Assembly: GCF_000763375.1 (NCBI RefSeq)
Contig: NZ_JPSY01000001.1
Span: 1,612,001 to 1,676,000 of the forward strand
Reading direction: 5' to 3'
DNA length: 64,000 bases
Source: Microbacterium profundi
Lineage (GTDB): Bacteria; Actinomycetota; Actinomycetes; Actinomycetales; Microbacteriaceae
How positions within the stretch are numbered: the first letter of the stretch is position 1; every line of letters starts with the position of its first letter. The notes below the pieces were generated by a model, which was given only the letters and a program-made list of their open reading frames with translations, was not told where the DNA came from and did not search any database. The position numbers and the translations under genes were made by a program. Below, one piece after another: positions 1 to 64,000 of the stretch.

Positions 1-1122
1 CGTCGCCTCGGCCTGCTCAGCGAACGCGACATAGTTCGGGTTCGCCTCGAAGTAGTCGCCGTATGTGCCAGTGAGGTCGGTGCGCATCGGCATCTGCCCG
101 GTGAGCTCGAGGAGCTGTCCGTCGCTGTCGACGCTCGTGGAGAACTTGAGGAACTCCCACGCCGTGGCCTGGTTCTCGCAGGCGGTGAACATCGACACGC
201 TCTTGGAGTCGGCGAACGTCGTCGGGCTCTCACGGCCGTCGCTCGTCGGAACCGGCATGAAGCCCACGTCGACGGTCTCGGCATACGACGGGATCGCCCA
301 TGGGCCTGCGAGCTGCATCGCCGTGGTCCCGGCCGACATCGCGTCGTCGGTGGATGCCTCGTTGGGCGAGAGCTTCTCGTCGTAGAACGTCTTCCAGAAC
401 TCGGCGACGGCGCGTCCTTCGTCCGAATCGAAGGTGGACTTGCCGTCTTCGACGAGCATCGTGCCGTCGGTCTCGGCGAGGTACAGCGGGTAGAAGTCGA
501 ACCACGGCTGGAAGAACTCGCTCGTCGGCGCCGGCCAGATGGCGCTCTGCACACCGGAATCCACGATCGCGCGCGAGCCCTCGAGGAAGGCATCGTACGT
601 GTTCATCTGCGGATCCTCGGGGTCGATGCCCGCGGCTTCGAACAGCGCCTTGTTGTACATGACCATGACCGGGTTCGACTTCCACGGCAGCTGGTAGAAG
701 CTGCCGTCGCTCGCGTAGGACTCGACGTCCCCACCCCGCTCGCTGATGTAGTCGCTGCCGCCCTCGATCGAACTGAGGTCGACGAGTCCGCCCTGCTTGA
801 CCCAGCCTGAGACGGCCGCCGGCGCGACGTTGTAGACGAGGCAGGGGGCGGTGCCTGCGGTGATCGCGGCGGTGATGGCCTCCTCAGAGGAGGACCCTGC
901 CGGGATCTCCTGCGCCGTCACCTTCTCGTCCGGATGCTCGGCGTTCCAGGCCTCGACGACGGCGGTGCCCCATGCGACCTCCTGCTCGTTGTTGGACAGC
1001 CAGACGTCGATGGGTCCGGTGCCTTCGGCTCCGCCCTCGCCGCCTCCTCCGCCTCCGGACGAACATCCGGTGGCGACGAGTGCGACGGCGGCGATGACTG
1101 CTGCTGCGCGTGTCTTCTTCAT
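1..1122 (-). CDS. Sugar ABC transporter substrate-binding lipoprotein (C-terminus cut by window)
   Basis: Extracellular solute-binding protein of a carbohydrate ABC importer, anchored outside the membrane. The first 374 residues are visible and the frame is still open at base 1. A lipoprotein signal (MKKTRAAAV, then lipobox VATGC with Cys20) is followed by a Gly/Ser linker and a family-1-type binding fold with aromatic patches that usually bind sugars. An AAGGAGGA ribosome site lies just upstream of the ATG. The start overlaps the stop of the lacI gene by 4 bp, so the two are cotranscribed and probably translationally coupled. The permeases are expected beyond the left edge. The substrate is unknown. 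Confidence 0.88.
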   Translation of the reverse strand, partial: MKKTRAAAVIAAVALVATGCSSGGGGGGEGGAEGTGPIDVWLSNNEQEVAWGTAVVEAWNAEHPDEKVTAQEIPAGSSSEEAITAAITAGTAPCLVYNVAPAAVSGWVKQGGLVDLSSIEGGSDYISERGGDVESYASDGSFYQLPWKSNPVMVMYNKALFEAAGIDPEDPQMNTYDAFLEGSRAIVDSGVQSAIWPAPTSEFFQPWFDFYPLYLAETDGTMLVEDGKSTFDSDEGRAVAEFWKTFYDEKLSPNEASTDDAMSAGTTAMQLAGPWAIPSYAETVDVGFMPVPTSDGRESPTTFADSKSVSMFTACENQATAWEFLKFSTSVDSDGQLLELTGQMPMRTDLTGTYGDYFEANPNYVAFAEQAEAT

Positions 1123-2156
1123 GGTGTCCTCCTTGACACTTCGGGTGGTGCGGGTGTGGATGCTGTGGATTCGGTGCTCTCGCGGAAATGAACGACGTTG
1201 CAGTCGACGAGCTCCGTGCGCGGCTCCGCGCCGAGGATGCCTTCCCGCAGGAGGCGGGCCGCCGCGCGACCTCGCGCGGCGGGATCGGACGAGACGCTCG
1301 TCAGCGCCGGGGAGAGATGAGCAGACAGATGATCATCGTCGAATCCGGAGATAGCGAGATCGCGCGGAACGGAGAGACCCTGTGAGCGGGCGTAGGACAG
1401 ACCGGCGATCGCCATGGTGTCGTTCGAGTACAGGATGGCGGACGGACGGTCAGGCAGCGCCAGCAGCTCGGCGGTCAGAGCGCGGCCGCTCGAGGCGGTG
1501 AAGTCCCCTTCGCGGAGCAGCGAACCGCCGCCGATGGCATCGACGTATGCGTCCGCGCGCGCCTTCGAGTGCACGTAGTCGAGCGGCCCGGAGACGTGGG
1601 CGATGCGCTCGTGACCGTCGGTGCGGAGCTTTGCGACGATCTCACGCACGGGAGCGGCATCGTCGGTGCGGACGCATGAGAAGCCACTCGGCTGGTCGTA
1701 GGCGCCGACCAGCACGGTCGGCAGGTTCAGTTCGGCCAGAAGCGGGACCCGCCAGTCGTCCGTGCGGAGATCGAGCAGGAGCGCTCCGTCCGCCCGACCG
1801 CGACTGAGCGCCCGATAGGCGCGTTCCTCTGCCGCGCGGTCGGGGACGACCTGAAGGATGAGCGCGGTCTCAGTCGGCGCCAGTACGGATTCGACTCCGG
1901 CGATGAATGCGGGGAAGAACGAGTCGTTGGCGATGACCTCAGGGTCACGGGCGAGAACCACCGCGATCGCGTTGGCTCGACTGGTCGCCAGCGCTCTCGC
2001 GCTCTGACTCGGCACCCAGTTGAGGCGTTCCGCTGCCGCGAGCACCTTGCTGCGGGTCTCGTCCGAGATCGGCCGGTTGCCGCTGAGGGCATGCGAGACC
2101 GTCGCTTTCGTGACGCCGGCTTCGCGAGCGACATCGGCGATCGTCGTGCGGCTCAT
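1119..2156 (-). CDS. LacI-family transcriptional regulator
   Basis: A 345-residue LacI/GalR repressor. The N-terminal helix-turn-helix starts at residue 2 (TTIADVAREAGVTKATVSHA), followed by the hinge LNWVPSQSARALA and a periplasmic-binding-protein-like ligand domain. An in-frame GTG 12 codons upstream exists, but the ATG at 2156 is directly preceded by GAGGAGGTGG and gives the normal family N-terminus. It overlaps the sugar-binding gene by 4 bp. It probably represses itself and the downstream importer through the twin AACCGGTT palindromes upstream. Confidence 0.92.
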   Translation of the reverse strand: MSRTTIADVAREAGVTKATVSHALSGNRPISDETRSKVLAAAERLNWVPSQSARALATSRANAIAVVLARDPEVIANDSFFPAFIAGVESVLAPTETALILQVVPDRAAEERAYRALSRGRADGALLLDLRTDDWRVPLLAELNLPTVLVGAYDQPSGFSCVRTDDAAPVREIVAKLRTDGHERIAHVSGPLDYVHSKARADAYVDAIGGGSLLREGDFTASSGRALTAELLALPDRPSAILYSNDTMAIAGLSYARSQGLSVPRDLAISGFDDDHLSAHLSPALTSVSSDPAARGRAAARLLREGILGAEPRTELVDCNVVHFRESTESTASTPAPPEVSRRTP

Positions 2157-2204
2157 GCCACCTCCTCGTAGCTGCGACCGGAGGACGCGCATAGAGGCGC
2201 GTGT

Positions 2205-2250
2205 GAACCGGTTTGACGAAAGTGTAAACCGGTTTGACGACGAGTGTCAA
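2205..2250 (-). promoter_or_regulatory. Promoter with twin LacI-type operators for lacI and the sugar importer
   Basis: Read on the minus strand there is a perfect -35 TTGACA (2245-2250), an 18-nt spacer and a -10-like TACACT (2221-2226). A perfect palindrome AAACCGGTTT (2226-2235) covers the -10/spacer, and a second copy, GAACCGGTTT (2205-2214), lies 21 bp away centre to centre, two helical turns. This is the expected layout for cooperative LacI-family repression of the gene starting at 2156. The promoter assignment is inference from sequence only. Confidence 0.75.
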
Positions 2251-2474
2251 CGAGCAGGAGCAGATCTCCCGCGACACGATTGCCGACGTCGACGCCTCAG
2301 GCCCGCCGAGGCGGTCACCGCGATCGCGGCCGAAGACCCGTTTGGGAGGCCGAGACCGAGCGTCAGGATTTATCTGAGCCTGTACGCACGCCGGAAACGG
2401 TAGGAGACGCACTCGTCGAGCGGGTGTCTCGCACCGTTTTCGGCGTCACGTGCGCTGAACGGATTCTGCCGGTG
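2251..2474. other. Intergenic, no gene seen
   Basis: This is the rest of the 318-bp gap between the end of the MFS gene and the lacI start. Open frames here lack a ribosome site and have shadow-like composition. No convincing terminator hairpin was found. Confidence 0.5.
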
Positions 2475-3752
2475 TCAGCGCGTGCCGCGGATCATCATGA
2501 TCGTTATCGCGGAGAACACTGCGATTCCCGCGGCGAGATAGAAACCCGCTCCGTATCCGCCGAGGGTCGTCACGGCCACGGACATCACCACGGGACCGAG
2601 GATCTGCCCTCCGGTGGTCGCCATGTTGAGGATTCCGAGATCCTTCGCGGCGGTGGCCGGGTCGGGCAGGACGGCGTAGTTCAGCGCCTGGTCGACCGAG
2701 TTGAACACGCCGAATGCGAGCCCGAGGCCGAGCACGGCGAACACGATCATCGACGAGCTGTCGTGCCAGAGCGCGGGGACCAGCAGAGCGATCACCAGGA
2801 TGATGGATGCCGCGGCGACCGGCGCCTTCCGGCGCCCGATGCGGTCGGACAGCGGTCCCGCGATGACGCCCGCGATCAGCGACCCGACGGTCTGGATCCC
2901 GGCGATCGCCGCGAGCATACCGGCCGCAGCGATCATGGGAAGCGCGAAGTGGTCGGTGAGGATGTAGAGCTGGTATCCGGTGATCGAGTACATCGCGAGA
3001 ACGAACAGAAGTTTTCCGACGAGTGCGAAGTAGAAGTCGCGTGCGCCCTTGCGCGGGAACGAGAACGAGTGCAGGATCGCGGCGCGGTCGAACGGAGGCT
3101 TAGGTTCGTCCTTGTTCGAGCGATCCGGTGCGATGAGGGCGACCACGGGGCCGGCGAGGAGCACGACGACGCCGAACACGATGAAGCCGGTTCCGGTGTC
3201 GCCGAGGAAGCGCGCTGCCACGATCCCCGCAGCGCCGGCGCCGATCGTGCTGCCGACACCGTAGATGGCGGAGAACGTTCCCCGTCTCTTCTCCGGCACG
3301 CGGTCCGGGATGATCGCGATCAGCGGAGCGACGATCGCATTGAGGAAGAACTGGAAGACGCACCACAGCGCGACGAGAGCGACGACGGAGTCGACGACGG
3401 AGAGGGCGAAGAGGGAGAGAGCGCACGCTGCGGAGCCGAGCAGTATCCACGGAGTGCGCCGGCCGAGGCGCGACCTGGTCCGGTCCGACAGCGCGCCGAA
3501 CACGATGTTCGCCACCAGCGCGACGACCGAGCCGACCATCGACAGCATGGCGATGGCTGCGACCTTCTCATCGGGCGCGATCAGCTCCAGGCGGGCCGGC
3601 AGCAGGACACCGATCCCGGCGATGAACGGGGCGAGCCAGAGCAGATTGCCGAGGATGATCGCGATCGCCAGCCGGATCGGGGATCGAGGGTTGTCAGCAG
3701 GCGCCGGTGCGGTGGCGCTTGCGAGGGGTGTTGCAGGAATGGAAGACATCAT
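2475..3752 (-). CDS. MFS transporter, probable glycoside/sugar importer
   Basis: About 425 residues with twelve predicted membrane helices. The MFS signature between helices 2 and 3 is visible (FGALSDRTRSRLGRRTPW), with a second copy in the C-terminal half (GPLSDRIGRRK). The frame is open upstream to 3926, but that part is not membrane-like; ATGs at 3752 and 3749 follow an AAAGGA site. It lies 61 bp downstream of a cytoplasmic GH3 beta-glucosidase on the same strand, so it likely imports the glycoside that enzyme cleaves. The substrate is inferred. Confidence 0.85.
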   Translation of the reverse strand: MMSSIPATPLASATAPAPADNPRSPIRLAIAIILGNLLWLAPFIAGIGVLLPARLELIAPDEKVAAIAMLSMVGSVVALVANIVFGALSDRTRSRLGRRTPWILLGSAACALSLFALSVVDSVVALVALWCVFQFFLNAIVAPLIAIIPDRVPEKRRGTFSAIYGVGSTIGAGAAGIVAARFLGDTGTGFIVFGVVVLLAGPVVALIAPDRSNKDEPKPPFDRAAILHSFSFPRKGARDFYFALVGKLLFVLAMYSITGYQLYILTDHFALPMIAAAGMLAAIAGIQTVGSLIAGVIAGPLSDRIGRRKAPVAAASIILVIALLVPALWHDSSSMIVFAVLGLGLAFGVFNSVDQALNYAVLPDPATAAKDLGILNMATTGGQILGPVVMSVAVTTLGGYGAGFYLAAGIAVFSAITIMMIRGTR

Positions 3753-3813
3753 CGTCCTTTCAAGGTGCTGCGACCCGCGACCGAACAGTGCGGGCCATGA
3801 GGTGGGAGCGCCG

Positions 3814-6009
3814 TCAAGCGCCTGCGTCAGGGAGAGACCCTGTCCGGGGGCAGACGAGCGCCGGGGCCGGCAGTTCGAGAGTGGTGTCGACTGCATCGCG
3901 ATCGCCGGCGAAAGAGGCCACCTCAAGACTGATCGCTCCGTTCGGAGTGATCAGTCTGTCGGCCTCCGGTGACCATACGGCGAGCGGACGGAGTGAGAGC
4001 GGGACCGTGATCACGCGTCGTTCTCCAGTCTCGAGCGCGACGGGTGTGAAGCCGAGCAGCACGCGGTCGCCGACCTGTGGGCGGTGGGCATACACCTGCA
4101 CGACGTGGCGACCGGCGCGTGAACCTGTGTTCTCCAGTGCGACGGTGACCCGTGCCGTCTCGTCTCCTGTGAACTCTGCCGCAGCATCCGAGAGGGAGAA
4201 CTGCGTGTACGACAGCCCGAACCCGAATGGGAACGCGGCGGGTACGCCGAGGCGATCGAGCAGCCGCTGCCCGTGCCAGCGATCGTAGGTGATCTCGGTG
4301 GCATGCCGGTCGAAGTACGGCAGGTGGTCTTCGCTGGTGGGGATGGCGAACGGCAGGCGCCCGGAAGGATCTGCGGCACCGAGGAGCACATCCGCCAGTC
4401 CGTTACCGCCTTCCATCCCGGCGTACCAGCCCATCAGGATGCCGGGGACGCTGGACTTCCAGGATTCGGTGATAACCGCGCCGGCGGCCACGATCACGAC
4501 GACCGTGCGGGCATTGGCCGAGCCGACGGCGCGGATGATCTCCTCGTCGACCGGCCGGAGGGTGAGCCGTTCGCGGTCGCCGCCGCCGGCCATCGCCTCG
4601 GCGCCGGCCATGGATGCGATCGCGACGTCGCCGTCCGGATGCGGCGGGAACAGCGCAGTGAGTTCTGCGCCGAACGCATCGGGATCGGCCCATTCGCCCT
4701 CGTCGTCGGCCGTGTAGCCCGCGACGATCACAGCCGCATCGCAGTCCGCGGCTGCTCGCGCCGCAGCGTCGGCGTCATCGTCCGGGACGTACACGATCTC
4801 GGCGTCGGGCAGCGCGGACGTCAGGCCCTCGAGAGCCGTGACGACATAGGGGGAGCGGACATCGGACGAACCATGGTCTCCGGTGTTGGCGAGGTCGGCG
4901 AGGCGGCCGATGACGGCCAGCCGACGGATCTGCGTGCCATTCAGCGGAAGAACCGGCGTGCCTTCGACCGGTTCGTTGCGCAGAAGCACGGCGCCGCGCG
5001 CGGCGGCTTCCCGTGCGAGAGCCGTGTGCGCGGGGCTTGCGATGACGTCGCGGGATGGCACCTCGTCCGGCAGTGCGGCGGCGAAGCGAAGCTGGGTTGC
5101 GATGATGCGAAGTCCGGCACGCTCGACTGCAGCCCAGCTGGCGGATCCGTCTGCGAGAGCGGTTTCGAGGTGCTCGGCGCGGATCTGCCGGAACGGCTCC
5201 TCCACATCGAGTCCGGCTTCGAGGCTGAGAGCGGCATCGCGCAGGCCGAACACGAAGTCGGATACGGTGACGCCCTTGAAGTTCCAGCGCTCGCGCAGGA
5301 TATCCGTCAGCAATTGCTTGTTCTGCCCGGCCCATTCTCCGTTTACGGAATTGTAGGCCGACATCACACCGGCGACGCCTTCCTCGATCACGCGACGGAA
5401 GTGCGGCAGGTACACCTCGTGGAGGGTCGCATCATCGGCTGTGACATCGACCTTCAGGCGGGCGTTCTCCATCGAGTTGAGTGCGTAGTGCTTGACGCAG
5501 GCCATGACATGCTTCTGCACGCCGCGGGTGAGGGCGGATCCCATCTCCCCGAGCAGGAGTGAGTCTTCGCCGTAGGTCTCCTGAGCGCGGCCCCACGCGG
5601 GATGGCGGAGCAGGTTGATGCAGACCCCTGCGAAGAAGTTGCCGCCCTGGGCTGCGACTTCGGCGCCGATCGCCTCGCCGATCCGCTGCTCGAGTTCGGT
5701 GTCCCAGGTGGCGCCGCGCGACATGGAGACGGGGAAGGCGGTCGACTTGCCCACGACGACACCACGGGGGCCGTCGCTGAAGCGGAGACCCGGGATCCCC
5801 AGTCTCGGGATCGAACCGTGCACGATGGGGTGCACGTTGTACCCCTCCTGCATCATGACGCTCTGTCCCTCCCAGAAAGGATCGTCGCCATCGAGCAGCC
5901 AAAGGCGCTCTTCGGATGAATGCTGCGCGTACAGTGCGACCGCTTCGACGGCGGCATCGGCCCCGTCTCGGACTGCCCGGACGGCGGCGTCGAATGGTGT
6001 GGATGACAT
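3814..6009 (-). CDS. GH3 beta-glucosidase, cytoplasmic
   Basis: A 731-residue glycoside hydrolase family 3 enzyme that would release glucose or a related sugar from beta-glycosides. The N-terminal barrel carries KHYALNS, and the GVTVSDF motif supplies the nucleophile Asp251. An alpha/beta sandwich follows, then a fibronectin-III-like C-terminal domain (VQVYAHRP region). There is no signal peptide, so it acts on imported substrate. The ATG follows GAGGAGACGCAG. It is upstream of the MFS gene and downstream of a TetR gene on the same strand. A loose TTAC/GTAA dyad at 6037-6058 might be the TetR site. Confidence 0.92.
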   Translation of the reverse strand: MSSTPFDAAVRAVRDGADAAVEAVALYAQHSSEERLWLLDGDDPFWEGQSVMMQEGYNVHPIVHGSIPRLGIPGLRFSDGPRGVVVGKSTAFPVSMSRGATWDTELEQRIGEAIGAEVAAQGGNFFAGVCINLLRHPAWGRAQETYGEDSLLLGEMGSALTRGVQKHVMACVKHYALNSMENARLKVDVTADDATLHEVYLPHFRRVIEEGVAGVMSAYNSVNGEWAGQNKQLLTDILRERWNFKGVTVSDFVFGLRDAALSLEAGLDVEEPFRQIRAEHLETALADGSASWAAVERAGLRIIATQLRFAAALPDEVPSRDVIASPAHTALAREAAARGAVLLRNEPVEGTPVLPLNGTQIRRLAVIGRLADLANTGDHGSSDVRSPYVVTALEGLTSALPDAEIVYVPDDDADAAARAAADCDAAVIVAGYTADDEGEWADPDAFGAELTALFPPHPDGDVAIASMAGAEAMAGGGDRERLTLRPVDEEIIRAVGSANARTVVVIVAAGAVITESWKSSVPGILMGWYAGMEGGNGLADVLLGAADPSGRLPFAIPTSEDHLPYFDRHATEITYDRWHGQRLLDRLGVPAAFPFGFGLSYTQFSLSDAAAEFTGDETARVTVALENTGSRAGRHVVQVYAHRPQVGDRVLLGFTPVALETGERRVITVPLSLRPLAVWSPEADRLITPNGAISLEVASFAGDRDAVDTTLELPAPALVCPRTGSLPDAGA

Positions 6010-6112
6010 CTGCGTCTCCTCAGACTATTACTTCATACTTACGAGGTACGCGGTAAAGATAGCACGATCGTGGTGCAGCGCAACAGGTCGAATCTGCGAC
6101 TGAACAGAGACT

Positions 6113-6748
6113 TCAGCGCAGCGCGGGGATGCCGGCGGCGACGGCGTCCCAGAGTGCGAGCAGATCGGACTCCGGTTCATGAAGCCACTGAAGCTGCAGG
6201 CCGTCCATCACGGCGAGCAGGTGGCGGGCGATCGCATGCGCATCGTCGGCCTGCGGGATGAGGCGTGCGAAAGCTGCGAGGGTGCTCTGCTGGCGGGTGG
6301 TGAAGTAGTCGTGCGCCGGGTGTTCGGGGCTCATCGACTCGGCTTCGAGCACGCTGTACAGGCGGACGATCTCAGGTTGAAGGCCGTTGCGCTCGACGAT
6401 CGCACGGCACACCGTCGAAAGATCCAAGTGGGTATTGACGATGACATCGCTGAGATCGTCGAGCGTCGACGCCCCGGAGGGGATCTCGATGCCGAGGATC
6501 TCGAAGAGCGCGATGGCGTCGACCCTGTCTCGATGATCGAGTACGGCGACGAGTAGACCGTCCTTCGAGCCGAAGTGATGCAGAACGCCGTTGACGGTGA
6601 GCCCGCACGAGTCGGCGACATCCTGCAGCGACAGACCCCAGTATCCGCGTTCGGCGATGACCGACGTCGAGACGTCGATGATCTGCTGTCTCCGGACCGC
6701 GGTAGGCATCCGGACACGGCGTTTGATGCTGATGGGAACGGTCATCAC
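6113..6748 (-). CDS. TetR-family transcriptional regulator
   Basis: About 211 residues. The N-terminal TetR HTH runs roughly from residue 15 to 65 (RQQIIDVSTSVIAERGYWGLSLQDVA, then the recognition segment VNGVLHHFGSKDGL). The remainder is the helical ligand-binding half. The start is uncertain: GTG at 6748, ATG at 6745, or ATG at 6709, none with a strong ribosome site. It lies 103 bp upstream of the beta-glucosidase gene on the same strand and probably controls the glucosidase and MFS pair. Confidence 0.85.
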   Translation of the reverse strand: MMTVPISIKRRVRMPTAVRRQQIIDVSTSVIAERGYWGLSLQDVADSCGLTVNGVLHHFGSKDGLLVAVLDHRDRVDAIALFEILGIEIPSGASTLDDLSDVIVNTHLDLSTVCRAIVERNGLQPEIVRLYSVLEAESMSPEHPAHDYFTTRQQSTLAAFARLIPQADDAHAIARHLLAVMDGLQLQWLHEPESDLLALWDAVAAGIPALR

Positions 6749-6794
6749 ACCATCTTCGCGTATACGTCCGGGACGCTGGGCGAGCAGGGGCGCG

Positions 6795-7844
6795 TCAGGC
6801 CGTCAGCGTCTCGATGTCGATCACGAAGCGGTAGCGCACGTCGGATGCCAGCACCCTGGCCCATGCCTCATTGACCTGATCGGCAGAAGTGATCTCGATC
6901 TCCGGGGCGATGCCGTGCTCGGCGCAGAAGTCGAGCATCTCCTGGGTCTCCGCGATGCCGCCGATGTTGGACCCTGCGAACGAGCGGCGTCCGCCGATGA
7001 GCGTGCCGACGCTCACCGCCATGGGCTCGGCGGGTGCGCCCACGTTCACGAGTGTGCCGTCCATCGCCAGCAGCTTCAGGTACGCGTTGATGTCGATGGC
7101 CGCTGAGACGGAGTTGATGATCAGGTCGAAGCTCGAGCGCAGCGAACGGAACGTCTCAGGGGCCTCGGTGGCGAAGTAGTGGTCGGCGCCGAGCGCGAGC
7201 GCATCGTCCTTCTTGCTCAGCGAACGGGACAGCACGGTGACCTCGGCACCCATGGCGTGCGCAATCTTGACCGCCATGTGGCCCAGCCCGCCGAGGCCGA
7301 CCACGGCGACCCGCTTGCCGGGACCGGCGTTCCAGTGCCGCAGCGGCGAATATGTGGTGATGCCGGCGCACAGCAGAGGCGCGGCCTTCTCGTAGGGGAT
7401 CGCCTCCGGCAGCCGCAGTACGAAGTCCTCGGTGACGACGATGCCGGTGGAGTAGCCGCCCTGCGTGATCGTGCCGTCGACGTCAGTGGCGCCATAAGTG
7501 CCGATCGCACCCTTCAGGCAGTGCTGCTCGCTGCCTGCCGCGCAGTTCTCACACTCGCCGCAGGAGTTGACAAGGCACCCGACACCCACGCGGTCGCCGA
7601 CCGCGAACTTCGTCACGTCGGAGCCGACCTCTGCCACCGTGCCGGCGATCTCGTGGCCCACCGTCAGCGGGTACTGCTGCGCGCCCCAGTCGCCCTGCAC
7701 CGTGTGGATGTCGGAGTGGCAGATCCCCGCCCAGCGGATGTCGATGCGCACGTCCTCAGGTCCGACGTCGCGGCGTTCGATCGTGCCGAGAAAGAGCGGC
7801 TCGGTGGCGGAGGGCGCGACGATGGCGGGGATCACAGTGGTCAT
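6795..7844 (-). CDS. Zinc-dependent NAD(P) alcohol dehydrogenase (CAD/YahK type)
   Basis: A 349-residue medium-chain dehydrogenase/reductase. The catalytic-zinc region reads WAGICHSD and GHEIAGTV, the structural-zinc loop has four cysteines ([15 protein letters not shown]), and the nucleotide-binding motif is [12 protein letters not shown]. It resembles the cinnamyl-alcohol-dehydrogenase/YahK group, which usually reduces aldehydes with NADPH. The ATG at 7844 was chosen over longer frames because it starts the family N-terminus. It sits between the TetR gene and an alpha/beta hydrolase, all on the minus strand with short gaps. Confidence 0.9.
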
Positions 7845-7896
7845 GATCCGAGCGTAGACCGGATGCTGAGGCAGAGGCGACTGCGCAGTGTCGAGG

Positions 7897-8703
7897 TCAG
7901 TCCGCGGCTTCGCCGATGAACTCCAGCGCCGCATCCTTGAACGCGCGGGAACCCGGCGCATTGAAGTGGTTGCGATCCGGGATCTCGAAGAACCGCCCGT
8001 GCGGCGCAGCATCCGCCAGGGCGCGGGAGCCCTCGATGATGGCATCCTTCGATCCTGTTGCGAACAGGATCGGGCGGGTCGGTGCGTTCGACGGGTCGGG
8101 GTCGACAGTGCGCGTCTGCCGCATGCCTCCGGCCAGTGCCAGTAGCGAGTGCAGATCGTTGCCCGAGACGCGCTCGGTCAAGGCGATGTAGTTCCTGGTC
8201 GTCTGGTCCTGAACCGGCTCACCGTGGTCGGCATACGCGCGCACCTGGCCGATGTCGAGCCGTTCGAGCGGGATGCCGTCCGGAACGCCGCCGAGCACGG
8301 CGCGGGTGATCCGCTGCGGAAGATCACGGACGACCTCCCATCCGACCCTCGCGCCGAGCGAGTAGCCGACGTAGAACGCCTCCTCGACGAGGTAGACGTC
8401 CATGACGGTTTCGACGTCGATCGCGAGCGTGCGGATGGCGTACGCCGCGGCCTCGTGCGGCTTGTCGCTCGCTCCGTGGCCGCGCTGGTCGAGCGCGAGG
8501 ACGCGGTACCCGGCGCCCGTCAGGTCGCGCACCCATCCGGTGAGGACCCAGTTGTCTCGCGCATTGGAGGCGAAGCCGTGCACGATGACGACGACCGGAG
8601 CGTCGATGTCGCCCCAGGTGTATGTCGCGAGCCGCGTGCCGTCGGCGGCATAAACGAGCTGTGGATTCGGCATCCGGGTCAGTTCAGCGAGAGGGGCGGC
8701 CAC
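7897..8703 (-). CDS. Alpha/beta-hydrolase fold protein
   Basis: About 268 residues. The oxyanion-side motif VIVHGF and the nucleophile elbow GYSLGAR (Ser115) are visible, with probable Asp220 (GSKDAI) and His246 (RNHFN). This makes a complete catalytic triad for an esterase or related hydrolase; the substrate cannot be read. The start used is GTG at 8703; an ATG ten codons later (8673) is an alternative. It is 52 bp upstream of the alcohol dehydrogenase gene on the same strand. Confidence 0.87.
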
Positions 8704-8747
8704 GCTTCCATCATGGCACTCGGGCTGCGGTGCGGCTCGGACGTGAC

Positions 8748-9305
8748 TCAGGCGAGCTCGCCCTGAGGCTCGTCCGCATCGCTGAGCGCCGTGAGGAAGC
8801 GGATGACCGCCTCGCGGTCACCTGGCGACATCGCCGCGGCGGCGGCGAACCGGCGTGCGTGCTGGCGCCCGATCGTCTCGTGAGCGGAGATCCGGGTGGA
8901 TTCGGTGACCTCGATGCAGAGTGTGCGACGGTCGCTCGGATGCTGGGTGCGCAAGAGGTGACCTCCTGCCACGAGCCGATCGACCAGCTTCGTCGTCGAT
9001 GCACTGGAGATGCCCACCTCGTGAGCGATGTCCTTGGGAGTGACGAGCCGCCCCTGCTGCTGCGACCTGATGATCATCCGGATCGCGCGCATGTCGCTCT
9101 CGTTGAGTTTCATGTAGCGCTTGGACGCCTCCGAGAGCGTGCGGGCAGCCTCCTGCCAGCCACGCAGAGCCTCCATGACCCTGACGCACTGGTCGATGTC
9201 GGCCTCTGTCAGGTTCGAGCTGTCGACCAGGTCTGAGTCGCGCGAGAAATAGCGCACGCCCGACTCCTGAGGGACTTCGTGGTCTGCCACTGTCTCAGCA
9301 TACAT
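8748..9305 (-). CDS. MarR-family regulator, probable repressor of the carotenoid operon
   Basis: A 185-residue winged-helix protein. The MarR core (LVTPKDIAHEVGISSAS, then the wing HPSDRRTLCIEVTE) covers roughly residues 85-135. It is divergent from idi and the crt genes with only 42 bp between the two starts. This matches Corynebacterium glutamicum, where the MarR-type CrtR is divergent from crtE and represses the crt operon, responding to geranylgeranyl diphosphate. The functional parallel is inference from position and family. Confidence 0.88.
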   Translation of the reverse strand: MYAETVADHEVPQESGVRYFSRDSDLVDSSNLTEADIDQCVRVMEALRGWQEAARTLSEASKRYMKLNESDMRAIRMIIRSQQQGRLVTPKDIAHEVGISSASTTKLVDRLVAGGHLLRTQHPSDRRTLCIEVTESTRISAHETIGRQHARRFAAAAAMSPGDREAVIRFLTALSDADEPQGELA

Positions 9306-9330
9306 TTCTCGTGATAAGTTGAACTCTCAC

Positions 9331-9338
9331 TTAGCTAA
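9331..9338. promoter_or_regulatory. Palindrome TTAGCTAA between marR and idi
   Basis: A perfect 8-bp palindrome lies in the only 42 bp separating the divergent MarR and idi genes. Both promoters must overlap it, so it is the best candidate operator for the MarR protein. Confidence 0.45.
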
Positions 9339-9347
9339 CGAAATGGG

Positions 9348-9899
9348 GTGGATGCAGTGGAGATGGTCGTTCTGGTCGACGATGCGGGCGCCCCGATCGG
9401 TACGCAGAGCAAGGCGACGACGCACGGGCCCACGACGCCCCGGCATCTTGCGTTCTCCTGTCACGTCGTCGACGGCGATGGACGCGTTCTCGTCACCAGA
9501 CGCGCTCTGACGAAGCAGACCTGGCCCGGCGTGTGGACGAATTCGTTCTGCGGTCATCCCGCCCCCGGCGAGAGCCTGGAGGATGCCGTCCGGCGCCGCG
9601 CCGCGTTCGAACTCGGCCTCGAGGTTGACATGATCGAATGCGTTGCACCGGATTTCGGCTATATCGCCCGCGACGCCTCCGGCATCCAGGAGAACGAGTA
9701 CTGCCCGGTGTTCATCGCCACCGCTGCCTCCGCCCTGTCTCCGAATCCCGATGAGGTCGCCGAGGCGCAGTGGACGACGGCATCCGACCTGGCGCTCGCG
9801 GCTGCAGCCACCCCCTGGGCCTTCAGCCCCTGGCTCGTGGAGCATCTTCCGCAGGTGCTGCCGCATCTGCCTGGGAAGGGGGAGGGCGAGAATGCGTGA
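9348..9899 (+). CDS. idi: Isopentenyl-diphosphate delta-isomerase, type I
   Basis: About 183 residues. It interconverts IPP and DMAPP and so supplies the crt pathway. The Nudix-like type I Idi features are present: HLAFSCH, the catalytic cysteine in WTNSFCGHP, and the acidic motif ENEYCPV. GTG at 9348 gives the longest form; GTG at 9357 sits six bases after GGGGTG and may be the true start. It is the first gene of a ten-gene operon and overlaps crtE by 8 bp. Confidence 0.93.
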   Translation: MDAVEMVVLVDDAGAPIGTQSKATTHGPTTPRHLAFSCHVVDGDGRVLVTRRALTKQTWPGVWTNSFCGHPAPGESLEDAVRRRAAFELGLEVDMIECVAPDFGYIARDASGIQENEYCPVFIATAASALSPNPDEVAEAQWTTASDLALAAAATPWAFSPWLVEHLPQVLPHLPGKGEGENA

Positions 9900-10956
9900 T
9901 CCCGCCGTCGGTGTCGATGATGTCACCGCCATGTTCGATGCGAGGCTCACGGAGATCCTCGCTCACAGGAGGGAACGCTCTCGGGCGTTCTCCGCGCCGT
10001 ACGCGCAACTGTGGGATGCGCTCGAGCGCATGGCGTCGGGCGGCAAGAAGGTGCGTCCCCGACTGCTGCTGGATGCGCACGCGGCGCTCGGCGGCACCGA
10101 AGAGCGCGCGGCTGTGGACGCCGCCTGCGCGATCGAGCTGCTGCATGTCGCGCTCGTGATCCACGACGACGTGATCGATCGGGATCTGGTCCGCCGCGGC
10201 GAGATGAACATCACCGGACGATTCGCATCCGAGGCGCTGCTGCGCGGTGCGCCGAGACGGGAGGCGCACTCCTGGGGAGAGGCGTCAGCCCTCCTCGCCG
10301 GCGACCTCATGCTCACCCTGGCGCATTCCGTGCTCGCAGGGCTCGACGTGGACGAGCCGCGTCGGCGGGCCGCGCTCGACATCTTCGACGAGACGGTCTT
10401 CGAGAGCGCGGCGGGTGAGCACCAGGACGTGTGGCTCAGCCTGCGGCTCGAATCCGCAACTGCCGACGATGTGCTGGCCATGGCCGATCGGAAGACCGCA
10501 GCCTACTCGTTCCAGGCGCCGCTCATGCTCGCTGCGGTGCTCGCCGGCGCACCGCCGGCCGTTCTCGAACAGCTCACGGTGATCGCTCGTCGCATCGGCG
10601 TGATCTACCAGCTCCGCGACGACGTGCTCGGGGTGTTCGGTGACGAGCGCGAGACGGGGAAGTCCACGTTCGGCGATCTGCGCGAGGGAAAAGAGACTCT
10701 TCTCGTTTCCTACGCGCGCTCGGACCCGGCCTGGGCCACGGTCGCACCGTACTTCGGCGACGAAGGGATGAGCGCCTCGGAGGGTGAGAGTCTTCGGCGC
10801 GTCATCGAGGAGTCAGGCGCACCGCTGTTCGTCGAGTCGCTCATCTCCGAACGCTGCGCGGAGGTGCACCGGCTGATCCGCGATTCGCAGCTTCCCGCTC
10901 CCATGGTCGATCAGCTGGTCGACCTCGTCTCGACCTGCGGTGCGCGGACGTCATGA
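9892..10956 (+). CDS. crtE: Polyprenyl (geranylgeranyl) diphosphate synthase
   Basis: A 354-residue trans-prenyltransferase making the C20 precursor GGPP from IPP and an allylic diphosphate. The first Asp-rich motif is HDDVID (Asp92, Asp93, Asp96). The second is RDDVLGVFGD (Asp243, Asp244), where the last Asp of the usual DDxxD is Gly, as is common in actinobacterial homologues. The start ATG at 9892 lies inside the end of idi, and the gene overlaps crtB by 4 bp. It could make other chain lengths, but its position supports GGPP. Confidence 0.92.
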   Translation: MRDPAVGVDDVTAMFDARLTEILAHRRERSRAFSAPYAQLWDALERMASGGKKVRPRLLLDAHAALGGTEERAAVDAACAIELLHVALVIHDDVIDRDLVRRGEMNITGRFASEALLRGAPRREAHSWGEASALLAGDLMLTLAHSVLAGLDVDEPRRRAALDIFDETVFESAAGEHQDVWLSLRLESATADDVLAMADRKTAAYSFQAPLMLAAVLAGAPPAVLEQLTVIARRIGVIYQLRDDVLGVFGDERETGKSTFGDLREGKETLLVSYARSDPAWATVAPYFGDEGMSASEGESLRRVIEESGAPLFVESLISERCAEVHRLIRDSQLPAPMVDQLVDLVSTCGARTS

Positions 10957-11834
10957 ACTCGACCGACCTCGCTCTCTACACCTCGACCGCGAACGCCAGT
11001 TCACGCGTCGTCATCCGTCGCTATTCGACGTCGTTCGGGTGGGCCAGTCGCCTTCTTCCCAGCGGGATGCGCGATCACATCGCCCGTGTCTACGCACTCG
11101 TGCGCATCACGGATGAACTCGTCGACGGTCCCGCCGAGAGCGCGGGCGTCGACCGCGAGATGCGGGCGGCGTTGCTTGATGATCTGGAGGCCGAGACGGA
11201 GCGCGGCATCCGGCTGGGCTACAGCACGAACCTCGTCGTCCACGCTTTCGCGATGACCGCCCGTGAGCACGGGATCGGGATGAGGCTGTGCGCGCCGTTC
11301 TTCGCCTCGATGCGCAGGGATCTCGACGCGACCGTGTTCGATGAAGCAGAGCTCGACGACTACATCCACGGGTCTGCCGAGGTCGTCGGTCTCATGTGCC
11401 TCGCGGTCTTCGAGGCCGGAACAGTGCGTGACGACCGCGACCGCGCGCGGCTGCGGGAGGGCGCTCGCCGCCTCGGAGCGGCGTTTCAGAAGGTCAACTT
11501 CCTGCGCGACTTCGCTGGCGATCACGACGATCTCGGACGCACCTATCTCCCGGCCGTGGCTCCGACGAGCCCTGCACCGGCACTCACCGAGGCATCCAAG
11601 TCCGAGGCTGTCACGTCCATCCGCGAGGATCTCCGCGTGGCCGATGAAGCCATCCCGCTTCTCGACCCCGCGTGCCGACCTGCAGTCTGGGCCGCCAGGG
11701 CGATGTTCGGCGAGCTCACCGACCGCCTCGATGCGGCACCCGCGTCGGCGCTGATGACCACCAGAGTCAGGGTGCCAGACCCTGTCAAAGCCAGGATCCT
11801 GGTGCGCGCCCTGGCGATGAAGGCGCGTCCGTGA
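10953..11834 (+). CDS. crtB: Phytoene synthase
   Basis: A 293-residue squalene/phytoene synthase family enzyme that condenses two GGPP to phytoene. The two Asp-rich signatures are visible (VRITDELVDG and NFLRDFAGDHDDLGRTYLP), as is the conserved N-terminal RYSTSF. The ATG overlaps the crtE stop by 4 bp and the stop overlaps the crtI start by 4 bp. Confidence 0.95.
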   Translation: MNSTDLALYTSTANASSRVVIRRYSTSFGWASRLLPSGMRDHIARVYALVRITDELVDGPAESAGVDREMRAALLDDLEAETERGIRLGYSTNLVVHAFAMTAREHGIGMRLCAPFFASMRRDLDATVFDEAELDDYIHGSAEVVGLMCLAVFEAGTVRDDRDRARLREGARRLGAAFQKVNFLRDFAGDHDDLGRTYLPAVAPTSPAPALTEASKSEAVTSIREDLRVADEAIPLLDPACRPAVWAARAMFGELTDRLDAAPASALMTTRVRVPDPVKARILVRALAMKARP

Positions 11835-13390
11835 GCGGCAAGAGGGTCGTCGTCGTCGGAGGCGGCGTGAGCGGCCTGGCCACCGCATGCCTGCTCGCAC
11901 GCGACGGGCACGAGGTGACGGTCCTCGAGAAGAACGGTGCGTTCGGCGGACGGGCAGGCGTCTGGGAGAGGGACGGGTTCACGTTCGACACCGGGCCGTC
12001 GTGGTACCTCATGCCCGAGGTGTTCGAGCACTTCTACCGGATGATGGGCACCACGACCGCGGAGCAGCTCGACCTCGTGACGCTGCAGCCGGGGTATCGC
12101 ATCTACGGCGAACCTACGGAGGCCGAACCGGAGGCGCCCATCGATGTGCCGGCGGGCGAGCGTGCCGTCGCCGCTCTCTTCGAGAGCCGCGAGAGCGGCG
12201 CCGGAGGACGGATCAGCGCGTATGTCGCATCCGCCACGAAGACGTACCGCGCGGCGGTGCGCTCGTTCCTCTACAACCCGTTCTCGTCCTGGCGGGATTT
12301 CACCTCGCGAGCTGTGCTGACTGCCGCGCCCGCCGTGCTGCCGCTGCTGTTCCGGTCGCTGTGGTCGTTCGCCGCGCGCCGCTTCCAGGACCTGCGGCTG
12401 CGGCAGATCCTCGCGTACCCCGCCGTGTTCCTCGGCACTTCACCGTTCGACGCTCCGGCGCTCTATCACCTGATGAGCCACATGGATCTCATCGACGGCG
12501 TGAAGTACCCGCGGGGAGGATTCCGCGCGTTCGTCACCTCACTCGTCGACATCGCGCGAGAGAACGGCGTCGAGCTTCTCGCCGACAGCGATGTGCGGGC
12601 GATCTCCAGTGCGAACGGTGCCGTGCGGTCGGTCGAGTTCACCCGCAACGGCGAGGCGCACCGGCTCTACGCCGACGTCGTCGTCTCGGCGATCGACGAG
12701 CATCACACCGAGACAGTCCTGCTCGAACCAGCCGACCGCTCGTATCCGCAGAAGCGCTGGGACGCGCAGGTCTCAGGGCCCAGCGCCGTGCTCGTCATGC
12801 TCGGCGTGCGAGGCGCCCTGCCGCAGCTGCGTCACCACACGCTGTTCTTCTCGAACGACTGGCACGACAACTTCGACGCGATCTTCGGCTCGCCGACCCG
12901 CATCCCTGAAGCGCCGTCGCTGTACGTGTGCAAACCGAGCGCGACCGATGATGACGTGGCACCCGAGGGGCACGAGAACCTGTTCGTGCTCGTGCCGCTC
13001 CCGGCCGACACGGAGATCGGGCGCGGCGGCGTGGACGGTTCAGGCGATGAGCTCGTCCGCCTGGTCGCCGACAGAGCGATCGCGCAGATCGGCGCATGGG
13101 CGGGTATCGACGATCTGGAGTCGAGGATCGTCGTGCAGCGCACTTTCGGACCGGCCGACTTCGAGGCGGAGTTCAACACCTTCCGCGGCAGCGCACTGGG
13201 GCCCGCGCACATCCTCGCCCAGAGCGCCTTCTTCCGCGGGGTGACGCGGTCGCGCAGAGTCGACGGTCTCTACTACACGGGCGCGACGTCGGTGCCCGGC
13301 GTCGGACTGCCCATGTGCCTCATCAGCGCCGAACTCGTGCTCAAGCACGTGAGGGGCGAGCATTCCCCAGGCCCGCTGGAGGAACCGTGA
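11831..13390 (+). CDS. crtI: Phytoene desaturase (lycopene-forming)
   Basis: A 519-residue FAD-dependent CrtI desaturase. The N-terminal dinucleotide-binding motif VVGGGVSGLATA is followed by EKNGAFGGRAG, and the C-terminal FAD motif GATSVPGVGLPMCL is present. It would convert phytoene to lycopene. GTG at 11831 is preferred over earlier in-frame starts because it overlaps the crtB stop by 4 bp and gives the standard N-terminus. Confidence 0.95.
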   Translation: MSGKRVVVVGGGVSGLATACLLARDGHEVTVLEKNGAFGGRAGVWERDGFTFDTGPSWYLMPEVFEHFYRMMGTTTAEQLDLVTLQPGYRIYGEPTEAEPEAPIDVPAGERAVAALFESRESGAGGRISAYVASATKTYRAAVRSFLYNPFSSWRDFTSRAVLTAAPAVLPLLFRSLWSFAARRFQDLRLRQILAYPAVFLGTSPFDAPALYHLMSHMDLIDGVKYPRGGFRAFVTSLVDIARENGVELLADSDVRAISSANGAVRSVEFTRNGEAHRLYADVVVSAIDEHHTETVLLEPADRSYPQKRWDAQVSGPSAVLVMLGVRGALPQLRHHTLFFSNDWHDNFDAIFGSPTRIPEAPSLYVCKPSATDDDVAPEGHENLFVLVPLPADTEIGRGGVDGSGDELVRLVADRAIAQIGAWAGIDDLESRIVVQRTFGPADFEAEFNTFRGSALGPAHILAQSAFFRGVTRSRRVDGLYYTGATSVPGVGLPMCLISAELVLKHVRGEHSPGPLEEP

Positions 13391-13719
13391 ATCTCGTCTA
13401 CGCGGCGTCCTTGTTGCTGACCCTCGCGTGCCTCGTCCTGCTCGATGTGCGCTTCCGGCTCGTGTTCGCACGCACACCGGCGCGCTCCGCGGTCGGGCTG
13501 CTCGCCGGGCTGGCGTTCTTCACCGTCTGGGATGCGGTCGGCATCGGCCTTGGTGTGTTCCGTCATGTCGACTCGCGGTGGGCCACCGGCATCCTGCTCG
13601 CCCCGCAGTTCCCGATCGAGGAGCTGCTCTTCCTCGTCTTCCTCTGCTACCTCACGCTCGTGCTGCTCAGCGGGTTGCGGCATCTGCGGAACCGGCACGC
13701 GAAGCGGAGGAGCCGATGA
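13387..13719 (+). CDS. crtYe: C50 carotenoid epsilon-cyclase subunit
   Basis: A 110-residue membrane protein of the lycopene-cyclase-domain family (heterodimeric CrtYc/CrtYe type). It has three predicted helices and the conserved PIEEL motif at residues 76-80. It works with the next gene product to cyclise the ends of a C50 precursor. GTG at 13387 overlaps the crtI stop. Confidence 0.9.
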   Translation: MNLVYAASLLLTLACLVLLDVRFRLVFARTPARSAVGLLAGLAFFTVWDAVGIGLGVFRHVDSRWATGILLAPQFPIEELLFLVFLCYLTLVLLSGLRHLRNRHAKRRSR

Positions 13720-14075
13720 CCTACCTGCTCATGTCGCTGCCCTTCATCGTCGTCGCCCTGCTGGTGTTCGTACTCGGTGCTGTGCACGCGAGGCGACACG
13801 GGTCGTTCGCCGGCTACCTGTCGGCCTGGGCAGTGGCCACGGCATCCCTCGTCGTCCTCACTGTCATCTTCGACAACGTGATGATGGCGGCCGGCTTCTT
13901 CGACTACGGCGTCGCGCAGATCTCCGGCGTGCGCCTCGGACTGATACCGATCGAGGATCTGCTGTACCCGATCGCCGGCGCCCTGCTGCTCAGCGGCGCG
14001 TGGCAGATGCTCGGCGGCGAGGGCGGCACCCGCCGGACTCGTAACGCTCACCGCGAGGAGAGCCGCGGTGTCTGA
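13716..14075 (+). CDS. crtYf: C50 carotenoid epsilon-cyclase subunit
   Basis: A 119-residue partner of CrtYe with three to four helices and the matching PIEDLLY motif at residues 78-84. Both subunits are needed for cyclisation in C. glutamicum. The start overlaps crtYe by 4 bp and the end overlaps crtEb by 8 bp. Sequence alone does not distinguish decaprenoxanthin-type from sarcinaxanthin-type cyclases. Confidence 0.9.
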   Translation: MTYLLMSLPFIVVALLVFVLGAVHARRHGSFAGYLSAWAVATASLVVLTVIFDNVMMAAGFFDYGVAQISGVRLGLIPIEDLLYPIAGALLLSGAWQMLGGEGGTRRTRNAHREESRGV

Positions 14076-14958
14076 GATCCTCTCGACGAGCCGCACGCTG
14101 CTCACGGCCTCGCGCCCGTTGAGCTGGATCAACACGGCTTACCCGTTCGCCGCCGTCTACCTGATCACGACCGGACGCGTGGATGTCGCGCTGGCGATCG
14201 GGACCCTGTTCTTCCTCGTGCCCTACAACCTGGCGATGTACGGCATCAACGACGTCTTCGACTACGAGTCCGACCTCGCCAACCCCCGCAAGGGCGGAGC
14301 AGAAGGGGCGAAGCTGCCGCCTCGGCTGCACCGCGTCACTCTGCTCGCCTCCGGTCTGCTCGCCGCACCCTTCGTGATCGCACTGCTGATCCTCGGGGCG
14401 CATCGGCCGATGTCGTGGGCGGTGCTCGCGGTGAGCCTGTTCGCGGTCGTCGCCTACTCCGTGCGCGGCCTGCGGTTCAAGGAGATTCCGTTCCTCGACT
14501 CGATCACCTCCAGCACGCACTTCGTGACGCCCGCCCTGTACGCCATGGCGCTCGCCGGCACCGACGTCACTCCGCCGATCGTCGTGACGATGATCGCGTT
14601 CTTCTGCTGGGGGATGGCGAGCCACGCGTTCGGCGCCGTGCAGGACATCGTGCCCGATCGTGAGGCCGGTATCGGGTCGATCGCGACGGTGCTCGGCGCA
14701 TCGAAGACCGTCTGGTTCGCGTTCGCGCTGTGGGTCGTCGCCGGCGTGCTCATGCTCCTCGTGCCGTGGCCGGCGAACCTCGCGGCGCTCGCCGCGCTGC
14801 CGTACCTGCTCAGCGCGGCGCCGTACCTTCGCGTGGACGACGCGCGCTCCGGAGACGTCAACCGCGCGTGGCGGCGTTTCCTGTTCATCAACTACGCCGT
14901 GGGGTTCGCGATCACCCTGCTGCTCATTCTCTGCACGACGAGAGGACTGTTCGCATGA
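14068..14958 (+). CDS. crtEb: Lycopene elongase (UbiA prenyltransferase)
   Basis: A 296-residue UbiA-family membrane prenyltransferase with about eight helices. The first Asp-rich motif is NDVFDYESD (Asn61 to Asp69), and a second acidic segment is QDIVPDREAG. In the C50 pathway it adds two C5 units to lycopene, giving flavuxanthin-type intermediates for the CrtYe/Yf cyclase. Start GTG 14068. Confidence 0.92.
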   Translation: MSEILSTSRTLLTASRPLSWINTAYPFAAVYLITTGRVDVALAIGTLFFLVPYNLAMYGINDVFDYESDLANPRKGGAEGAKLPPRLHRVTLLASGLLAAPFVIALLILGAHRPMSWAVLAVSLFAVVAYSVRGLRFKEIPFLDSITSSTHFVTPALYAMALAGTDVTPPIVVTMIAFFCWGMASHAFGAVQDIVPDREAGIGSIATVLGASKTVWFAFALWVVAGVLMLLVPWPANLAALAALPYLLSAAPYLRVDDARSGDVNRAWRRFLFINYAVGFAITLLLILCTTRGLFA

Positions 14959-16457
14959 CCCGTGTGCTCGTCACCGGCGCGACCGGATACATCGGCGGCC
15001 GCCTCGTTCCCCAGCTCCTCGCCGCAGGTCACGAGGTGAGCGTGTACGTGCGCTCGCCATGGAAGCTGCGCGACGTGCCGTGGCGGCAGCAGGTCACGGT
15101 CTTCAAGGGCGACTTCTCGGATGCCGTCGCCACCCGCCGCGCGCTGAACGGTGTGGACACGGCGTTCTACCTGGTGCACTCGATGAGTGCCGGTCGGGCT
15201 TTCGTGGATGCCGAGAAGCGCGACGCAGAGCAGTTCGCCGAGGTTGCCACGGCTGCGAAGGTGGGCAGGATCGTCTACCTCGGCGGCTTGCACCCCGACG
15301 GTGCGCAGCTGTCGAAGCACCTCTCGTCGCGGGCCGCCGTCGGCCAGACCTTCCTCGACAGCGAGGTGCCGGCCATCGTCTTCCAGGCAGGCATCGTGAT
15401 CGGCTCCGGGTCGGCGTCGTTCGAGATGATCCGCCACCTCACCGAGGTGCTGCCGTACATGCCCGCGCCCCGCTGGGTGCGCAATCATGTGCAGCCCATC
15501 GCCATCCGCGACGTGCTGCGATACCTGGTGCGAGCCGTCGACCTACCGGACGGCCTGAACCGCACCTTCGATATCGGAGGGCCCGATGTACTGCGCTACG
15601 GCCAGATGATGAACGGATACGCGGTCGAGGCGGGGCTCCCGCAGCGCGGGATCGCCGCGCTGCCGGTGCTCACGCCGTGGCTCGCGTCGCAGTGGGTGAG
15701 CCTGGTGAGCCCCGTTCCGCGTTCGATCGCGGTGCCGATCATCGCCTCGCTGCAGAACGACTGCGTCATGAGTGAGCACGACATCGACGAGCACATCGAA
15801 CCACCAGAGGGAGGGCTGCTGCCGTACCGGACGGCCGTGCGGCTGGCGCTGAAGCGCGAGGAGGAGGGCCAGGTCGAGACGAGCTGGCAGAGCGCCACAG
15901 TGCCCGGCGCGCCGAGCGACCCCCTCCCGAGCGATCCGGACTGGGCAGGGCACACCGTGTTCACCGACCTGCGCGAGCGGCGCACCGCCGCCTCCACGGC
16001 AGCCGTGTGGGACGTGATCGAGTCGATCGGCGGCGAGAAGGGCTGGTATTCCTTCCCGCTGGCGTGGGCCGCGCGTGGCTGGATCGATCGGCTCGTCGGC
16101 GGCGTCGGAATGCGGCGGGGCCGCCGGCATCCGACCCGGTTGCACACCGGCGACGTGATCGACGTCTGGCGGGTGGAGGCGGTCGAGCACGGGCGCACAC
16201 TGCGCCTTCGAGCGGAGATGCGGATGCCGGGGCGAGGGTGGCTCGAACTCGGCGTCGAGCCGGCCGACGGCGGGAGCCTCTACCGCCAGCGCGCCGTGTA
16301 CTTCCCGAAAGGGCTGACGGGCCGGTTGTACTGGGCGATGCTGCTGCCCTTCCACGGCGTGATCTTCAACGGCATGGCGCAGAGCATCCTGCGGGCGGCC
16401 GAGCGCACTCCGGCCGAGCGTGCGACGGCGGAGCGCACTCCGGGGGAGGCGGCATGA
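14955..16457 (+). CDS. NAD(P)-binding SDR / DUF2867 fusion protein
   Basis: A 500-residue two-domain protein. The N-terminal atypical SDR starts with the Rossmann motif VLVTGATGYIGG and runs to about residue 300. The C-terminal part, about 340-490, matches the DUF2867 layout (EKGWYSFPLAWAARGWIDRL), a START-like region that may hold a hydrophobic ligand. The enzyme activity is unknown. It is locked into the crt operon by 4-bp overlaps with crtEb and the next gene, so a role in carotenoid or quinone chemistry is possible but unproven. Confidence 0.8.
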   Translation: MTRVLVTGATGYIGGRLVPQLLAAGHEVSVYVRSPWKLRDVPWRQQVTVFKGDFSDAVATRRALNGVDTAFYLVHSMSAGRAFVDAEKRDAEQFAEVATAAKVGRIVYLGGLHPDGAQLSKHLSSRAAVGQTFLDSEVPAIVFQAGIVIGSGSASFEMIRHLTEVLPYMPAPRWVRNHVQPIAIRDVLRYLVRAVDLPDGLNRTFDIGGPDVLRYGQMMNGYAVEAGLPQRGIAALPVLTPWLASQWVSLVSPVPRSIAVPIIASLQNDCVMSEHDIDEHIEPPEGGLLPYRTAVRLALKREEEGQVETSWQSATVPGAPSDPLPSDPDWAGHTVFTDLRERRTAASTAAVWDVIESIGGEKGWYSFPLAWAARGWIDRLVGGVGMRRGRRHPTRLHTGDVIDVWRVEAVEHGRTLRLRAEMRMPGRGWLELGVEPADGGSLYRQRAVYFPKGLTGRLYWAMLLPFHGVIFNGMAQSILRAAERTPAERATAERTPGEAA

Positions 16458-16933
16458 GGCTCTGGTCGGTGCATCCGAAGTACTTCGACCGCCAGGCGCT
16501 CACGGCGTGCTGGCGCGAGGGTCTGCTCGCGCAGGCCGTGATCTCCGAACCGGGCAAGGGCTACTCCCGTCATCCGCAGTTGAGAAGGTTCCATGAGACC
16601 GACGAGCCGCGTGCGGCGATCGGCGACTACCTCAGTGCCATCGTCGACGAGGCGGATGCGCGCGGGTACCGCTTCACACGCGACAAGATCCGGATGACGG
16701 GTTTCGGCCGGGCGATGCCGGTGAACGACGGCCAGCTCGCCTACGAATGGACGCACCTACTGGCGAAGCTCGAGAGGCGCAGTCCGTCGGTGTGGGAGCG
16801 ATGGCGCGGGGTGCCGATCCCCGACCCGCATCCGGGCTTCACGGTCGTCAGCGGTCCGATCGCCGAGTGGGAGAAGGTCGCGATGGCAGACCCCGGTCGC
16901 AGCAGCACAGGTCAACAGGAGGCAGGAACATGA
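16454..16933 (+). CDS. Pyrimidine-dimer DNA glycosylase family protein
   Basis: A 159-residue protein beginning MRLWSVHPKYFDRQALTACW with the following GLLAQAV and KGYSRHPQLRRF segments. These are the signature of the pyrimidine-dimer glycosylase/endonuclease V-like family (T4 DenV-related annotation). Such proteins excise UV-induced pyrimidine dimers; activity of this subgroup is less tested than T4 DenV. It overlaps both neighbours by 4 bp inside the carotenoid operon, suggesting a joint photoprotection response. Confidence 0.78.
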   Translation: MRLWSVHPKYFDRQALTACWREGLLAQAVISEPGKGYSRHPQLRRFHETDEPRAAIGDYLSAIVDEADARGYRFTRDKIRMTGFGRAMPVNDGQLAYEWTHLLAKLERRSPSVWERWRGVPIPDPHPGFTVVSGPIAEWEKVAMADPGRSSTGQQEAGT

Positions 16934-18189
16934 GCACCGAATCAGAGCAGCAGTACGATCCTTCCGCCGAGGCGGTCGAGTCCGCAGCATCCGGCCGTCG
17001 CGAGCTCAAGCCCCCGAAGGCGTCGGGAGTGCATCTCGAGCAAGGCGCGAAGGTGCCGTCCGCATCCCCGGCGGCGCAGTCCGGGCCGGAGCATGTCGTC
17101 GAACCGGTCGCCTATGACGCGATCCTGCTGTCGGGTTTCGGCGGCCCGGAGGGACAGGACGACGTGCTGCCTTTCCTCCGCAATGTGACACGGGGACGCG
17201 GCATCCCGGACGAGCGCCTGGAAGAGGTCGCCCACCATTACCGCCGGTTCGGCGGAGTGAGCCCGATCAACGACCAGAACCGCCTTCTTCGCCAGGGGCT
17301 GAAGGCCGCTCTCGCGGAAGCCGGCCTGGATCTGCCCGTCTACTGGGGCAACCGCAACTGGGCGCCGTACCTGGATGAGGCGCTCGAGAGCGCGGCGGAC
17401 GACGGCATCCGCCGGATGATCGCGATCCCGACCAGCGCGTACTCGTCGTACTCGTCGTGCCGGCAGTACCGCGAGGACTGGGCCGACGCGCTCGAGGCGA
17501 GTGGCACGCAGGGGATCATCCAGATCGACAAGGTCAGGCAGTTCTTCTCGCATCCCGGCTTCATCCAGCCCTTCATCGAGGGTGTGCGCGACGGCATCGC
17601 GGCCGCGGCGCAGGCCGGGCATGACGCATCGAACGTCGAGGTGCTGTTCTCCACGCACAGCATCCCCACTCAGGATGCGGAGCTGTCGGGTGCGGGCCTG
17701 TTCACCGATGTCGACGGCGGAGGCTACGCCGCGCAGCACCTGGCCGTCGCCGAGGAGGTCATGGCCGCCGCCGCACCGGGCGTCTCGTGGCAGCTCGTCT
17801 ACCAGTCGCGGTCCGGCCCGCCTTCTCAGCCGTGGCTCGAGCCAGACATCAACGACGCGCTCGAGGCGCTCGAACACCGCAGCGCGGTGCTGATCGTGCC
17901 GCTCGGATTCGTGAGCGACCACATGGAGGTCATCTGGGATCTCGACACCGAGGCGATCGAGACGGCGGACCGCCTCGGTCTGTGGAGCCTTCGAACCGCG
18001 ACGCCGGGCACGCATCCGGCGTTCGTCGGCGCGCTCGTCGATCTCGTGCAGGAGCGCATCGTCGGACGGCCGGTCGAGGCTCGCGCGAACGCGACGACGC
18101 TGGGGCCGTGGTTCGATGTCTGCCGACCCGGATGCTGCGCGAACAAGCGGCTCGGATTCTCTCCGGCGATCGCGGGTCTGCAGCCCTGA
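16930..18189 (+). CDS. hemH: Ferrochelatase, coproporphyrin type, with N-terminal extension
   Basis: A 419-residue ferrochelatase that in actinobacteria inserts iron into coproporphyrin III. The core starts near residue 62 (YDAILLSGFGGPEG); the metal-site region contains STHSIP. Actinobacterial [2Fe-2S]-ligand cysteines are seen in YSSCRQY and in the C-terminal DVCRPGCC. The first 60 residues are a charged, Ala/Ser/Glu-rich extension not needed for the fold. ATG 16930 overlaps the preceding stop. It is the last gene of the overlapping series. Confidence 0.92.
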   Translation: MSTESEQQYDPSAEAVESAASGRRELKPPKASGVHLEQGAKVPSASPAAQSGPEHVVEPVAYDAILLSGFGGPEGQDDVLPFLRNVTRGRGIPDERLEEVAHHYRRFGGVSPINDQNRLLRQGLKAALAEAGLDLPVYWGNRNWAPYLDEALESAADDGIRRMIAIPTSAYSSYSSCRQYREDWADALEASGTQGIIQIDKVRQFFSHPGFIQPFIEGVRDGIAAAAQAGHDASNVEVLFSTHSIPTQDAELSGAGLFTDVDGGGYAAQHLAVAEEVMAAAAPGVSWQLVYQSRSGPPSQPWLEPDINDALEALEHRSAVLIVPLGFVSDHMEVIWDLDTEAIETADRLGLWSLRTATPGTHPAFVGALVDLVQERIVGRPVEARANATTLGPWFDVCRPGCCANKRLGFSPAIAGLQP

Positions 18190-18270
18190 CCTCGAACGGA
18201 GCACGACCCGGGTGTCGCCGGGACCGATTGAGTAACATCATCCTCGAGATGGATGCGGGCGCCGCGGAAG

Positions 18271-18295
18271 CTCCGTATCTTTGGAACATACGGAG
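18271..18295. promoter_or_regulatory. Inverted repeat CTCCGTAT-N9-ATACGGAG
   Basis: A perfect 8-bp dyad with a 9-base spacer lies in the 130-bp gap after hemH and 25 bp before the next gene's start. No U-run follows, so it looks more like an operator or 5' leader hairpin than a terminator. Confidence 0.4.
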
Positions 18296-18319
18296 GCTGA
18301 ACCGGGGGGTTTGGACGAT

Positions 18320-18709
18320 ATGTCGTCAATGAGTGCGTTACGTGAACTGGCAGCTTTCTTCCTGCCGGTCGGATTCGTCGGAGCGGGCATCGCCGTTCTC
18401 TGCGCGATCATCGCCGGAGTCGCGCTCGCGCGCGGAGCGGTGGGGTTGAGCGGCGGGGCGACTGCCGTCTGGATCGTCGGAATGATGCTCAGCGTCGCTG
18501 CGGGTTTCTCCGGGCAGTGGATCCCGACCGCCGCCGCAGGCGGGGCATTGGTCGCGGCGCTCGTGATCGGAGCGCTCGTGCGGCTGGTGCTGGACCGGCG
18601 GCCGGCCCGGCCCGAACGTCCGGAGTCGGCTGCTCCGACTCCCGCTCGCCCGCGCCGCGCAGAGGGCATCGGCGGCGCAGGCCTCGGCACGGTTCTCGTT
18701 CAGCGCTAG
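18320..18709 (+). CDS. Small membrane protein, unknown function
   Basis: About 129 residues with three hydrophobic segments (around residues 10-35, 45-65 and 70-90), then a Pro/Arg-rich cytoplasmic tail. It was not recognised as a named family. The ATG at 18320 lies ten bases after a GGGGGG stretch; TTG 18311 and ATG 18329 are alternatives. The gap that follows to the MATE gene (131 bp) shows no clear signal. Confidence 0.65.
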   Translation: MSSMSALRELAAFFLPVGFVGAGIAVLCAIIAGVALARGAVGLSGGATAVWIVGMMLSVAAGFSGQWIPTAAAGGALVAALVIGALVRLVLDRRPARPERPESAAPTPARPRRAEGIGGAGLGTVLVQR

Positions 18710-18841
18710 ACCGAAGGTGCGCAGGCGGCGTCTTCTTTCACGAAGGTCTTCCGTTGCCGAATCGATTCGATAAGCTGGTCGCTTCGCCGTTCCCGGCATC
18801 CGATCCCCCATCCTCCCCGCGTTCCGGAAGTTCTTCTCCGC

Positions 18842-20314
18842 ATGGCCACCTCCCTCACCACGGGCCGCCCCTGGCGTGTCATCCTGTCGTTCTCCGTCCC
18901 GCTGCTCATCGGCAACGTCGTGCAGCAGCTCTACCAGGTCGTCGACACGATCGTGGTCGGCCGCGAGCTCGGCGTGAACTCGCTCGCCGCCGTCGGAGCG
19001 ACCGGGAGTCTGCTGTTCCTGCTGCTCGGCTTCGCCTGGGGCATGACGAGCGGGTTCGCGATCCCGACGGCGCAGGCGTACGGTGCGAAGGACCATGCGG
19101 CCGTCAGGCGTTCGGTCGCCACCGGCACGCTGCTGTCGGCGGCGGCCAGCATCCTCATCACGATCGGCGGACCACTGCTCGCCGAGCCGGTGCTGGTGCT
19201 CATGCAGACGCCACCCGAACTTCTCGCCGAGGCCACGCTGTTCACGCAGGTGAGCTTCCTCGGCGGCGGCGCGACGATGTTCTTCAACTACCTCTCCGCG
19301 ATCATCCGCGCGATCGGCGACTCGAAGACGCCGCTGGTGTTCCTCACGATCGCGTGCGCGCTGAACGTCGTGCTCGTCATCGTGCTCGTCGGCCCCGTGG
19401 GCTGGGGCGTCGCGGGCGCCGCGCTGGCGACCGTCGTGTCGCAGGCGGTGTCGGTGGTGCTGTGCCTCGAGTTCGTCAGGCGCCGGATGCCGATGCTGCA
19501 CGTGCGGCGCGCGGACTGGAAGGTCACCCGCGACGACATCGCCGATCATCTCCGGCTCGGCCTGCCCATGGGTTTCCAGGCCTCGATCATCGCGATCGGC
19601 ACGCTGGTCGTGCAGGTGGCGCTGAACATGCTGGGGGCGGAGGCTGTCGCGGCGTACACGACCGCGAGCCGCGTCGACAGTCTCGCGACGGCGCTGCTCG
19701 CCTCGCTGGGCCTCGCCGTGTCGATGTACGTGGCGCAGAACTTCGGCGGTCGCCGGCCCGACCGCATCCGCGCCGGCGTGAAGCAGGCGACCTGGATGGC
19801 CGTCATCGCGTCGGTGATCCTCGGCGTCGTGCTCATTGCGTTCGGAACCCGCCTCGTGCGGCTGTTCGTCGGCGAGGGGTCGGACGAGGTGGTCGAGCTC
19901 GCGCACCTGATGCTCATCATCAACGGTTCTTCGTACGCGCTGCTGGGCGTACTGTTCGTTCTGCGCGGCGCTCTGCAGGGACTCGGGCAGGCGATGATCC
20001 CGACGATCACCGGCATCGTCGAACTGTTCATGCGCGTCGGCGCAGCCGTCGTGCTCGGTGCCGTCTTCGGCTTCGGCGGCGTCGCGGCGAGCAACCCGCT
20101 GGCGTGGGTCGGCGCGGTGGTGATCCTGATCCCGGCCTATGTGAAGGCGCACCGCGCGCTGGCGAAGATGCCTGTGGATCCCCTCGAGCCGACGCTCACC
20201 ACGCCCATCGCGCTCGTGGGACCGGACAACAGCTCGCTGACCGTGGATGCCGTGGTCACCCAGCCCGTGCCGATCGTCGTGCAGCGGCGGTGGAAGAAGC
20301 TGCTGCGCCGCTGA
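18842..20314 (+). CDS. MATE-family multidrug exporter
   Basis: A 490-residue protein with twelve predicted helices. The MATE signature is clear: PLLIGNVVQQLYQVVDTIVVG near the N-terminus and the repeat in the second half (GLPMGFQASIIAIGTLVVQ). These antiporters export cationic drugs or metabolites using Na+ or H+. The ATG at 18842 has no strong ribosome site. It stands alone on the plus strand. Confidence 0.9.
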   Translation: MATSLTTGRPWRVILSFSVPLLIGNVVQQLYQVVDTIVVGRELGVNSLAAVGATGSLLFLLLGFAWGMTSGFAIPTAQAYGAKDHAAVRRSVATGTLLSAAASILITIGGPLLAEPVLVLMQTPPELLAEATLFTQVSFLGGGATMFFNYLSAIIRAIGDSKTPLVFLTIACALNVVLVIVLVGPVGWGVAGAALATVVSQAVSVVLCLEFVRRRMPMLHVRRADWKVTRDDIADHLRLGLPMGFQASIIAIGTLVVQVALNMLGAEAVAAYTTASRVDSLATALLASLGLAVSMYVAQNFGGRRPDRIRAGVKQATWMAVIASVILGVVLIAFGTRLVRLFVGEGSDEVVELAHLMLIINGSSYALLGVLFVLRGALQGLGQAMIPTITGIVELFMRVGAAVVLGAVFGFGGVAASNPLAWVGAVVILIPAYVKAHRALAKMPVDPLEPTLTTPIALVGPDNSSLTVDAVVTQPVPIVVQRRWKKLLRR

Positions 20315-20387
20315 CCCGGCTTCGGAATCCCGGGTGGGCGCGGGCTGCGGGTCGTTGAGCGACACTTCGACTCGCTTCGCTCGCTCA
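20314..20387. terminator. Hairpin and intergenic repeat after the MATE gene
   Basis: ACCCGG (20314-20319) pairs with CCGGGT (20330-20335), followed by TGAGCGA (20356-20362) pairing with TCGCTCA (20381-20387). The second hairpin belongs to the genome's TTCGCTCGCTCA repeat family (also near 55830 and 63780) and lies between the MATE gene and the oppositely directed Lrp gene, where a bidirectional terminator would be expected. Confidence 0.5.
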
Positions 20388-20428
20388 GTGCGGGTCTCCG
20401 CGAGACGAACGGGTCGAGCCCGTGTCCG

Positions 20429-20893
20429 CTACCCGAGCACCCCGCGGCCGTCGCGCAGCTCGAAGACCAGCTGAGTCTCCGTGCCTCGTACGACCGGATG
20501 CACGGTGATGTGCTCGAGGACGATGTCGCGGAGGGCCACGGCATCGCGCACCGCGACGTGCACGAGGAAGTCGTCGACGCCCGCGACGTGGAAGACCTGC
20601 AGCACCTGCGGCGTCGCGACGAGCGCATCGAACAGCGCGTTGACCTTCTCGCCGGTGTGGTTCGCGAGGCGCACTTTGATGATCGCCTCGAGCGGGTAGC
20701 CGAGCGCAGCCGCATCGAGTCGGACGCGGGTGTCGCGGATGATCCCGCGATCACGCAGGCTCCGCACCCGGTGCGCACAGGTCGATTCCGCGAGCCCCAA
20801 CTGCTGTGCGAGGGCCTTGTTGGTGAGGTCGGCGCGGGCGCTGAGCGCGGCGAGGATCTCCAGGTCGACCTCGTCGAGTTGTGCTTTCGTCAA
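20429..20893 (-). CDS. Lrp/AsnC-family regulator
   Basis: A 154-residue regulator with an N-terminal HTH (DEVDLEILAALSARADLTNK, then LAQQLGLAESTCAHRV) and a C-terminal RAM effector domain. An ATG at 20947 is in frame, but TTG at 20893 follows a perfect AGGAGG at five bases and gives the usual family length, so TTG is preferred. It is divergent from a PLP sulfur-amino-acid enzyme that it probably controls in response to an amino acid. Confidence 0.88.
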   Translation of the reverse strand: MTKAQLDEVDLEILAALSARADLTNKALAQQLGLAESTCAHRVRSLRDRGIIRDTRVRLDAAALGYPLEAIIKVRLANHTGEKVNALFDALVATPQVLQVFHVAGVDDFLVHVAVRDAVALRDIVLEHITVHPVVRGTETQLVFELRDGRGVLG

Positions 20894-20970
20894 CTCGGCC
20901 TCCTCTTCACCGCACCCGTTTGCTGGAAATTGTGGATTCTGCCGCATCGTCGGCGGATGCTGTCGAATTC

Positions 20971-20987
20971 TCCCATTTCAATTGGGA
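20971..20987. promoter_or_regulatory. Lrp-type dyad TCCCA-N7-TGGGA
   Basis: A 17-bp inverted repeat sits between the divergent Lrp gene and the PLP enzyme gene, 18 bp before the latter's start. Size and position fit an Lrp/AsnC operator. Confidence 0.45.
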
Positions 20988-21005
20988 TTCGGGCAACGTG
21001 GAAGC

Positions 21006-22256
21006 ATGACCGACCAGTATCTGCATCCAGACACGGTGGCCGTGCACAGCGGCAGAGCCGGCCTCACCGAGCTCGGCGTGCACGCCCTGCCGATCGACCT
21101 GTCGACGACGAATCCGTTGCCGGACATCGAGCGCGGCGGCGACTCGTACGAGGCGATGGCGACGGGCGGTCGCCCGATCGAGGACGGCAGCATGGTCTAC
21201 GCGAGACTGTGGAACCCGACCGTCGCACGCTTCGAGGAGGCGCTCGCCGAGATGGAGCACGCCGAGGCTGCCGTCGCGTTCTCATCGGGGATGGCGGCGA
21301 TGACCGCGGTGATCCTCGCCCACACGAGTGCGACGGGCAAGCATCACGTCGTCGCGGTGCGACCGCTCTACGGGGGCACCGACCATCTGCTCGGCTCCGG
21401 CCTGCTCGGCACCGAGACCTCCTACTGCCATTCGTCCGAGGTGCGATCGATGCTGCGGGCCGACACCGGGCTCGTGGTCGTGGAGACCCCGGCCAACCCC
21501 ACGCTCGAGCTCGTGGACATCGCCGCGATCGTCGCGGCGGCAGGGGAAGTGCCAGTGGTCGTCGATAACACGTTCGCGACTCCGCTGCTGCAGAATCCGC
21601 TCGATCACGGCGCGGCGATGTCGCTGCACAGCGCGACCAAGTACCTGGGCGGCCACGGTGATGTGATCGCCGGCGTCGTGGCGTGCAGCGAGGAGACCGC
21701 TGAGGCGCTGCGCCGAGTTCGTTCGGTGACGGGTGGGGTGCTGCATCCGCTCGGCGCCTATCTGCTGCACCGGGGCCTCACCACGCTTCCGGTCAGGATG
21801 CGCCAGCAGCAGGAGAACGCGAAGCAGATCGTGCAGTGGCTGATCGATCAGCCCGAGATCGACGAGGTCTTCTTCCCCGGGCTGGACGGCGACCCGCAGG
21901 GGATCCTGGAACGTCAGATGCGCGGCCCAGGGGCGATGGTCGCGATGCGGATGAGCGGCGGCTACGCCGCGGCGAGTGCCGTCGCCTCGTCGGTGGCGCT
22001 GTTCACGCACGCCGTGTCACTGGGCGGAGTGGACTCGCTCATCCAGCATCCTGCCGCGCTCACGCACCGACCGGTGCCGGCCGACGCGCGTCCGGACGCC
22101 GATGTGCTGCGGTTGTCGATCGGGCTGGAGAACGCGGGCGACCTCATCGCCGATCTGGCTCAGGCATTCGCTCGTGCGAGCACCGCCGTCGCGGTCGAAG
22201 CCGCGCCTCACGCTGCGGGCCGAGGCGGATTGTCTTATCCGGTGCGAAGTAAGTAG
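21006..22256 (+). CDS. Cys/Met-metabolism PLP enzyme (methionine gamma-lyase / cystathionine gamma-synthase-like)
   Basis: A 416-residue PLP-dependent trans-sulfuration enzyme. Visible are YARLWNPT, the cofactor-phosphate motif SSGMAAMTAV, VVETPANPTLE, and the Schiff-base lysine Lys212 in SATKYLGGHGD. The family includes gamma-lyases, gamma-synthases and O-acetylhomoserine sulfhydrylases; sequence inspection does not settle which. The Lrp neighbour favours an amino-acid degradation role. Confidence 0.88.
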   Translation: MTDQYLHPDTVAVHSGRAGLTELGVHALPIDLSTTNPLPDIERGGDSYEAMATGGRPIEDGSMVYARLWNPTVARFEEALAEMEHAEAAVAFSSGMAAMTAVILAHTSATGKHHVVAVRPLYGGTDHLLGSGLLGTETSYCHSSEVRSMLRADTGLVVVETPANPTLELVDIAAIVAAAGEVPVVVDNTFATPLLQNPLDHGAAMSLHSATKYLGGHGDVIAGVVACSEETAEALRRVRSVTGGVLHPLGAYLLHRGLTTLPVRMRQQQENAKQIVQWLIDQPEIDEVFFPGLDGDPQGILERQMRGPGAMVAMRMSGGYAAASAVASSVALFTHAVSLGGVDSLIQHPAALTHRPVPADARPDADVLRLSIGLENAGDLIADLAQAFARASTAVAVEAAPHAAGRGGLSYPVRSK

Positions 22257-22294
22257 CGTCGAAGATACAGACGTCCGATCGATCAGGAGGCATC

Positions 22295-23350
22295 ATGCGT
22301 GCAGTCGTTTTCGAGCAGTGGAAGACCCCGCCCACCCTTTCCGAGGTGGACAAGCCGACGCCAGGACCCGGTGAGGTGCTGCTGAAGGTCGCGGGTGCCG
22401 GTGCGTGCCACTCGGACGTCGCGGTGTACGCGGACTACGACGCGAGCATGGGGATGACCCAGCTCGAGCCGAGCTACATCCTCGGCCACGAGACCTCGGG
22501 CTGGATCGAAGAGCTCGGCGAGGGCGTCACCGGTCTCGACAAGGGAGATGCCTTTCTCGTCTACGGCCCGATCGGCTGTGGCCACTGCGCACCCTGCTCG
22601 CGCGGCCAGGACACCTACTGCGAGAACGTCGCGGACATGCCGTACATGGCATCAGGTCTCGGCCGTGACGGCGGAATGGCCCAGTACATGACGGTCCCGG
22701 CGCGCAACCTCGTTCCGCTTGGCGACGCCGATCCCTATGCGGCTGCGCCACTGGCGGATGCCGGTCTCACCCCGTACCACGCGATCAAACTGTCGCTGCC
22801 GAAGCTGGCCGGCGGCGGCAAGACGGCGCTCGTCATCGGCCTCGGCGGCCTCGGACTCGTCGCCGTGCAGATTCTCAAGGCGATCACCGGAGCCACCGTC
22901 ATCGCTACGGACATGAAGCCCGAGGCGATGGCGCGTGCCGAGGAGTTCGGCGCCGTGACCGTTCCCGGCGGCGAAGGTCAGGCCGAGCGCATTCGCGAGC
23001 TGACCGGGGGCAAGGGCGTCAATGCCGTCTTCGACTTCGTCGGCATTGCACCGACGATCGCGCTCGCCGCGGCATCCGTCGCCCGTCAGGGCCGGCTCAC
23101 TGTCGTCGGCATCGCCGGTGGAGAGTACGCGTGGAGCTTCTTCAAGGTGCCGTACGAGGTCGACTTCACCAGCACCTACTGGGGGACGATCGAGGAGCTG
23201 CACGAGGTCGCAGCCCTCTATCGTGCAGGGCAGATCTCGCCGGATGTCGAGTATTTCGACATGGATGACGCGCTCGAGGCTTATCGCAGGCTCGAGGCCG
23301 GAGAGCTCTCGGGCCGCGCCGTGGTCACGCCGAACGGCCGTGCCTTGTAA
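22295..23350 (+). CDS. Zinc-dependent NAD(P) alcohol dehydrogenase
   Basis: A 351-residue medium-chain dehydrogenase. Catalytic zinc region GACHSDV and GHETSGWI; structural zinc loop with four cysteines (CGHCAPCSRGQDTYC); nucleotide motif VIGLGGLGLVAV. The ATG follows a strong AGGAGG. It is only 38 bp after the PLP enzyme, so the two may be cotranscribed, for example in amino-acid-derived aldehyde or alcohol metabolism. That link is inference. Confidence 0.9.
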   Translation: MRAVVFEQWKTPPTLSEVDKPTPGPGEVLLKVAGAGACHSDVAVYADYDASMGMTQLEPSYILGHETSGWIEELGEGVTGLDKGDAFLVYGPIGCGHCAPCSRGQDTYCENVADMPYMASGLGRDGGMAQYMTVPARNLVPLGDADPYAAAPLADAGLTPYHAIKLSLPKLAGGGKTALVIGLGGLGLVAVQILKAITGATVIATDMKPEAMARAEEFGAVTVPGGEGQAERIRELTGGKGVNAVFDFVGIAPTIALAAASVARQGRLTVVGIAGGEYAWSFFKVPYEVDFTSTYWGTIEELHEVAALYRAGQISPDVEYFDMDDALEAYRRLEAGELSGRAVVTPNGRAL

Positions 23351-23410
23351 CTGCTCATCAGAAGCGGCCTGCTCGCGGTTCGCTGTCCGGCGGTGGGGGC
23401 AATGGAGTCT

Positions 23411-23427
23411 CTCTGCCCACGGCAGAA
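23411..23427. promoter_or_regulatory. Palindrome CTCTGCC-CAC-GGCAGAA upstream of the clpP pair
   Basis: A 7-3-7 dyad, 54 bp before the first ClpP start. It matches the palindrome upstream of the ClgR-like gene (25676-25692) in 14 of 17 positions; the common form is TCTGCY-CAN-RGCAGAA. A shared operator for the ClgR-like protein is the simplest reading. Confidence 0.6.
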
Positions 23428-23481
23428 CCGCCGTGAGCGGATTCCCGCGCCGGCTGCGCTCCCACCGCGCAGGCTGAACTC

Positions 23482-24126
23482 ATGAGCGAAGAGACCCCCA
23501 TCCCGCAGTTCGGCCCAGAGGCCAGACGCGCACTGTTCCACGACCGCATCCTGGTGCTCGACGGCGCCCTCGACGACGACAACGGCACGCTGCTGATGAC
23601 GCAGCTGCTCACGCTCTCCGCTGAGGATCCGGCCGCCGACATCGCCCTGTGGATCCACTCGCCCGGTGGCTCTGTGCCGTCGATGCTGGCGATCCGCGAC
23701 ATCATGCGCCTCATCCCGAACGATGTCGCCACCCTCGCACTCGGGACAGCGGCCAGCGCGGGGCAGTTCCTGCTCTCCGCCGGCACGAAGGGCAAGCGAC
23801 GAGCGCTGCCGCACGCCCGCATCCTCATGCATCAGGGGTCGGCGGGCATCGGCGGCTCGGCCGTCGAGATCGAGGTGCAGGCCGATGACCTGCGGCAGAT
23901 GCGCGATACCGTGCTCGGGCTCATCTCCGATGACACCGGTCAGCCGGCCGAGCGCATCTTCGAGGACTCGCTGCACGACCGCTGGTACACGGCCGCACAG
24001 GCCGAGGAGTACGGGTTCATCGACGCGATCGTCAGTTCGGTTGCAGAGGTCATGCCGCGCCGTCGCGCGCGGGTCGGATTGGGGACGGATGCTGCGGCAT
24101 CCGCCACGGAAGGAGCGAAGTCATGA
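23482..24126 (+). CDS. clpP: ClpP-family serine protease subunit, catalytic residues intact
   Basis: A 214-residue ClpP subunit. The tetradecameric ClpP degrades proteins fed by Clp ATPases. The nucleophile Ser92 lies in TAASAGQFLL, the histidine is His117 in ILMHQG, and the acidic residue lies in the FEDSLHDRW segment. The oxyanion-strand motif SPGGSV is present. It overlaps the next clpP-like gene by 4 bp, so both subunits are made together and could mix in one barrel. No clpX or clpC gene is adjacent. Confidence 0.92.
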   Translation: MSEETPIPQFGPEARRALFHDRILVLDGALDDDNGTLLMTQLLTLSAEDPAADIALWIHSPGGSVPSMLAIRDIMRLIPNDVATLALGTAASAGQFLLSAGTKGKRRALPHARILMHQGSAGIGGSAVEIEVQADDLRQMRDTVLGLISDDTGQPAERIFEDSLHDRWYTAAQAEEYGFIDAIVSSVAEVMPRRRARVGLGTDAAASATEGAKS

Positions 24127-24713
24127 GCAGCTACACGATTCCGAACGTCATCGCGCAGCATCCGCGGGGTGAGCGCGTCATGGACGTCTACTCGCACCTG
24201 CTCGCGGAGCGCGTGATCTACCTCGGCACCGGAATCGACGCCGGGGTCGCGAACGCCCTGATCGCGCAGCTGCTGCATCTCGACGCGGACAGTCCGGAGA
24301 CCGGCATCCAGTTCTACATCAACAGCGAGGGCGGCGACCCCGGTGCGGCGCTCGCGATCTACGACACGATGCAGCACATCCGCCCCGCCATCGCGACGAC
24401 GGTCGTCGGCCAGGCGATCGGCCCTGCCGCCCTCCTCTCGGCAGCCGGCGCGCCGGAGCAGCGCGCCGCGCTCGAGCATGCGCGCATCGTGCTGCACCAG
24501 CCCGCAGGCCAGTCCCGCGGGGCGATCCCCGACCTCATCCTCGCTGCCGACGAGGTGGTGCGGGTGCGTGCCGACATGGAGGCCGTGCTCGCCAGGCACA
24601 CCGGTCGCACCGTCGAGGCGCTGCGCGTCGATACCGATCGGGACCGGGTGTTCACAGCATCCGCTGCGCTCGACTACGGGCTGATCGACACCGTGCTGGG
24701 GGAGCGGGGGTAG
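24123..24713 (+). CDS. ClpP-like subunit lacking the catalytic serine
   Basis: A 196-residue ClpP homologue with a normal fold pattern: INSEGGDPG, IYDTMQHI, and His125 in IVLHQPAG. Where E. coli ClpP has GQAASMGA, this protein reads GQAIGPAA, so the nucleophile position is Gly100 (codon GGC at 24420-24422). It should therefore be proteolytically inactive by itself and would act as a structural or regulatory ring subunit, like ClpR proteins of cyanobacteria and plastids. It is coupled to the active clpP by a 4-bp overlap. Confidence 0.88.
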   Translation: MSSYTIPNVIAQHPRGERVMDVYSHLLAERVIYLGTGIDAGVANALIAQLLHLDADSPETGIQFYINSEGGDPGAALAIYDTMQHIRPAIATTVVGQAIGPAALLSAAGAPEQRAALEHARIVLHQPAGQSRGAIPDLILAADEVVRVRADMEAVLARHTGRTVEALRVDTDRDRVFTASAALDYGLIDTVLGERG

Positions 24714-24720
24714 GGCGCCG

Positions 24721-25191
24721 TCACCCACGACGCGGGGCACCACGCCGCGACCTGAGACTCGCGATGAGCAGAAGAGTGGTCGGAATCAACAGCAGCAGGA
24801 AGCCGCTCGGGCCGACGATCCAGATGCAGACGAGCGCCCAGATGCCGAGCGTGAGCGCGATGTACAGCGGCACGGTGTCGCCGCGTCGGCCGGCCCGAAG
24901 GATGAGGAGCGCGAGCAGTACGCCGGGAACGACGAAGCCGCCCGGAAGTCCCCAGAACTGCACCGCCGCATCCGTCGGCAGCTGGGTGGTTCGGAACGGT
25001 CCGGCCATCCAGGGGCCCCACCACGGGTGCAGGGCGAACACCACGGTATGCAACGCCGAGATCGTCAGCAGGGAGATCGCGCCCGCGACCGTGAGCCGGT
25101 CGGGACGCACGGATGCGCCGTCACGACGCGGCTCGGCGGAGCGGTCGTCTGAGGCAGAGTCGGGGAATGCGGCCGTGTCCGGATGTGTCAT
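24721..25191 (-). CDS. Small membrane protein (four helices), unknown function
   Basis: A 156-residue protein: a polar N-terminal 32 residues, then four hydrophobic segments. The pattern FWGLPGGFVVPGVLLALLILRAGRRGD recalls a widespread small DUF6463-like membrane family, but that is a weak recognition. It lies downstream of the ClgR-like gene on the same strand (82-bp gap) and ends 7 bp from the convergent clpP-like gene. Confidence 0.75.
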   Translation of the reverse strand: MTHPDTAAFPDSASDDRSAEPRRDGASVRPDRLTVAGAISLLTISALHTVVFALHPWWGPWMAGPFRTTQLPTDAAVQFWGLPGGFVVPGVLLALLILRAGRRGDTVPLYIALTLGIWALVCIWIVGPSGFLLLLIPTTLLLIASLRSRRGAPRRG

Positions 25192-25273
25192 GCCTCAATC
25201 GTGAAGCGGCCCCTGGTCGCGGCCATCCCTCCGCGGGGCGAACCGCCTCACCCGAGCGGGTGAGATGCGCGAC

Positions 25274-25636
25274 TCAGGCGGCGAGAGCGAGCGCGCCGCG
25301 AGCGCCGACTGACACGGCAGCGGATGCCGGTACCGAGGCCATACGCAGTTCATCGGCCACGCTGCTGGCGAGTTCGATGAGCGTCGTGTCGAGGGCCCCG
25401 GCGACCGCGGCGATCATCTCGCTGGACGGCTCCTTCAGCCCGCGCTCGATCTCGGAGAGGTACTGCGGTGAGACACCGGCTTTGTCGGCTGTCTCGGTGA
25501 GGGTCTCTTCACGCTCATGCCGCCGGCGCCGGAGCTGATCTCCGAGCAGATGCCGCCAGAGCGGCTCCGGCCCGTTCTGCGGGCGCGGGCTGCGAGAGGG
25601 GTGGGGCGTGCGGGGGAACGGGACGATCTCGGCCAT
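25274..25636 (-). CDS. ClgR/PopR-like XRE-family regulator with LAA C-terminus
   Basis: A 120-residue HTH_XRE protein. Residues 31-90 form the HTH, with SPQYLSEIERGLKEPSSEMI closely resembling the signature of actinobacterial ClgR and PopR, which activate clp genes. The last residues are ALALAA, like the end of the ssrA tag; in Streptomyces, PopR is degraded by ClpP through C-terminal alanines. It lies about 560 bp from the clpP pair, convergent, and has its own copy of the palindrome found before clpP. The assignment as clp regulator is inference from motif, tail and context. Confidence 0.85.
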   Translation of the reverse strand: MAEIVPFPRTPHPSRSPRPQNGPEPLWRHLLGDQLRRRRHEREETLTETADKAGVSPQYLSEIERGLKEPSSEMIAAVAGALDTTLIELASSVADELRMASVPASAAVSVGARGALALAA

Positions 25637-25675
25637 GGTTCACGGTAACCCTGACGTTCGTCGGTGTCACCGCTG

Positions 25676-25692
25676 TTCTGCTCAGAGCAGAA
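25676..25692. promoter_or_regulatory. Palindrome TTCTGCTC-A-GAGCAGAA upstream of the ClgR-like gene
   Basis: A perfect 17-bp palindrome (8-1-8), 39 bp before the ATG of the ClgR-like gene. It shares the TCTGCY...RGCAGAA arms with the site before clpP, suggesting autoregulation plus control of clpP by the same protein. Confidence 0.6.
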
Positions 25693-25708
25693 AGGGTCCC
25701 GCAGAAGG

Positions 25709-26164
25709 TCAGCCCAAAGGCAGCGCTCTGTCATCGATCACCTTGCGCATCACGAGCGTCGAGCTCAGTCGGTGCACGCCCGGCAGCGCGCTGAGCTGCT
25801 CGTCATACAACCGTTGAAAGTGTGCCAGATCGGTGGCGACAACCCGGAGCAGATAGTCCGGGTCGCCGAACAGGCGCTGGGCGAGGGTGATGTGGGGGAT
25901 CTCGGTGACGGCGTCCTCGAACAGGGCGATCGAGTCGCGGGTCGCCTCCCGCATCGTGACGAAGACGAGCGTCTCGAAGCCGAGTCCGAGCGACGCGGGG
26001 TCGAGTGTGGCGCGGTATCCGGTGATGACTCCTGAACGCTCGAGTTCGCGCAGTCGTCGATGACACGGCGAGACGCTGAGCTGCACACGTTCGGCGAGTT
26101 CGGTGATGGTCAACCGGCCATCACTCTGCAGCTCAGCAAGAATCTTCCGGTCAATCGCATCCAT
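25709..26164 (-). CDS. Lrp/AsnC-family regulator
   Basis: A 151-residue protein with HTH (MDAIDRKILAELQSDGRLTI, then LAERVQLSVSPCHRRLREL) and a RAM domain. It is divergent from a LysE-type exporter. The Lrp/LysE divergent pair is a classic arrangement in which the regulator activates amino-acid export when intracellular amino acid rises. The ATG at 26164 gives the standard family length. Confidence 0.92.
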   Translation of the reverse strand: MDAIDRKILAELQSDGRLTITELAERVQLSVSPCHRRLRELERSGVITGYRATLDPASLGLGFETLVFVTMREATRDSIALFEDAVTEIPHITLAQRLFGDPDYLLRVVATDLAHFQRLYDEQLSALPGVHRLSSTLVMRKVIDDRALPLG

Positions 26165-26220
26165 GGTGAATAGTCTTGCTCACAATCGCCGTATTCAAGT
26201 GAGGAATGCAAACACATTCG

Positions 26221-26233
26221 GGTTGATTCAACC
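26221..26233. promoter_or_regulatory. Palindrome GGTTGA-T-TCAACC between lrp and lysE-like genes
   Basis: A perfect 13-bp dyad in the divergent intergenic region, 51 bp before the exporter start. It is a candidate Lrp operator. Confidence 0.5.
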
Positions 26234-26283
26234 TAGAGTTTCCACGCGACAGACGAAAGTCGCGAGGAGATGGAGGGTCCCGG

Positions 26284-26898
26284 ATGGCCGCGACGGCGAT
26301 CATGGCGTTCTGGGGAGTGTCGATGCTCTTCGTGATCACACCGGGTGCGGATTGGGCATACGCGATCTCCGCGGGTCTTCGCCGGCGCCCGGTTCCGGCG
26401 GTGCTCGGGATGGTGTCGGGGCATGCTGCAGCGACCATCATCGTCGCTGCAGGCATCGGTGCGCTGGTCGCGCGCCTCCCGCTCGCACTCGCGATCCTCA
26501 CTATCGCCGGTGCCCTGTACCTCGTGTGGCTCGGTGTGTCCACACTGCGTCAGCCCGCGATCGTCCGTGAGGGCACTCAACTGGTGGAGGCCTCCCCGGG
26601 GCGATGGGCGTTGAAGGGGTTCGGAATCAGCGGGCTCAACCCGAAGGTGTTCCTCCTTTTCCTCGCCATCCTTCCGCAGTTCACCCAGGCGACGTCGGCG
26701 TGGCCCCTCTCGTTGCAGATCGTGGTGCTCGGCGCTGTCCACACCGCCTCGTGCGCCGCCGTGTACTTCGCCGTCGCGTTCGGCGCGAACGCCGTCCTGG
26801 CATCCCGTCCGAGCGCGGCGCGGGTCGTCAGCCAGATCTCGGGAGTCGCCATGATCGGTATCGGCGTCTTCCTGTTCGTCGAGCAGTTGCTGCCGTAG
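26284..26898 (+). CDS. LysE/RhtB-family amino-acid exporter
   Basis: A 204-residue integral membrane protein with about six hydrophobic segments. The family N-terminal motif FVITPGADW and the conserved GFGISGLNPKVFLLFLAILPQF segment are visible. It likely exports an amino acid or derivative; the specificity cannot be read. It is controlled by the divergent Lrp-type gene. Confidence 0.9.
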   Translation: MAATAIMAFWGVSMLFVITPGADWAYAISAGLRRRPVPAVLGMVSGHAAATIIVAAGIGALVARLPLALAILTIAGALYLVWLGVSTLRQPAIVREGTQLVEASPGRWALKGFGISGLNPKVFLLFLAILPQFTQATSAWPLSLQIVVLGAVHTASCAAVYFAVAFGANAVLASRPSAARVVSQISGVAMIGIGVFLFVEQLLP

Positions 26899-26999
26899 TC
26901 GACGCCGTACGATCCGAACATGACCGCCTACTTCGAGCGCGGATCTCGGTGCAGAGCGTGACCGTCCGTCCGCGTTGACCCTGGCGCCGGGTGCGCGGA

Positions 27000-27470
27000 T
27001 CAGGCGGAGGGGAGCCTGATGGTTCCGGTGCCGGGGTGCTCGTGCGGCATGCGGTCGCGATCGTAGGTGATGTTCGAGTAGCCATGCGGCACGGGGTGCC
27101 CGTCCTCGCCGAGGCTGACGAAGACGATCTTCTCGATCGTGAGGATGCGCTTGCGCGTGATCATGTTGCGCACCACTGCGCGCATCGTGAGAGAGGTGCG
27201 ACCGAAATGCGTCGCGGTCAGGCCCATCTCGATGAGATCTCCCTGCAGGGCGGATGCCTCGAAGTTGATCTCCGAGATGAGCTTGGTCACCACACGGTAA
27301 TTGCCGAGCTGCACGATCGCGTAGATCGCGGCCTCCTCGTCGATCCACTTCAGCAGGCTGCCGCCGAACAGCGACCCGTTCGCGTTCAGATCCTCCGGAC
27401 GCACCCACTTGCGGGTGTGGAAGTTGATGCCGTCGTCAGAGGGGTTCCAGCCGGATGCGTGCTTCGCCAT
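27000..27470 (-). CDS. Acyl-CoA thioesterase (hotdog fold)
   Basis: A 156-residue hotdog thioesterase of the YciA/BFIT group. The active-site region DLNANGSLFGGSLLKWIDEEAA carries the Asn/Gly turn and the acidic pair typical of this family. It would cleave medium or long acyl-CoA. It stands alone between the LysE-like gene and the XRE regulator. Confidence 0.88.
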   Translation of the reverse strand: MAKHASGWNPSDDGINFHTRKWVRPEDLNANGSLFGGSLLKWIDEEAAIYAIVQLGNYRVVTKLISEINFEASALQGDLIEMGLTATHFGRTSLTMRAVVRNMITRKRILTIEKIVFVSLGEDGHPVPHGYSNITYDRDRMPHEHPGTGTIRLPSA

Positions 27471-27528
27471 TGTTCAAGCGTAGAAGGCCGATGATTCCGG
27501 AATGTTTCGAGGTCGGGGCTCGTGCGCT

Positions 27529-28404
27529 TCACGCCTCTGGGTGCACCGGCACCTCTGCCGCGGCATCCGTCGCCGCCCAGCTGGCGAGCAGCTTCAGTTT
27601 CTCTTCCGACGGCGTCCCCGGCTCTGCGGTGTACGTCGACAGCTGCAGTCCAGGGTCTGCCGGCAGTTCGAATGCTTCGTAGGTCAGCTCGAACTCACCG
27701 AACGTCGGGTGATTGATCCGCTTCACCCCGGTGCGGTGGTACTTCACGTTGTGTGCCGCCCAGAGAACGCGGAACCGCTCGCTTCGTGTCGACAGTTCGC
27801 CGACCAGATCGGTGAGCCTCTTGTCGTAGGGGTTGCGGCCTGCTTCGCCGCGCATCGTCGCGACGAGGTCCTGGGTGTTGCGCTCCCAGTCGGGGTAGAA
27901 GTCCTGCGCCGCGGGATTCAGGAAGGCGAAGCGCGCGCTGTTGGGCTCGTGCTCGGCGAACAGCGGTGCGTACAGTGCGCGGCCGAGCGCGTTCGCGCCG
28001 AGATAGTCGAAATAGTTGTTGCGCACGAGCGCGGGCGCGCCGGTCATCGCGTCGAGCAGACGCTGGATGCTGGGGCGCAGACCGTCCGCCTTCTTGCGGG
28101 GTTTGCGCACCACCGGCGACGCGTTCGCCGTGCGGGCGAGATCGAACAGGTGGGCCGTCTCGGCATCGTCGAGCTGCAGTGCTCTGGCGAGCGCATCGAG
28201 CACGCTGTCGGATGCTCCGGAGAGATCGCCCCGCTCGAGCCGGGTGTAGTAGTCGACGCTGACTCCTGCGAGCATCGCGACCTCTTCACGGCGGAGACCC
28301 GGCACGCGGCGGTTGCCGCCGTATGCGGGCAGTCCTGCCAGGTCGGGGGTGATGCGTGCGCGCCTCGTGGAGAGGAACTCGCGCACTTCGCTGCGGGTGT
28401 CCAT
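27529..28404 (-). CDS. XRE-type regulator with MmyB-like ligand-binding domain
   Basis: A 291-residue protein. The N-terminal HTH (RVPGLRREEVAMLAGVSVDYYTRLERG, residues about 33-60) is followed by a PAS-like MmyB ligand domain (WAAHNVKYHRTGVKRINHPTFGEFEL). The family is common in actinobacteria, typically as a repressor of a divergent redox or efflux gene. The ATG at 28404 was chosen over the frame open to 28605, which would run into the opposite gene. It is divergent from the DHA2 MFS and redox cluster. Confidence 0.9.
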   Translation of the reverse strand: MDTRSEVREFLSTRRARITPDLAGLPAYGGNRRVPGLRREEVAMLAGVSVDYYTRLERGDLSGASDSVLDALARALQLDDAETAHLFDLARTANASPVVRKPRKKADGLRPSIQRLLDAMTGAPALVRNNYFDYLGANALGRALYAPLFAEHEPNSARFAFLNPAAQDFYPDWERNTQDLVATMRGEAGRNPYDKRLTDLVGELSTRSERFRVLWAAHNVKYHRTGVKRINHPTFGEFELTYEAFELPADPGLQLSTYTAEPGTPSEEKLKLLASWAATDAAAEVPVHPEA

Positions 28405-28445
28405 GCTCCGAAGGTACGCCGCCTCGCCGCGATGAGGGAGGCACT

Positions 28446-28473
28446 GGCAGTACCGGGAACACGCGCCACTGCC
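28446..28473. promoter_or_regulatory. Dyad GGCAGT-N16-ACTGCC
   Basis: Perfect 6-bp arms centred in the 100-bp gap between the divergent XRE/MmyB gene and the MFS gene. It is a candidate operator for the XRE protein. Confidence 0.4.
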
Positions 28474-28504
28474 TGGAATGTGCGGGCGCGAGTGGAATGG
28501 ATCC

Positions 28505-30010
28505 ATGACCAGAACGCGGAACCCCGGCACGAGGAACCCCGGCACGAACAACCCCGGCACGAACAACCCCGGCTCGAGGAACACTGCAGCGATCCTGACG
28601 ATCATCCTCGTCAGCTACTTCATGATCCTGCTCGACAACTCGGTGATCTTCACCGCGCTGCCCTCCCTGGCGGTCGACCTCGGTCTCGCACCCGCGGAGC
28701 TCGCGTGGGTGCAGGACGCCTACACGCTCGTCTTCGGCGGGCTTCTGCTGCTCGGCGCCAGGGCCGGCGACATCCTCGGTCGCCGTCGGGTCTTCGTCTT
28801 CGGTCTGGCCGTCTTCTCGATCGCATCCCTGCTGATCGCCCTCGCCCCGACGGCATGGATGCTCATCGCCGCGCGCGCACTGCAGGGCGTGGGCGCCGCG
28901 ATCGTCGCTCCCTCGGCGCTGTCGCTGCTCACCGCGAGCTTCGAGGGGGCGGCACGTGACAGGGCGGTCGCCTGGTATGCCGCCACTGCCGGGATCGGCG
29001 CAAGCCTCGGGATGCTGGTCGGCGGTGCCGCCGCGACACTGCTGAGTTGGCGCGCTGGATTCTGGATCAACGTGCCCATCGGCATCGCGATGATCGTGCT
29101 CGCCCCGCGGTTCCTGCCCGAGACTCCGACATCTCCGGGTCGTTTCGATGCCACCGGCGCCATCACCTCCACACTCGGCATCGGTGCGCTGGTGTTCGCT
29201 CTGCTGCACGGCACTGACGCCGGCTGGGGCGACCCGCTCACGCTCGCGTCGTTCGCTGCGGCGACAGCGCTCCTCCTCGTCTTCGTTCTCGCCGAATCGC
29301 GCGCCGCCCAGCCGATCATGCCACTGCGCCTCTTCAGCAGCCGCATCCGCACCGGCGCCTATCTCGTGCGCCTGACCTACCTCGGCGCGATGATCGGGTT
29401 CTTCTTCTTCACGACCCAGTTCCTCCAGGGCGTACTGGGATTCACCGCGCTGCAGGCAGGGCTGGCATTCCTGCCGATGACGGTGGTGAACTTCGTCGTC
29501 GCGATGGCGATCCCGCGGCTCGTCGCGCGGGTCGGCAACACCTGGCCGCTGGTCGTCGGCGTCGCGCTGACACTGGCAGGGATGCTGTGGCTCAGTCGCC
29601 TCGCGCCCGACAGTGCCTACGTCACCGGCGTCGCGCTTCCCATGCTCCTCATCGGCGCCGGGCAGGGTCTCGCGTTCGCCCCGATGACCACGTTCGGCAT
29701 ATCCGGCGCGACGACGGCGGATGCCGGTGCGGCCTCCGGCGTCGTCAACACCTTCCATCAGGTGGGGATGTCTCTCGGCCTCGGCGTACTCGTCGCGGTG
29801 GCCGCGGCATCCGACGTCCAGGGCGAGGCCACGGAGACGGCACTGACCGGCGAGGTTTCGGCGGCGCTCACGGCCGCCGCCGTCCTGCTCGGCGTCGCGG
29901 TGATCCTCGTCCTGGCCCTGATCGTCCCGTCGAGACCCCGTATTCCCGTTGTGGGAGGCACTGTCAGCACCTCCCTTTCCACCCGACCCACCCGCACACT
30001 GGAAGCATGA
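28505..30010 (+). CDS. DHA2-family (EmrB/QacA) MFS drug exporter
   Basis: A 501-residue transporter with fourteen predicted helices. Motifs: LDNSVIFTALPSLAVDLG in helix 1, GGLLLLGARAGDILGRRRVF, and the drug-antiporter motif C region GIGASLGMLVGG. The first 26 residues are a polar NPGT-repeat tail. ATG 28505 was preferred to the longer GTG-type frame at 28478. It overlaps the aldo/keto reductase by 4 bp and heads the redox cluster. Confidence 0.9.
   Translation: MTRTRNPGTRNPGTNNPGTNNPGSRNTAAILTIILVSYFMILLDNSVIFTALPSLAVDLGLAPAELAWVQDAYTLVFGGLLLLGARAGDILGRRRVFVFGLAVFSIASLLIALAPTAWMLIAARALQGVGAAIVAPSALSLLTASFEGAARDRAVAWYAATAGIGASLGMLVGGAAATLLSWRAGFWINVPIGIAMIVLAPRFLPETPTSPGRFDATGAITSTLGIGALVFALLHGTDAGWGDPLTLASFAAATALLLVFVLAESRAAQPIMPLRLFSSRIRTGAYLVRLTYLGAMIGFFFFTTQFLQGVLGFTALQAGLAFLPMTVVNFVVAMAIPRLVARVGNTWPLVVGVALTLAGMLWLSRLAPDSAYVTGVALPMLLIGAGQGLAFAPMTTFGISGATTADAGAASGVVNTFHQVGMSLGLGVLVAVAAASDVQGEATETALTGEVSAALTAAAVLLGVAVILVLALIVPSRPRIPVVGGTVSTSLSTRPTRTLEA
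28517..28576 (+). repeat. Four 15-bp in-frame repeats encoding (R/N)NPG(T/S)
   Basis: Near-identical 15-bp units encode RNPGT, RNPGT, NNPGT and NNPGS in the cytoplasmic N-terminal tail of the MFS exporter. Such units readily vary in copy number by slippage. Confidence 0.85.
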
Positions 30011-30885
30011 CCATGAATCTCACCCTGAACAACGGCGTCGCCATGCCGGCCCTCGGCTTCGGCGTCTTCCAGGCCGCACCCGAAGAGACCGTCGCCGCTG
30101 TGAGCTCGGCTCTCGAGACCGGATACCGCCTTATCGACACCGCAGCCGCCTACGGCAACGAGCGAGAGGTCGGCGAGGCGATCCGCATCTCCGGCATCCC
30201 ACGCGACGAGATCTTCATCGAGACCAAGGTCTGGATCAGCGACTACGGATACGACGAGACCCTGCACGCCTTCGAGAAGTCGACCGGCAAGCTCGGCGTC
30301 GACCAGCTCGACCTGCTGATCCTGCACCAGGCGCTGCCGTCGCGCTTCGACCTGACCGCCGGTGCCTACAAGGCGCTCGAGACACTGCTCGCCGACGGCC
30401 GTGTCCGCGCCATCGGGGTCAGCAACTTCATGGTCGATCACCTGCAGCGGCTTGCCGCAGAGACGAGCATCGTCCCGGCGATCAATCAGATCGAGGTGCA
30501 CCCCTACTTCCAGCAGCGCGCGGTGCAGGCTGCGGATGCGGCGGCGGGAACCATCACGCAGGCGTGGTCGCCGATCGGCGGCATCACGGCGTACCGCCCG
30601 AACGGGGCATCCGCCTTCGACGACGAGACGCTGAAGGCGATCGCCGCGTCGTATGGAAAGTCCCCGGCGCAGGTGATGCTGCGCTGGCACCTGCAGCAGG
30701 GTCGCTCGGCGCTGCCGAAGTCGGTGCGCCCCGCGCGTATCGCCGAGAACTTCGATGTCTTCGACTTCGAGCTCACGGCGGAGCAGCTCTCGTCCATCGA
30801 TGCGCTCGATACCGATGTGCGTCGCGGACCTGAGCCCGCAGACATCACGCTCGAGAGCTTCGGACGGGAGATCCCGGAAGCATGA
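30007..30885 (+). CDS. Aldo/keto reductase
   Basis: A 292-residue AKR5-like NADPH oxidoreductase with the full tetrad: Asp44 and Tyr49 (DTAAAYGNE), Lys74 (ETKVW) and His107 (LILHQAL). The NADPH-binding region KSVRPARIAENFDVFDFEL is intact. These enzymes reduce aldehydes and ketones. It is translationally coupled to the upstream MFS gene by a 4-bp overlap. Confidence 0.92.
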   Translation: MTMNLTLNNGVAMPALGFGVFQAAPEETVAAVSSALETGYRLIDTAAAYGNEREVGEAIRISGIPRDEIFIETKVWISDYGYDETLHAFEKSTGKLGVDQLDLLILHQALPSRFDLTAGAYKALETLLADGRVRAIGVSNFMVDHLQRLAAETSIVPAINQIEVHPYFQQRAVQAADAAAGTITQAWSPIGGITAYRPNGASAFDDETLKAIAASYGKSPAQVMLRWHLQQGRSALPKSVRPARIAENFDVFDFELTAEQLSSIDALDTDVRRGPEPADITLESFGREIPEA

Positions 30886-30898
30886 CCCGCACGGCGGG

Positions 30899-30982
30899 CG
30901 ACACTCCGGGGTCGTATTCACAGATGTCGGGCGGATTCGCCCGAATGCGCCGACAGATGTGTTCCTGGCCCCCGGAGTGTCG
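30899..30982. mobile_element. 84-bp palindromic element with 13-bp perfect terminal inverted repeats (MITE/REP-like)
   Basis: CGACACTCCGGGG (30899-30911) is exactly repeated in inverse as CCCCGGAGTGTCG (30970-30982). The interior continues the symmetry (CACA...TGTCGG against its partner), and a TCGGGCG-GATT-CGCCCGA hairpin lies near its centre. The element begins 14 bp after the aldo/keto reductase stop and its right end runs into the FMN-binding lipoprotein gene. No clear target-site duplication was seen. Confidence 0.6.
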
Positions 30983-31410
30983 GCGACCGTCGGCGCCGTG
31001 ATCCTCGGTGCAGGGCTCGCGGGCTGCTCTGCCGCTCCGGACGACGGGGCAGCAACCGCGACGCCGGCCCCGACATCCACGGCAACCGAGGCCCCAGCGA
31101 CGGATGGTACACCGGCAATGGATTACACGGACGGCACCTACGAGGCGACCGGGTGGTACGGGTCGCTGCCGTCGCATCAGGACGTCACTCTCACTCTCGA
31201 GGCTGATGTGGTCATGGATGTCAGTCTCACCACACCGGCCGAGGATTCGACGTCGCTCGGACACCAGCAGCGCTTCGCCGAAGCGATCGATGCAGAGATC
31301 CTCGGCGTCGATATCGACAGCATCGCAATAGACCGGCTCGCAGGGGCCAGCGGATGCTCGGAGGGCTTCATGAGCGCCCTCGCCGAGATCAAGACCGCAG
31401 CCGCACCTGA
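30977..31410 (+). pseudogene. FMN-binding lipoprotein, probably damaged
   Basis: A lipobox (LGAGLAGC), a Thr/Ala/Pro linker and an FMN-binding-like domain (DGTYEATGWYG, then IDSIAIDRLAGAS and GFMSALAEIK) are readable in one frame from GTG 30977. That start lies inside the palindromic element and gives a signal peptide without the usual basic residues. A better n-region (MRRQ from ATG 30945) is in another frame; one more C in the CCCCC run at 30969-30973 would join them. The domain also runs through its expected end into the next gene as Arg-rich noise, while a TGA one frame away at 31408 fits a normal stop. Flavinylation-type Thr is replaced (ASGCS). Confidence 0.55.
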
Positions 31411-31427
31411 GACAACCAAGGGGAACC

Positions 31428-32186
31428 ATGACCACTCTGAACATCCTCCTCGTCGGCGGAACCGGAAGCATCGGCCGGCACGTCGCCCGCGTCGCACAGG
31501 CGGCTGGCCACAGCATCCGCATCCTCAGCCGCCGTGTCGGCGGCGAGAACACCGTCGTCGGCGACCTCACCGACCCGTCCACTCTCGTCGATGCCGCCCG
31601 CGACATCGACGCCGTCGTCTTCACGCAGGGCACGCATGGCGACGAGGCGGGCTACCGCGCCGTCGACTACGGCGGTGTGCGCGGCATCCTCGAGGCCATC
31701 GGTGACCGACCGGTGCGCATCGCGCAGATGACCGCGATCGGAGTGACCGGCCGCGACGGCGCATTCAATCGCTCGAACAAAGCGCACGACTGGAAGCGGC
31801 GGGCCGAGCGGCTCGTGCGCGCAAGCGGGCATCCGTACACGATCGTCCGCCCGGCATGGTTCGACTACAACGCCGACGACCAGCACGAACTGCACTTCCT
31901 TCAGGGCGACACTCGTCATGCGGAGAGCCCCGCGGACGGCGTGATCGCCCGATCACAGATCGCCGAGGTGCTGGTGGCCGCCTTGACGTCGGATGCCGCC
32001 GTCGGCAAGACCTTGGAACTCGTGGCAGAGCGCGGTCCGGCGCAGACCGACCTCGACCCGTTGTTCGCCGCGCTCGCTTCGGATGTGGAGCTGGATGGGG
32101 CGAAGGATGCCGACAACATGCCAGTCGACTCGGAGCCGGCCGACACCATCGCCGACCTCGAGCGGATCCGCGCCCTGCGGGGCTGA
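31428..32186 (+). CDS. NAD(P)-binding NmrA/SDR-like protein
   Basis: A 252-residue atypical short-chain dehydrogenase. The Rossmann motif is LLVGGTGSIGRHVA and the fold pattern ...VVGDLTDPSTLVDAA... TIVRPAWFDYN is typical of NmrA/YwnB-like proteins. It lacks a clear Tyr-x-x-x-Lys catalytic pair at the usual place, so it may sense redox state rather than catalyse. AAGGGGAA precedes the ATG. It lies in the redox cluster. Confidence 0.85.
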   Translation: MTTLNILLVGGTGSIGRHVARVAQAAGHSIRILSRRVGGENTVVGDLTDPSTLVDAARDIDAVVFTQGTHGDEAGYRAVDYGGVRGILEAIGDRPVRIAQMTAIGVTGRDGAFNRSNKAHDWKRRAERLVRASGHPYTIVRPAWFDYNADDQHELHFLQGDTRHAESPADGVIARSQIAEVLVAALTSDAAVGKTLELVAERGPAQTDLDPLFAALASDVELDGAKDADNMPVDSEPADTIADLERIRALRG

Positions 32187-32222
32187 GTAAGACCAAGACC
32201 TGACCGTAAGAAGGAGAACCAC

Positions 32223-33242
32223 ATGCGTGGAGTAGTCATGTACGGGCCCGGCGATGTCCGGGTGGAAGAGCGGGAGAGGCCGACCATCGCCCGGCCGACG
32301 GATGCCGTCATCAAGATCGCAGCGACCTGCATCTGCGGGTCCGACCTCTGGCCGTACCGCGGCACCGACGCGGTGCACGAGGCCCCGATGGGCCACGAGT
32401 ACGTCGGCGTCGTGGAAGAGATCGGCGCGGACGTCAACACGATCAAGGTCGGCGACTTCGTCGTCGGATCCTTCATGGCATCCGACAACACCTGCGAGAT
32501 CTGCCGGGCCGGATACCAGTCCCGCTGCGTGCACGTCGTGCCGATGGGGCAGTACGGAACGCAGGCGGAGTACAGCCTCGTCCCGCACGCCGACGGCACG
32601 CTCGTCGCGACCCCTGGACAGCCGGACGCCGACCTGATCCCGGCGCTGCTCGCTGCATCCGACGTGCTCGGCACCGGCTGGTTCGCCGCCGTCGTCGCGG
32701 AGGTCGGACCGGGCAAGACCGTCGCAGTCGTCGGTGACGGAGCCGTCGGGCTCCTCGGCATCCTGGCCGCGAAGGAGCTCGGCGCAGAGCGGATCATCGC
32801 GATGAGCCGGCACGCCGACCGTCAGGCGCTGGCGCGGAAGTTCGGCGCGACCGACATCGTCGAAGAGCGTGGAGACGAGGGCGTGGCGAAGATCAAGGAG
32901 CTCACGAACGGGCTCGGCGCGCACTCCGTGATCGAGGCGGTCGGCACTCAGGAGTCGATGATGCAGGCGATCCGCTCGACTCGCGCCGGCGGACACGTCG
33001 GCTATGTCGGCGTCTCGCACGACGTGGCGCTACCAGGCCAGGAGCTGTTCTTCTCCGGCGTGCACCTGCATGGCGGACCCGCACCGGTGCGTCGCTTCCT
33101 TCCCGAGCTCATCCAGCTCATCTGGGAGCGGAAGATCACACCCGGCGACGTGTTCGATCTGACGTTGCCGCTCGAAGACGCAGCCGAGGGGTACAAGGCG
33201 ATGGATGAGCGTCGCGCCACCAAGGTGCTGCTGACGGTCTGA
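32223..33242 (+). CDS. Zinc-dependent dehydrogenase (threonine/sorbitol-dehydrogenase-like MDR)
   Basis: A 339-residue medium-chain dehydrogenase. Catalytic zinc site ATCICGSDLW and GHEYVGVVEE; the structural loop has three cysteines only (CEICRAGYQSRC); nucleotide motif VVGDGAVGLLGI. It follows an AAGGAGAA site. It is part of the plus-strand redox cluster after the NmrA-like gene. Substrate unknown. Confidence 0.9.
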   Translation: MRGVVMYGPGDVRVEERERPTIARPTDAVIKIAATCICGSDLWPYRGTDAVHEAPMGHEYVGVVEEIGADVNTIKVGDFVVGSFMASDNTCEICRAGYQSRCVHVVPMGQYGTQAEYSLVPHADGTLVATPGQPDADLIPALLAASDVLGTGWFAAVVAEVGPGKTVAVVGDGAVGLLGILAAKELGAERIIAMSRHADRQALARKFGATDIVEERGDEGVAKIKELTNGLGAHSVIEAVGTQESMMQAIRSTRAGGHVGYVGVSHDVALPGQELFFSGVHLHGGPAPVRRFLPELIQLIWERKITPGDVFDLTLPLEDAAEGYKAMDERRATKVLLTV

Positions 33243-33266
33243 TTGACGAACGCCGAGAGGAGACCC

Positions 33267-33668
33267 ATGAACATCGAACCCCGCATCCCGACCGTCAAGA
33301 ACCCACCGGAGCAGTTCACCGGCGACGTCTGGTTCGACCCGATCATCGTTCCGCACGATGCTGATCAACGGATGTCCGGCGGACTGGTGCGCTTCGCGCC
33401 CGGTGCTCGGACAGCGTGGCACTCGCATGCGCGCGGACAGTATCTTCGGGTGACCGAGGGTGTCGCGCTCTGCGGCACCCGGGACGGCACCGTCGTGCAA
33501 GCCACGCCGGGTCAGACCATCTACACCCCACCGGGTGAAGAGCACTGGCACGGTGCGACAGGGGACTGCTTCATGCAGCACCTCGCGCTGCTCGAGGGAG
33601 CCGACGATCCGGCCGAGACGACGACCTGGCTCGAGCACGTCACCGACGAGGAGTATCGGCGCCGCTAG
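33267..33668 (+). CDS. Cupin, (R)-hydroxynitrile-lyase-like
   Basis: A 133-residue single-domain cupin. The metal ligands of bacterial manganese cupin hydroxynitrile lyases are seen as His52, His54, Gln58 and the second motif EEHWHG with His93/His95. The C-terminal DWMEHVTDE-like signature appears here as TWLEHVTDEEY. Related proteins are often found with aldehyde-reducing enzymes and their natural role is not settled. The ATG at 33267 follows GAGGAGAC; an ATG-like start at 33243 is less likely. Confidence 0.85.
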   Translation: MNIEPRIPTVKNPPEQFTGDVWFDPIIVPHDADQRMSGGLVRFAPGARTAWHSHARGQYLRVTEGVALCGTRDGTVVQATPGQTIYTPPGEEHWHGATGDCFMQHLALLEGADDPAETTTWLEHVTDEEYRRR

Positions 33669-33671
33669 TTC

Positions 33672-34643
33672 TCAGCCGGCGAGCTGCTCAGCGAGGAACG
33701 CGGCCTGGTTCTGCCACTGCAGACCCAGCCCGCCCTCGTGCTCGTTGAACGCGTACTCGGTGATGTCGGCGACTCCGCCCCAGCTGTTGCGTGCGGCGAA
33801 GACCGTCGAGGGCGGGCAGACCGGATCCATCAGGGCGACGGAGAACAGGGCGGGTGCCGTGGCTCTGCGCGCGAAGTTCACGCCGTCGAAGTACGACAGG
33901 GTCTCGAACACGCGCTCTTCGGTGCCGCGGTGGATCGAGAGGTACCGGACGATCTCGTTGTACGGGTCGCGTCCGGTCAGGCCGACTGCGCGCTCGAACT
34001 GGCAGAGGAACGGCACGTCGGGCATCGCGGCGATCAGGCCGGTGGAGAGTCCGGCGGCGGCGATCGCGATGCCTCCGCCCTGGCTTCCGCCGCACACGGC
34101 CACGCGCGCAGCGTCGACCCGGTCGAGGGAGCGGATGGCGTCGATCGCGAGCACGGCGTCGGTGTAGACGCGGCGGTAGTAGTAGCTGCTCGGATCCTCG
34201 ATCCCTCGAGTCATGAAGCCCGGCGCCGCCGGGCCTGAGCCGTGCGGGTCTGCCGTGATCCCGCCGGTTCCCCACGCGCTGCCCTGGCCGCGGGTGTCCA
34301 TGAAGAAGTGCGCATAGCCGGATGACGCCCACCCCAGGCGCTCGTGCGGCAGGCCGCGGCCTCCGCCGTAGCCGTTGAACTCCACGACCGCTGGCAACGG
34401 CTCATCGGTGTCTGCGGGCAGCAGCAGCCATCCGCCCACCGGATCGCCGCCGAAGCCGCTGAAGGTCACGTCGTACACCTCCACCGACTGCAGCGGGGAA
34501 TCGATGCGGCGAAGCTGGATGGGCTGCGCGGCCGCGCGGGATTCCTCGAGGGTCTGCTCCCAGAAGTCGTCGAAGTCCGCGGGCTCCGCGACATCGGGTC
34601 GATAGGAGCGGAGCTCCTCCAGCGGCAGATCGAAACGCGGCAT
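33672..34643 (-). CDS. CE7 acetyl-esterase (acetylxylan esterase / cephalosporin-C deacetylase)
   Basis: A 323-residue carbohydrate esterase family 7 protein. Family marks: DTRGQGS, the nucleophile Ser187 in CGGSQGGG, Asp273 in LMDPVCPPST and His302 in FNEHEGG. It deacetylates short acetylated xylo-oligosaccharides or similar esters in the cytoplasm; no signal peptide is seen. It is convergent with the cupin gene, only 3 bp apart. Confidence 0.92.
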   Translation of the reverse strand: MPRFDLPLEELRSYRPDVAEPADFDDFWEQTLEESRAAAQPIQLRRIDSPLQSVEVYDVTFSGFGGDPVGGWLLLPADTDEPLPAVVEFNGYGGGRGLPHERLGWASSGYAHFFMDTRGQGSAWGTGGITADPHGSGPAAPGFMTRGIEDPSSYYYRRVYTDAVLAIDAIRSLDRVDAARVAVCGGSQGGGIAIAAAGLSTGLIAAMPDVPFLCQFERAVGLTGRDPYNEIVRYLSIHRGTEERVFETLSYFDGVNFARRATAPALFSVALMDPVCPPSTVFAARNSWGGVADITEYAFNEHEGGLGLQWQNQAAFLAEQLAG

Positions 34644-34742
34644 CGCGGCATCCTTCTTCTCGGGGTAGGCGGCAGTTTATCGGCGCGGATGGGGGAGGCG
34701 GCGACGCCGCACCCGCCTCGGCGCGCTCATACGGATCTCCCG

Positions 34743-34762
34743 GTTCCCTAGAGGTGGGGAAC
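34743..34762. promoter_or_regulatory. Dyad GTTCCC-N8-GGGAAC before the coiled-coil gene
   Basis: Perfect 6-bp arms about 100 bp before the coiled-coil protein start, in the divergent 217-bp gap after the CE7 gene. Possible regulator site; nothing identifies the protein. Confidence 0.3.
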
Positions 34763-34860
34763 TCATTAGGCTGAGTACCGAGTTCGCAGCTCGATCCTCC
34801 CCCCATTTCTGCTAGCCGTCGCCTTCCCCCACTGACGCTGCGCGTCGCGAGGGTCGTTCG

Positions 34861-36285
34861 GTGAGCACCTCCAGAAAGGCACTCCCTGTGAGCAACTCCG
34901 CCGAGAACAACGTCGACGAGCACGGGGCCGATTTCTTCGACCAGCTGGCGCAGGGTCAGAGTCGCGAACAGGGCAGTTTTACGATCGGTTTCCGTGGATA
35001 CGACCGCGGTGAGGTGGATGCCGCGCTGGCGGGCCTGCGGATGCAGGTGCAGCGGGCGGATGCCGAGCTCGCTGAGGCCCGCGCGGGGGTGAGCCGCGAC
35101 GTCGAGTCCGCTCGTTCGCAGCTCGAGTCGGAGCTCGCCGAGCGTGAGGCACGCATCGCGGAGCTCGAGGCGCAGAACGACGACCGCATCGCGGCGCTGG
35201 AGGCAGATCTCGCCGCCGCCCGCGCGCAGGCCGATGACGCCGAGCAGCAGGTCGCCACGCTCACCAACGAGCTCGTGGACGCCCCGAAGACGGGTGCGGA
35301 CACCGAGGGTTCACGCCTGCAGTTCGAGGCCGTGCTGCGCGTCGCCGAGGAGCAGGCATCCGTCCTGATCCAGAATGCCGCAGTGCAGGCCGAGCGTCTG
35401 CTCGAAGCCGCGCGGGAAGAGGCGGAGTCGCGCCGCGTCGAGCTCGCCGCAGAAGTGGACCGCATCACCGCGCAGGCGCAGCACGACGCAGATCAGGTGC
35501 GCCTTCGGATCGACACCGAGTACACCGCGCACGAGGCGACCATCCAGCGCGAGGCAGCGCACGCCGCAGAGAAGGTCATCCAGGCCGAGCAGGAGGCTGC
35601 GACCGTCCGCACCGAGGCCGAGAAGGGCTCGGCGGCGCTGCGCTCGATGGTCACGCGTGAGACCAGCCAGCAGCGGGCGGATGCCGAGCGCGAGGTGCGT
35701 GAGATGAACGCACGCGTGCTGGAGTTCGAGGAGACCCTGACCCGTCGGCAGGACGACGCGCAACAGGAGTTCCTGCTGCTGCACAACCAGGCCGTCGCCC
35801 ACGCCGAGCGCATCACGACCGACGCGAACGAGCAGGTCGCAGCATCCCTCGAGCACTCCAAGCGCATCTCCGCGAAGGCCGACGACTACGAGCGTCTGAT
35901 GCGTTCGCAGGCTCAGGCGATCGAGGCCGACGCCCAGGTGCGCGCCCGCGAGACCCTCGAGCGTGCACGCGTGAAGGCGCAGAAGATCGTCAGCACGGTC
36001 ACGGGTCACACCACCGAGGTGCTGCGTGACGCCGAGGACCGCACGCGTCAGCTCCGCTGGCAGCAGCAGCAGCTGAACAGCTTCATGGCCGAGGTGCGCG
36101 AGCTCATCCGCCCCGACGGCGTGCTCGGTTCGGATGCCGCGGATGACGACACCGAAGACGCTGACGACGTCGACGTGCTCGAGGAGGGCGACGAGGTCAT
36201 CGAGCTCGCGCCCGAGGGCGAGGGCGACGACGACTTCGACGAGGACGACGACCTCGACGAGGACGAGAACGACGCCAAGGCCTGA
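34861..36285 (+). CDS. DivIVA-like coiled-coil protein with acidic tail
   Basis: A 474-residue protein. A short N-terminal head contains IGFRGYDRGEVDAALAGL, resembling the DivIVA/Wag31 lipid-binding motif. Residues about 65-410 are Ala/Glu/Arg/Gln-rich heptads, that is, a very long coiled coil. The last 45 residues are almost only Asp and Glu. DivIVA relatives mark curved membranes or poles in actinobacteria; a filament-like scaffold role is inferred. GTG 34861 follows GAGGG at seven bases; GTG 34888 is an alternative. Confidence 0.82.
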   Translation: MSTSRKALPVSNSAENNVDEHGADFFDQLAQGQSREQGSFTIGFRGYDRGEVDAALAGLRMQVQRADAELAEARAGVSRDVESARSQLESELAEREARIAELEAQNDDRIAALEADLAAARAQADDAEQQVATLTNELVDAPKTGADTEGSRLQFEAVLRVAEEQASVLIQNAAVQAERLLEAAREEAESRRVELAAEVDRITAQAQHDADQVRLRIDTEYTAHEATIQREAAHAAEKVIQAEQEAATVRTEAEKGSAALRSMVTRETSQQRADAEREVREMNARVLEFEETLTRRQDDAQQEFLLLHNQAVAHAERITTDANEQVAASLEHSKRISAKADDYERLMRSQAQAIEADAQVRARETLERARVKAQKIVSTVTGHTTEVLRDAEDRTRQLRWQQQQLNSFMAEVRELIRPDGVLGSDAADDDTEDADDVDVLEEGDEVIELAPEGEGDDDFDEDDDLDEDENDAKA

Positions 36286-36349
36286 CTCGTCCCGAGGCTG
36301 AACTCTCTGGCACCCGTCGCACCCGTCGCACCGTCGCGCCCAGCGCGTC

Positions 36350-36400
36350 AAAGGAGGAAAGTGTCGGTTGCCTCGATCGGGGCCGACACTTTCCTCCTTT
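36350..36400. terminator. 18-bp perfect stem hairpin
   Basis: AAAGGAGGAAAGTGTCGG (36350-36367) pairs perfectly with 36383-36400 across a 15-base loop. It lies 65 bp after the coiled-coil gene and the descending arm ends CCTCCTTT. It is most likely an intrinsic-type terminator, though the U-run is only the stem end. The ascending arm also contains AAAGGAGG before a GTG, which the stem would hide. Confidence 0.65.
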
Positions 36401-36520
36401 CACCGCGTTCCGCAGGGCCCGATCAGCGGCTCCTCGCCGGCAGGTCCGAGTCCCCACTGGAACGTGCCTGTGAGTGGACCAGTGCCGCTCGACGACCTCG
36501 GGCCGCCGTAGCCTGGAACC

Positions 36521-37363
36521 ATGTCTCATCTGGTGAGTGTGAACGAGCTGGCCGACCTGATGCGCGACGGCGCCGTGCGCGTGATCGACGTGCGTTGGCG
36601 TCTGAGCGTTCCTGGCGGGAGCGTGCAGCCGGAGGGTGTGCAGGAGTACCTGAGGGGCCACATCCCCGGAGCGGTGTTCGTCGATCTCGAGAGCGAGCTC
36701 ACCCGGCACGGCCGGCCTGACGAGGGGCGGCATCCGCTGCCGTCGACCTCGCAGGTGCAGGATGCTACGCGCCGATGGGGGGTGAACGACGGTGACGTGG
36801 TCGTCGCGTACGACGATGCGGGCGGCCTTCCTGCGGCACGCGCGTGGTGGCTGCTGCGTCAAGGCGGCGTCGATGTGCGGGTGCTCGATGGCGGATGGCA
36901 GGCCTGGAAGGATGCCGGCGGAGACACAGAGACGGGCGATGTGACCCCCGAACCGGGCACGGCGACCCTCGCGGATGTCTCGCGCGACAGCCTCACGATC
37001 GACGAAGCGGCTGAGGTCCCAGCATCCGGTGTGCTGCTCGACGTGCGCGCGCCGGAGCGCTTCCGCGGCGAGACCGAGCCGCTCGATCCGATCGCCGGGC
37101 ACATCCCGGGTGCCGTGAACCTGCCGACCGGCAGGCACGTCGCGAGTGACGGAACACTGCTCGACCTGAAGACGCTCAAGAAGAATTTCGCGGATGCCGG
37201 CATCGGCGATGGCACGCCGGTCGCCGCCTATTGCGGCTCGGGTATCACCGCAGCACACACCGCGCTTGTGCTCGCCGAAGCGGGCATCGACGCGAAGATC
37301 TTCCACGGCTCCTGGAGCCAGTGGTCGAACACGCCTGGTCGCCCGGTAGCCACAGGGGAGTAG
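36521..37363 (+). CDS. 3-mercaptopyruvate/thiosulfate sulfurtransferase
   Basis: A 280-residue tandem-rhodanese enzyme. The N-terminal rhodanese is inactive; the C-terminal active loop reads YCGSGITA with Cys238. The CGSG(V/I)TA loop is the mercaptopyruvate sulfurtransferase type, whereas thiosulfate enzymes have a CRxGVT loop. It transfers sulfane sulfur to an acceptor such as thioredoxin or cyanide. ATG 36521; monocistronic, convergent with the HNH gene. Confidence 0.92.
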   Translation: MSHLVSVNELADLMRDGAVRVIDVRWRLSVPGGSVQPEGVQEYLRGHIPGAVFVDLESELTRHGRPDEGRHPLPSTSQVQDATRRWGVNDGDVVVAYDDAGGLPAARAWWLLRQGGVDVRVLDGGWQAWKDAGGDTETGDVTPEPGTATLADVSRDSLTIDEAAEVPASGVLLDVRAPERFRGETEPLDPIAGHIPGAVNLPTGRHVASDGTLLDLKTLKKNFADAGIGDGTPVAAYCGSGITAAHTALVLAEAGIDAKIFHGSWSQWSNTPGRPVATGE

Positions 37364-37402
37364 CCGCGTGGTCGAGCACTCGCTGACTGCAGTCCGCCTA
37401 AG

Positions 37403-38896
37403 TCAGGTGGTGGCAGATCTTCGACCGCGTTGATGTGCGCGTCGGCGGCTATCAGCGGGTGATCCGCTTCTACCCGCCCGTCGCCAGACCTGATCCGGAT
37501 CCCACCACCGCGGTCCGCGCACCTCAGGGACTCCGTCACGCATGCGGATCCGCCACTCCGACAGGTGCAGGTTCCGGTGATGCCACCAGCACAGCAGCAC
37601 GCCGTTATCGGTATGCGTCGGTCCACCGTCGGCATGTTCTTGGACGTGATGGACCTCGCACCAGGTGGCGGGGATCGTGCAGCCGGGGATGATGCATCCG
37701 CCGTCGCGCAGCGTGATCGCCCGTCGCTGGAGGGCGTTGAAGATGCGGGCCGAGGTTCCGATCGACACAATACGGCCGTTGTCATCGAACAGCACTCGCT
37801 GAATGCCGCCGGCGCAACCGGTCTGTGCTGCCACGCGCGCGGGGATGAGTGCGCCAGTGTTCAGCACCTGCGCCCAGCCGTTGCCGGTCGCATAGTCGGC
37901 GGCGTCGACGGAGACGACCAGCGTCGGCGCCGCGCCGCCCAAGGTAGGCATCTGGTCGGAGCGTGCGGCGACATTCAGGATCGCCGCGAATGCATCGTGC
38001 TGCTTCTGCGTACGAGTGCGCTCGTCTGTGCGCGCGAGCTCTTCGTCGGGCAACTCGCCGGATGGTACGAAGTGCACTCCCGACGCGTCCTCCGGTGCCT
38101 CCACACGCGGGTTCAGCTGCGCATCGAGCAGCAGCTGCAACTGCCCCGCGACCTCAGGCAGCAGTTCGCCGCGTACAGGCACTGTGCCCTCGCGCACCTT
38201 CCCGATCGAGAGACCGCGCTTGCGTGCCGCACGCTGGTCCTCGGGTTCTGCGCCGTCCTGATCGAGGTACGCCACCAGTGCCTGAGACAACAGACCGAGC
38301 TCTTCCGGCGTGGGAAGAGGGCCGGCGGTGACGGCATCAGAATCGGAATCGGTCACCGAGTCGATCCCGCGGGCAAACGCTCCGAGCTGTCTGTCGGCCT
38401 CCAGCAGTTCTGCCTCGAGGATTCGCGGTCCGGACTGCTCCAGCGGCGCGATCGCTGCCACCAGGCCCGCGACGCCGAGGTCGCCCGAGACCATCGCCTC
38501 GCGCAACTGCGGGTATTTCCCCGGAAGGAAGCAGCCCTCGGTGATGCTGCGCTCTCGACGCATCCACCGCGCAGCGCGCACCAGGCGTCGTGCCGCGTGA
38601 TTGTCACACAAGGTCAGCATCCGCAGTAGATCGGTCGGACTGGAACATCCGTAGGTGAGCGTGATCCGATCGTCGTGCATAGGTGCCGATCGCTCGACCA
38701 CTGTCACTGTCGATTCGACCTGCATGCCCTCGATCCGGCGCTGCATCCGCCCGCAGGCCACCAGCAACTCGGCGAGATCGGCGTTCGAAAGATCGGGGAT
38801 GATCTCAGCATCGAAGGCGCCGCGCACCACGGCGTCGAGGGACTCCTCGAGACCTTTCAGCTGCTCCACGACCTTGTGCATACCTCCATTGAACAC
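37403..38896 (-). CDS. DUF222 / HNH endonuclease domain protein
   Basis: A 497-residue protein of the actinobacterial 13E12-like group. The N-terminal two thirds are the helical DUF222 region; the C-terminal HNH is RDGGCIIPGC, then WCEVHHVQEHADGGPTHTDN and CWWHHRNLH. The cysteine pairs fit a zinc-stabilised HNH fold. Members are numerous in actinobacterial genomes and their biological role is unsettled. GTG 38896 follows GAGG; ATG five codons later is possible but too near its GGAGG. Confidence 0.9.
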   Translation of the reverse strand: MFNGGMHKVVEQLKGLEESLDAVVRGAFDAEIIPDLSNADLAELLVACGRMQRRIEGMQVESTVTVVERSAPMHDDRITLTYGCSSPTDLLRMLTLCDNHAARRLVRAARWMRRERSITEGCFLPGKYPQLREAMVSGDLGVAGLVAAIAPLEQSGPRILEAELLEADRQLGAFARGIDSVTDSDSDAVTAGPLPTPEELGLLSQALVAYLDQDGAEPEDQRAARKRGLSIGKVREGTVPVRGELLPEVAGQLQLLLDAQLNPRVEAPEDASGVHFVPSGELPDEELARTDERTRTQKQHDAFAAILNVAARSDQMPTLGGAAPTLVVSVDAADYATGNGWAQVLNTGALIPARVAAQTGCAGGIQRVLFDDNGRIVSIGTSARIFNALQRRAITLRDGGCIIPGCTIPATWCEVHHVQEHADGGPTHTDNGVLLCWWHHRNLHLSEWRIRMRDGVPEVRGPRWWDPDQVWRRAGRSGSPADSRRRAHQRGRRSATT

Positions 38897-38980
38897 CCGA
38901 CCTCAGACATTTGAACGATATTCATCAGGTTGTGGATAAGAAAGTGGGGAACATATATACGAGTATCGCAATGGGACCGT

Positions 38981-39919
38981 TCACCCCTTCAGCCCGCTGT
39001 GCGCCAAGCCCTGGACGAACTGCTTCTGCGCGAACAGGAACACCAGCAGCACGGGCACGACGGTCAACGTCGTTGCGGCGAGCTGTACATTCCACATCGG
39101 CCCGCCGTACGCATCGACGTACTGCGTGAGCGCCTGCGGCAGCGTGAACATGTCCTTGCTCGAGAGGTACACGATCGGCTCGAGGTAGAGGTTCCACGAC
39201 TTCAGGAACGTGAAGATCGCGACCGCAGCCAGAGCCGGGCGCGACAGGGGGAACGCGATCCGCCAGAAGATCCCCCACCGACCGAGGCCGTCCATGCGTC
39301 CGGCTTCCTCCAACTCGGTCGGGAGCCCGAGGAAGAACTGACGCATGATGAAGATCGACAGCACGGCGGGTGCGCCGAAGATCGGGATCACGATGAGCGG
39401 CCAGTGCGTGTTGATCAGACCCAGGCCGTTCACGAATCGGAACAACGGCACGATCGTCACCTCGCTGGGAACCAGCAGTCCGACCAGCACCACCAGGAAC
39501 AGTGCGTTCGCGCCGGGGAAGCGGATCCGCGCGAACGCGTATCCGGCCATCGCCGCGACCAGCAGAGTCCCGACGGTTACAATCACCGCGATGTAGAGAC
39601 TGTTCCAGTACTGCTGTGCGAACGGCTGCAGACGGAACACCTCGCCGTACGCGTCGAAGCTCGGATTCTCCGGCCACAGCGTCGGCACCTTGCGCAGGAT
39701 CTCGCTCATCGGCTTCAGGCTCGATGTCGCCATCCACCAGGTCGGGAAGATGAACGGGATGCTGATGATCGCGAGCAGTACGACGAGCCCGATCGAGACC
39801 CACCGACGCTTGGCGCGCGAACTGCCGGCACGCATGCGGCGCGGCGGGATGGCCGATCCGGTCACGACGGTCGTCGTGTCGATCGGGTCGACGTCGGCCG
39901 GGGGAGCGTCAGGTCTCAT
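38981..39919 (-). CDS. Carbohydrate ABC transporter permease (MalG type)
   Basis: A 312-residue permease with six predicted helices. The EAA loop reads EEAGRMDGLGRWGIFWRIAFPL, the contact for the ATPase. It overlaps its MalF-type partner by 11 bp. It is the last gene of the lacI-FAD oxidoreductase-SBP-permease operon. No ATPase gene follows, so a shared MsiK-like ATPase encoded elsewhere is expected. Confidence 0.93.
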   Translation of the reverse strand: MRPDAPPADVDPIDTTTVVTGSAIPPRRMRAGSSRAKRRWVSIGLVVLLAIISIPFIFPTWWMATSSLKPMSEILRKVPTLWPENPSFDAYGEVFRLQPFAQQYWNSLYIAVIVTVGTLLVAAMAGYAFARIRFPGANALFLVVLVGLLVPSEVTIVPLFRFVNGLGLINTHWPLIVIPIFGAPAVLSIFIMRQFFLGLPTELEEAGRMDGLGRWGIFWRIAFPLSRPALAAVAIFTFLKSWNLYLEPIVYLSSKDMFTLPQALTQYVDAYGGPMWNVQLAATTLTVVPVLLVFLFAQKQFVQGLAHSGLKG

Positions 39920-40883
39920 TGAAGACCCACCTCTTTCGTGTCTGCCACTGGATGAGTGTGAGCACCAGAACGATCATGAACAGCAGCACGGAGATGCCGC
40001 TCGCGTAGCCGAAGTCGTTGAAGCGGAACGCCTGCTGGTACAGGTAGTACACGAGCACGGTCGTGGAGTTTCCCGGTCCGCCGCCGGTGAGTACGGCGAT
40101 CTGGGCGAAGACCTCGAGCGAGCCGACGATCGTCAGGATGGAGACGAGCAGGATCGTCGGGCTGATCATCGGTAGCGTGATCGAGCGGAACCGGCGCCAC
40201 GCGCCTGCGCCGTCGATGCGGGCCGCGTCCATGATCTCCTCCGGTACGCCCTGGAGCGCGGCGAGGAACAGGATCATATTCATGCCGACGTTCTTGAACA
40301 CCTGCACGATGATCACGGACACCATTGCCGTGAAGTCGTTGCGCAGCCAGTTCGGTCCGTCGACGCCGACGAGCGAGAGGAATCCGTTGATACCGCCGTC
40401 CGCCTGCAGCAGGAAGCTCCAGACGATGGTCCATGCCACCAGCGACACGACCACCGGTGAGAAGAAGAAGGTGCGGAACGTGGTGGTCCCGGGCAGCTTC
40501 TGATTGAGTAGCACGGCGAGGAACAGTGCGAGCGTGATGTTCAGCACGACCAGGCCGATCGAGAACCACAGGCTCGCGAGCAGCGAATCATGCAGACCCT
40601 GATCGCTCAGCATCCGCTCGTAGTTCTCCGTTCCGGAGAACACGAACGTGTTCGCCAGGACGTTCCAGTCGTGCAGCGAGAACCAGAACACGGCGACGAG
40701 CGGTGCGATCACGAAGGCGAGCGCCCCGAGCACGGCCGGGGCGACCATCGTGTAACCGACGATCCAGTCGCCGCGGGTGGCGGCCGAGCGGCGCCGGCGC
40801 ACACCCGCGGGGCGGGGAGAACGCTCTGTGCGTCCCCTCCGCTCCGTGGTCTCGGCCGCGCCGCTGGCGGCGGTGGTGGTCAT
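39909..40883 (-). CDS. Carbohydrate ABC transporter permease (MalF type)
   Basis: A 324-residue permease with an N-terminal Arg-rich cytoplasmic region and six helices. The EAA-type loop is MDAARIDGAGAWRRFRSITLPM, and the TGGGPGNST motif is typical of sugar permeases. It starts 6 bp after the binding-protein gene and overlaps the MalG-type gene by 11 bp. Confidence 0.93.
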   Translation of the reverse strand: MTTTAASGAAETTERRGRTERSPRPAGVRRRRSAATRGDWIVGYTMVAPAVLGALAFVIAPLVAVFWFSLHDWNVLANTFVFSGTENYERMLSDQGLHDSLLASLWFSIGLVVLNITLALFLAVLLNQKLPGTTTFRTFFFSPVVVSLVAWTIVWSFLLQADGGINGFLSLVGVDGPNWLRNDFTAMVSVIIVQVFKNVGMNMILFLAALQGVPEEIMDAARIDGAGAWRRFRSITLPMISPTILLVSILTIVGSLEVFAQIAVLTGGGPGNSTTVLVYYLYQQAFRFNDFGYASGISVLLFMIVLVLTLIQWQTRKRWVFNET

Positions 40884-40889
40884 GCGGTA

Positions 40890-42197
40890 TCAGCCCTCCA
40901 GCAGTGGTGAGATGGCGCCGCAGGTGTCTTCGAGAACGGCCTCGACATCGGCATCCGCCGTCCACAGCGCGTCGAGCTCAGCACGCACGGTGTCCTGCAG
41001 CTTCGCGAAGTTGGCGTGCGTCGGCTTGGTGACCGCGTCCTGGATGCCGTCGACGACGACCGCCTGCAGCTGCTCTTCGCTGAGCTTCGGGTTGGCGGCG
41101 CCCAGCGTCTCGGCGTTGAGGAGCGATTCCCGCGGCGGTGGGAAGTACGTCGCGAGCTTCTCGGCGTTCTCCGGCGCGGTGAAGTACGCGAGGAAGTCGG
41201 CCGCGATCGTCGGATGCTTCGCATTCGCGAAGACGCCGATACCGGCCTGGCCGATCACGTTCTGCTGGCCCTCGGGCCCCGCAGGCAGCGGAACGATGTC
41301 CCACGCGAATGAGTCGTCGAGAGCGGATGCGCGGCTGATCTGGGTGATCGTCATCGCCGCGTCACCGGCGAAGAAGTCGGCGGTGACTCCGGGCCCAGGC
41401 ATCGCAGCATCCGTGAAGACCGCGTCGTGGATCCACGTCATGGCGTCGACCATCTCCGGATCGGTGAACGTGCACTGCGTGCCGTCCTCGCTCCATGGCG
41501 CCGCATCCCATCCGTTCCATACCGAGGCGAGCACCTCCCAGGCCTTGTAGTCGAAGTCGCGGACGACGAGACCCTGCTTCCCCGAAGCAGCCGCTGCCGC
41601 GGCCGCCATGTCGCGCGCGGAGTCGAAGGTCCAGTCTCCGGATGCGACGAGGTCAGCCGGGTTCGGCTGACCTGCTGCGGCGAGCTGGTCGGTGTTCACG
41701 AACATCGCGAACGGGCTGTTCGAGAACGGATAGGCGAAGAGCCCGTCATCCTTCTGCCAGAGCGCGAGCGACGAGTCCAGCAGGTCGTCGTACTCGTAAC
41801 CCTCGGCCTCCTGCAGCGTCGGCGCGATGTCGACCAGCGCACCGCTCTGCACGAACTCCGGTGCATAGCTCTCGAGGATCCAGCCCAGATCGGGCGCGTT
41901 ACCGCCGGCGAGCTGCGTGGTCAGGGTCGTCGTGTACGCGTCGAACGGGATGGGCTCGAACGTCACGCCCGACACCAGCTCGGGGTTCTCGGCGACGTAC
42001 GCGTCGGCGATCTCCTGGAACAGCGCGAGCTGTGTCTCATCGGCCGTCCAGACCGTCATGCGCAGTTCGACCGGTTCGTCCGGCGTCTCGGTCTCGGGGG
42101 TTCCTCCGCCGCTGCATCCGGCGAGGGTGAGGGCGGCGGCTGCGATGCCGGCGCCGACCGCGAGGTGTGCACGTCTACGTGATTGCGGGTGACTCAT
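40890..42197 (-). CDS. Sugar ABC transporter substrate-binding lipoprotein
   Basis: A 435-residue extracellular binding protein. The Arg-rich signal is followed by a hydrophobic stretch and lipobox LAGC (Cys28), then a Gly/Thr/Pro-rich linker. The family-1 fold is recognisable (LRMTVWTADETQ, NAPDLGWILESY). ATG 42197 has a GAAGAG site; the earlier ATG at 42209 has none. It lies between the FAD oxidoreductase and the two permeases. Substrate unknown; the operon context suggests a modified sugar or uronate-like compound. Confidence 0.9.
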   Translation of the reverse strand: MSHPQSRRRAHLAVGAGIAAAALTLAGCSGGGTPETETPDEPVELRMTVWTADETQLALFQEIADAYVAENPELVSGVTFEPIPFDAYTTTLTTQLAGGNAPDLGWILESYAPEFVQSGALVDIAPTLQEAEGYEYDDLLDSSLALWQKDDGLFAYPFSNSPFAMFVNTDQLAAAGQPNPADLVASGDWTFDSARDMAAAAAAASGKQGLVVRDFDYKAWEVLASVWNGWDAAPWSEDGTQCTFTDPEMVDAMTWIHDAVFTDAAMPGPGVTADFFAGDAAMTITQISRASALDDSFAWDIVPLPAGPEGQQNVIGQAGIGVFANAKHPTIAADFLAYFTAPENAEKLATYFPPPRESLLNAETLGAANPKLSEEQLQAVVVDGIQDAVTKPTHANFAKLQDTVRAELDALWTADADVEAVLEDTCGAISPLLEG

Positions 42198-42245
42198 GTG
42201 TCTCTTCATTCTGTGAATCGTGGTGTTCGGGTGGGTTGTCGCATC

Positions 42246-43856
42246 TCAGTACGCGTGGACGCGGCCCTCTGGCCAGTGCCGCTCGACCCCCGTGGCGTCG
42301 AGTTCGCCCTGATACGCCTCGCGCTGCGCGGTGTCGGAGTGCACGGTGTGCGGGGTGGTGCTGTTCGCGACGCAGAACGCGGCAAGATGCCCGGCGGCCT
42401 CGCCGATGTTCCACTCCACCGGGTGCAGCCGGTAGCAGCCGTTCGTGATGTGCGTCGTGCCGATGTTCTTGTTGGCTGCGAGCAGGTTGGTCACGCGTCG
42501 GGGAATGAGGGCGCCCAGCGGGATCTCGAACGGCGTGGATGCCACATCGATGTATGTGTCGCCGCCCGTGGACGGGTGCAGGTCGATCCGGTACATGCCG
42601 ACCCCGACCGACTCTTCGTAGCGGGTCGCGCCCTCGTCGCCCCGGATCGCGTAGGAGACGTCGTTCTCGGTGATCGTCGTGAGCGCGCGGATGCGGCGGG
42701 ATTCGCGGTGATACGGAGCCTGGGCCAGGCCGTCGGAGGAGCCCATCACGTCGGGGCGCAGCCTCAGCCCGGGGAAGCCGGTGCCGCCGTCCGCCCGGGG
42801 AGCCTCGGTCTGCATCCAGTACAACATCGACAGGCTCAGCTGCCTCGCGTCTTCGTAGCGCTCGAGTTCGGTCTCGCGCGGGACGTCGAGCACATGATCG
42901 AGGAAGTAGTCGATACTCGGCCAGTTGACCAATGAGATGTCGCTCTCGTAGAACCCTGGCGCGAATAGGTCGCGCGCGGCGATGCGACGGAAGAACCACA
43001 GATTCTGATCGCCGGCGTTCTTCGACTGGTCGGCGTCGACGCCGAGGGCATCATCGCCCGGGTTCGGGCTGAAGGCGCGGGTGTCTGTCTCGAGCGTGCG
43101 GGGGTTGGGCGCCGTCCACGACAGGAGCGGATGGCCTTGCCAAGCGGACGGCGTGTAGTCGCGCCAGAAATCGTAGCGCTCGGGGCGCTCGATCGTGTGG
43201 TCGCCCTCCACATGCTCGACGGCGAAGCAGACGCTGAGAGCCTGCACGTTGTCGGGCTGGGCGATCTCGGGAGCGCTGGGCTCTCCAGTCTCGGCCCTGG
43301 ACTCGAACCCAGTCACGTACTCGGTGCCGGTGAGCGGCAGAAGCTCACCCGTCTCGGTCGCATCGACCACGTAGGAGGCGTATATCGTCACGTCGTCCTC
43401 CCCGATCTCGGACGTGAGCGTGACGGAGGTCACCCGGTTGCCATCGGTCGTCGCGGCGATGGGGCGGCGGCGCTCCAGCAGTGCGATCCGGCCGGCAGAG
43501 CGGTGTGGCGCGAGCATCTGCTCCAGCACACCGACGGCGATGCGCGGCTCATGGCACAGCTTCGACACCCAGCCGGCGCCGGGGTTGAGGTCGGCGCGAT
43601 CGCGGGCTCCGTCGATCAGCGGATAGCGCCGCCGGTAGACGTCGCGGATGCCGTCGCGCAATGCGCGGTAGCGGGCGGTGATGCCGAACTCCTCGACCCA
43701 GGGGTGCTCGTCCGGCGGCACCGCCTGAGAGGTCAGCTGGCCACCGATCCACGGGAACTCCTCGGCCAGGATCACGTGCGACCCGCGGTCGGCGGCGGCA
43801 AGGGCGGCGGCGACGCCTCCCAATCCTGCTCCGACGATGAGGATGTCGGTGGTCAG
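42246..43856 (-). CDS. FAD-dependent oxidoreductase with apparent CTG start
   Basis: About 536 residues of the FAD_oxidored type. The N-terminal FAD motif is TTDILIVGAGLGGVAAALAAA, followed by EEFPWIGGQLTSQAVPPDE; the domain continues intact to NIGEAAGHLAAFCV. The residue before TTDIL, where Met is expected, is encoded by CTG (43854-43856). No ATG, GTG or TTG occurs upstream in frame at a sensible distance. The CTG is one base after the lacI TGA, so coupled initiation at CTG or a point change of the start is likely. It probably oxidises an imported sugar derivative. Confidence 0.82.
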   Translation of the reverse strand: MTTDILIVGAGLGGVAAALAAADRGSHVILAEEFPWIGGQLTSQAVPPDEHPWVEEFGITARYRALRDGIRDVYRRRYPLIDGARDRADLNPGAGWVSKLCHEPRIAVGVLEQMLAPHRSAGRIALLERRRPIAATTDGNRVTSVTLTSEIGEDDVTIYASYVVDATETGELLPLTGTEYVTGFESRAETGEPSAPEIAQPDNVQALSVCFAVEHVEGDHTIERPERYDFWRDYTPSAWQGHPLLSWTAPNPRTLETDTRAFSPNPGDDALGVDADQSKNAGDQNLWFFRRIAARDLFAPGFYESDISLVNWPSIDYFLDHVLDVPRETELERYEDARQLSLSMLYWMQTEAPRADGGTGFPGLRLRPDVMGSSDGLAQAPYHRESRRIRALTTITENDVSYAIRGDEGATRYEESVGVGMYRIDLHPSTGGDTYIDVASTPFEIPLGALIPRRVTNLLAANKNIGTTHITNGCYRLHPVEWNIGEAAGHLAAFCVANSTTPHTVHSDTAQREAYQGELDATGVERHWPEGRVHAY

Positions 43857-43857
43857 T

Positions 43858-44998
43858 TCACGCGTGGTCGCTGAAGGTCCCTTCGGGGGTCGCGGCCGGA
43901 GCCGTGTCGGTGGAAGTCGTGAGCGCCTGCGCCCGATCGTCGACGTCGCGTGCAGGCGCCAGCGAATCGCCGTCGATATCGGGGCAATCGAGGATCTGGT
44001 GAAGGTCGTCGTCGTCGAGATCGGTCGCGGCGGGAGTGCGTCCGGTGGCGGCCTCGCGTTCGACGATCCGGGAGAGGAGCACGAGGGCGCGGGCGCCCAT
44101 CTCCTCTCGCGGAACAGTGAACCCCGACCAGCGCCGCGCCGCCAGGGTGGATCGGCTGCCCGAGAAGCAGCATCGACACATCGCGGGGCACCTGCAAGCC
44201 GCGCGCCTCCAGCGCGAGTGCGAGTTCGTCCGGTGTGTTCTCTGGTGCGACGAGGATCGCGGTGAGCCGACGCTCCGCGATCTCCTCCGCTCCGACGGGC
44301 ACATCGTGCACGTCGACGAAGCGCAATGGCAGACCATGTGCTCTCATCGCCTGCCGGTAGCCTTCCACTCGGTCGAGCGTCGATTGGTCCGCGCCCTGCG
44401 GTCCGGCGTAACCGATGCGCCGGTGACCGGCTGCGATCAGGCGTTCGACCTGCCGCGCCGTCGCAGCGATGTAGTCGGCGCCGACGTACGGGAGCATCCG
44501 TCCCTCGCTGACGCGCTTGCCGACGAACACGAACGGGTAGTTCGTGTCGAGGAGATGCTGCAGTTCCCCCTGATCTTCGTGCTGTCCGAGGAGCAGACAG
44601 CCGTCGGCGATTCCGAGCCGTTGCCATCCGTCGCGTGACAGTCGACGCTTTCCGTCCACGACGCGGGCAGATGTGAACAGGAGAATGTCGACGCCGACCT
44701 GCTCAGCGGCATGCTCGATGCCGACCAGGAAGGGGCCGTAGAAGTCGCGGCCGCCGCGGGGGAACGTCGTCTCGTAGGTGAAGACGCCGAGGATCTGATT
44801 CCGTCCACCTGCGAGGCTCTGCGCGACCGGGTTCGCGGAGTAGCCCGTGATCCGGATGGCGTCGAGTACGCGCTTGCGGGTCTCCTCGGAGATTCGGACG
44901 CCGACAGGGGCGTTCCCGTTCAGGACGAAGCTCACGGTCGACTGGCTGACACCGGCCATCGCGGCGACGTCGGCCTGGGTGAAGCGGTGACGCGGCAT
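43858..44998 (-). pseudogene. LacI-family regulator with a single-base frameshift
   Basis: The first 290 or so residues are a standard LacI regulator: HTH FTQADVAAMAGVSQSTVSFV, hinge, and ligand domain to LGQPIHPGGAALVG. In that frame the protein then turns Arg-rich. The expected C-terminus (FTVPREEMGARALVLLSRIV, then PAATDLDDDDL) is one frame away and ends at a TGA (43858-43860). Removing one base from the CCCC run at 44122-44125 (plus strand) joins them into 379 residues. It is either a true inactivating or phase-variable change or a sequencing error. It heads the sugar operon. Confidence 0.82.
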
Positions 44999-45100
44999 CG
45001 ATCCTCCTCGATCTGCTGGATTCCTGTCGAACGCATGGGACTCACGACTGGCAGGTGACGAGACAGAAGTCTGACTGTGGAGCGCGCACCGGTCAATCAG

Positions 45101-45114
45101 ATAATGCGCATTAT
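45101..45114. promoter_or_regulatory. Perfect palindrome ATAATGCGCATTAT, probable LacI operator
   Basis: A 14-bp perfect palindrome with a central CG pair, typical of LacI-family operators, 103 bp upstream of the frameshifted lacI gene and its sugar operon. It is AT-rich against a GC-rich background, so it stands out. Confidence 0.6.
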
Positions 45115-45195
45115 TAGTTGGACGACATGAGTCAGCGCCGTCACAGCGCGTGAGCGCAAATCCGTATTATCCGGATGCCGCCGGCCGGATCGCGA

Positions 45196-46098
45196 TCACT
45201 CGCGCGCGCCGAAACCCCAGCGCAGCACGAGCATCCCCGGTCCCCAGGCCTGACGGACCTGATGGATGGTCGTGGCGCCGTCGAGGAAGAGCGGGGTCAC
45301 GATCGCCTGCGTCGGCGTCTCCTCGACCTCTTCGATCCAGTCGGGCAGCGCGTCGGGGTGAAACCTGGTCCACAGAACCAGTTCACGGGCGCGACGTGCG
45401 ACGCCGTGGCCCGTCTCGGCGTTCGGCGGATACTCGGGCGGAAACTCCAGCTTCCATTCCAGCATCGTCGTCTGCGCCGGGCCCAACGGCCGTTCGAGTT
45501 CGAACATCGCCCCATGCACCTCGCCGCTGGGGTGCGAGTGGACTCGTGAGATGCGACCGCCCGCGACGACGCTGAAGATCGGAGCAGGTGTGCGAACTCC
45601 GGGCGTGAGGTCGAGGTAGGGCACGTTGGTGATCGTGCCGGCGGTGCTCTGCAGCAGCGTGCGGGTGGTGCGCGAGATCACGAATCCGTCGGCGCCCACC
45701 TCTGTCACGGCCGTGGTGGAGACATCGCGTCCCGGGTCCATGACCGGAGCGCCCAGTGCGATGAACGTCTCGGCGGTCGCACTCTCGAGCAGCGCGGCCG
45801 CAAGCGGATACTGCGGCGTGCCGATGGGGCCGACGCGCTGGCTCGGACCGACGAGCCGGCGCAGCGATCCGGCATCCATGTGCAGCAGCGACTCGATCTC
45901 ATCGACGGCCGCGAGCGACTGCGGGCCTTCCGGACGCCTGGCTCCGGAGCGCCAATAGCTCAAGGTGGCTGCGGAGACAGGATTGCCGCTGGCGGTCAAC
46001 CGCTCCCGCAACCGTGCGAGAGTGATGCCTCGCGCGGTGATCGCGTCTCGCAGAGCCGTCGCGAAATCAATCGTGCCTGTTGAATCTTCTTCGTACAT
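45196..46098 (-). CDS. HTH-domain protein of unknown function
   Basis: A 300-residue protein. Residues about 10-75 look like an XRE-type HTH (FATALRDAITARGITLARLRERL, then SAATLSYWRSGARRPEG). The rest, about 225 residues, is mixed alpha/beta with conserved-looking RVHSHPSGEVHGAMFEL and no enzyme motif that I recognise. The ATG at 46098 follows GGGGGAGG. It is divergent from two membrane-protein genes. It may be a regulator with a ligand-sensing domain; the function is not known. Confidence 0.7.
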   Translation of the reverse strand: MYEEDSTGTIDFATALRDAITARGITLARLRERLTASGNPVSAATLSYWRSGARRPEGPQSLAAVDEIESLLHMDAGSLRRLVGPSQRVGPIGTPQYPLAAALLESATAETFIALGAPVMDPGRDVSTTAVTEVGADGFVISRTTRTLLQSTAGTITNVPYLDLTPGVRTPAPIFSVVAGGRISRVHSHPSGEVHGAMFELERPLGPAQTTMLEWKLEFPPEYPPNAETGHGVARRARELVLWTRFHPDALPDWIEEVEETPTQAIVTPLFLDGATTIHQVRQAWGPGMLVLRWGFGARE

Positions 46099-46267
46099 CA
46101 CAGACCTCCCCCAGGTATGTGAAGAAGCACTCGGTACCTTGAGCTTAGGACCAGTCGCAGACACTCCGGGCCCGGGGCGTCATGTGCAGGGTCACGGGTC
46201 AGGTCTTCGCAGGCGGAGTCCGCTTCTGCGCTGAAGGTCGGACCCGACGCAGGGCCCCCTGCGTGAA

Positions 46268-46313
46268 CTGTCGGGTTCGGTGAGCGTTCTGGGGACGCCG
46301 CCGAACCCGACAG
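46268..46313. repeat. Perfect 13-bp inverted repeat with 20-base loop
   Basis: CTGTCGGGTTCGG (46268-46280) and its exact inverse CCGAACCCGACAG (46301-46313), with an inner GCGT/ACGC stem. It lies in the 297-bp gap between divergent genes, where no terminator is expected. A palindromic CCGGGCCCGG also occurs at 46166-46175. No gene was found in this gap. Confidence 0.6.
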
Positions 46314-46395
46314 CAGCACCGCGGGCGGTCGGGCACGCCGGCTCCTCCCTCACGCGTAGACTGGACATACCACCCCGGAAGACCGAGGAACCGTC

Positions 46396-47055
46396 ATGTC
46401 TGCCCCAGCTCGCACATTCACCGTGCGCAACATCCAATTGCTGCGCGCGCTCTTCGCGGCGGCGTCGGCGCTCATGATCACGTTCTCGCCCGATCACTCG
46501 GCTGCCGTCGGATTCGCCGTGTTCGGAGGATTCGTCGCCGCGAGCGGCTTCATCTTCGTGCTCGGCGCGTGGCTCGCCGTCCCCTCCGGCTCGCGTTGGC
46601 CCCTCATCCTGCTCGGCGTCATCGATCTGCTCACGGCGGTCGTCAGTGGTATCCCCACCTGGCGCACCGACGGAGCCTTCTTCATCGTGGTGATCATCTG
46701 GGCCGCCGCGAGCGGTCTCGTCGAGCTCGTCGCCGGACTCCGTGCCCGGCGTACCGATCCGACGGCGAAGGATGCCATCACCATCGGCGCGCTCGGGCTC
46801 GTGCTCGCGGTGGTCCTGCTCTTCATCCCGGCAGGCTATTCGCTGCAGTACTCGGTCGAAGGCACGGATGCACTGACGCTCACCGGGATCATCCTGGCCG
46901 TCGGCATGTTCGGCGGCTACACCGCCATCGTCGCCGTGTTCCTCGGGATCGCCGGTTTCTCGCCCGATCGCACTGGCGCGACGGAAGACGAGACGAAGGA
47001 TGCCGACACCGATGACGCCACGAGCGCCTCGGTCGAGAATGGAGGAGCCTCATGA
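46396..47055 (+). CDS. DUF308-like membrane protein
   Basis: A 219-residue protein with about six hydrophobic segments and an acidic Asp/Glu/Thr C-terminal tail. The alternating VGFAVFGGFVAASGFIFVLG and IWAAASGLVELVAGLRA segments resemble HdeD/DUF308 membrane proteins. Function unknown. It overlaps the next gene by 4 bp, so the two proteins may work together. Confidence 0.78.
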   Translation: MSAPARTFTVRNIQLLRALFAAASALMITFSPDHSAAVGFAVFGGFVAASGFIFVLGAWLAVPSGSRWPLILLGVIDLLTAVVSGIPTWRTDGAFFIVVIIWAAASGLVELVAGLRARRTDPTAKDAITIGALGLVLAVVLLFIPAGYSLQYSVEGTDALTLTGIILAVGMFGGYTAIVAVFLGIAGFSPDRTGATEDETKDADTDDATSASVENGGAS

Positions 47056-47429
47056 GCGAGAAGAAGGCCGAACGTCGAGAGCTGCTGCGCCCGCTGCACC
47101 TGCTCGGGATCGCGCTCGCCTGCGGCATCTTCGCGGCCGTGGTCACACTGGTGTCGACCGGTGCGTTCACCTCTCGAGTCAACGTGTCGATCGCGAACGG
47201 CTCCTATCAGGGCCTCACTCCGATCGTCCTCGGCCTCGTCATCGGCGGTGGCGCCTTCATCGTCACGCTGCTCATCATGTCGATGCTGATCCTCGCGGTC
47301 GACCCGCGCGATTACCAGGACAAGACGCTCGACCGGCCGGTTCTGTATGACGAAGAGCCCGGCATGGACGGCTCGAACGCGAAGCCGAACTCGGACGGCT
47401 CGGACGGCTCGGACTCCTCGAAGTCCTGA
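47052..47429 (+). CDS. Small membrane protein, two helices
   Basis: A 125-residue protein: basic N-terminus, a helix at about 14-36, a second at about 58-82, and a polar Ser/Asp/Gly tail. Not recognised as a named family. Translationally coupled to the DUF308-like gene by a 4-bp overlap; it ends 23 bp from the convergent purB. Confidence 0.75.
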   Translation: MSEKKAERRELLRPLHLLGIALACGIFAAVVTLVSTGAFTSRVNVSIANGSYQGLTPIVLGLVIGGGAFIVTLLIMSMLILAVDPRDYQDKTLDRPVLYDEEPGMDGSNAKPNSDGSDGSDSSKS

Positions 47430-47452
47430 GCCGCGCCGTCCCGCCCGACGCA

Positions 47453-48835
47453 CTACTTCGCGAGGCGCTCGGCGATGCCGATGTACGTCGCGGGTGTGAG
47501 GGCGAGCAGACGCCGCTGCGCAGCATCCCCGATCTCGAGACCCTCGACGAAGGATGCCAGCTCCGCAGCCCCGACGCGGTGACCGCGTGTCAGCTCCTTC
47601 AGCAGCGCGTACGGGTCGCTGATCGTCGAACGGCCCGCGACGACCTCGGCGCGGATGACGGTCTGGATCGCCTCAGCGAGGACTTCCCAGTTCACGTCGA
47701 GGTCGGCGAGCAGCACGTCGCGGGCCAGTGAGATCTCGTTCAGCCCGCGACGCAGATTGTCGAGCGCGAGCAGCGAGTGCCCGAACGCGACGCCGATGTT
47801 GCGCTGCGTCGTCGAATCGGTGAGGTCGCGCTGCATGCGGCTGGTGACCAGCGTCTGCGACAGTGAGCCGAGGAGCGCCGCCGACAGCTCGAGGTTCGCC
47901 TCGGCGTTCTCGAACCGGATCGGGTTGATCTTGTGCGGCATGGTCGACGATCCGGTGGCGCCGGCGACCGGGATCTGCGTGAAATAGCCGATCGAGATGT
48001 AGGTCCAGATGTCGGTGGCGAGGTTGTGCAGGATGCCGCCGGCATGACGCATGCGGTCATAGAGTTCGACCTGCCAGTCGTGCGACTCGATCTGGGTGGT
48101 GAGGACGTTGAAGCCGAGGCCGAGACCTTCGACGTACTCGCGGGCGATCGTCGGCCAGTCTGCATCCGGATCCGCGGCGAGGTGGGCCGACCAGGTGCCC
48201 GTCGCGCCAGAGAACTTCGCGAGGAACTCGGATGCCGCGATCTGGGCGCGCACGCGCTCAAGGCGCCATGCGAAGACCGCGAGCTCCTTGCCCATGGTCG
48301 ATGGCGTCGCTGGCTGACCGTGCGTGCGGGACAGCATCGCAGCATCCGCATGCTCGACCGACAGCTCCCGCAGCTTGGCGATCAGGCCGTCGAATGCCGG
48401 AAGCCACACATCCTCGACGGCGCGCTTCACAGTGAGCGCGTATGAGACCGAGTTGATGTCCTCACTGGTGCACGCGAAGTGCGTCAACTCGGCGATCGAG
48501 TCGAGACCCAGCGACTGAAGGCGGTCGCGCACGAGGTACTCGACGGCCTTCACGTCGTGACGCGTGACGGCCTCCTTCTCAGCGAGCCAGTCGATCTCGT
48601 TCTGCCCGAAGTCGCGGTAGAGGCCGCGCAGGCGCTCCTTGTCGGCATCCGCCAGCGGCGACGTCTCGAACAGCGACCGGTCGGTGAGGGCGATGAGCCA
48701 CTCGACCTCGGCCTCGACGCGAGCGCGGTTCAGACCGGCCTCGGAGAGGTAGTCGCCGAGCGGTGCGACAGCCGGGCGGTAGCGCCCGTCGAGGGGGCTC
48801 AGCGGCTGGACGGGGAAGGAGTTCGGGGAAGTCAG
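47453..48835 (-). CDS. purB: Adenylosuccinate lyase with CTG start
   Basis: A 460-residue enzyme of purine synthesis that cleaves adenylosuccinate and SAICAR. The fumarase/aspartase-superfamily signature GSSTMPHKINPIRFENAE and the histidine segment SRTHGQPATPSTMGK are intact. The family N-terminus (QPLSPLDGRYRPAV) begins after a CTG codon (48833-48835) placed six bases after a perfect AGGAGG. No ATG, GTG or TTG is in frame before GTG 48553, which would delete about 94 residues including conserved ones. CTG initiation is the best reading. Confidence 0.9.
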   Translation of the reverse strand: MTSPNSFPVQPLSPLDGRYRPAVAPLGDYLSEAGLNRARVEAEVEWLIALTDRSLFETSPLADADKERLRGLYRDFGQNEIDWLAEKEAVTRHDVKAVEYLVRDRLQSLGLDSIAELTHFACTSEDINSVSYALTVKRAVEDVWLPAFDGLIAKLRELSVEHADAAMLSRTHGQPATPSTMGKELAVFAWRLERVRAQIAASEFLAKFSGATGTWSAHLAADPDADWPTIAREYVEGLGLGFNVLTTQIESHDWQVELYDRMRHAGGILHNLATDIWTYISIGYFTQIPVAGATGSSTMPHKINPIRFENAEANLELSAALLGSLSQTLVTSRMQRDLTDSTTQRNIGVAFGHSLLALDNLRRGLNEISLARDVLLADLDVNWEVLAEAIQTVIRAEVVAGRSTISDPYALLKELTRGHRVGAAELASFVEGLEIGDAAQRRLLALTPATYIGIAERLAK

Positions 48836-48861
48836 GGGAGTCCTCCTGATCGGGCCCCAAT

Positions 48862-49398
48862 TCAGTTCTGGGGCAACGTGCGGGGCGTCGTACGGCTGGA
48901 GCGCAGGGCGGGTTCGAGTTGGCGGAACAGGCCTCGGGTCGCGGTCTCAATCATAGCCAGCACGGCGTCGAACATCTGGGCCTCCGCATAGTACGGGTCG
49001 GGCACGTCGAGGTTCTCCGCCTCGCGATCGAACGACAGCAGCAGCGTGACCTTGCCCTCCTGGTCCTCATCGCGCGCCCATTCGCGCAGGATGCGCTCGT
49101 GGGTGCGATCCAGGGCGACGACGAGATCGTTGTCGGCGAAGGATGCCGCGGTGAAGGGCTTCGCGCGGTGCAGGGATCCGTCGTATCCGCGGCGTTCGAG
49201 CGCGTCGATGGTCCGGGCGTCTGCACGCTCGCCCACATGCCATTCCCCGGTGCTGGCGCTGCTCGAGGTGATGCGAGCTCCGAGCCCCTGTCGTTCGGCG
49301 AGGTCGCGGAACACCACCTCCGCCATGGGAGAACGGCAGATGTTGCCCGTGCACACGAAGATGACGCGGAAGGGCTCGGGCGATGTCACGCGTTCCAT
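48862..49398 (-). CDS. Low-molecular-weight protein tyrosine phosphatase
   Basis: A 178-residue LMW-PTP. The P-loop is VCTGNICRS with Cys16 and Arg22, and the general acid is in DVPDPYY. The ATG at 49398 follows GAGAGG and gives the family length; earlier in-frame starts lack the fold. It may dephosphorylate tyrosine proteins or arginine phosphates; the target is unknown. It lies 26 bp upstream of purB on the same strand. Confidence 0.9.
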   Translation of the reverse strand: MERVTSPEPFRVIFVCTGNICRSPMAEVVFRDLAERQGLGARITSSSASTGEWHVGERADARTIDALERRGYDGSLHRAKPFTAASFADNDLVVALDRTHERILREWARDEDQEGKVTLLLSFDREAENLDVPDPYYAEAQMFDAVLAMIETATRGLFRQLEPALRSSRTTPRTLPQN

Positions 49399-49527
49399 TC
49401 TGCCTCTCGGCATCCTTCCTGCACAGTCGCACGCTCTCTTTCTGCACCATCGCGTCAGTCGGTCGGCTCTGCACGCTTCGCGCCTCAGCCCGCTTCGCCG
49501 TAGGGCGGCTCGCGGCATTCTTGGCGC

Positions 49528-49791
49528 ATGCTGAACATCATCGCGGCCTCGTCCCCGGCCTCCGACGACCTCTGGAGGTGGTTCTCGGCGCAACGCGCCG
49601 TCAATGAGGCGATCGCCGCCCTCGACGATGCCGGAGCCGGGCTGCTTCCCCTCGTGGAAGCGAGTGATTGGCAGGCCGACGGCGTGCGTGCCCTGCATGC
49701 CCTCATCATCGACCTGAGAGACCGCGCCACGGCCGAGCTGGGCGTGCTGAACAGCCGGCTGTGGGAGCTCGAGGCGGCGGGCCGGTCATGA
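49528..49791 (+). CDS. WXG100-like small helical protein
   Basis: An 87-residue, all-helical protein without a signal peptide. A WQADGVRAL stretch at its centre, between two helices, resembles the turn of WXG100 proteins that travel through type VII secretion, although the exact W-x-G is not kept. It overlaps the next gene by 4 bp, so the two products are probably partners. Recognition is weak. Confidence 0.6.
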   Translation: MLNIIAASSPASDDLWRWFSAQRAVNEAIAALDDAGAGLLPLVEASDWQADGVRALHALIIDLRDRATAELGVLNSRLWELEAAGRS

Positions 49792-51074
49792 GCGACGGCA
49801 TCGACATCACCCACGGCGGTGCGATCGCCGTCGACCCAGAGGCGCTACGAGCGGTGGCCGAGGCCATGGGCAGAATCGCGCCGAGCCTCGCGGATGCCGC
49901 TGCCGCGATCCGCAGCGCCTACGGCTTCATCGTCGGCACACCGAATCTCAGCGGTCAGGTCGACACCGTGTCGCTCTGGGCGAGCGCGGCGCGGGTGGAC
50001 GTGCTGCACGACGAGTGCGGAACCGCTTCGTCCAACACCCTGTTGATGGCCGACGTCTACGAACTCGTCGAGCTCAGGGCGCAGCTGGCCGCGCTCGCGA
50101 TTCAGGACACGGCGCAGGCGTTCGCGCTTGATGCGCGCATCGCGCAGCTCGAGGCGTCCGATCCTCGGGTGGCCGAGATGGAGAAGTGGCTGCTCGCCGG
50201 CTGGAAGGAGAAGCGGTTCGCGGGGCTGGGCGAGCAGCTCTACCTCGGCCCATCCGCCTTGTCGGGAGGATCCGGCCTGAATCTGGGTGGGGTCTTCCTC
50301 CTGGCTGCGTCGATCGCAGCGACCGGTACCGGCCGGCTTGCACCGAACGCGACACTGTCCGGAAGCGGCGGGCCCGTCTCGGTGACGCCTGTGAGGACGG
50401 GCGCGGCGATCGCCCCTCCGACGAGCCTGGCTGAGGCGTTCCGACGATTCCCGGATGCCACCGGTGCGCAACTCAAGGTCGAGAAGTACACGATGGCCGA
50501 CGGCACGAATCGTTTCGTGCTCTACGCGAAGGGGACGCAGTCGAGCCTGGATCCGAAGGAGCCGTTCGATCTGAAGTCGAACCTGGACCTGTACACCGGC
50601 CGGGAATCGGCATCGTACGCTGCGACCGTCGAGGCATTGGAGGCGGCAGGAGCGCAACCCGGTGACGAGGTGCACGTGTATGCGCACTCGCAGTCGGCCA
50701 TGAACGCCGCCTACTTGTCATCGCAGAGCGAGTTCGACGTGACGGTGCAGGTGACCGCCGGCAGCCCGGTGCATCCGACGGCCCGAGAGGACCAACTGCT
50801 GATCGAGTTCAGGCACACCGACGATGCGGTCAGCAGCCTCGCCGGTGGAGGGTCGCCCGGTGGTACAGGTTCACCGGACAGCCTGGTCGTGACCAGGGAC
50901 GGCGATCCCTTCGACGTGCTCCTCCCCGCGCATCTGATGAAGAGCTATATCGAGACGGCCGAGATGGTCGACGAGTCCGGAGACGTACGGCTCGACGCGT
51001 GGCTCGACAAGGCACGCGAGCTCAACGAGGCGGTGGCGATCGAATCGACCGAGTACGTCGCGCGGCGGGAATGA
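49788..51074 (+). CDS. Helical-domain / alpha/beta-hydrolase (lipase-fold) protein
   Basis: A 428-residue protein. Residues 15-150 are helical, recalling WXG100/LXG-type secretion domains. Residues 225-400 look like a lipase fold: KGTQSSLD, the elbow VYAHSQSAMNAAYL with Ser301, RHTDDAV (Asp345/346) and PAHLMKSY (His382). The elbow is AHSQS rather than GxSxG, so activity may be altered. It could be a secreted hydrolase effector or cell-surface lipase, encoded with its small partner. No type VII apparatus is in the window. Confidence 0.7.
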   Translation: MSDGIDITHGGAIAVDPEALRAVAEAMGRIAPSLADAAAAIRSAYGFIVGTPNLSGQVDTVSLWASAARVDVLHDECGTASSNTLLMADVYELVELRAQLAALAIQDTAQAFALDARIAQLEASDPRVAEMEKWLLAGWKEKRFAGLGEQLYLGPSALSGGSGLNLGGVFLLAASIAATGTGRLAPNATLSGSGGPVSVTPVRTGAAIAPPTSLAEAFRRFPDATGAQLKVEKYTMADGTNRFVLYAKGTQSSLDPKEPFDLKSNLDLYTGRESASYAATVEALEAAGAQPGDEVHVYAHSQSAMNAAYLSSQSEFDVTVQVTAGSPVHPTAREDQLLIEFRHTDDAVSSLAGGGSPGGTGSPDSLVVTRDGDPFDVLLPAHLMKSYIETAEMVDESGDVRLDAWLDKARELNEAVAIESTEYVARRE

Positions 51075-51084
51075 CGCGCAGCGA

Positions 51085-51486
51085 TCAGTCGCGGCGCTGC
51101 TTCCTCTGCGGGCGGAGGATGCCGCCGAACACGGCGTTGATGATCGAGATGATGATCGCGGCGAGCACGCCCCACCAGAAGCTGCCGACGGTCAGGCCCC
51201 AGCCGAAACCGGAAGTGATCCACGCGGTCAGCCACAGCAGGAAGCCGTTGATGATGAGGCCGATGAGTCCGAGCGTGAGGATGTAGAGCGGGAACGCCAG
51301 GATCTTCACGACCGTGCCGATGATCGTGTTGACCAGCGCGAAGATCGCGCCGACGGCGAGCAGCGTGAGCACCAGCTGCAGCGTTTCGCCAGGGGGGAAC
51401 GCGATGATCGCGACCTGCAGCGCAGGGATCAGCGTGACGACCCACAGGGCGAACGCGTTGATGACGACTCTGATGATGAAGCGCAT
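51085..51486 (-). CDS. Phage-holin-IV superfamily membrane protein
   Basis: A 133-residue protein with four hydrophobic segments and the signature LVNTIIGTVVKILAFPLYILTLGL, typical of the phage holin family IV/YvlD proteins. Despite the name these are normally chromosomal housekeeping membrane proteins. It has no phage neighbours here. Function unknown. Confidence 0.88.
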   Translation of the reverse strand: MRFIIRVVINAFALWVVTLIPALQVAIIAFPPGETLQLVLTLLAVGAIFALVNTIIGTVVKILAFPLYILTLGLIGLIINGFLLWLTAWITSGFGWGLTVGSFWWGVLAAIIISIINAVFGGILRPQRKQRRD

Positions 51487-51580
51487 TGTGGATTCAGTCT
51501 CGCATGTCGGGTGTTGGTTGTCACCGGATGTGCGAGCGGAACTCCTCGGCGCTGTCGGTGGCAGCAGTTAGCGTGATGTC

Positions 51581-52537
51581 ATGAACGCCAACCGCATGCC
51601 AAAGGTGGAGATCTACACAGCGCCGGATGGCGCGACGCGCCTTGAGGTTCGTGCCGACGGTGAAACGGTCTGGCTGACGCGACAGCAGCTTGCGTCGTTG
51701 TTCGGCCGCGACGTCAAGACCATCGGCAAGCACGTGAGTAATGCACGGCGCGAGGAGTTGGAGGGGATTCCAACTGTCGCAAAATTTGCGACAGTTGCCA
51801 CCGAGGGCGATCGAATTGTCGAGCGACAGGTCGAGCACTACAACCTCGACATGATCCTGTCGGTCGGGTATCGAGTGAAGTCGCCCGAAGGTGTGTACTT
51901 CCGGCGCTGGGCGACCGACGTGTTGCGCCGATACGTCATGGAGGGCGCAGCTCTCAACGAGCGTCGGCTCGATGAGCTGGGATCAGTCGTGAAGATCCTG
52001 AGCCGGTCGACCGACCAGCTGGTGGCTGGCGTGGCCGACGTCGTCGCAGGCTATCTGCCGGGACTGCAACTGCTTCGCGACTATGACGAGGGCGATCTCG
52101 GCGACGTGCGAGGTCGCGCCCCAGAATGGGTCCTGACGCTGAACGAAGCCCGATCGGTCATCGCACAGGTGCGCAGTGATTTCGAGTCGGATGTCCTGTT
52201 TGGAAACGAGCGTGGAGACGCGCTTGCCGGAGTGATCGGCGCGATCTATCAAGGGTTCGCGGGGCAGGAGCTATATCCGGGCGCTGAAGAGAAAGCGGCC
52301 AACTTGCTCTACCTCGTGGTCAAGGATCATCCGCTTTCCGACGGCAACAAGCGCAGCGGTGCTGCCCTCTTCGTGACGTTCCTCAGCCGCAACGGGCTTC
52401 TCGCGGGTGAGAACGGACCGACCATCAATAACAATGCGCTCGCAGCCATCACTCTGCTGGTTGCCATGAGCGACCCCAAGGAGAAGGATCTGATGATCGC
52501 TCTCATCACCCGCATGATCGCTGAGTCCTTAGACTGA
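51581..52537 (+). CDS. RhuM-Fic/Doc fusion protein
   Basis: A 318-residue two-domain protein. The N-terminal RhuM domain (residues 8-130) shows [15 protein letters not shown] and [18 protein letters not shown]. The C-terminal Fic/Doc domain carries [11 protein letters not shown] at 250-260, close to the HPFx(D/E)GNxxR motif of AMPylases, with Leu in place of Phe. It may modify a target protein by nucleotide or phosphate transfer. The gene is less GC-rich than its neighbours (for example CAAAATTTGCGACAG), suggesting transfer. No antitoxin-like gene is adjacent. Confidence 0.87.
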
Positions 52538-52541
52538 CCTC

Positions 52542-53609
52542 GTGACCGAGCCGATCCTTCCCCGCATCCGCCCAGAGATCGCCGCCCTCGCGCCGTACCG
52601 GCAGGGCAAGCAGGCGGGCCCCGATGCCTTCAAGCTCTCCAGCAACGAGAACCCGTTCGAGCCCCTGCCGTCGGTGCTCGAGGCGCTCGCGCACACCACG
52701 CCGATCAACCGCTATCCGGACGCCACTGCCACCCGTCTGCGCGAGCGCCTCGCGGCGCGCTACGGCGTCGAGCTCGACCAGGTGCATGTCGCCAGCGGAA
52801 GCGTCGCCATCCTGTATCAGCTGGTGCAGGCCGCGGCATCCGTCGGCGATGACGTCGTGTACGCCTGGCGCTCCTTCGAGGCCTATCCCGGGCTGCCTCT
52901 CGTCGCGGGCGCGACCGGCGTACAGGTTCCGCTGACCGCCGAGGGTCGCCACGATCTCGACGCGATGGCGGATGCCGTCACCGATCGCACCCGCGCCGTT
53001 CTGCTGTGCACGCCGAACAACCCCACCGGCCCGATCATCACGAGCGCAGAGTTCGCGGCGTTCATCGCAAGGGTGCCCGCCGACGTACTGGTCATTCTGG
53101 ATGAGGCGTACGCCGAGTTCGTCACGGCGGAGGACGCGGTCGACGGCCTCGGCGCCCGCGTGTTCGAGCGGCACCCGAACGTCGTGGTGCTGCGCACGTT
53201 CTCCAAGGCGTACGGCCTCGCCGGCCTCCGGGTCGGGTATGCGATCGGCCACGCCAAGGTTCTCGATGCGGCCAGGGCCACCGGCATCCCGCTGTCCGTC
53301 ACGGCCGCTGCTGAGACCGCCGCGATCGCCAGCCTCGACGCCGAGGCCGAACTCCTCGACCGGGTCGCGGTGATCGTCGAGCGCCGCGTGGCGTTGGTGA
53401 GCGCGCTGCGCGCGCAGGGCTGGGCGGTGCCGGAGAGCCAGGCCAACTTCGTGTGGCTGCCCACGGGGGAGCGCACCGACGAGATCGCCGCTGCGTTCGT
53501 GGCCGCCGACATCGTCGTCAGGCCGTTCTCGGGTGACGGCATCCGCATCTCCGTCGGCGAGGAGCCCTCCATCGACCGGGTGCTCCACGTCGCGTCCACC
53601 GTCCGCTGA
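52542..53609 (+). CDS. Histidinol-phosphate/aromatic aminotransferase (PLP)
   Basis: A 355-residue class II aminotransferase. Motifs: [32 protein letters not shown] and the Schiff-base lysine in [16 protein letters not shown]. It could be HisC or the related aromatic aminotransferase Pat; there are no his genes nearby. Start GTG 52542, five bases after the RhuM-Fic stop and 85 bp before the 2-oxoacid dehydrogenase genes. Confidence 0.85.
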
Positions 53610-53694
53610 CCAGCGGCTTCTCCGGGCTCCGGGCAGATACGAGGGCGCCCTAGGTATGCGTGACGGGGCATGCCGGCTCGGATAGCGTAAGACG

Positions 53695-54828
53695 GTGACC
53701 TCGTCAGAGACCGATCTTGTCCGCGTCCTCGAGGCGGATGGCCGCTTCGCGCCCAGTCCTGCCGCCGAGCAGTATCTGCCGCTGATCGAAGCAATCAGTG
53801 ATGCAGAGCTCGAGCAGTTCTATCGCGACATGGTCGTCATCCGCGCCATCGACAATCAAGCCACGAACCTGCAGCGCCAGGGACAGTTGGCGCTCTGGCC
53901 GCCGAGTCGCGGACAGGAGGCGGCGCAGGTGGGATCCGCCCGCGCAGCGCGCACGCAGGACACGCTGTTCCCCTCGTACCGCGAGCACGCCGTCGCACGC
54001 ATCCGCGGCGTCGATCCGATCGGCATCATCAAGCTGATGCGCGGAATCTCGCACGGCGGCTGGGATCCGACGGATCCCGCCAACGGCAACACGCGGCTGT
54101 ACACCCTCGTGCTCGGCTCTCAGGTGCTGCACGCCACCGGCTACGCCATGGGCCTGAACTTCGGGGACCGCTCCGGCACCGGCGATCCGGAGCGCGATGA
54201 AGCCGTGATCGTCTACTACGGCGACGGCGCATCCAGTCAGGGCGACGTGCACGAGGCGATGGTCTTCGCCGCCAGCTATCAGACCCCGACGGTCTTCTTC
54301 CTGCAGAACAACCAGTGGGCGATCTCCGTTCCGGTCGCGACGCAGACCCGGGTGCCGTTCGCGCAGCGCAGCGCCGGTTACGGCATCGACAGCATCCGCG
54401 TCGACGGCAACGACGTGCTCGCAAGCTACGCCGTCTCGCGCGTCGCGCTCGACGAGGCGCGCGCGGGCAAGGGTCCCCGCGCGATCGAGGCGGAGACCTA
54501 CCGCCTCGGCGCGCACACGACCAGCGACGACCCGACGAAGTACCGCACCAGCGACGAGGAGCGCTCGTGGGAGCTGCGGGATCCGATCCCGCGCATGCGC
54601 ACCTTCCTCGAGGGGCGCGGCGCCGCCGGATCGCTCTTCGACGACGTGGATGCCGAGGCTGCGGATGCTGCGGATGATCTCCGCGTCCGCACACTCGCGA
54701 TCGAGTCGCCGCCGGCGAGCAAGATCTTCGATCACGTCTACAGCGAACCGCATCCGCTGATGGATGAGCAGCGCGCCTGGCGCGAGCAGTACGAAGCATC
54801 CTTCGAGCAGCCGGGAGCCCACGCATGA
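53695..54828 (+). CDS. 2-oxoacid dehydrogenase E1 component, alpha subunit
   Basis: A 377-residue thiamine-diphosphate E1alpha. The ThDP motif is GDGASSQGDVHEAMVFAAS, continuing FFLQNNQWAIS. With the next gene it makes the heterotetrameric E1 that decarboxylates pyruvate or branched-chain 2-oxoacids. Actinobacteria usually use homodimeric AceE for pyruvate, so a branched-chain role is more likely, but sequence alone cannot decide. It overlaps E1beta by 4 bp. Confidence 0.9.
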   Translation: MTSSETDLVRVLEADGRFAPSPAAEQYLPLIEAISDAELEQFYRDMVVIRAIDNQATNLQRQGQLALWPPSRGQEAAQVGSARAARTQDTLFPSYREHAVARIRGVDPIGIIKLMRGISHGGWDPTDPANGNTRLYTLVLGSQVLHATGYAMGLNFGDRSGTGDPERDEAVIVYYGDGASSQGDVHEAMVFAASYQTPTVFFLQNNQWAISVPVATQTRVPFAQRSAGYGIDSIRVDGNDVLASYAVSRVALDEARAGKGPRAIEAETYRLGAHTTSDDPTKYRTSDEERSWELRDPIPRMRTFLEGRGAAGSLFDDVDAEAADAADDLRVRTLAIESPPASKIFDHVYSEPHPLMDEQRAWREQYEASFEQPGAHA

Positions 54829-55805
54829 CGCTCGAGACGATGCCGCTGAGCAAGGCCCTCAACGCCGGCATGCGCAAGGCCATGGAGAACGACCCGAGCG
54901 TGCTGCTGATGGGCGAGGACATCGGGAAGCTCGGCGGGGTGTTCCGCATCACCGAGAACCTGCAGCGCGACTTCGGCGAGAAGCGCGTGCTGGACACGCC
55001 GCTCGCGGAGTCCGGCATCGTGGGAACGGCGATCGGTCTCGCGATGGCGGGTTTCCGCCCGGTCTGCGAGATCCAGTTCGACGGCTTCGTGTTCCCGGCA
55101 TTCGACCAGATCACCTCGCAGTTGGCGAAGATCACCAACCGGCACGAGGGTGCGCTCTCGATGCCGATCGTGATCCGCATCCCCTACGGCGGGCACATCG
55201 GTGCGATCGAGCATCACCAGGAGAGCCCCGAGGCCTACTTCGCGCACACCCCTGGTCTGCGGGTCGTGTCGCCGTCGACGCCGAATGACGCGTACTGGAT
55301 GATCCAGGAGGCCATCGCCTCGAACGATCCGGTCATCTTCCTGGAGCCGAAGAGCAAGTACTGGCAGAAGGGCGAGGTCGAACTGGAGCAGTCCGCGGCC
55401 CCGCTGCACTCGTCGCGCGTGGTGCGCACCGGCACGGATGTCACTCTGGTCGGTCACGGGGCCATGGTCACGACGCTCCTGCAGGCCGCCGCGCTCGCCG
55501 AGAGCGAGGGCACGAGCTGCGAGGTCGTCGATGTGCGTTCGCTGTCGCCGGTCGACTATGGACCCATCCTCGACTCGGCCCGCAAGACCGGTCGCGTGGT
55601 CTACGCGCAGGAGGCTGCGGGCTTCACGAGTGTCGGCAGCGAGATCGCCGCGACGGTGATGGAGCGCGCGTTCTACGCTCTCGAGGCTCCGGTGCTGCGG
55701 GTGTCGGGCTACGACGCCCCCTTCCCGCCCGCGAAGCTCGAGGGCACCTTCCTCCCGGATGCCGACCGCATCCTCGAGGCCGTCGACCGGTCACTGGCCT
55801 ACTGA
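54825..55805 (+). CDS. 2-oxoacid dehydrogenase E1 component, beta subunit
   Basis: A 326-residue transketolase-like subunit. Typical segments: LMGEDIGKLGGVF, DTPLAESGIVGTAIG and the C-terminal VRSLSPVDYG. It completes the E1 heterotetramer with the overlapping alpha gene. Confidence 0.92.
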   Translation: MTLETMPLSKALNAGMRKAMENDPSVLLMGEDIGKLGGVFRITENLQRDFGEKRVLDTPLAESGIVGTAIGLAMAGFRPVCEIQFDGFVFPAFDQITSQLAKITNRHEGALSMPIVIRIPYGGHIGAIEHHQESPEAYFAHTPGLRVVSPSTPNDAYWMIQEAIASNDPVIFLEPKSKYWQKGEVELEQSAAPLHSSRVVRTGTDVTLVGHGAMVTTLLQAAALAESEGTSCEVVDVRSLSPVDYGPILDSARKTGRVVYAQEAAGFTSVGSEIAATVMERAFYALEAPVLRVSGYDAPFPPAKLEGTFLPDADRILEAVDRSLAY

Positions 55806-55827
55806 ACTTGAGTGAGCCGAATCCCGC

Positions 55828-55887
55828 GGGTCGTTGAGCGAACGAAGTGAGACGAAACGCATTGAGTGAGCGCAGCGAGTCGAAATG
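55828..55887. repeat. Intergenic TTGAGCGA/GACGAAA repeat
   Basis: Two diverged units (GTTGAGCGAACGAAGTGAG, then TTGAGTGAGCGCAGCGAG) of the repeat found inverted near 63780 and 20360. They lie between E1beta and E2. Confidence 0.65.
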
Positions 55888-55914
55888 GCTTGCCCGAGCG
55901 AAAGGCACACCGCA

Positions 55915-57246
55915 ATGAGCACGCAGAACTTCAACCTCCCCGATGTCGGCGAGGGGCTGACCGAGGCCGAGATCGTCACGTGGAAGGTCGCCCCCGGTGA
56001 CGATGTCGCGATCAACGACGTGATCTGCGAGATCGAGACGGCCAAGTCGCTCGTCGAGCTGCCGTCGCCGTACGCGGGCGTCGTCGGCAATCTGCTGGTC
56101 GGCGAGGGCACGACCGTCGAGGTCGGCACCCCCATCATCAGCTTCGTATCGGATGCTGCGCCCGCGGCAGCCCCGCAGCCCGCTGCTCCTGCGGAGGAGG
56201 CCGGCGGCTCGGTACTCGTCGGTTACGGCACCGGCGCCGGCGCGACCTCTCGTCGTACCCGTGCCGCCGTGCGGCCGGTGCGTTCGTCGGTGGGAGTCAT
56301 CGCGAAGCCCCCGATCCGCAAGCTCGCCCGCGACCTCAATGTCGACCTGTCCTCGGTCAGCCCGACAGGCGCTGACGGCGAGGTCACCCGCGACGACGTG
56401 GTGAAGCAGGCCTCGCAGGCGAGCGTGTTCCGCAACATCGAGACTCCGGAGTGGGGCGCAGTGCGCGAGGAGACCGTGGCGCCGAAGAGCGCACCGGTCG
56501 GGCTCGCTCGCGGGGTCGCCGCATCGGCTGCTCACGATTCGGATGCGCGCACCGAGTCGATCCCCGTCAAGGGCGTGCGCAAGGTCAGCGCCTCCGCCAT
56601 GGTGCAGAGCGCGTACACCGCGCCGCACGTCACGGTCTGGAAGGAAGTCGACGCGACGCGCACGATGGAGCTCGTCAAGCGCCTGAAGACCTCAGCGGAC
56701 TACGCCGACATCAAGGTGTCGCCGCTGCTGATCGTGGCGCGCGCCGTGATCTGGGCCGTACGCCGCAACCCGATGGTCAACGCGGCCTGGGTCGAGACCG
56801 AAGGCGGCGCCGAGATATCGGTGCGCCACTACGTCAACCTCGGCATCGCCGCGGCGACCCCGCGCGGGCTGCTCGTGCCCAACATCAAGGACGCGCAGGA
56901 CCTCAACATGCGAGAGCTCGCGCGGGCGCTCAACCGCCTCACCCTGACCGCACGCGAGGGCAAGACGCCACCTGCCGATCAGCAGGGCGGCACGATCACG
57001 ATCACCAACATCGGAGTGTTCGGGATGGATGCCGGCACCCCGATCATCAACCCCGGCGAGGCCGGTATCGTGGCGATGGGCACGATCAGCCAGAAGCCGT
57101 GGGTCGTCGACGGGGAGGTGCGTCCGCGGTTCGTGACCACGGTCGCAGGGTCCTTCGATCACCGCGTCATCGACGGCGACGGCATGAGCCGCTTCATCGC
57201 CGACGTCGCCTCCATCCTGGAAGAGCCCGCGCTGCTGGTGGACTGA
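55915..57246 (+). CDS. Dihydrolipoamide acyltransferase E2
   Basis: A 443-residue E2. One lipoyl domain carries Lys44 in [10 protein letters not shown]; a Pro/Ala linker, a peripheral-subunit-binding domain ([15 protein letters not shown]) and the catalytic domain with the HxxxDG motif ([11 protein letters not shown]) follow. It transfers the acyl group from E1 to CoA. ATG 55915 was preferred to the in-frame ATG at 55885, which lies in repeat DNA. No E3 (lpd) gene is adjacent. Confidence 0.93.
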
Positions 57247-57287
57247 TGTGAGACCTCGTTGAACGACCAAGGGAGGGGCGTCTACTG

Positions 57288-57479
57288 ATGTCAAACTTTG
57301 CTGATGACCTCAACGCGTGGGTTGGGCGACAGGCCCAGTCCTCTGTGGAAGAGCAGATACTCGCCGCCTATGCGGAGGAGCATCCTGCTCCCGAGGGGCA
57401 GGAATGGTTTGTGGCGGGGCAGCAACGCGAGAGCGATGGGATCGCCTACCGCTTCGACTTGCGAGATGCCTCGGAGTGA
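57288..57479 (+). CDS. Small hypothetical protein (63 aa)
   Basis: An intact 63-residue acidic ORF preceded by GGGAGGGG about eight bases before the ATG. Not recognised. Coding-like composition (mixed hydrophobic/acidic helix, then QEWFVAGQQRE) and lack of an opposing gene support it. It ends 14 bp from the convergent ROK gene. Confidence 0.5.
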   Translation: MSNFADDLNAWVGRQAQSSVEEQILAAYAEEHPAPEGQEWFVAGQQRESDGIAYRFDLRDASE

Positions 57480-57492
57480 CGAGAAATCGCCG

Positions 57493-58713
57493 CTAGGCGA
57501 GCTCGCTGAGCCGCTGCTCCGCCAGTCGGGGCACCGCCCGCTCGCGCGCCGCACGACGTGCGGTCGCGATGGCCCCGACGGAGACGACCTCGGCGCCCAG
57601 CGTTGATGCGAGGATCTCCGGCGCCGGCAGATGAAGCTCATCGGGGAGGATGCGCCGGGCTGCGGCGAGCACGGGCTCGATGCTCTCGGCGACCGCCCCG
57701 CACACGATCACGCGCGAAGGGTCGTACATGCTGCCGAGCACTCCGACGACGCGCGCCAGGGTCGCACCGACGCGGTCGGTGATACGCACGGCGTCGGCGT
57801 CTCCCGAGGCGGCGAGCGTCAGCACGAGGCGTGGGTCGATGTGCCGCCTACCGGCAAGGTGTCCGAGGGCGCTGTCGACCGTGATCTCGCCGTTCTCGAC
57901 CGCGGCGCGAACCTGATCCTGAACGGCGTATCTGAGCCCGAAGGCCGAGCCGACACCCACGATGTGGTCGAACACGATGCTCTCGCCGACGCCGCCGTGC
58001 GCACCGTGCAGCACGTGCCCGTCGACGACGACTCCACCGCCGAAGCGCTCGCTGGCGAGCAGGGCGACGTAGTCGCGGCATCCGATCGCCGCTCCGACCG
58101 CGCCTTCGGCGATCGCAGCGAGCTGCGCGTCGTTCTTGATCTCCACGACGGGAGCCCAGTCGCGCAGTGCGTCGGCGAGGCCGGGGTTCGTCCGCTCCCA
58201 GAAACCGTCGGGATGCGGTGGCGAGACGCCGTCGCGGTTCACGGGGGCGGCGACGCCGGCGCAGAGCGCGAGCACACGGTCGCGGAGGATGCCGGCCTCG
58301 TCGAGTGCCGCACGCAGCTGCTCGAGGATCGTCGCCCTGCGCTCGTCGGCCGACTGGCCCGAGGAGATCTCCACCCGGTGATGCGCGAGCGTCCGGTCGA
58401 TCGGATCCGCGACGGTCACGGCGAGGTGCGTGTCGCCGGCGTCGATGCCGACGACGACGCCGAGGTCGGGGGAGAGGGCGAAACGCCGTGCGGGGCGCCC
58501 GGAGCGGTAGCTCCCGGCGGCGCGGGCATTGGGGAGTTCGTGCAGCATGTCGGCGCCGACCAGGGTGTCGATCGCATCGATCGCGGTGGAACGGGTGAGC
58601 GCGGTGCTGGCCATGACGTCGCTGGCGGTGAAGTCGCCGGCATCCCAGGCGAAGTCGAGCACGGCGCCGACGCTCGCGCGTCCGGTTCCGAGACCTCTCG
58701 AGACTTCTGTCAC
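57493..58713 (-). CDS. ROK-family regulator lacking the zinc motif
   Basis: A 406-residue ROK protein with an N-terminal winged-helix region (FTASDVMASTALTRSTAIDAID). The kinase-like domain has VVGIDAGDTHLAV and EIKNDAQLAAIAEG. The family's CxCGxxGCxE zinc motif is absent; where it is expected the sequence is GESIVFDHIVGVGSAFGL without cysteine. It is divergent from a sugar ABC operon with alpha-glucosidase and probably represses it via the TGAGAG dyad. Confidence 0.88.
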   Translation of the reverse strand: MTEVSRGLGTGRASVGAVLDFAWDAGDFTASDVMASTALTRSTAIDAIDTLVGADMLHELPNARAAGSYRSGRPARRFALSPDLGVVVGIDAGDTHLAVTVADPIDRTLAHHRVEISSGQSADERRATILEQLRAALDEAGILRDRVLALCAGVAAPVNRDGVSPPHPDGFWERTNPGLADALRDWAPVVEIKNDAQLAAIAEGAVGAAIGCRDYVALLASERFGGGVVVDGHVLHGAHGGVGESIVFDHIVGVGSAFGLRYAVQDQVRAAVENGEITVDSALGHLAGRRHIDPRLVLTLAASGDADAVRITDRVGATLARVVGVLGSMYDPSRVIVCGAVAESIEPVLAAARRILPDELHLPAPEILASTLGAEVVSVGAIATARRAARERAVPRLAEQRLSELA

Positions 58714-58739
58714 ACCCCTTGACCTTCCTGACGTTCCAA

Positions 58740-58756
58740 TGAGAGAGTACCTCTCA
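58740..58756. promoter_or_regulatory. Dyad TGAGAG-N5-CTCTCA, probable ROK operator
   Basis: A 17-bp inverted repeat with perfect 6-bp arms in the 99-bp gap between the ROK gene and the ABC operon. A TAGATT -10-like element follows at 58763-58768. Confidence 0.5.
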
Positions 58757-58812
58757 GCAGAATAGATTCGCTCGCTAGATTTAGTGGACGGATCTACAGG
58801 ATCGGGAGGACG

Positions 58813-60141
58813 ATGGTGTCTGAGAAACGAACACGGGCGTTGCGGATGACCGCCGGGGCCCTCGGCCTCGCGATGGTCGGGGCCGCCCTCACGAGCTGTG
58901 CGGCCGGCTCAGGTGCGGAGACGATCCGCTTCACGTTCAACAAACGCGAGGCGATCCCGTTCATGACCGAGCTCGTCGCCGAGTACAACTCGTCTCAGGA
59001 CGACGTGCGGGTGGAGATCGACACGTCGGGGCCGGACGTCATCTCGGCCAGCTTCGTGCGCGGCAACCCGCCCGACCTCATCCTCGGCAACTACAACTAC
59101 GAGATCGCGCGCTTCGTGCAGCGCTGCGCCCTCACCGATCTCTCCGACACGGATGCGGCGGCCGGCATCCGGGACGACCTGCAGCCGCTCATGGAGCAGT
59201 ACGGATCGTGCGAAGGCCGCACGAGCGCACTGCCCTACTCGGTGATGGCGGCCTCCGTGATCTACAACAAGGAGATCTTCGAGGAGCAGGGGCTCGAGGT
59301 CCCGCAGACGTGGGACGAGCTGATCGCGCTCTGCGAGCAGCTGAAAGGGGCGGGTATCGACCCGTTCTACGCCACGTTCAAGGACGACTGGACCGTGGGG
59401 CAGGGCTGGTACGACTACACGATCGGCGGCTCTATCGACACGATCGACTTCTTCGACACCATGGCGGTCGAAGGCGCCGCGGTCGGCCCGGACTCCGAGG
59501 TCTCGTTCGAGAAGGAGTTCGCCGAGCCCATGGCGCAGATGATGCAGCTCGCAGACGAATACACGAATGCGGATGCCGCGAGCCGAGGCTACGGCGACGG
59601 CAACCTCGCCTTCAGTAAAGGCGAGGCGGCGATGTACCTGCAGGGGCCGTGGGCGTTCAGCGAGATCGCGAAGACCGCGCCCGACCTCGAGCTCGGCACC
59701 TTCCCCCTGCCCATGACCGATGACCCGGCCGACCTCGGCGTCCGGGTGAACATGGACCTCGGCGCGATGATCCCCGAGGGATCGCGGCACCAGGAGGCGG
59801 CGCGCGATTTCCTCGAGTATCTGTACCTGCCCGAGAACATCGAGACCTACAACGCGTCGCAGCTCGGCTTCACCCCGACCAAGGATGCTCCGGCCCCGGA
59901 TGATCCGCGCATCGAGGGGATGATCGACTACTACGAGAACGGGCAGATCTATCAGGGGCCATCGGTGCTCGTGCCCAAGACGATCCCGGTGATGAACTAC
60001 GCGCAGGCGATGGTGCTCGGCGCCTCGACCACTTCGACGCTGCGCACCATGGACGCGGATTGGGCTCGCATCGCCTTCCGCGCGCCGATCCCGACCACAG
60101 GCGATGCGGCCGCCGGCGAGACAGAGGAGTCCGCACCGTGA
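58813..60141 (+). CDS. Sugar ABC transporter substrate-binding lipoprotein
   Basis: A 442-residue binding protein with signal peptide and lipobox LTSC (Cys29). The family-1 fold is evident (IRFTFNKREAIPFMTELVAEYN, AMYLQGPWAFSE). It lies first in an operon with two permeases and a GH13 alpha-glucosidase, so an alpha-glucoside such as maltose, trehalose or isomaltose is a reasonable substrate, by inference. It overlaps the first permease by 4 bp. Confidence 0.92.
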   Translation: MVSEKRTRALRMTAGALGLAMVGAALTSCAAGSGAETIRFTFNKREAIPFMTELVAEYNSSQDDVRVEIDTSGPDVISASFVRGNPPDLILGNYNYEIARFVQRCALTDLSDTDAAAGIRDDLQPLMEQYGSCEGRTSALPYSVMAASVIYNKEIFEEQGLEVPQTWDELIALCEQLKGAGIDPFYATFKDDWTVGQGWYDYTIGGSIDTIDFFDTMAVEGAAVGPDSEVSFEKEFAEPMAQMMQLADEYTNADAASRGYGDGNLAFSKGEAAMYLQGPWAFSEIAKTAPDLELGTFPLPMTDDPADLGVRVNMDLGAMIPEGSRHQEAARDFLEYLYLPENIETYNASQLGFTPTKDAPAPDDPRIEGMIDYYENGQIYQGPSVLVPKTIPVMNYAQAMVLGASTTSTLRTMDADWARIAFRAPIPTTGDAAAGETEESAP

Positions 60142-61094
60142 GCACCACCGCATCCGCGAACATCACGCGGCCGAACAGCCCGACGACGGACACGACCGCC
60201 ATCGTCACCGGGCAGGGGCGCAGGCTCCGTCGGCACACCCGAAGAGTTGAGCCGATCTACTACCTGTTCCTGCTACCGACCATCGTGCTGTTCACTCTCG
60301 CGATCACTCTTCCGGCCGTCATGGGGATCTTCTTCAGCTTCACGGACTCGATCGGCATCGGCGAGTGGAGCTTCAACGGATTGACCAACTACATCGCGAT
60401 GTTCGGCGACCCGGCGATCCTGCAGAGCTACCTGTTCACGTTCGGCTTCTCGATCGCCACCGTGATCGTGGTCAACGTGATCGCATTCCTCCTGGCTGTG
60501 GGACTGACCTCCCGCATCCGCTTCAAGACCGGGCTGCGCACGATCTTCGTGATCCCGATGGTGATCTCGGGCATCATCATCGCCTACGTGTTCAACTTCC
60601 TGTTCTCGAACTCGATTCCTGCCGCTGGTGCGGCCACCGGCATCGGTTGGCTCGAGACGAGTCTGCTGGCCAACCCCGACCTCGCCTGGGTGGCGATCGT
60701 GGTGGTGACCGCATGGCAGGCCGTTCCCGGTGCGCTGCTGATCTACATCGCCGGCCTGCTCTCGGTGCCGAACGAGGTGTACGAGGCGGCGAGCATCGAC
60801 GGAGCGAGCAAGACCCAGCAGCTGACACGCATCACGATCCCGCTCGTCGCGGGATACGTCGTGATCAATGTGATCCTCGGGTTCAAGGGCTTCCTGAACG
60901 CCTACGACATCATCGTCGGCCTCACCAACGGCGGCCCAGGGACCGCGACCCGCAGCGTCGCGATGACGATCATCGCGGGCTTCAACAGCGGCGACTACGC
61001 CTATCAGATGGCCAACGCGACGATCTTCTTCATCGTCGCCGTACTCATATCCCTGCTTCAGCTCTCGCTGACCCGCGGAAGGAATGCGCTCTGA
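60138..61094 (+). CDS. Carbohydrate ABC transporter permease (MalF type)
   Basis: A 318-residue permease with six helices; the EAA loop is EAASIDGASKTQQLTRITIPL and LTNGGPGTAT is the usual sugar-permease motif. GTG 60138 overlaps the binding-protein stop by 4 bp; its TGA shares a base with the next ATG. Confidence 0.93.
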   Translation: MSTTASANITRPNSPTTDTTAIVTGQGRRLRRHTRRVEPIYYLFLLPTIVLFTLAITLPAVMGIFFSFTDSIGIGEWSFNGLTNYIAMFGDPAILQSYLFTFGFSIATVIVVNVIAFLLAVGLTSRIRFKTGLRTIFVIPMVISGIIIAYVFNFLFSNSIPAAGAATGIGWLETSLLANPDLAWVAIVVVTAWQAVPGALLIYIAGLLSVPNEVYEAASIDGASKTQQLTRITIPLVAGYVVINVILGFKGFLNAYDIIVGLTNGGPGTATRSVAMTIIAGFNSGDYAYQMANATIFFIVAVLISLLQLSLTRGRNAL

Positions 61095-61972
61095 TGTCGA
61101 CGCAGACGCTCACCACCATCCCCACTTCGGGCAAGAAGCCGCGCGTGCGTATGGAGCGCGTCAACTGGTCGGGCACGATCATCCTGATCCTGTGCGCTGT
61201 CACCGTGCTGCTGCCGCTGTACGTGACCATCTCGATGGCGTTCAAGACCACGGGGCAGGCGGTCGACGGCAACGCCTTCTCGCTTCCCGCGCCGTTCAGC
61301 ATCGACGGGTTCGTCGAAGCATGGAATCTCACGAAGTTCCCAGTCGGAGCGGCCATCTCGCTGCTGGTGACTGCGGGAACCGTGATCGCGACGATCGTGC
61401 TCGCCGCCTTCGCCTCGTACGCGATCGTGCGCAACTGGGACCGGCGACTGTTCCGCTACTCGTTCTTCTACCTGCTCGCGGCGATGTTCATCCCGTTCCC
61501 GGTGGTGGCGCTGCCGCAGATCCAGCTCACCGGACGCGTCGGACTCGACAACCCGCTGGGCGTGATCATCCTCGCGACGATGTTCCAGCTCAGCTTCAGC
61601 GTGCTGCTGTTCACCGCCTTCCTGCGGTCGATCCCGATCGAGCTGGAGGAGAGCGCGCGCATCGACGGAGCGACGACGTGGCAGACGTTCTGGCAGCTGA
61701 TCTTCCCGCTCCTCGCACCGATGAGCGCGACAGTCGGCATCTTCGCGTTCCTCTACGCCTGGAACGACTTCATGATGCCGTCATTGATCATCTCCGACCC
61801 GGCGCTGCAGACGCTCCCGGTGCGCCAGAACCTGTTCCAGACGCAGTTCAGCAACAACTACAACGTCTCGTTCGCCTCGTATCTGATGGCGATGGCCCCG
61901 GCGATCCTGGCGTACCTGTTCACGCAGCGCTTCGTCATGGAGGGCGTCACGCAGGGCGCTGTCAAGGGCTGA
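61094..61972 (+). CDS. Carbohydrate ABC transporter permease (MalG type)
   Basis: A 292-residue permease with six helices; the EAA loop is EESARIDGATTWQTFWQLIFPL. Joined to the MalF-type gene by a TGATG overlap. No ATPase gene is present, so an MsiK-like ATPase from elsewhere must serve the importer. Confidence 0.93.
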   Translation: MSTQTLTTIPTSGKKPRVRMERVNWSGTIILILCAVTVLLPLYVTISMAFKTTGQAVDGNAFSLPAPFSIDGFVEAWNLTKFPVGAAISLLVTAGTVIATIVLAAFASYAIVRNWDRRLFRYSFFYLLAAMFIPFPVVALPQIQLTGRVGLDNPLGVIILATMFQLSFSVLLFTAFLRSIPIELEESARIDGATTWQTFWQLIFPLLAPMSATVGIFAFLYAWNDFMMPSLIISDPALQTLPVRQNLFQTQFSNNYNVSFASYLMAMAPAILAYLFTQRFVMEGVTQGAVKG

Positions 61973-61985
61973 CATCATGACCACC

Positions 61986-62009
61986 GGTCCCTGAGCCTGT
62001 CGAAGGGCC
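61986..62009. repeat. Intergenic element around CCTGAGCCTGTCGAAGG
   Basis: A short element of the kind often scattered between genes in Microbacteriaceae, 13 bp after the MalG-type gene. Confidence 0.5.
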
Positions 62010-62019
62010 CGCACCGCAC

Positions 62020-62063
62020 CATCACCGCAAGACCACCGCAAGACCACTGCAAGACCACCGCAA
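62020..62063. repeat. Four 11-bp tandem repeats (GACCACCGCAA)
   Basis: Units at 62020, 62031, 62042 and 62053 with one to three mismatches, just before the AAGGAG site of the GH13 gene. The spacing could tune expression through slippage, but no effect is shown. Confidence 0.8.
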
Positions 62064-62085
62064 GAAAGAAGGAGCACCACCCGTC

Positions 62086-63765
62086 ATGACCGATCCGCTT
62101 CTCACCGAGACCCGCGAAGACGAGAAGACAGCAGCGTGGTGGCGTCAGGCCGCCGTCTACCAGATCTACCCGCGCAGCTTCGCGGATGCGAACGGCGACG
62201 GACTCGGCGACATCCCGGGCATCGTCTCCCGCGTCGACTATCTCGCGCAGCTCGGCATCGACGCGGTGTGGCTGAGTCCGTTCTACCCGTCGGCGCTCGC
62301 GGACGGCGGCTACGACGTCGCCGACTATCGCGACGTCGATCCGCGGCTCGGCACGCTGGAGGACTTCGACGCCATGGTCGCGGCGCTGCACGAACGCGGC
62401 ATCCGCGTCGTCGTCGACATCGTCCCCAACCACACGTCCGACCTGCACGAGTGGTTCCAGGAGGCGCTCGCCGCAGGCCGCGGTTCGGATGCGCGTGAGC
62501 GGTACATCTTCCGTGATGGCGAGGGCCCCGATGGCGCTGAGCCGCCCACCGACTGGGGTGCCGCATTCGGCGGACCCGCGTGGGAGCGCGTCGAGGACGG
62601 GCAGTGGTACCTGCACAGCTTCGCCACCGAGCAGCCGGATCTGAACTGGGATCACCCCGAGGTGCGCGCGGACTTCCTGAAGACATTGCGCTTCTGGTCC
62701 GACCGCGGTGTCGACGGATTCCGCATCGACGTCGCACACATGCTCACGAAGGATCTCACCGAGCCGCTGCCGTCCCGCGCCGAGTTGGAGCTGCTCGACC
62801 GGTCCTCCGGCCGCCATCCGCTGGCCGACCGCGACGAGGTGCACGAGATCTACGCCGAGTGGCGGAAGGTCTTCAACGAGTACGACCCGCCGCGCACCGC
62901 GGTCGCCGAGGCCTGGGTCGAGACTCCGGAGCGCCGCGCGAAGTACGCCTCAGCCGAGGGGCTCGGACAGGCGTTCAACTTCGACCTCCTCGTCGCGGAC
63001 TTCGATGCCGACCAGTTCCTGCGCATCATCGCCGACAACCTCGAGCAGGCGCGGGCGACCGGATCGTCGACGACGTGGGTGCTCTCCAACCACGACGTCA
63101 CGCGGCACGCCACCCGGTACGGGCTCGCGCCGCTCGCCGGGCGTCCGGTCAAGCAGGGTGTCGAGTGGGTCGCGGCAGGTGGTCCGGAGGACGAGCTCGA
63201 TCGCGCACGTGGTGCGCGGCGGGCCAATGCAGCGACGCTGCTGCTGCTCGGGCTTCCCGGCAGCACGTACCTCTACCAGGGCGAGGAGCTCGGACTGCAC
63301 GAGGTCGCGGCGATCTCGGCCGAGCAGCGGCAGGACCCGTCGTTCTTCCGCGGCGCCTCATTCGACGGTCTCGGGCGAGACGGATGCCGTGTACCCCTGC
63401 CATGGACGGCATCCGGATCCTCGTTCGGATTCGGCGCCGACGGTGCGCACCTGCCGCAGCCGGCCTGGTTCGCCGAGCACGCCGTCGATGTCGAGGCGGC
63501 CGATCCGTCTTCGACGCTCTCGCTCTACCGTGACGCGCTGCGCCTGCGCCATCTGCTGCAGGCGGAGGAAGCGCTGGTCTGGACCGACACCGGGCGCGCC
63601 GACGTACTGCGCTTCGCGAGGCCGAACGGCTGGGAGATCGTGACGAACTTCGGGGAGGAACCGTTCGACCTGGCGGCGGATGCTGCGAACGTCGTGCTCT
63701 CGAGCCTCGCTCTTGACGGGCAGTTGCTGCCTGGTGAGGCCACGGCCTGGATCGCGCCGGCCTGA
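62086..63765 (+). CDS. GH13 alpha-glucosidase (oligo-1,6/trehalose-type)
   Basis: A 559-residue alpha-amylase-family enzyme. Conserved regions: DIVPNHTSD, GFRIDVAH with nucleophile Asp215, AVAEAWVE with acid/base Glu275, and LSNHDVTRH with Asp337. It releases glucose from short alpha-glucosides in the cytoplasm; no signal peptide. AAGGAG precedes the ATG. It is the last gene of the ROK-controlled uptake operon. Confidence 0.94.
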   Translation: MTDPLLTETREDEKTAAWWRQAAVYQIYPRSFADANGDGLGDIPGIVSRVDYLAQLGIDAVWLSPFYPSALADGGYDVADYRDVDPRLGTLEDFDAMVAALHERGIRVVVDIVPNHTSDLHEWFQEALAAGRGSDARERYIFRDGEGPDGAEPPTDWGAAFGGPAWERVEDGQWYLHSFATEQPDLNWDHPEVRADFLKTLRFWSDRGVDGFRIDVAHMLTKDLTEPLPSRAELELLDRSSGRHPLADRDEVHEIYAEWRKVFNEYDPPRTAVAEAWVETPERRAKYASAEGLGQAFNFDLLVADFDADQFLRIIADNLEQARATGSSTTWVLSNHDVTRHATRYGLAPLAGRPVKQGVEWVAAGGPEDELDRARGARRANAATLLLLGLPGSTYLYQGEELGLHEVAAISAEQRQDPSFFRGASFDGLGRDGCRVPLPWTASGSSFGFGADGAHLPQPAWFAEHAVDVEAADPSSTLSLYRDALRLRHLLQAEEALVWTDTGRADVLRFARPNGWEIVTNFGEEPFDLAADAANVVLSSLALDGQLLPGEATAWIAPA

Positions 63766-63772
63766 GGCTTCG

Positions 63773-63885
63773 GCTCGCTTCGCTCGCTCAACCCGTTTCG
63801 TCTCGCTTCGCTCGCTCAACGACCCGCATGGATATCACGCAGGAGGATTCTCTGCGGGGTGTTGAGCGCAGCGACGGGTCGAAGC
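63773..63885. repeat. Inverted intergenic repeats TCGCTTCGCTCGCTCAAC
   Basis: Two units at 63773-63830 and a diverged opposite unit (GTTGAGCGCAGCGACGGGTCG) at 63861-63881. The facing arms could form a terminator-like structure after the GH13 gene. Confidence 0.6.
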
Positions 63886-63905
63886 CGTCACTGCGCTCAC
63901 CGCCG

Positions 63906-63926
63906 TTATGAGAATGGTTATCATTA
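63906..63926. promoter_or_regulatory. Zur/Fur-family box
   Basis: An imperfect 21-bp palindrome centred on base 63916: TTATGAGAAT, then G, then GTTATCATTA. It resembles Zur/Fur boxes and sits 19 bp before a lipoprotein start, so zinc- or iron-dependent repression is likely. Confidence 0.65.
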
Positions 63927-63944
63927 GCGTGTAGAGTCGAGTGC

Positions 63945-64000
63945 ATGAAGAAGCCTCTCGGTGCACTTGCGCTCGCATCCGTCTCCGCTCTCGTCCTCGC
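63945..64000 (+). CDS. N-terminus of a secreted/lipoprotein, probably metal-binding (cut by window)
   Basis: Only 18 codons are visible: MKKPLGALALASVSALVL, a signal-peptide start. The Zur/Fur-like box just upstream suggests a zinc or other metal ABC transporter binding protein (ZnuA type). The rest lies outside the window. Confidence 0.5.
   Translation, partial: MKKPLGALALASVSALVL

Follow-up and report, generated by a model that had tools for sequence, protein, structure and literature searches.

A stretch of 64,000 nucleotides of the Microbacterium profundi genome (hereafter the window) holds a pair of clpP genes and, near it and convergent to it, a gene for a small XRE-type regulator, and the pair and the regulator gene are each preceded by a similar palindrome (Table 1). 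The question raised by this locus is whether a single regulator reads both sites, as an earlier note on this DNA had proposed, and what it would do at each of them. The positions given there for the palindromes and their distances from the respective start codons were borne out by the sequence. The agreement between the two sites, which had been put at 14 of 17 positions, came to 13 of 17 on recounting.

Table 1. Features of the clpP3-clpP4 and popR locus, with positions in the window.
Feature	Position	Strand	Description	Basis
Distal clpP-side palindrome, CTCTGCC-CAC-GGCAGAA	23411..23427	+	54 bp 5' of clpP3 ATG	sequence, genome scan, fit to published box
Putative proximal degenerate PopR box, AACCGCC-GTG-AGCGGAT	23426..23442	+	abuts distal box; 39 bp 5' of clpP3 ATG	
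Putative -10 element of clpP3, CAGGCT	23470..23475	+		conserved block before ATG in genus alignment
clpP3	23482..24126	+	214 aa; catalytic Ser present	PF00574, 179.7 bits
clpP4	24123..24713	+	196 aa; Gly in catalytic-Ser column	PF00574, 199.2 bits; alignment
popR	25274..25636	-	120 aa; XRE/ClgR-like; C-terminus ALALAA	HTH_3, 43.8 bits
Putative -10 element of popR, TACCGT	25642..25647	-		sequence
popR-side palindrome, TTCTGCT-CAG-AGCAGAA	25676..25692	-	perfect 7-3-7; 39 bp 5' of popR ATG	

The arms pair at six of seven positions in the clpP-side palindrome and at all seven in the popR-side palindrome. Palindromes as such mean little here because perfect 7-3-7 palindromes are no rarity in the window (17, against a mean of 11.2 in 20 Markov shuffles). 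The sequence shared by the two sites is beyond chance: the genome scan for the common motif that the earlier note had called for, carried out over all 3,369,357 bases, found TCTGCYNANRGCAGA exactly twice, at the two palindromes themselves. With two mismatches allowed, the 17-mer gave 16 matches on both strands of the same genome, which is not above the 24 obtained with a reversed control pattern, and the signal therefore lies in the near-exact sites. That the palindromes are accidental, or are transcription-termination hairpins, is hardly credible, even though this GC-rich DNA has many 7-3-7 palindromes and the popR box lies 16 bp past the end of an Lrp-family gene; no T-run is present and no terminator was called at either site, and the two sites are alike, rare genome-wide, fixed in spacing and conserved.

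The earlier note could match the motif to no described box. A described box does exist: a review (PMC9775585), in a passage crediting Viala 2000, states that the PopR protein of Streptomyces activates the clpP3 operon via the sequence TCTGCC-3N-GGCGAATCTGCC-3N-GGCAGA, and the distal clpP box of the window fits TCTGCC-3N-GGCAGA, the PopR operator of S. lividans clpP3 as given there. The second site of this tandem had been overlooked. A degenerate box with five of seven arm pairs abuts the distal one at an offset of 15 bp, so that the clpP3 promoter carries a Streptomyces-like tandem, and an alignment of the genus likewise contains two conserved boxes 15 bp apart. The earlier note had paired the popR box with the distal clpP box, and in sequence these two are indeed alike; the positional equivalent of the popR box is the proximal box, since both lie 39 bp from their start codons. 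A position weight matrix (PWM) built solely from 80 Streptomyces and Micromonospora tandems was scanned over the 200 bp 5' of clpP3 in 82 Microbacteriaceae loci. Its top match lay 40-42 bp before the clpP3 ATG in 77 of the 82, and in 75 of the 82 it outscored all 100 shuffles (mononucleotide, as in all PWM, position and -10 controls in this work). In the window the top match spanned both boxes (the same 30 bp), with a low score of -2.4 bits.

The 80 tandems were obtained by scanning contigs of public genomes for the tandem as published, which yielded at least 119 stretches and, among the matches listed, 80 loci; these belong to Streptomyces, Micromonospora and one record named 'Actinobacteria bacterium', and match the pattern by construction. 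Among them a clpP3 homologue lay no more than 400 bp downstream of the tandem in 79 of 80 loci, and a PopR homologue was present in 66 of the 80 (14 were without one), the loci extending over at most 8 kb. In 63 of these 66 listed loci popR was on the strand opposite to clpP3, the other three being from Micromonospora.

Besides the pair in the window, the genome carries two more clpP genes, paired on a different contig, and a stronger ClgR match elsewhere, so the window holds the extra set; the paralogue ClgR is encoded at C1:88536-88778. The catalytic serine of ClpP3 was found in all 93 readable family loci. The closest solved structures to the popR product are those of ClgR (PDB 3f51, E 6.8e-15) and 5woq. 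Against the NCBIfam model for ClgR (NF041677) it scored 63.9 bits and did not reach the curated cut-off of 170, which was reached by no protein in 28 genomes (top score 136), making this model a weak test for ClgR. In a regulator tree of 89 rows and 127 columns, calculated without an outgroup, hence unrooted and drawn with a midpoint root, all 30 ClgR rows fell on one side of a branch with support of 100/96 and the window protein on the other. The 47 non-Streptomyces PopR proteins were split off by a branch of 100/95 in the same tree, and the 12 Streptomyces PopR proteins, themselves poorly supported (76/53), sat between ClgR and these 47 and, under the midpoint root, on the ClgR side of the branch leading to the other PopR proteins. 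The window regulator is a ClgR-paralogous XRE protein outside the ClgR clade. It is classed here as PopR on the strength of its box, the tandem, the gene layout and its C-terminus, a shared node with Streptomyces PopR being left aside; a C-terminal Ala-Ala was found in 88 of 93 PopR proteins, the window protein counted. A match of the regulator to the anti-phage family capH (46.8 bits) was taken to reflect the common HTH fold.

Conservation of the boxes was followed in 149 genomes of the genus, 78 of which contain a PopR homologue (E up to 1e-18). The exact pattern occurred 65 times in 50 of the 149 genomes. Thirty-nine of these matches lay within 150 bp upstream of popR, one each in 39 of the 78 popR genomes and the window's counted, whereas 0.0005 would be expected from the rate elsewhere over 3.5 Mb per genome. 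Although the remaining 39 popR genomes lack an exact box upstream of popR, the top match was in place in 75 of the 78. Five further exact matches lay upstream of a linked clpP3 and are the distal boxes of the genus alignment. The other 21 were located elsewhere, 11 of them in the 78 genomes with popR and 10 in the 71 without. As the boxes are kept in place with the gene pair and the presence of popR brings no excess of exact boxes at other locations, the conserved sequences support the proposal of one regulator for popR and the clpP pair, which would imply that this regulator binds at both. Inspection of 20 of the 21 elsewhere matches (the one left out being in a 44% complete genome) found no relative of the window's popR, clpP3, clpP4 or 156-aa gene beside them. 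A crude ORF filter placed ten of these 20 within a long open frame, and only two pairs of loci shared DNA, L377/L387, nearly identical over 3 kb, and L383/L390, at about 75%. Exact matching thus leads to two promoters and no clear third, and weaker targets may exist.

Beyond the genus, 21 of 150 family genomes contained a ClpP3 homologue (E up to 1e-60), as did 67 of 393 genomes of the class (E up to 1e-58), a patchy spread across both samples. From the 58 ClpP3-positive class genomes outside the Microbacteriaceae, a sample of 40 loci from 11 families was analysed. The top clpP3 tandem exceeded all 30 shuffles in 35 of the 40 and did not in five; popR was near clpP3 in 33 of the 40, on the opposite strand in all 33 as in the window, and its box was above the shuffle threshold in 29 and not in four. 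The position of the boxes relative to the genes was equally constant. For popR, the box core ended 39-42 bp before an in-frame start at 75 of 78 loci in the genus, 15 of 18 in the other-family set and 26 of 33 in the class set; the corresponding figures for clpP3 were 69 of 72, 17 of 19 and 35 of 40, against 0.5-4% for the same placement in shuffled upstream regions. The PWMs used here were trained on genus, family and Streptomyces boxes, so that only the class rows are independent. Loci that gave no match or had fewer than 260 bp of upstream sequence were left out, and an in-frame start anywhere within 150 bp was accepted, in the shuffles too. The comparison across relatives proposed in the earlier note hence gave the result it had looked for, both boxes keeping their position in the genus, family and class samples. 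Judged from these sequences, both palindromes are very probably PopR operators.

A different reader of the same sites could be the paralogue ClgR, acting as well as PopR or in its place. ClgR and PopR have the HTH fold in common, and their boxes are alike at the inner bases (GTTCGC-5N-GCG, given for ClgR by the same review, and WNNWMGCYNNNRGCGWWS; passages of PMC9775585 and PMC2905415). The outer arm bases of the two boxes differ, however, and by eye GTTCGC-5N-GCG fits neither site. Binding by ClgR is made quite improbable also by the distribution of the boxes, as genomes with any exact box are commoner with popR (40 of 78) than without it (10 of 71; Fisher p 1.8e-6, uncorrected for kinship), while some ClgR- or XRE-like match to the regulator is present in 149 of 150 family genomes. 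The idea that one recognition-helix residue, Gly in ClgR but Gln in PopR, accounts for TGC versus CGC in the boxes was discarded, since Streptomyces PopR has Pro at this position and the same box. PopR is retained below as the probable reader of both sites.

The two promoters resemble each other in the placement of their elements. At both promoters, most loci have a -10-like hexamer that begins 28-29 bp past the box core, and for popR the top hexamer lay 29 bp after the core in 67 of 75 genus loci. When the hexamer was defined by an A in second and a T in sixth place and the offset was fixed, it was found at popR in all 65 loci as against 89 of 1300 shuffles (7%), and at clpP3 in 80 of 84 loci as against 64 of 1680 shuffles (4%). 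By eye, the window popR has the sequence GTGACA 17 bp before its TACCGT, and at clpP3 no recognizable -35 but only CAGGCT could be seen; a promoter scanner called no promoter at the two sites. As the conserved -10-like element stands just before the ATG and no normally spaced ribosome-binding site is present, leaderless mRNAs are suggested, and those of clpP3 and popR are possibly of this kind. The proximal box would then end some 6 bp short of the -35 on its upstream side, where activators in contact with sigma commonly sit.

These distances bear on what PopR does at its own gene. With the same operators, PopR could activate clpP3-clpP4 and repress popR in negative feedback. Of all the boxes that of popR is the most perfect, which would suit a sensitive, self-limiting site, and small XRE regulators often repress themselves. 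Repression is nevertheless unlikely, because the popR box matches the proximal clpP3 box in its distance both to the start codon (39-42 bp) and to the -10 element (28-29 bp), and because it stops about 6 bp upstream of the would-be -35 instead of lying over it. Since the popR box is as far from its start codon as the proximal clpP3 box is from that of clpP3, positive autoregulation is suggested, and we therefore regard activation, with some reserve, as the probable action of PopR at popR. In Streptomyces, where PopR was studied, autoregulation is less clear because popR is preceded by an imperfect and shifted box, with a consensus near TTCCACCCAGGGCGGAA, which lies 33 bp ahead of a strongly conserved TAGGCT and thus about 4 bp further from its -10 element than here; this alignment comprised 61 of the 63 convergent rows and rested on the top candidate in each, at least one of which was picked wrongly.

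Passages of three papers (PMC9765437, PMC12607617, PMC9775585) report that in Streptomyces PopR activates clpP3P4 and that ClpP1P2 degrades PopR. ClpP3P4 can be regarded as a backup protease because its activator is degraded by ClpP1P2 (PMC9765437, PMC12607617, in the passages concerned), and the likely recognition site of ClpP1P2 substrates is formed by two C-terminal alanines, the mutated ClgR and Lon being named in the passage (PMC9775585). For the present host we infer PopR binding, activation at both promoters, leaderless starts and PopR degradation. On the clpP3 tandem, two PopR dimers would lie next to each other, 15 bp from centre to centre, with the inner dimer immediately upstream of the promoter's -35 position, and clpP3 transcription would depend on PopR because the -10 element is poor and no -35 is visible. 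With the housekeeping protease ClpP1P2 working, PopR would be destroyed via its Ala-Ala end, and popR and clpP3-clpP4 would stay low; with ClpP1P2 failing, PopR would build up, raise its own synthesis and switch on the backup ClpP3P4. The arrangement of these sites makes it quite likely that PopR activates both clpP3-clpP4 and popR, acting at popR from a box in the identical position, gated by ClpP1P2. The broader proposition, that a proteolysis-gated positive-feedback latch runs the backup ClpP3P4 across the Actinomycetes, and that loss of ClpP1P2 makes it flip in a switch-like manner, might equally prove right or wrong.

The PopR regulator and its box are already known in Streptomyces. In the open-licence papers searched, a set covered as text passages and without the original PopR papers, no description was found of a PopR box at popR, nor of the identical placement at both promoters or the spread to other families. 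Read in this way, an unexplained palindrome becomes a putative member of a studied regulon, the PopR regulon would reach beyond Streptomyces into other families of actinobacteria, and it is predicted to be small and to include a self-amplifying loop. ADEP antibiotics act on ClpP1, and ADEP-resistant S. lividans with a broken clpP1 express ClpP3P4 according to a passage of PMC12607617; the sharpness of the PopR switch would for this reason bear on ClpP-targeting drugs.

As far as passages of PMC9775585, PMC9765437 and PMC12607617 describe it, the PopR-clpP3 clpP4 regulon of S. lividans (Viala 2000/2002) agrees with the present locus in box sequence, in the tandem at a 15 bp offset before clpP3, in the convergent popR near clpP3-clpP4, in an XRE/ClgR-like regulator and in its C-terminal Ala-Ala. 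It differs in that here the proximal clpP3 box is degenerate, popR is preceded by a perfect box, one extra gene lies between popR and clpP4, and ClpP4 lacks the catalytic Ser; the sampled Streptomyces PopR proteins, moreover, stand apart from the other PopR proteins in the tree. For M. tuberculosis, a passage of PMC2905415 gives a putative site at clgR itself when one mismatch is allowed. The ClgR regulons of Streptomyces, Corynebacterium and Mycobacterium share with the present locus a paralogous clp activator and a short palindromic box, but the box is GTTCGC-5N-GCG and not TCTGCC-3N-GGCAGA, and the window protein stands outside the ClgR clade. A further likeness is found in the controller proteins of restriction-modification systems, small XRE activators that boost their own synthesis from palindromes near the -35. 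We know of no gating of these controllers by ClpP degradation, and their targets are restriction-modification genes rather than proteases.

The catalytic-serine column of ClpP4, which was read from single tblastn pieces and hence gives crude counts, as it does for ClpP3, held glycine in 76, alanine in 13 and serine in only four of the family loci (93 readable out of 97). Among the Streptomyces and Micromonospora matches listed, 67 of 70 ClpP4 sequences kept the serine and the other three were unreadable, and in the class sample nine of 40 loci had a ClpP4 with the catalytic serine. Read by the same crude counts, ClpP3 carried this residue in 93 of 93 family loci, in 77 of 78 Streptomyces and Micromonospora matches listed and in all 40 class loci. 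Judged from these residues, many lineages seem to have a ClpP4 that serves as a partner subunit without catalytic activity.

Features of the popR-clpP3P4 locus and of the host ClgR
Feature	Position	Strand	Remark
ClpP4	window 24123-24713		Gly in catalytic-Ser column of the alignment
156-aa gene	window 24721-25191	minus	weak DUF6463 match, below cut-off
Host ClgR-like protein (L007)	G000:C1:88536-88778		C-terminus PELSLH

Occurrence of the system was patchy, PopR being found in 78 of 149 genus genomes and ClpP3 in 21 of the 150 genomes sampled from the family and 67 of the 393 from the class, and in a midpoint-rooted tree (89 rows, 127 columns) the PopR proteins of Microbacteriaceae were intermixed with those of other families. 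Together, these two observations suggest a history of loss and horizontal transfer of popR-clpP3P4. The 156-aa gene located between popR and clpP4 looks like a recent insertion, as tblastn revealed a homologue in just one (L133) of 97 related loci.

In two genomes, G118 (locus L224) and G021 (locus L212), an exact box was present 5' of clpP3 and no PopR homologue was found within the 10-kb locus; the regulator acting there would have to be distant or diverged. Two genus genomes (L377 in G178 and L387 in G270) have in common, with 99.6% identity, a 3-kb stretch that is possibly a mobile element and carries an exact box-like site at a distance from both popR and clpP3.

A six-frame search of 28 actinobacterial genomes with the NCBIfam model NF041677 yielded no protein at or above its cut-off of 170 bits, the best reaching 136, and this cut-off seems narrow for ClgR as a whole. 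The Streptomyces ClgR that was read (L442) terminates in VVAA, whereas the host ClgR-like protein lacks the Ala-Ala end; C-terminal degradation control may have been lost in the host ClgR, while PopR retains Ala-Ala.
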